NCBI GenBank assembly: GCA_021789095.1
Contig: JAJYJX010000033.1
Location: 1-16,744 of the forward strand
DNA from: a bacterium
GTDB lineage: Bacteria; JAMCPX01
Direction: 5' to 3'
DNA length: 16,744 nucleotides
Shown here one piece after another: positions 1 through 16,744 of this stretch. Positions within the stretch are counted from its first letter, which is position 1, and every line of letters starts with the position of its first letter. Both the position numbers and the translations under genes were made by a program. The notes below the pieces were generated by a model. That model was not told the origin of the DNA. It searched no databases and worked only from the letters and a program-made list of their open reading frames with translations.

Positions 1-813
1 ATCTATCTTCTCCCCGCTTAATTCCTGTACTATATTCTGGACCCTGGCTCCCCTCATACCGACACAGGCGCCTACTGCATCCACGTCCTTGTCTTTAGAA
101 TAAACGGCAATTTTTGCTTTGTTTCCGGGTTCCCTTGATACTGCTTTTATCTCGACTATCCCTTCCGCGATTTCGGGCACTTCCGTCGCAAATAGTTTAA
201 CCAGAAACTGGTTGTTTGTCCTGGACAGGATGATCTTCGGTCCCCTGTTTGTCATCCTGATTTCCTGCACGTAGACCCTGATCTTGTCGCCTATCCTTAA
301 GTTTTCCTTGGGCAATTGTTCCGTCGGAGGCAGCACACCTTCCGTTTTCCCAAGATCCATAATGATCGTTCTTCCTTCAAACCGCCTTATGACGCCGTAA
401 ACGACCTCGCCTCTTTTGGTCTTAAATTCCTTATACACAATCTCCTTCTCTGCATCGTTCATCCTCTGCAGTATTACCTGCTTTGCCGCCTGAGCCGAGA
501 TCCTGCCAAATTTCTGTGTATCAATTTTGATTCCTATGCTGTCCCCTACCTGTGCATCCGGATCCATTGACCTTGCCTGTTCCAGATTCAGCTGCGTATC
601 ACTGTTAACAACATCTTCTACAACTTCCTTGAATTCGAAAACTTCAACTTCACCGAGCTGCTCATTAAACTTCGCCTCTATATCGGCGTTGTACTTGATG
701 GTCTTCTTTGCCGCACTTATCATGGCGGCCTCAAGAGCGTTCAGTATTATGACCTTATCTATGCTTTTGTCCCTCTCGAGTTGCTCTATAATCTTTGTGA
801 GTTCGGAAAACAT
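1..813 (-). CDS. nusA: Transcription termination/antitermination factor NusA, N-terminal part (cut by the window edge)
   Basis: NusA binds RNA polymerase and nascent RNA and modulates pausing, termination and antitermination. Translating the minus strand from the ATG at 813 gives 271 codons open to the window edge, beginning MFSELTKIIEQLERDK. The N-terminal RNA-polymerase-binding domain covers about residues 1-130. An S1 domain follows from about 135 (GEVVYGVIRRFEGR), and the start of KH1 is visible near the end (VGACVGMRGARVQNI). The C-terminal KH2 region lies outside the window. Only 9 nt separate it from the rimP stop, with a G-rich Shine-Dalgarno-like run in the gap, so the two genes are co-transcribed. 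The rimP-nusA order is the classic bacterial arrangement, and infB would be expected further left. Identification is from recognisable domain sequence and context. Confidence 0.95.
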   Translation of the reverse strand, partial: MFSELTKIIEQLERDKSIDKVIILNALEAAMISAAKKTIKYNADIEAKFNEQLGEVEVFEFKEVVEDVVNSDTQLNLEQARSMDPDAQVGDSIGIKIDTQKFGRISAQAAKQVILQRMNDAEKEIVYKEFKTKRGEVVYGVIRRFEGRTIIMDLGKTEGVLPPTEQLPKENLRIGDKIRVYVQEIRMTNRGPKIILSRTNNQFLVKLFATEVPEIAEGIVEIKAVSREPGNKAKIAVYSKDKDVDAVGACVGMRGARVQNIVQELSGEKID

Positions 814-822
814 TATGCCCCC

Positions 823-1287
823 CTATGTCTTAAAAGTAAGATTGGCTTTTTTGATGATACTGTACGGTATCTGTATTTCCGTACCGTTATCATCAATTAT
901 CACATCATCGTTTTTTATTCCCCGCAGTGTACCCTCCAGAACAACTTTATTGTATATGGGCTTCCGCATTATGATCCTTATGTCCCGCCCTATAAATCTG
1001 CTGTACTCATTCTTCTTCTTTAACTCTCTTGTAAGGCCGGGTGAAGATACCTCCAGTGTATAAGGTGAATGGATCATCACATCCACATCAAGCACGCCGC
1101 TCAGTATATGCGCCACCTTTTCGCAATCCTCGGCGCTGATCCTGCCCCTCTTGTCAATAAATATTCTCAGCACATTACCAGACTTTTCCTTCTGATACTC
1201 AACATCTATAACCTCATAACCTGCTTTCGGCAGGTTACAGGAGGCTATATCATATACCTTTTCAGCTATACTTTTATGTTTATCCAT
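823..1287 (-). CDS. rimP: Ribosome maturation factor RimP
   Basis: RimP assists maturation of the 30S ribosomal subunit in the cytoplasm. The 154-residue product has the usual family length. It carries the typical N-domain ending (YTLEVSSPGLTREL, about residues 76-89) and a C-terminal SH3-like domain (GTLRGIKNDDVIIDDNG and following). The ATG at 1287 is supported by GGAG seven nucleotides upstream on the minus strand (plus-strand 1295-1298). It is the first gene of the rimP-nusA unit. A terminator-like hairpin lies only about 29 nt upstream of the start and may attenuate the operon. Nothing in the protein looks unusual. Confidence 0.95.
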   Translation of the reverse strand: MDKHKSIAEKVYDIASCNLPKAGYEVIDVEYQKEKSGNVLRIFIDKRGRISAEDCEKVAHILSGVLDVDVMIHSPYTLEVSSPGLTRELKKKNEYSRFIGRDIRIIMRKPIYNKVVLEGTLRGIKNDDVIIDDNGTEIQIPYSIIKKANLTFKT

Positions 1288-1310
1288 AACTTATCTCCAA
1301 TATGACAAAT

Positions 1311-1341
1311 AAAAAAGTGGGTTTATACCCACCTTTTTTTT
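1311..1341. terminator. Bidirectional terminator-like hairpin in the rimP leader
   Basis: A 6-bp stem GTGGGT (1317-1322) / ACCCAC (1327-1332) with loop TTAT is flanked by six A on the left and eight T on the right. It therefore has terminator form on both strands. The two flanking genes diverge, so it does not sit between convergent transcripts as usual. On the minus strand it would lie inside the rimP-nusA leader. Confidence 0.7.
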
Positions 1342-1389
1342 GTGTAACATGGAATAATTAAATTTTCAAGTATTTATGTTTATCCCTTG

Positions 1390-1433
1390 TTACAGCCGTG
1401 TAAAATCCATGTAAACAACAATTTACTTGTATC
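1390..1433 (+). promoter_or_regulatory. Four 11-bp direct repeats upstream of pstC, Pho-box-like
   Basis: The segment divides into four consecutive 11-mers starting at 1390, 1401, 1412 and 1423, each beginning TTACA, TAAAA, TAAAC or TTACT. The strongest match is CCGTGTAAA versus CCATGTAAA, 11 bp apart. PhoB/PhoP-family regulators bind tandem 11-bp direct repeats at phosphate-starvation promoters. A possible -10 (TATGGA, 1444-1449) follows ten bases after the last repeat, the spacing expected when a Pho box replaces the -35. The regulator assignment is inferred from the downstream pst genes. Confidence 0.5.
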
Positions 1434-1469
1434 CAAACGCTTCTATGGATACTTTATTTGTAAATACTT

Positions 1470-2378
1470 ATGAAGCGTCGAATAAGCGATCGGCTACTCA
1501 AGCTCATATCAATATCCTTTGCTTCTATAATATTAATACTTATCATAGGAATTGTCTATGAGTTAATAGATGGATCCATGCTGTCCATAAACAGATTTGG
1601 CTGGAGGTTTCTAGTAACTTCAACATGGGATCCGGTTAAAAATGTTTTTGGAGCCATGCCGTTTATATTCGGAACCATGGTTTCATCAATTATCGCCTTG
1701 ATCATCGCACTGCCCATAAGCATGGGTATAGCAATTTTCCTGTCCGAGCTGGCACCTCAGAAAATACGTCCCTCTGTATCACTTATGATCGAGATGCTTG
1801 CAGCAATCCCGAGTATAATTTACGGACTCTGGGGGTTGTTCGTTATGGCTCCATTCCTCCAGATCCACGTTGAGCCTCTCCTCGGTAAATACCTCTGGTT
1901 CTTGCCCCTGTTTAAAGGCGCCCCCCTCGGTATTGGCATGCTTGCGGGCGGACTGATTTTGTCCATCATGATCATACCGACCATTGCGTCTATAACAAGG
2001 GACATATTAAACACAGTACCCACACTTTACAAGGAGGCGGGATTGGCACTTGGAATGACGAGATGGGAGGTTATGTCAAAGATAGTGTTCCCGCATGCAA
2101 GGTCGGGCGTTATCGGCGCAATTATACTGGGATTCGGCAGGGCGCTTGGTGAGACAATGGCCATAACAATGGTGATAGGCAATGCACCAATGATTTCGGC
2201 ATCTCTGTTCTCGCCGTCATACACACTGGCAAGCGTCATAGCAAACGAGTTCAGCGAGGCAGTATCCCAACTCTATATATCCTCCCTTATAGAGCTTGCC
2301 CTGCTGCTGTTCATAATATCCATGATATTCAATGCCCTTGCCAGGCTACTTGTAAGGAGGGAAAAAGTCCTCCAATGA
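1470..2378 (+). CDS. pstC: Phosphate ABC transporter permease PstC
   Basis: PstC is one of the two inner-membrane permeases of the high-affinity phosphate importer PstSCAB. The 302-residue protein is mostly hydrophobic, with about six membrane segments. It carries the permease cytoplasmic (EAA) loop EAGLALGMTRWEV near residue 188, followed by the family-typical ILGFGRALGETMAI. The ATG at 1470 gives the expected N-terminus, but no clear Shine-Dalgarno precedes it. If the -10 at 1444-1449 is real, the leader is only about a dozen bases, so initiation may be nearly leaderless. The stop overlaps the pstA start in ATGA. No phosphate-binding protein gene (pstS) lies upstream; the neighbour is the divergent rimP. 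Confidence 0.95.
   Translation: MKRRISDRLLKLISISFASIILILIIGIVYELIDGSMLSINRFGWRFLVTSTWDPVKNVFGAMPFIFGTMVSSIIALIIALPISMGIAIFLSELAPQKIRPSVSLMIEMLAAIPSIIYGLWGLFVMAPFLQIHVEPLLGKYLWFLPLFKGAPLGIGMLAGGLILSIMIIPTIASITRDILNTVPTLYKEAGLALGMTRWEVMSKIVFPHARSGVIGAIILGFGRALGETMAITMVIGNAPMISASLFSPSYTLASVIANEFSEAVSQLYISSLIELALLLFIISMIFNALARLLVRREKVLQ
2356..2373 (+). promoter_or_regulatory. Possible ribosome-binding-site-masking hairpin at the pstC/pstA junction
   Basis: GGAGG (2356-2360) is complementary to CCTCC (2369-2373) across an 8-base loop, just before the pstA ATG at 2375. Ribosomes finishing pstC would open it, a simple way to couple pstA translation to pstC. It is inside the pstC coding region, so it could be a by-product of codon choice. 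Confidence 0.3.
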
Positions 2379-3220
2379 AGTCGCTGCGATACTTTAAAAG
2401 ACGTACTATCAATAATACAATATTCTTTTTGTCATACGCCTCTGCCGTCATAGGTGTTGCCATACTTCTCCTCATCCTTCTTTACACCGTTATAAAAGGA
2501 GCATCCGCCATAAACCTTGATTTCTTTATAAAGCTCCCAAGACCGACAGGTGTTCCCGGAGGGGGCATCGCCAATGCCCTTGTAGGGACTTTCATGGTTG
2601 TCGGAATAGCTTCTGCCATAGCTATTCCGGTCGGTGTAATGGCAGGCATATATCTTTCGGAGTTCGGTAATAACAAGTTTGCGCCATTCATACGATACCT
2701 TGCAGATGTCCTTAACAGCATACCTTCGATAGTAACCGGCGTAGTGGCATATGTATTCGTTGTCCTGCCGATGCATAGGTTCTCTGCACTGGCAGGCGGC
2801 GTTGCTCTGTCAATAATGATGATCCCGATAATAACAAGAACGAGCGAGGAGCTCATAAGAATGGTCCCGGATACGATCAGAGAAGCAGCCCTTGCTCTCG
2901 GTACGCCGCAGTGGAAAGTGATTATATTTATAGTGCTGAGAACAGCGGCGGCAGGCATAGCAACCGGCGTAATGCTTGCGGTGGCAAGGGTCGGAGGAGA
3001 AACAGCCCCGCTGCTGTTCACGGCATTCAATAATTCATTTATGAGCGTCAGGCCGGATCAACCGATATCCACAATGACCGTGCTGATATACAACTATGCA
3101 TCCTCACCCTACGCAGACTGGAACGCAATGGCATGGGGTGCCGCATTTGTACTTATCGTTATTGTGCTTATCGCTAACATAGTATCAAAGATATTTACAA
3201 AAACAAAATATGCTTTATAA
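2375..3220 (+). CDS. pstA: Phosphate ABC transporter permease PstA
   Basis: PstA is the second permease of the phosphate importer and pairs with PstC in the inner membrane. The product has 281 residues, the usual size, with about six membrane segments. The EAA loop REAALALGTPQWKV lies near residue 169 and is followed by ARVGGETAPLLFTA, a PstA hallmark. The start overlaps the pstC stop by 4 bp. The nearest strong ribosome-binding sequence, GGAGG (2356-2360), is 14 bases upstream and can pair with CCTCC (2369-2373), so translation is probably coupled to pstC. Twelve bases separate the pstA stop from pstB. Confidence 0.95.
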   Translation: MKSLRYFKRRTINNTIFFLSYASAVIGVAILLLILLYTVIKGASAINLDFFIKLPRPTGVPGGGIANALVGTFMVVGIASAIAIPVGVMAGIYLSEFGNNKFAPFIRYLADVLNSIPSIVTGVVAYVFVVLPMHRFSALAGGVALSIMMIPIITRTSEELIRMVPDTIREAALALGTPQWKVIIFIVLRTAAAGIATGVMLAVARVGGETAPLLFTAFNNSFMSVRPDQPISTMTVLIYNYASSPYADWNAMAWGAAFVLIVIVLIANIVSKIFTKTKYAL

Positions 3221-3232
3221 GGTTATAACTGT

Positions 3233-3991
3233 ATGACAAAAAAGCTTATCATTGAACACCTGAATGCATGGTTCGGCTCTGTCCAGGCATTAAAGGACAT
3301 CAATCTTAACATAGAAGAAAACAGCGTAACCGCCGTCATTGGGCCGTCAGGATGCGGCAAGACGACTTTTGTAAGATGCCTGAACAGGATCCATGAGGTC
3401 GTCGACAATGCAAGGATAAGCGGAAAAGTGTTGCTCGACGGCGAAGATATCTATGCCTCTACAAGCGATCCGGTTCTTGTCAGAAGGCGTATTGGTATGG
3501 TATTCCAGAAACCAAATCCGTTCCCGACAATGAGCATATTCGACAACGTTGCCGCAGGAATCAGATTGAACGGTATAAAAAAGAAAAATGAGATTGCGGA
3601 CGCAGTTGAGAGGAGCATTAAAATGGCAGCCTTGTGGGACGAGGTCAAGGACAAACTTTATAAATCGGCAACAGCCCTGTCCGGAGGGCAGCAGCAAAGG
3701 CTGTGTATAGCGAGAACAATAGCGGTAGAACCAGAGGTTATCCTCATGGACGAGCCTGCGTCAGCACTTGATCCCATATCAACCGCACACATTGAAGAAC
3801 TTATGCAGCAGATAAAGGACAAGTATACCATCGTTATCGTTACACACAATATGCAGCAGGCAGCAAGGGTGTCGGATTATACGGGGTTTTTCCTGCTCGG
3901 CGAACTCATAGAGTTCAGTAAAACACCCGATATGTTTACAAATCCAGGGGATAAACGTACAGAGGATTATATAACCGGAAGATTCGGTTAA
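3233..3991 (+). CDS. pstB: Phosphate ABC transporter ATP-binding protein PstB
   Basis: PstB is the cytoplasmic ATPase that powers phosphate import through PstCA. The 252-residue protein has a full set of ABC motifs: Walker A GPSGCGKT (37-44), Q-loop FQKPNPFP (Q92, the PstB-type Q-loop), signature LSGGQQQR (149-156), Walker B ILMDEP (170-175) and switch histidine H205 in VTHNMQQA. The family-typical tail [11 protein letters not shown] is intact. It is third in the pst operon. A 114-base gap with inverted repeats separates it from phoU. Confidence 0.97.
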
Positions 3992-4092
3992 ACCCCGTTA
4001 GAAAGGGCGTAGCTTTGAACCACACCTTTTCTTTAACGGATTTAAATGTTACCCTATCATTCCGCCATAAATGGCGGGGCTTTCTAACGAGG
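3992..4092 (+). repeat. Inverted-repeat element between pstB and phoU
   Basis: CGTTAGAAAG (3996-4005) is perfectly complementary to CTTTCTAACG (4080-4089), enclosing a second hairpin CCGCCAT/ATGGCGG (4062-4077). The left arm could instead pair with TAACGG (4034-4039). The left end AACCCCGTTA (3991-4000), directly after the pstB stop, recurs after panD (16541-16550) and in a degenerate form at 14299. This suggests a small dispersed palindromic element at gene ends. The right arm ends just before the phoU ribosome-binding site. Confidence 0.55.
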
Positions 4093-4105
4093 TAAAGGAG
4101 TGTTT

Positions 4106-4768
4106 ATGGAAAGAAAATTCGATGAAGAATTAAAGGAGCTTTCAGGAATGCTTATCAAGATGGGCAGCCTTGCACAAACAATGATCCATAAGTCCATAAA
4201 AGCACTCGTTGACAGGGACAAGGTTCTGCTCAGTGAGGTATACCAGCTTGAGGAATCAGTTAACTACATGCATGTGGAGATCGACGATTTCTGTTTAAAG
4301 CTGCTGGCTTTAAGACAGCCGCAGGCCGGAGACCTTCGCATGATAACGGCAGCCATAAAGATAAATACAGACCTTGAAAGACTGGGCGATCAGGCTGTAA
4401 ATATCGCCCAGAGGACCGAGTCACTCCTGGAAAGGCCGGCGATAAAACCACTTGTTGATATACCCAGGGAATCCACAATAGCTCAGAAAATGGTCAACGA
4501 CAGCCTTGACGCATTCATCAAAAAGGACGTAACACTTGCCGAAGACGTTCTCACAAGGGACGACACAATAGATGATATCAACAACCAGGTATTCAGAGAA
4601 CTGCTCACGTATATGATGAGCGATCATTCAACAATACCGACAGCTATCGATCTTATCTTCGTGTCAAAGAACCTTGAGCGTATTGCTGACCATGCCACGA
4701 ATATAGCCGAGGATGTCATATTTATGGCCATTGGCAAAGACATAAGACATCACCTGTCGATAAAATGA
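4106..4768 (+). CDS. phoU: Phosphate transport system regulator PhoU
   Basis: PhoU is a cytoplasmic helical regulator that links Pst transporter status to the PhoR sensor kinase and restrains phosphate uptake. The 220-residue protein shows the family's two-fold internal repeat, with metal-binding/core motifs DLERLGDQAVNIAQR (about 92-106) and NLERIADHATNIAED (about 191-205). The ATG at 4106 is chosen because AAAGGAG (4094-4100) is five bases upstream. An in-frame GTG at 4100 overlaps that Shine-Dalgarno and is unlikely. It follows pstB as usual in Pho operons, and its stop touches the region of the next gene. Confidence 0.95.
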   Translation: MERKFDEELKELSGMLIKMGSLAQTMIHKSIKALVDRDKVLLSEVYQLEESVNYMHVEIDDFCLKLLALRQPQAGDLRMITAAIKINTDLERLGDQAVNIAQRTESLLERPAIKPLVDIPRESTIAQKMVNDSLDAFIKKDVTLAEDVLTRDDTIDDINNQVFRELLTYMMSDHSTIPTAIDLIFVSKNLERIADHATNIAEDVIFMAIGKDIRHHLSIK

Positions 4769-4797
4769 TCAAATCAAACAAGGAAAGGATTCATAAA

Positions 4798-5616
4798 ATG
4801 GAACTGTTTTGTCATTCCGGGCGGCGCCTTTGTCGCAACAAAAAACCTGTTGCAAACAATACTACCTTCGCGTACAGGATTGCATTCCTGTTACTGGTAC
4901 TTCTCTACTTTATTGCCGGCTGCTCATCCGCACCTGTAAAGAAACAGCCCGGCCCCGAGGAGTATTACAAGGAAGCAATGGAAGAGATGAAGGGAGGATG
5001 GATTTTCGGCCCGGACTATGAGCAGGTCAGGGAAACGCTCAATATGATTATCGATAATTATCCATATTCAACGTATGCGCCTCTTGCCCAGCTTCGCATA
5101 GCCGATACCTATTACAAGGAGGGCCGTTATCTTGAGTCAGCAGAGGCTTACGATCACTTTGCCAAAATGTATCCAAATGACAAGAATATCCCTTATGCTG
5201 TTTTTATGGAGGGAAAATCATTCATGAAAAACCAGGAAACATGGCTCACAAAGAATATACCGTATGACACGGATCTGACGGGCATCAACAATGCATACGA
5301 TGAGTTCAGATACATCGTTAATAACTACCCGTCATCCGAATACGTAGCAGACGCAAAAAAATATGTAGTGCAATGCGAAAAGACACTTGCAGAGCATGAC
5401 ATGTACATAGCCGATTTTTATATTGACCGCGGTCATTACGAAGCAGCCATAAACAGGCTAATGGACATATATGAAAAGTACCCGAAGAGCGGGCTTGGCG
5501 ACTTGGCACTGCATAAGCTTGCAACGGTCTACAAAACAATAAACTCTGCTGACGAATACAACAAGACTATTGAACTGTTAAAAAAAGCATACCCGGACAG
5601 CAAATACAACAGGTAG
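4798..5616 (+). CDS. bamD: BamD-like outer-membrane assembly lipoprotein (TPR protein)
   Basis: BamD is a periplasm-facing lipoprotein of the BAM complex that inserts beta-barrel proteins into the outer membrane. The 272-residue product has a hydrophobic signal segment ending in a lipobox FIAGC, with the lipidated cysteine at about residue 42. TPR-like helical repeats follow, including the characteristic phrases IIDNYPYSTYAPLAQLRIADTYY and FRYIVNNYPSSEYVADA. The ATG at 4798 is preferred because AAAGGA lies about eight bases upstream. An earlier in-frame ATG at 4765 overlaps the phoU stop but has no ribosome-binding site. The n-region of the signal is unusually long even from 4798. It could be a BamD-family paralogue rather than the essential one. 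It runs with the pst/phoU genes and ends 15 bases from the convergent kinase gene, with no visible terminator. Confidence 0.85.
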   Translation: MELFCHSGRRLCRNKKPVANNTTFAYRIAFLLLVLLYFIAGCSSAPVKKQPGPEEYYKEAMEEMKGGWIFGPDYEQVRETLNMIIDNYPYSTYAPLAQLRIADTYYKEGRYLESAEAYDHFAKMYPNDKNIPYAVFMEGKSFMKNQETWLTKNIPYDTDLTGINNAYDEFRYIVNNYPSSEYVADAKKYVVQCEKTLAEHDMYIADFYIDRGHYEAAINRLMDIYEKYPKSGLGDLALHKLATVYKTINSADEYNKTIELLKKAYPDSKYNR

Positions 5617-5631
5617 CGTGGAGTGAGAGGT

Positions 5632-6540
5632 TTACAGGTCCTCGAAATGCGTGAGTTTCTTGAATGCCCTGAACCTTGTTTCTATTTCCCTGTTCGTAAG
5701 GTTTTTTATCCTGTTGAGGCTGAAGTCCTCCACATCGAACGACGCCATCACGCTGCCGAAGATTATTGCCCGCCTTATGTACCTATCGCTGATATTGTCG
5801 ACATTTGAAAGGTAACCCATAAATCCGCCTGCAAAGCTGTCCCCCGCGCCTGTGGGATCAAACACGGATTCCAGGGGATAAGCAGGCGCTGAAAATACGC
5901 TGGAATCGGAAAACATTAATGCTCCGTATTCACCCCTTTTGATTATGACAGCCTTCGGGCCGTAAGACAGAATGCATTTTGCCGCCTTTACAAGATTTGA
6001 TTCTTTGGACAGCTCTCGTGCCTCTGCCTCATTGATTGTAAGTATGTCGACATGCCCGAGCATTTCCTTCAGCTCTTTCAGTTTTCTTTCTATCCAAAAA
6101 TTCATGGTATCGCAGGCAACAAGCTTTGGCTTTTTTACCTGGCCCAGGACCTCCAGTTGGAGAACGGGGTCGATATTAGCAAGAAAAACATACGGCGTAT
6201 CCTTGTACTCTTCCGGTATCCTTGGCTTGAAGGATGCAAACACATTGAGCTGGGTATCAAGGGTATGTGCCTGGTTTAAGTCGAAATCATACCTGCCCTT
6301 CCATCGGAAGGTTTTCCCGTCTGTAACCTGAAGCCCCTTTACATCTATGCCCCTTTTCTTCAGAAACCTGACGTGCTTCTCAGGGAAATCCTGTCCGACA
6401 ACCGCTACAAGTTTTATATCCGTAAAATAGCTCGCCGAAGCTGAGAAATACGTCGCTGACCCGCCGAGGACATCCTCTACTTTGCCGAACGGCGTTTCAA
6501 CAGAGTCAAACGCCACAGAACCAATAACCAGCAAACTCAT
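5632..6540 (-). CDS. PfkB-family carbohydrate/nucleoside kinase
   Basis: A 302-residue kinase of the ribokinase/PfkB family, which transfers phosphate from ATP to sugars or nucleosides in the cytoplasm. The N-terminal substrate-binding region contains the GGSATYFS glycine motif (about 26-33). The second PfkB signature DPTGAGDSFAGGF begins at about residue 228, with its last aspartate (about D234) as the expected catalytic base. The substrate cannot be read from sequence. The ATG at 6540 is chosen because GGAGG stands six bases upstream on the minus strand; nine extra codons to 6567 are less likely. It lies 52 bases downstream of the fused multihaem cytochrome gene and is probably co-transcribed, though a functional link is not evident. 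Confidence 0.88.
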   Translation of the reverse strand: MSLLVIGSVAFDSVETPFGKVEDVLGGSATYFSASASYFTDIKLVAVVGQDFPEKHVRFLKKRGIDVKGLQVTDGKTFRWKGRYDFDLNQAHTLDTQLNVFASFKPRIPEEYKDTPYVFLANIDPVLQLEVLGQVKKPKLVACDTMNFWIERKLKELKEMLGHVDILTINEAEARELSKESNLVKAAKCILSYGPKAVIIKRGEYGALMFSDSSVFSAPAYPLESVFDPTGAGDSFAGGFMGYLSNVDNISDRYIRRAIIFGSVMASFDVEDFSLNRIKNLTNREIETRFRAFKKLTHFEDL

Positions 6541-6592
6541 ACAGTGCCTCCATCTATTTTTTAACACCCATACATCCCATTATCATTGGTGT

Positions 6593-8614
6593 TTATTTAT
6601 ATTGATCGGTTTCCATCTTGTCTGCGGCAGATTCTCTCTTTGGCTCCTGTTCTACAATCTCAAGAGGATGCTCCTCTTCCATTACCGTAATAGGCATCTT
6701 ACCGGTAAACATGGAGGGATTGAAGGGATACATAACCGGGTCGAATACAACCCAGTACAGATGCCACGTAAGTATGGCTAACGTTGCAAGCACAGCTTCG
6801 TAGAAATGTATCAATATGAACAGGTCGAGCCACCACTTTGGCAGCAATGCCAGTGTAACAGTAGTAAACCAGAGTGCCATTCCTGTTAGCCCCATAAGCG
6901 TATTACCCCACACAAACGCCCAGTATTCAAATTTCTCAAACGGCGTAAACCTGCCGAATGCCGGTTTTTTCTTTGTCAGTCCTATATTGTAAAGGAATAA
7001 ACCCACGGCCCCTGTTACATCATCGACCACCGGTATTAACGCCTTGAGCTGTTTTCTGCCCCGCTGCGTCACAACCATAAGGACAAATTGTAAAATAAAC
7101 ACTCCCAGAAGAACAACCCCGGAAACCCTGTGGATCCAGCCTCGGACAAGACCGTTATTTATATGGGTAAGCCATGCACTCCACCATTCATCGGGCCAGT
7201 GATGGGCAAAGCCCGTGTACGCAAGGATGAAGAATGAGAAAAGATGCACAACATGCATGGTCCTCTCTGCCGGGGTGAACCTTATATAGTCACCCTTATC
7301 TTCAAGCTTTATGAGCCTGTCTTTTTCCTTGTCAATAATCTTCCGTATAAAATCTGCGTATACAAAAATAAGTATGCCGACGATAGTGACCGATATAAGC
7401 CATATATACAACCTCTGCACTAAATCAATAATCTCTTTCCTTTTTCCCAGAGGCCCGTGGATATCTTTCAAATGCTGTATGTCCGCCTTGGTTATGCCCG
7501 GATGGCATTTACCGCACGTTGTCGGCAAGTTACAGGGACATACCGAGGATTGGGGATTCGAGGCAGGCAAAATCTTATGCGCCCTGTGACACGAAGCACA
7601 ATTGGCTGCAACGACACTGCCTCCCTTTATCATGACACCATGAAAGCTCTGCATGTATTTCGACAGGCTAACCACGGGTAATCCCAGGTTCTCGGAAATC
7701 TGTATGTTGCCGTGACAATCGGTACATGTTTTCGGAACATTCAATGGATACACGGGAGAGTTGGGGTTATCGGGTGAAAGGATCGAGTGCTCTGCATGGC
7801 AGTCTGTGCAAACAGGTGCGTTTTGTATGCCTTGCTGCAAAGCCTTCCAATGCGATGATTGGATATAATTATCGTATTCTTCCTGGTGGCACTGGGAACA
7901 GGTTTTGGGCACATTGCTCTTCGCTATGGTAGATGTTGTTATATTCGGAGGAAGTATATCGTGTACTCCATGACAATTGGAACATGTTGCTGCGGGCAAT
8001 CCGTTTTTCAAAGCAGCAGCATGAATGCTTTTTTCATACAGCTGATACGGGTTTGAAACGGGAATATTGTACTCTTTTGCCAGCTCGGCGCTGTTGTGGC
8101 ATTTACCGCATGTTGACGGGAGGTTCTGCGGATATACGGTAGAAGACGGATTCGCTGCGGTCAGTATATCATGCTTGCCGTGACAGTCCCAGCAATGCGC
8201 TGCCTTGCTTATACCGCTTGTTACCGCCTGTCCGTGTATACTTTTGGCATATTCCTTCTGAACGTCACTGTGGCATTTCTCGCAGTCCGGCGTTTTAAGC
8301 TTTTCTGGGTGCGGAAGCGATTTGATGTCCGCATGGCAATCAATGCAGGTAAGTTCTTTATGGACGGAGGACCTTAGATGATCCATATCTACATAAGAAA
8401 TCCCTTCGGTCCTGACTCCGTGGCATGTAATACAATCACCGCTGGTGAATGCCGGTTTTTTCCCTGTCAGTAAAGAAACCTCAGGGTAAACCTTCCGGGA
8501 CCTTTGTATTGTTGCAGCATGTGCAGATACGGCATGCACAGAGCCGTACAGAATACATATAACTGCGGCCGGCACAAAAAACGCTTTTACTATCCCCGAC
8601 ATTTCTTTTTCCAT
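6593..8614 (-). CDS. CbcL-like fused protein: 11-haem cytochrome c plus dihaem cytochrome b
   Basis: A 673-residue inner-membrane electron-transfer protein. A signal peptide (about 1-33, ending SAHA) is followed by eleven CXXCH haem-c sites, with first cysteines at 61, 90, 111, 141, 169, 211, 239, 269, 297, 339 and 367. A membrane helix (about 402-424), a charged linker and four further helices come next, with histidines H454/H457, H495, H603 and H618. This pattern matches FdnI/HydC-type dihaem cytochrome b. The fusion of multihaem c and such a cytochrome b is the architecture of Geobacter CbcL, a quinone-linked protein of extracellular respiration, which has nine c haems. Haem sites from 111 to 367 repeat with an exact 128-residue period. 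Extra cysteines C359 and C361 lie in a CPC pair. The gene is transcribed away from its split paralogues. Quinol oxidation with periplasmic electron export is inferred. Confidence 0.88.
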   Translation of the reverse strand: MEKEMSGIVKAFFVPAAVICILYGSVHAVSAHAATIQRSRKVYPEVSLLTGKKPAFTSGDCITCHGVRTEGISYVDMDHLRSSVHKELTCIDCHADIKSLPHPEKLKTPDCEKCHSDVQKEYAKSIHGQAVTSGISKAAHCWDCHGKHDILTAANPSSTVYPQNLPSTCGKCHNSAELAKEYNIPVSNPYQLYEKSIHAAALKNGLPAATCSNCHGVHDILPPNITTSTIAKSNVPKTCSQCHQEEYDNYIQSSHWKALQQGIQNAPVCTDCHAEHSILSPDNPNSPVYPLNVPKTCTDCHGNIQISENLGLPVVSLSKYMQSFHGVMIKGGSVVAANCASCHRAHKILPASNPQSSVCPCNLPTTCGKCHPGITKADIQHLKDIHGPLGKRKEIIDLVQRLYIWLISVTIVGILIFVYADFIRKIIDKEKDRLIKLEDKGDYIRFTPAERTMHVVHLFSFFILAYTGFAHHWPDEWWSAWLTHINNGLVRGWIHRVSGVVLLGVFILQFVLMVVTQRGRKQLKALIPVVDDVTGAVGLFLYNIGLTKKKPAFGRFTPFEKFEYWAFVWGNTLMGLTGMALWFTTVTLALLPKWWLDLFILIHFYEAVLATLAILTWHLYWVVFDPVMYPFNPSMFTGKMPITVMEEEHPLEIVEQEPKRESAADKMETDQYK

Positions 8615-8780
8615 AGTGATTGTAGTTGTATTAAGCTATGTTTTTATACATAACGTGTCAATATTTTTGGAATATATATATTAATTAATACAAAATCCTA
8701 TAAAACAGACAAAATTGATTGACGAGCAATATTTTTGGTTATAGTCAAAATATAGCGCACAAATTCCCTAATATAAAAGT
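8615..8780. promoter_or_regulatory. Divergent promoter region with a repeated 12-bp sequence
   Basis: This AT-rich gap separates the two divergent cytochrome transcription units. CAATATTTTTGG occurs twice in the same direction (8659-8670 and 8727-8738). The right copy lies between a possible plus-strand -35 TTGACG (8719-8724) and -10 TATAGT (8740-8745, spacer 15). The left copy overlaps a possible minus-strand -35 TTGACA (8661 to 8656). The right copy also forms an imperfect inverted repeat with TCAAAATAT just downstream. A shared regulator binding both copies is plausible but unproven. Confidence 0.45.
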
Positions 8781-9647
8781 ATGAAAAAGCTTTTACTGTT
8801 TATCTTTTTTGTTTGTTTGTCTTTACAGCCGGCCGCATACGGAACGAGTAGCATGAATTGTCTGCAATGCCACGGTGATCAGAACTTTTATGCCCGTTTC
8901 AAGGGTACCGTGCCGCAGGGTATGTACCTCTCCGCGGAAACATTGTCAGTGTCTGTTCACAGAGACCTGTCATGCACCCAGTGCCACACGGGTGTTACCG
9001 CGTTCCCCCATACCGCTGCGGCATCCATAACGAAAACAGACATCCCCCTGATTTGTTCAAGGTGCCATCAGGAGGTTTACAGCAAGTATATCCAGAGTAT
9101 ACACTGGAGCGCTGTAAAAAGCGGCATAAACGCCGCTCCGGTATGCACGGATTGCCATGGTGTACACGGTATACTAAAGCCGACAAACCCTGAGGCCAAG
9201 GTATTTCCTGAAAATATTCCTAAAACATGTGCAAGCTGCCACGACTCTGTAAAACTTGCACAAAAATTCAATCTTCCTTTGAACAGACTTACAACGTATG
9301 AAAACAGCTTCCACGGCATAGCGCTTAAATTCGGCGATCTCAGGGCTGCAAACTGTGCAAGCTGCCACGGCGTACACGATATCCTGCCGTCCAGTGATCC
9401 CAGATCATCCATAAACAAGGCAAACCTTCCAAAAACGTGCGGCAAATGCCACCCGAATGCAACCAAAAATTTTGTTAAAGGCAGGATCCATGTTGTTGTA
9501 AGCAAACATGGTGAAAAGGGACCATACATTGTCAGGGTATTTTATACCTGGTTTATCGGTACACTGATCTCGTTGTTCGTAGTATATGTACTATCCGATC
9601 TCCTAAATACCAGGAGAAAAAAAAGAGGAGCAGCGAGGCATGAATAA
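8781..9647 (+). CDS. Seven-haem membrane-anchored cytochrome c
   Basis: A 288-residue c-type cytochrome exported to the periplasm. It has a signal peptide (about 1-21, ending AAYG), seven CXXCH sites (first cysteines at 27, 65, 92, 122, 150, 192 and 220) and one C-terminal membrane helix (about 250-273) followed by a basic tail. Histidines in SVH, SIHW and SFHG contexts are likely distal haem ligands. The last five sites are spaced 30, 28, 42 and 28 residues, as in the fused CbcL-like protein. The C-terminal helix corresponds to the helix that joins the two domains there. It is first in a five-gene operon and overlaps the cytochrome b gene by 8 bp, so the two probably form one complex. No strong ribosome-binding site precedes the ATG. 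Confidence 0.9.
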   Translation: MKKLLLFIFFVCLSLQPAAYGTSSMNCLQCHGDQNFYARFKGTVPQGMYLSAETLSVSVHRDLSCTQCHTGVTAFPHTAAASITKTDIPLICSRCHQEVYSKYIQSIHWSAVKSGINAAPVCTDCHGVHGILKPTNPEAKVFPENIPKTCASCHDSVKLAQKFNLPLNRLTTYENSFHGIALKFGDLRAANCASCHGVHDILPSSDPRSSINKANLPKTCGKCHPNATKNFVKGRIHVVVSKHGEKGPYIVRVFYTWFIGTLISLFVVYVLSDLLNTRRKKRGAARHE

Positions 9648-10326
9648 TCGGGTACAAAGACTTTCCTTGAATCAGCGGATACAGCATATCGTCCTGTTGA
9701 CCTCCATGATTATACTGTTGCTTACAGGTCTTGTTTTGAAATTCCATAACAACGTATTCTCGATATGGCTGATAAAACGGGAAGGAGGCGTATGGGTCAG
9801 GGGATTGATCCACAGGACATTTGCAATAGTGCTCATACTTCTCGCTGTATACCACATAGTATGGGTAACATTTACGGATGAGGGCCACAGGGAACTTATG
9901 GCAATAACACCCGGACGAAGGGACTTTTCAGATTTCTTTCAAAAACTTGCCTATAACCTAGGCTTGTCAGACAACCTTCCAAGATTTGAAAAGTACGACT
10001 ATCTTCAGAAATTCCAGTATTGGGGGGTCGTTGCAGGTACAATCGTCATGATCCTCACGGGACTCATACTGTGGTTCGTGAATCAATCCATGGCTGTCCT
10101 GCCGAAATGGATCATAGACCTTACACTGATCATACACGGCTGGGACGGCGTACTGATATTCATAGTCCTGTTTTTATTCCATATGTACAACGTTCACCTC
10201 AACCCTGAGGTGTTTCCTATGAGTAAAACCTGGCTCGACGGCAAAATATCCATCGAAAGACTGAAACAGGATCACCTGCTCGAATACGAAAGACTGATAT
10301 CAGAAAAGAAAGATGGAAAAAATTAA
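9640..10326 (+). CDS. FdnI/HydC-like dihaem cytochrome b, partner of the seven-haem protein
   Basis: A 228-residue integral membrane protein with four predicted helices (about 13-33, 55-77, 127-147 and 160-183). Histidines H16, H58, H166 and H181 are placed as expected for the ligands of two b haems in formate dehydrogenase gamma/HydC-type subunits. Such subunits exchange electrons with the quinone pool. It aligns by eye with the C-terminal part of the 673-residue fused protein, including KFxYWxxxxGxxxMxxTG near 124-141 and a charged tail LLEYER. A GAGGAG site lies nine bases before the ATG. It overlaps the upstream gene by 8 bp and the downstream 9-haem gene by 14 bp, indicating translational coupling. 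Confidence 0.88.
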   Translation: MNNRVQRLSLNQRIQHIVLLTSMIILLLTGLVLKFHNNVFSIWLIKREGGVWVRGLIHRTFAIVLILLAVYHIVWVTFTDEGHRELMAITPGRRDFSDFFQKLAYNLGLSDNLPRFEKYDYLQKFQYWGVVAGTIVMILTGLILWFVNQSMAVLPKWIIDLTLIIHGWDGVLIFIVLFLFHMYNVHLNPEVFPMSKTWLDGKISIERLKQDHLLEYERLISEKKDGKN

Positions 10327-11377
10327 CTTCATTCTATTCATTGCTGCCGTGCTCCTTGTCCCTGTGAGTGCTTCAAGCCAGCCCCCGCTGTATCAGAAAT
10401 GCCTCCTGTGCCACGGGAGGCCCGGGTTTAAAAAAATGATGCCCGGAGGCAAGGTACTGGAACTTTTTGTCAATAAAACAGAACTCGAGCATTCCATTCA
10501 CTCCAAATTACACTGCACGGACTGCCATGCCGATGTCATGGAAATACCGCACTCAAAAACGCCCGGCAAGGTTAACTGCTTCAGGTGCCATTACAAGGAT
10601 AATCCCAACAATGCCAAACCCGCAAACGAGTTTTTCCACTCGATACACGGCAGGCTTTTAGAAAAAGGTGATCCCAAAGCACCGGGCTGCCAGGACTGTC
10701 ACGGGGGCCACAACGTACAAAAGGTGGATTCACCCCTGTCAACGGTCAACCATCAGAACGTCGCATTCACATGCGGCAAGTGCCACAAGCAACAGTACGA
10801 TAATTACATTGAGAGCATCCATGGAACTGCACTGCTTGACAGGCATATACAGTCAGCTCCGACTTGTACGACATGCCACGGGAAACACCTCATACTGAAG
10901 CCGGACAATCCTGAGGCGAGTATTTATCCGTTAAATGTTCTGAATGTGTGTTCAAAATGCCACGAGAACAAAGAACTGATAAAAAAATACAACATACCGG
11001 GCGGAAGGATAAGCACCTACAGGGAAAGCTTTCACGGTATCGCAGATGAATTCGGTTCTGTAAGGGCCGCCAATTGCGCAAGCTGCCACAGGGCTCACTT
11101 CATATTGCCGCAGTCCGATCCCCGTTCATCAATAAATCCAAAAAATCTTGCTAAGACATGCGGGAAGTGCCATCCGAATGCGAATGTGAATTTCACAAAA
11201 GGCAAGATACATGTAAATTATAAAAGTAAATCCACAGGCATTCTGTACTATATCGGCATGTTTTTTGAGATATTGACTTTATCTACCCTAACACTGTTGT
11301 TCATACACATACTCTTGGACCTGTTCAGGAGATACAAGGCGGGAGAGCTCAGCAAAAATCACAGACACGGAGAATAG
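10313..11377 (+). CDS. Nine-haem membrane-anchored cytochrome c
   Basis: A 354-residue exported cytochrome with a signal peptide (about 1-22), nine CXXCH sites (first cysteines at 30, 68, 89, 126, 154, 185, 213, 255 and 283) and a C-terminal membrane helix (about 310-337). Its last five sites are spaced 31, 28, 42 and 28, nearly identical to the 7- and 11-haem proteins. The last two haems carry the shared phrases RAANCASCH and SDPRSSIN. Relative to the 7-haem protein it has two extra haems near 89 and 126. It overlaps the preceding cytochrome b gene by 14 bp and is 2 bases from the next one, so it is the second c/b pair of the operon. It is most simply a duplicate of the first pair. Confidence 0.9.
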   Translation: MEKINFILFIAAVLLVPVSASSQPPLYQKCLLCHGRPGFKKMMPGGKVLELFVNKTELEHSIHSKLHCTDCHADVMEIPHSKTPGKVNCFRCHYKDNPNNAKPANEFFHSIHGRLLEKGDPKAPGCQDCHGGHNVQKVDSPLSTVNHQNVAFTCGKCHKQQYDNYIESIHGTALLDRHIQSAPTCTTCHGKHLILKPDNPEASIYPLNVLNVCSKCHENKELIKKYNIPGGRISTYRESFHGIADEFGSVRAANCASCHRAHFILPQSDPRSSINPKNLAKTCGKCHPNANVNFTKGKIHVNYKSKSTGILYYIGMFFEILTLSTLTLLFIHILLDLFRRYKAGELSKNHRHGE

Positions 11378-11379
11378 AA

Positions 11380-12303
11380 ATGCCGGACAGATACAAAGAC
11401 GCACGGGAAAAATTTATAGAAGAGCTTGAAAAGGATGTTATAGAATCACTGAACATCCGGGACGATAAAGAACTCAGTACCAGGGCAAAACAACTCTTAA
11501 GGGATGAAACAGCCAGGGACCTGAGCTTTTTCGTAGACAGCAGGTTAAAAAGGGTCGTCAGGCTGCTCAAAAGACAGCAGAGGATAAAATCAAAACTCGA
11601 GAAAAAAGAGAAATGGGAGAAAAATACGGTCCAGAGGTTCAATATATACTTCAGGATCCAGCACATCATGTTATTTACAAGCGTTGTTCTATTGATCATA
11701 ACCGGCCTGCCGCTCAAATTCCCGGGTGCAACCGCATCAAGGATACTGATGTCAATCATGGGAGGCATAACGACACAGGGCATAATCCATAGGGCAGGCG
11801 CCCTCCTTTTGATCGGGTTTTATGTATTCCATACGCTTTACACGATCTTCAACAAAGAAGGCAGAAGGGATTTCATGCTGCTGCTGCCAAGACCAAGGGA
11901 TTTTAAAGATGTGTTCCAGATGATCAAGTATTTTTTCGGCCTGTCGAAAGAAAAGCCAAGGTTCGATCGCTTCAGTTATATAGAAAAATTCGATTACTGG
12001 GCAGTTTACTGGGGCGGCATCGTGATGGTAGGTTCGGGTCTTATCATGTGGCTGCACAATCTGACACTCAGGTATCTGCCAAAATATGTTTATGATATCG
12101 CACGTGAGGCACACAGCGACGAAGCATTACTTGCCACGCTCACAATCGTTATATGGCATTTTTACAATGTACACTTCAACCCCAGCAGGTTCCCGGGATC
12201 ATTGATATGGTGGCACGGCAGGTTGACAAAGCAGGAAATGATCGAAGAACACCCTCTCGAGTACGAAAGGATTATAAAAGACAAGCAGGATTCAAATGAC
12301 TGA
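11380..12303 (+). CDS. FdnI/HydC-like dihaem cytochrome b with a charged N-terminal extension
   Basis: A 307-residue membrane protein. Residues about 88-270 form the same four-helix cytochrome b as the gene at 9640, with histidines H95, H137, H245 and H260. The first 85 residues are highly charged, probably helical and cytoplasmic, and are absent from the paralogue at 9640. A charged linker of smaller size occupies this position in the fused protein. The C-terminal tail contains EEHPLEYER, shared with both other cytochrome b modules. GGAG lies eight bases before the ATG. It is probably the quinone-interacting subunit for the 9-haem protein directly upstream, and it overlaps the downstream multihaem gene by 8 bp. 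Confidence 0.87.
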   Translation: MPDRYKDAREKFIEELEKDVIESLNIRDDKELSTRAKQLLRDETARDLSFFVDSRLKRVVRLLKRQQRIKSKLEKKEKWEKNTVQRFNIYFRIQHIMLFTSVVLLIITGLPLKFPGATASRILMSIMGGITTQGIIHRAGALLLIGFYVFHTLYTIFNKEGRRDFMLLLPRPRDFKDVFQMIKYFFGLSKEKPRFDRFSYIEKFDYWAVYWGGIVMVGSGLIMWLHNLTLRYLPKYVYDIAREAHSDEALLATLTIVIWHFYNVHFNPSRFPGSLIWWHGRLTKQEMIEEHPLEYERIIKDKQDSND

Positions 12304-14299
12304 CAGGTTCTTTAAATTTTTAAAAAGGCACCGGATTACCGCAGTCATAACAGGTATTGTTATTATGGTATGGCTTTTGCCGAACACAATCTTTCTTGCA
12401 TTATCAGGCTCGTCAAAAACATGTGCATCATGCCATATCATGAAACCCTCTATAGATGAATGGGGGACATCGGTACACAGGGAGGTAAACTGCACAACTT
12501 GCCATAACATTGGATTCAATTATTTTACAAGGGTTGAATTCGAAACATTGACCGGCATGTATAATCCCCAGCCTGTTGCAGTGGTAAGCGACAGCGCATG
12601 TCTAAAATGCCATTCCCTGTCTGACATCAGTAAACCCGGGCTTTATAAAAACAGGGTGTATTTCGATCATTCAAAGCATGTCGGGAAAAGTGTAAGGGAA
12701 ATGATGCTGTCATGTGAAACGTGTCATCCTTCTGTCACCCACGGTTCAACACTCAAGATGGTTGATGAAGACGCATGCATATCATGTCATTTCATAGGTG
12801 CTCCAAGGGGTGAGGCGATAACCGGATGTCCTTCATGCCACGGCAGTCCTACAAAAACCGTCGATTTTAACGGCATGAGTTTTAACCATAAATCTTACCT
12901 CACAAAAGGTATGCAGTGTAACCAGTGTCACCTGGACGTCATAAGTGGACAGGGCGATGTGCCGCGCGACAGGTGTCACAAATGCCATGAAGACAGGTCA
13001 TACAAATACAGCAACCCTGTGTTTGTACACAACACGCACGTAACACATGAACACCTCTCCTGCGATAAATGCCATACCCCCATGTACCACGGAGAGATAC
13101 ACATGATTCAGGCACTGGAAAGCAGGTGCACAGACTGTCATAAAGACAGGCATAACTACCAGAGGGAAATGTACATGGGGATCGGTGCTCACAATACAGT
13201 TAATATGCCTGATGCAATGTTCTCGATACAGGTAAGCTGCGAGGGCTGCCATCCGGACAGCCTTTCAATGACATCGGGCGGTACAAGACCTACAAAGGCT
13301 GAGAGCTTGCGGCAGACTGCGCGTGCGTGCGTGGAGTGCCACGGCAATCCCTATGGCCTGCTCATGTATAACTGGATAGCCGTCGGCAACAGCATGCTCA
13401 GCTATGTTTCATCGGTCATAAACAGGTCAAACGCTGCAATCAGCAAGGCCGACATCAGCCGGAATAAAAAATCGCAGGCGCAAAAACTCCTGGGCGATGC
13501 CATGTTTAACAGAAGGTTTGTTGCTTTATCGCGTCCTTCACATAACATACGATATTCTCAACAGATATTGATGAATTCTTTAAACCTTGTCGATAAAGCC
13601 ACAAACATCGCAGGCACTGTTAAACTTACCGATAACAAGCCCCTGTCCCTTCAGAGCGCCGGTGCTTCCTGTGCCGTGTTATGCCACGGCACCCTCGGTA
13701 TGCCGAAGTCCGTAAGGTTTGAAACCCTTGGTGTCGACTTCCCGCATGACTTCCACCAGAATCTAGGGATGGACTGCGCAGGGTGCCATCCTACAGAGCA
13801 CTCAATGGCAATGAACATAAAAGTCGACACGTGTGCAAACTGCCACCACGAGAATAAATCCACGCCAAACTGCGTGCTCTGCCACAGTGCTTCAGCGTCC
13901 CTTTACAGCGGTAATGTTCCATTTTCTGACATACCGCATACACCAAATGCCATGTCCGGCAGCGTAGGATGCTCGGATTGTCATGCACACATAAAGCATG
14001 GATTAACCTATAAAAGTGTAAGGGGAAGATGTATAGAGTGCCATGTTACGGCGTACGGCTCACTGCTCGATACATGGAACAATATGTATGTAAAGAAATA
14101 TGAGCAGGCCGAATTACTGCTCAAAAACACCTCGATAGGGCTTGAAGGCATGGACATTAATACGCAGCAGTACAAGAAGAAAAAAGCAAGGTATGATGAT
14201 GCAGGCGCAAAGCTGTCCTTCGTGGAAAAGGCAAACGGTCTGCATAATCTCCTGGTAACAGAAAAAATACTCGACAGTGTTATAAAGGAGCTGAAGTAA
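12296..14299 (+). CDS. Large multihaem cytochrome c (17 CXXCH plus one CX3CH) with NapC/NrfH-like N-terminus
   Basis: A 667-residue protein anchored by one N-terminal helix (about 14-36). A first haem region CASCHIMKPSIDEW with a downstream SVH is typical of NapC/NirT/NrfH quinol dehydrogenases. CXXCH first cysteines are at 43, 66, 102, 140, 161, 178, 208, 227, 256, 278, 315, 345, 494, 513, 526, 559 and 579. An additional CAVLCH (C459) has three residues between the cysteines. Two helical stretches without haems (about 350-440 and 583-667) each follow a C-V/I-ECH-xxx-YG-xLL motif and contain a later HN, pointing to internal duplication. It is last in the cytochrome operon and overlaps the preceding cytochrome b gene by 8 bp. 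It may accept electrons from the c/b pairs or directly from quinol. The acceptor is unknown. Confidence 0.85.
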   Translation: MTDRFFKFLKRHRITAVITGIVIMVWLLPNTIFLALSGSSKTCASCHIMKPSIDEWGTSVHREVNCTTCHNIGFNYFTRVEFETLTGMYNPQPVAVVSDSACLKCHSLSDISKPGLYKNRVYFDHSKHVGKSVREMMLSCETCHPSVTHGSTLKMVDEDACISCHFIGAPRGEAITGCPSCHGSPTKTVDFNGMSFNHKSYLTKGMQCNQCHLDVISGQGDVPRDRCHKCHEDRSYKYSNPVFVHNTHVTHEHLSCDKCHTPMYHGEIHMIQALESRCTDCHKDRHNYQREMYMGIGAHNTVNMPDAMFSIQVSCEGCHPDSLSMTSGGTRPTKAESLRQTARACVECHGNPYGLLMYNWIAVGNSMLSYVSSVINRSNAAISKADISRNKKSQAQKLLGDAMFNRRFVALSRPSHNIRYSQQILMNSLNLVDKATNIAGTVKLTDNKPLSLQSAGASCAVLCHGTLGMPKSVRFETLGVDFPHDFHQNLGMDCAGCHPTEHSMAMNIKVDTCANCHHENKSTPNCVLCHSASASLYSGNVPFSDIPHTPNAMSGSVGCSDCHAHIKHGLTYKSVRGRCIECHVTAYGSLLDTWNNMYVKKYEQAELLLKNTSIGLEGMDINTQQYKKKKARYDDAGAKLSFVEKANGLHNLLVTEKILDSVIKELK

Positions 14300-14345
14300 A
14301 CCCCATTAAAAAGTATCCTGCAAATCTGCGGCGTGAGTTATTCTA

Positions 14346-14373
14346 TTGACTTTTAAAACACATTGTGTATCAT
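14346..14373 (+). promoter_or_regulatory. Candidate promoter for the panBCD operon
   Basis: TTGACT (14346-14351) and TATCAT (14368-14373) are separated by 16 bases, close to the sigma-70 consensus. Transcription would start near 14380 and give an 85-base leader before panB. It lies downstream of the cytochrome operon stop, which supports an independent pan transcript. Confidence 0.6.
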
Positions 14374-14379
14374 AAAAAG

Positions 14380-14432
14380 AAACCGCTTGGATCTGTAAAA
14401 AGACCGGGACGGGAAGGAAAGTAAGCGTGCAT
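14380..14432 (+). ncRNA. Structured panB leader, candidate cis-regulatory RNA
   Basis: The leader can fold as an outer stem CGCTT (14384-14388) / AAGCG (14423-14427). Inside it is a small stem GG-A-TCT (14389-14394) / AGACC (14401-14405) with one bulged A. A purine-rich single-stranded run lies on the 3' side (14406-14422). It is followed at once by an intrinsic terminator abutting panB. A pan RNA motif upstream of pantothenate genes is known from other bacteria. Whether this leader belongs to that class could not be tested here. Confidence 0.45.
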
Positions 14433-14464
14433 AAAACTCCAACCGTTTCGGTTGGAGTTTTTTT
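14433..14464 (+). terminator. Intrinsic terminator overlapping the panB ribosome-binding site
   Basis: A 13-bp stem (14433-14445 with 14449-14461, loop TTT) ends in a run of seven T at 14458-14464, the last T being the base before the panB ATG. The only Shine-Dalgarno-like sequence for panB, GGAG (14454-14457), is inside the 3' arm, seven bases from the start. The hairpin can thus both end transcription and hide the ribosome-binding site. It may also stop read-through from the cytochrome operon. Confidence 0.85.
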
Positions 14465-15271
14465 ATGGAAAGAAAAAAGGTAACAATACCAAACATACTA
14501 AAGCTTTATGAGGCGGGTGAGCGCATCACGATGCTCACTGCGTATGATTATCCTTCTGCTGCAATAGCTGATCAGGCAGGCATTGATATCATACTTGTAG
14601 GTGATTCGCTCGGCATGGTGATAAACGGTTACAAAAATACCCTGCCTGTAACAGTTGAAGAAATAATCTATCACACGAAGGCCGTTGCAAGAGGAACTTC
14701 TTACAGCCTTATTGTTGCCGATATGCCCTTCCTTTCGTACCAAGCAGGGATGCACGACGCCCTGTACAACGCGGGAAGACTTATAAAGGAAGGCGGTGCA
14801 GAGGCTGTCAAAATAGAAGGCGGCAGGAATATCACGGACACAATAAAGTCTATTGTCAGGGTAGATATACCTGTAATGGGACACATAGGCTTGACACCCC
14901 AGTCCATACACAGAATGGGAGGATACAAGGTGCAGGGCAAAGATGAAAAAAGCCATAATGCACTGATAGAAGATGCCCGTGCCCTTGAGGATGCCGGCAC
15001 ATTTGCCATTGTACTGGAAGGGCTGCCCGAACAACTTGCAAAAGAGATTACATCAAAACTGCACGTACCTACCATCGGAATCGGTGCAGGCAGGGAAGTA
15101 AACGGCCAGGTCCTTGTATTCCATGACCTTCTGGGACTCGGCGGCAATATACAGCCGACCTTTGTAAAACAGTATGCCCATCTCAAGGAAACAGCCGTCA
15201 GTGCAATTGAACAGTACATAAAAGAGGTTAAAGCAGGTGTGTTCCCGGGACCCGAACACACGTACAAATAA
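14465..15271 (+). CDS. panB: 3-methyl-2-oxobutanoate hydroxymethyltransferase PanB
   Basis: PanB makes ketopantoate from 2-oxoisovalerate and methylene-tetrahydrofolate, the first step of pantothenate synthesis, in the cytoplasm. The 268-residue protein has the full length of the family. It contains the conserved LTAYDYP (24-30) and metal-binding VGDSLGMV (D47), and D86 in VADMPF. Further conserved sites are VKIEGG (K116, E118), HIGLTPQS (140-147) and catalytic-region E185 in LEGLP. The N-terminus from the ATG at 14465 matches known PanB proteins, so this start is sound although it directly follows the terminator T-run. It is followed 3 bases later by panC. Confidence 0.97.
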   Translation: MERKKVTIPNILKLYEAGERITMLTAYDYPSAAIADQAGIDIILVGDSLGMVINGYKNTLPVTVEEIIYHTKAVARGTSYSLIVADMPFLSYQAGMHDALYNAGRLIKEGGAEAVKIEGGRNITDTIKSIVRVDIPVMGHIGLTPQSIHRMGGYKVQGKDEKSHNALIEDARALEDAGTFAIVLEGLPEQLAKEITSKLHVPTIGIGAGREVNGQVLVFHDLLGLGGNIQPTFVKQYAHLKETAVSAIEQYIKEVKAGVFPGPEHTYK

Positions 15272-15274
15272 GCC

Positions 15275-16120
15275 ATGAAGATCGTAACATCTGTACATGA
15301 AATGCGGGACCTTTCAATGAAGGAAAGGTCGAAAAACAAAACAATAGCCCTTGTTCCCACAATGGGCTATTTGCACGAAGGACATCTGAGCCTCTTGAAG
15401 GAGGGCAGACAGAGAGGCGACATGCTTGTGATGAGCTTGTTTGTAAACCCCATGCAGTTCGGACCAAAAGAAGATCTTGCAAAATACCCCAGGGATTTTG
15501 AGAGGGACAAAAAAATTGCCGAAAGGGCCGGCACGGACGTGATCTTTTGCCCGGACTCCGGTCAGATGTATCCGGGGCCGTTTAAAACAGCCGTAGAAGT
15601 TACGGAGCTGTCAGGCGTATTGTGCGGTAAAACAAGGCCGGGGCATTTTAAAGGCGTTACAACCGTCGTCATGAAATTATTCAACATAGTACTGCCGCAT
15701 GTTGCACTATTCGGAGAGAAAGATTTCCAGCAGCTCGTCATTATAAGACAAATGGTCAAGGATTTGAATATACCTGTCGAGATTATCGGCATGCCTATAA
15801 TAAGGGAACCCGACGGCCTTGCAAGGAGTTCAAGGAATATCTACCTGTCGGCTGATGAAAGACGAAGCGCTTTATCCATATCAAGGGGTTTATCAAAAGC
15901 AATGGATACCTTTAAAACAGGGAACAGAAACAGCACAGAACTTATAAGCATAGTGAAAAACGAGATAAAATCATCGGGCTTAAAAGAAGACTATGTCGAA
16001 GTTATCGATGAATGCACTCTCGAGCCAGCTTCAGCTACTGCAAATAATGCACGTATCGTTGTTGCCGCCTATGCAGGCAGTACAAGGCTTATAGACAATG
16101 TATCTTTGGAAAAAGAATAA
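15275..16120 (+). CDS. panC: Pantoate--beta-alanine ligase PanC
   Basis: PanC joins pantoate and beta-alanine using ATP to form pantothenate. The 281-residue protein carries the nucleotidyltransferase motif PTMGYLHEGHLSL (28-40, with H34 and H37 as the HxGH pair). It also has FVNPMQFGPKEDLAKYPR (56-73), FGEKDFQQL (146-154) and the KMSKS-like ARSSRNIYLS (183-192). Its start is 3 bases after the panB stop with no obvious Shine-Dalgarno, so it is probably translated by coupling to panB. It is the middle gene of panBCD. Confidence 0.97.
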   Translation: MKIVTSVHEMRDLSMKERSKNKTIALVPTMGYLHEGHLSLLKEGRQRGDMLVMSLFVNPMQFGPKEDLAKYPRDFERDKKIAERAGTDVIFCPDSGQMYPGPFKTAVEVTELSGVLCGKTRPGHFKGVTTVVMKLFNIVLPHVALFGEKDFQQLVIIRQMVKDLNIPVEIIGMPIIREPDGLARSSRNIYLSADERRSALSISRGLSKAMDTFKTGNRNSTELISIVKNEIKSSGLKEDYVEVIDECTLEPASATANNARIVVAAYAGSTRLIDNVSLEKE

Positions 16121-16145
16121 AATATGAGAATAAACGGAGGACATG

Positions 16146-16529
16146 ATGGAAAGAATGATGTTAAAATCCAAAATCCACAGGGCCGTGGTGACGCAGGCAG
16201 ATCTCGAATATGAGGGAAGCATACTGATCGACGAGGAATTGATGGAACTCACCGACATAAAGGAGTACGAACTGGTAAGGATCTGGGATGTCAGCAACGG
16301 TAACAGACTGGAGACCTACGCTATAAAAGGGGAAAGAGGTTCAAAGGTTATTTGTGTAAACGGAGCCGCCGCACACCTTATAAGGGAATCCGATATTGTT
16401 ATAATTGCAAGCTTTGTAAGCATGCCCGAAGAAGAAATAACACCCGGATATGCTCCGAAAATACTTATTATGGAAGGCAGAAACAATATCAAGGAAATGA
16501 AAAATATCCCTGCCCGGGCAAGAGCATAA
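16146..16529 (+). CDS. panD: Aspartate 1-decarboxylase PanD (proenzyme)
   Basis: PanD makes beta-alanine from aspartate, supplying PanC. It is a self-cleaving pyruvoyl enzyme, and the cleavage site YEG-S is present. Starting at the ATG at 16146 (127 residues) puts the new N-terminal serine at position 25, the same number as in E. coli PanD. It also places R54, T57, Y58 and N72-G73 at their usual positions. GGAGG (16136-16140) is five bases before this ATG; the adjacent ATG at 16143 would be only two bases away and is less likely. It is 25 bases after panC and ends the operon. Confidence 0.96.
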
Positions 16530-16540
16530 ATCCCGGTGTA

Positions 16541-16575
16541 AACCCCGTTATGAAGGATAGGACTTTATAACGGGG
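16541..16575 (+). repeat. Long hairpin after panD, copy of the AACCCCGTTA element
   Basis: CCCCGTTATGAAG (16543-16555) pairs with CTTTATAACGGGG (16563-16575) over 13 positions, one being a G-U pair in RNA, with a 7-base loop. No T-run follows, so it is not a standard intrinsic terminator, though it could protect the 3' end of the panBCD message. The outer AACCCCGTTA equals the left end of the element after pstB. Confidence 0.6.
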
Positions 16576-16709
16576 CAGATACTGCATTATAATCACCGCC
16601 ACCCATGCCCGCCCTGCTCCCGCTCCTTTGGACGCTGTAACTCTTAAAATCTCTTTCTCTCGATAATAAAGGTTGAAAAAAAACAAATCTTACTATACAG
16701 TTTTATACC
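16576..16709. other. Non-coding gap before the last gene
   Basis: No convincing gene is seen. A TATAAT (16588-16593) lacks a good -35. TTGAAA (16673-16678) and TATACA (16694-16699) with a 15-base spacer could serve the next gene but leave almost no leader. Confidence 0.3.
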
Positions 16710-16744
16710 ATGAAGAAGACAATATTATTTTTGTTGCTTGCCGC
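16710..16744 (+). CDS. Start of a probable exported protein (cut by the window edge)
   Basis: ATG at 16710 opens a frame reading MKKTILFLLLA to the window end. Two lysines followed by a hydrophobic run look like the beginning of a signal peptide. There is no clear Shine-Dalgarno upstream, and nothing can be said about function from eleven residues. Confidence 0.45.
   Translation, partial: MKKTILFLLLA

Follow-up and report, generated by a model that had tools for sequence, protein, structure and literature searches.

A bacterial locus encodes three versions of one cytochrome c/cytochrome b unit, one as a single fused protein (F) and two as gene pairs (c1/b1 and c2/b2). On the comparisons of their sequences, the three units are ancient paralogues and not products of local fission. 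Apparently new (we did not find it described) is the combination of three old c/b paralogues, of which one is fused, with repeated switching between the fused and the split state at one junction and with recurrence across many phyla.

Organization of the locus

The locus lies in a stretch of 16,744 nucleotides, the whole of which was analysed and is called the window here. Its features are the following.

6593..8614, minus strand: F, fused multihaem cytochrome c/cytochrome b, 673 aa; 11 CXXCH; PF14522, PF14537 and PF01292 over cut-off
7445..8614, minus strand: periplasmic 11-haem domain of F with N-terminal signal/anchor, residues 1-390; CXXCH at 61-367
7319..7444, minus strand: joining helix of F, residues 391-432, predicted membrane-spanning (DSSP on the AlphaFold2 model; hydropathy 2.41 at 402-420)
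6650..7282, minus strand: FdnI-type dihaem cytochrome b of F, residues 445-655; ligands H454, H495, H603, H618
8615..8780, no strand: divergent intergenic region between F and c1, 166 bases
8781..9647, plus strand: c1, 7-haem cytochrome c (7 CXXCH), C-terminal helix at residues 253-271
9640..10326, plus strand: b1, FdnI-type cytochrome b (PF01292); H16, H58, H166, H181
10313..11377, plus strand: c2, 9-haem cytochrome c (9 CXXCH), C-terminal helix at residues 320-338
11380..12303, plus strand: b2, FdnI-type cytochrome b (PF01292); H95, H137, H245, H260
11380..11619, plus strand: b2-specific charged N-terminal extension, residues ~1-80, predicted cytoplasmic (alignment)
12296..14299, plus strand: c18, 667 aa, N-terminally anchored; 17 CXXCH and one CX3CH (13670-13687)

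The initial annotation had read three units here, each running from a multihaem cytochrome c through a membrane helix to a cytochrome b, and all five reading frames bear this out at the positions listed. It had also placed the gene boundary of the split pairs just past the joining helix; the boundary indeed falls ~16-17 residues after the C-terminal helix of the c subunit. A cytoplasmic linker is present in F (~25 residues) and in b2 (~80 residues), but b1 has none. The cassette reaches beyond position 12303, as the overlapping c18 gene is its sixth member. The five plus-strand genes c1-b1-c2-b2-c18 are tightly packed: three of the junctions are overlaps (8, 14 and 8 bases), and c2 and b2 lie 2 bases apart. 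A promoter scan of the F/c1 intergenic region gave no excess (2 found versus 1.8 expected from shuffles).

Homology of the units and the cytochrome b fold

All three b proteins score above the PF01292 cut-off of 30.1 bits (F 44.7, b1 59.7, b2 48.5). Pairwise comparison of the b domains gave E = 5e-43 for fused b versus b1, 3e-41 for fused b versus b2 and 4e-67 for b1 versus b2; for the c domains it gave 2e-75 (c1 versus c2) and 1e-65 (c1 versus fused c). With pairwise E-values from 3e-41 to 2e-75, the likeness of F, c1/b1 and c2/b2 is beyond chance. The b proteins of the locus stay under the equivalog cut-off of the formate dehydrogenase gamma family TIGR01583 (42.7, 45.3 and 31.2 bits versus 115.85). 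By profile, the b domain of F matches 1kqf_C (E = 3.4e-14), as does a joint b2 and b1 profile (E = 1.2e-5).

The FdnI ligand positions 18/57/155/169 carry His in essentially all of the ~170 sequences aligned (one gap apart), and these four FdnI-type ligands are invariant across b1, b2, F and the outgroups. Two extra His (H72 and H186 of b1) are invariant in b1, b2 and other pairs. H186 is almost always absent from F sequences, and F of the window also lacks H72, with Gln at that position. Hence the matching histidines of the initial annotation hold in all forms for the four FdnI-type ligands but not for these two further ones, which b1 and b2 share and F of the window lacks. The HPLEYER-like tail that it had pointed out is present but is not specific to the locus: it aligns in E. 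coli FdnI too (KHHPRWYREIEK) and is therefore a family trait.

An AlphaFold2 model of F (24 aligned sequences) reached a mean pLDDT of 79 and a pTM of 0.55, the haem domain having pLDDT mostly of 80-94 over residues 61-300. In the model a single helix, residues 391-432 by DSSP, connects the haem domain with the b domain; given the low pTM, it does not establish how the two domains lie relative to each other. The modelled b domain resembles 1KQF chain C (Foldseek E 1.7e-4, TMt 0.78) and superposes on FdnI with VIA Z 17.1 and rmsd 2.9 over 209 residues. For the haem domain, the Foldseek/VIA list held no convincing single relative (MtrA 8.9, HAO family 9.1).

Conservation in the phylum and spread across phyla

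The sample for the family of the window consisted of all nine genomes examined, and the same nine cover its phylum. We found b2 relatives in 9/9 of them and the divergent F / c1-b1-c2-b2-c18 layout in at least 7/9. This layout is directly seen in the window, L026, L027, L030 and L031, and also in L034 and L035, on short contigs that end within b1. The exceptions are G005, with the pieces on two contigs, and G006, in which F is relocated. Orthologues of F are 65-72% identical in seven family relatives; the corresponding values for family relatives are 67-74% for c1, 78-84% for c2 and 69-72% for b2.

The fused-plus-split combination recurs beyond the phylum. In a cross-phylum scan of genome contigs with annotated ORFs, b1, b2 and F (by tree or context labels) occur in one locus at least 23 times, at least 18 of these outside the phylum of the window, among the best 80 of more than 570 matches, which are not a random sample. 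The carriers outside the phylum belong to Deltaproteobacteria, Acidobacteriota/Terriglobia, Kryptonia, Bacteroidetes, Ignavibacteria, Hydrothermus and Zixibacteria, plus one unclassified bacterium. Their loci usually carry F, b1 and b2 on one strand. L047, L048 and L057 have the colinear order F-c1-b1-c2-b2-c16, and L085 has the same order until its contig ends in b2. L051, L054 and L068 have no local F, but F is found elsewhere in the genome. b1 is missing from L052, L058, L060, L062 and L067 (c1 is retained where checked), and c1 is missing from L064, L069, L079 and others. Pairing of c1 with b1 is not obligatory, since lineages keep b1 without c1 or c1 without b1. In L095 (by Pfam) and L105 (by eye) the module lies near Rieske/cytochrome b and NrfD genes.

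Three ancient paralogues and the switch between fused and split forms

The larger b tree (86 rows) has b1 as one clade (100/98); F groups with its split versions (97/83, or 100/97 without two long rows), and the F and b1 clades are sisters (100/98). b2 falls with simple clostridial c-b pairs and with nine-haem CbcL-type fusions, which in our trees are a Desulfobacterota sample and not named CbcL. The b domains thus fall into three related clades, not into unrelated families. In the c tree, c1 (99/93) and F (99/93) are sister groups (97/95) apart from c2, which is not resolved as a single clade; some rows labelled c1 in this tree duplicate F, where b1 directly follows F. The separate c-domain and b-domain trees are congruent and give the same three groups; therefore, c and b parts travelled together.

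The initial annotation had proposed a single site of fission or fusion. The junction is the same throughout, but a single event does not suffice, as at least seven changes between the fused and the split state are needed on the tree. Examples are split versions of F in L105 and in loci of the Desulfobacterota sample (L154, L159-L161, L163) and, conversely, fused b2-type units in L102 and L108.

Two other origins of the locus can be weighed against this. F might be orthologous to CbcL of Geobacter, with the two pairs as its broken-up copies, which we consider quite improbable. The architecture and the junction are alike, and CbcL homologues range from 3 to 23 c-haems (PMC6295460), but F groups with b1 (100/98), and the nine-haem CbcL-type fusions fall with b2 and the simple pairs. 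Constraining F to the CbcL-like clade costs 29.8 log units (AU test, p = 0.046), a marginal result for a group chosen after seeing the tree. We rely on this value, as an earlier AU test of F with the nine-haem fusions (p = 2e-6) was biased by omitting split sequences nested in F. The CbcL-type label fits F in architecture; in the b tree F lies apart from the nine-haem CbcL-type fusions of the Desulfobacterota sample, with the marginal AU value just given. An assembly or binning artefact, or a recent local tandem duplication, is hardly credible. The assembly of the window genome is fragmented, but independent assemblies in nine genomes show the locus again, and the assemblies of the relatives rule out an assembly artefact. 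Recent local duplication or fission was likewise rejected: the b paralogues are 33-41% identical versus 66-84% for orthologues, and each has its own cross-phylum clade.

Relation to known systems

Both the potential window and the energy yield of extracellular respiration are determined by quinone-to-cytochrome oxidoreductases, few of which are, to our knowledge, well studied (CymA, CbcL, ImcH and CbcBA). Fusions of the CbcL/MtrH/MtoC type, with 3-23 haems, have been surveyed in 15 phyla (PMC6295460). Like F, they consist of an N-terminal multihaem cytochrome c (3-23 CX2CH) fused to a HydC/FdnI-like dihaem b domain (PMC6295460, PMC9129911). F differs from the CbcL family in having 11 and not nine haems, in grouping with b1 and in being kept with two split pairs and c18. 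CbcBA of Geobacter is an inner-membrane quinone/cytochrome c oxidoreductase, as is predicted for the pairs of the window, and likewise has separate c and b genes (PMC10553843, PMC12307469); the window has two non-identical tandem pairs and a fused paralogue, and the likeness is drawn from descriptions, not from named CbcA/CbcB sequences. Mco of ANME archaea also pairs the gene of a hydrogenase-type cytochrome b with that of a cytochrome of 7-11 haems, but by its description it is set apart from the window as an archaeal single pair with a VhtC-type b subunit (PMC9012536).

In FdnH, the electron subunit, a C-terminal membrane helix lies next to the four-helix b subunit. E. coli FdnH-FdnI (1KQF) and the window have the b fold and all four haem ligands in common. 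In the window the partner of the b subunit is a multihaem cytochrome and not an iron-sulfur protein, and there is no catalytic formate subunit.

The closest counterpart that we found is cluster 1 of MBNT15 (Ca. Deferrimicrobium borealis SHF-111), with four multihaem c genes (9-16 haems, one member having 16) and two four-helix cytochromes b, for which a quinone-to-periplasm route and putative Fe(III) reduction were proposed (PMC9386147). By description, it fits the colinear F-c1-b1-c2-b2-c16 order of L047 and L048 and apparently is the same six-gene set as the cassette of the window, as far as the accessible part of that paper describes it. It differs from the window in its 9-16 haems, as c1 of the window has 7 haems, and in that F of the window is divergent; it was described from one genome. 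The accessible part of the description mentions neither a c-b fusion of one c gene nor paralogy of the units. The initial annotation had supposed the arrangement to be undescribed; in view of this cluster the six-gene layout is not wholly so, while the three-paralogue structure and its spread are unreported in the literature searched. For a three-paralogue c/b cassette, that literature (most subscription journals lying outside the search) yielded only the MBNT15 cluster.

Proposed function

FdnI exchanges electrons with menaquinone on the cytoplasmic side of the membrane and reduces it. Menaquinone exchange on the cytoplasmic side is also predicted for the units of the locus, because they have the FdnI fold and ligands and the window genome contains the futalosine menaquinone family PF02621. 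The locus is likely to be an inner-membrane menaquinol/periplasmic cytochrome c oxidoreductase module, probably the first step of extracellular electron transfer; quinone use, direction, a physical complex and tuning are what we infer here. Each unit would have a dihaem FdnI-type cytochrome b with a predicted quinone site facing the cytoplasm, and one transmembrane helix would keep the periplasmic haem chain beside the b subunit, as FdnH is kept beside FdnI. Electrons would pass from menaquinol through haem bC and haem bP to the c-haems, then to c18 and to periplasmic or outer-membrane carriers. The three paralogous units are probably tuned to different potentials or partners; a division of labour is suggested by the fact that three old paralogues are kept together across many uncultured phyla.

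Pairing of the c and b subunits is supported by the natural c2-b2 fusions and by the congruence of the c and b trees. The fusions are single proteins of L102 and L108 (Myxococcales, Deltaproteobacteria) and are followed by a 14-haem gene. Their c part is 39-41% identical to the window, with c2 closest, and their b part 46-47%, with b2 closest, which independently speaks for c2 and b2 functioning together. A model of the L102 fusion from a three-row alignment was uninformative on contacts (pLDDT 38.9). With considerable doubt, we suggest that c1, b1, c2, b2 and c18 could form one stable membrane complex, in which two non-equivalent dihaem b subunits would provide two cytoplasmic-side quinone sites that feed one shared haem wire; F would be a third point of entry, either separate or alternative. 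If true, the five-protein complex would be a respiratory complex type not yet characterised.

Genomic context bears on where the electrons go. In L052 the module lies behind a decahaem that scores 339 bits with the GSU2203 family (cut-off 325) and a protein that scores 561 bits with the GSU2204 family (cut-off 350), and this arrangement is partly visible in L062. In Zixibacteria/Calditrichota, outer-membrane conduit-type genes adjoin the module. The conduit-gene neighbours in L052 and L062 and the Rieske/NrfD neighbours in L095 and L105 are consistent with extracellular electron transfer. In Geobacter, the related systems CbcL and CbcBA have been linked to extracellular respiration at low potential (PMC9129911, PMC12307469). 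In the window genome itself (203 contigs, 92% complete), a search for an outer-membrane conduit found PF11854 absent and the GSU2203 family below cut-off; PF11854 is a weak conduit test, as the GSU2204 protein of L052 is also unmatched by it. A Kryptonia barrel query gave no match in this genome and was used without a positive control.

Electrons might also run in reverse, from extracellular or syntrophic donors through the c-haems to menaquinone, which would be reduced on the cytoplasmic side, with membrane potential built up as by FdnI. We regard this as somewhat unlikely, though FdnI itself is established to reduce menaquinone, and topology would favour energy gain inward, outward flow costing membrane potential. 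Relatives of CbcL/MtoC are found in Fe(II) oxidisers (PMC6295460), and CbcBA has been proposed to work backwards in Seep-SRB2 (PMC10553843). On the other hand, the two directions have no distinguishing sequence feature, as stated for CbcL/MtoC (PMC6295460), and the window genome has Rieske/cytochrome b and molybdoenzyme-type genes. There is also a small chance that the module serves not extracellular transfer but a soluble reductase or dehydrogenase of the periplasm, c18 then being a periplasmic capacitor or bridge. This would agree with the lack of a conduit among those searched for in the window genome and within the window, but not with the conduit-type genes beside the module in Zixibacteria/Calditrichota; no catalytic subunit is encoded beside the module in the window, and for the MBNT15 cluster, too, its authors proposed a role in Fe(III) reduction (PMC9386147). 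For lineages that have no cultured models, the cassette offers a candidate marker of extracellular electron transfer.

The 18-haem protein c18

Among the loci examined, counterparts of c18 behind b2 in other phyla have 12-18 CXXCH and up to 32. Against NapC/NirT/NrfH (PF03264), c18 scores 23.0 bits, under the cut-off of 24.1. It also differs from ImcH, which has three N-terminal membrane helices and 6-10 haem motifs (PMC6295460), in having one helix and 17 CXXCH plus one CX3CH. The first-haem motif CXXCHxM of the NapC/NirT/NrfH family is present in c18 of the window (CASCHIM); the corresponding residues are CHYE in L064, L065 and L079 and CHYI in L054.

Histidines and haem number of the module

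The cytochromes b of the two split pairs, b1 and b2 (window 9640-10326 and 11380-12303, plus strand), carry two additional invariant histidines, H72 and H186 in b1 numbering, both of which are lacking in the E. coli formate dehydrogenase N cytochrome b, FdnI. H186 is missing in nearly all copies of the fused c/cytochrome b protein. Both residues probably lie near the cytoplasmic side, and a role in quinone or proton handling is possible.

The haem count of c1, the cytochrome c paired with b1, rises or falls inside a single family, since c1 of one member of the window's own family (G006; L032 10774-12000, 408 aa) has 11 haems versus 7 in the others. An Armatimonadota record (L070) holds two c-b2-type units within one locus, and its cytochromes at the position of c18, the 18-haem protein encoded after b2, have 20 and 32 CXXCH motifs (4790-6142 and 10680-12746). 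The CX3CH motif of c18, CAVLCH in the window (13670-13687), is kept in most counterparts, across phyla, whereas Kryptonia-type counterparts have CX2CH instead.

Neighbouring and other genes

GSU2203/GSU2204-type decahaem and (seleno)protein genes lie upstream of the module in Zixibacteria/Calditrichota (L052 2703-7509; L062 1-2814), as does an NrfH-like cytochrome. The GSU2204 reading frame is broken there, as a possible selenocysteine UGA would lead one to expect.

The flanks of the window look like ordinary housekeeping genes, identified by eye except for the YfiO-like gene:
1470-5616, upstream: pst-type phosphate transport genes and a YfiO-like lipoprotein gene
14465-16529, downstream: panB/panC/panD-like genes

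The window genome also encodes two pentahaem cytochromes in a cluster of the Rieske/cytochrome b type (L125, G000:C33). This cluster adjoins a second Rieske-like operon, and both were likewise identified by eye.
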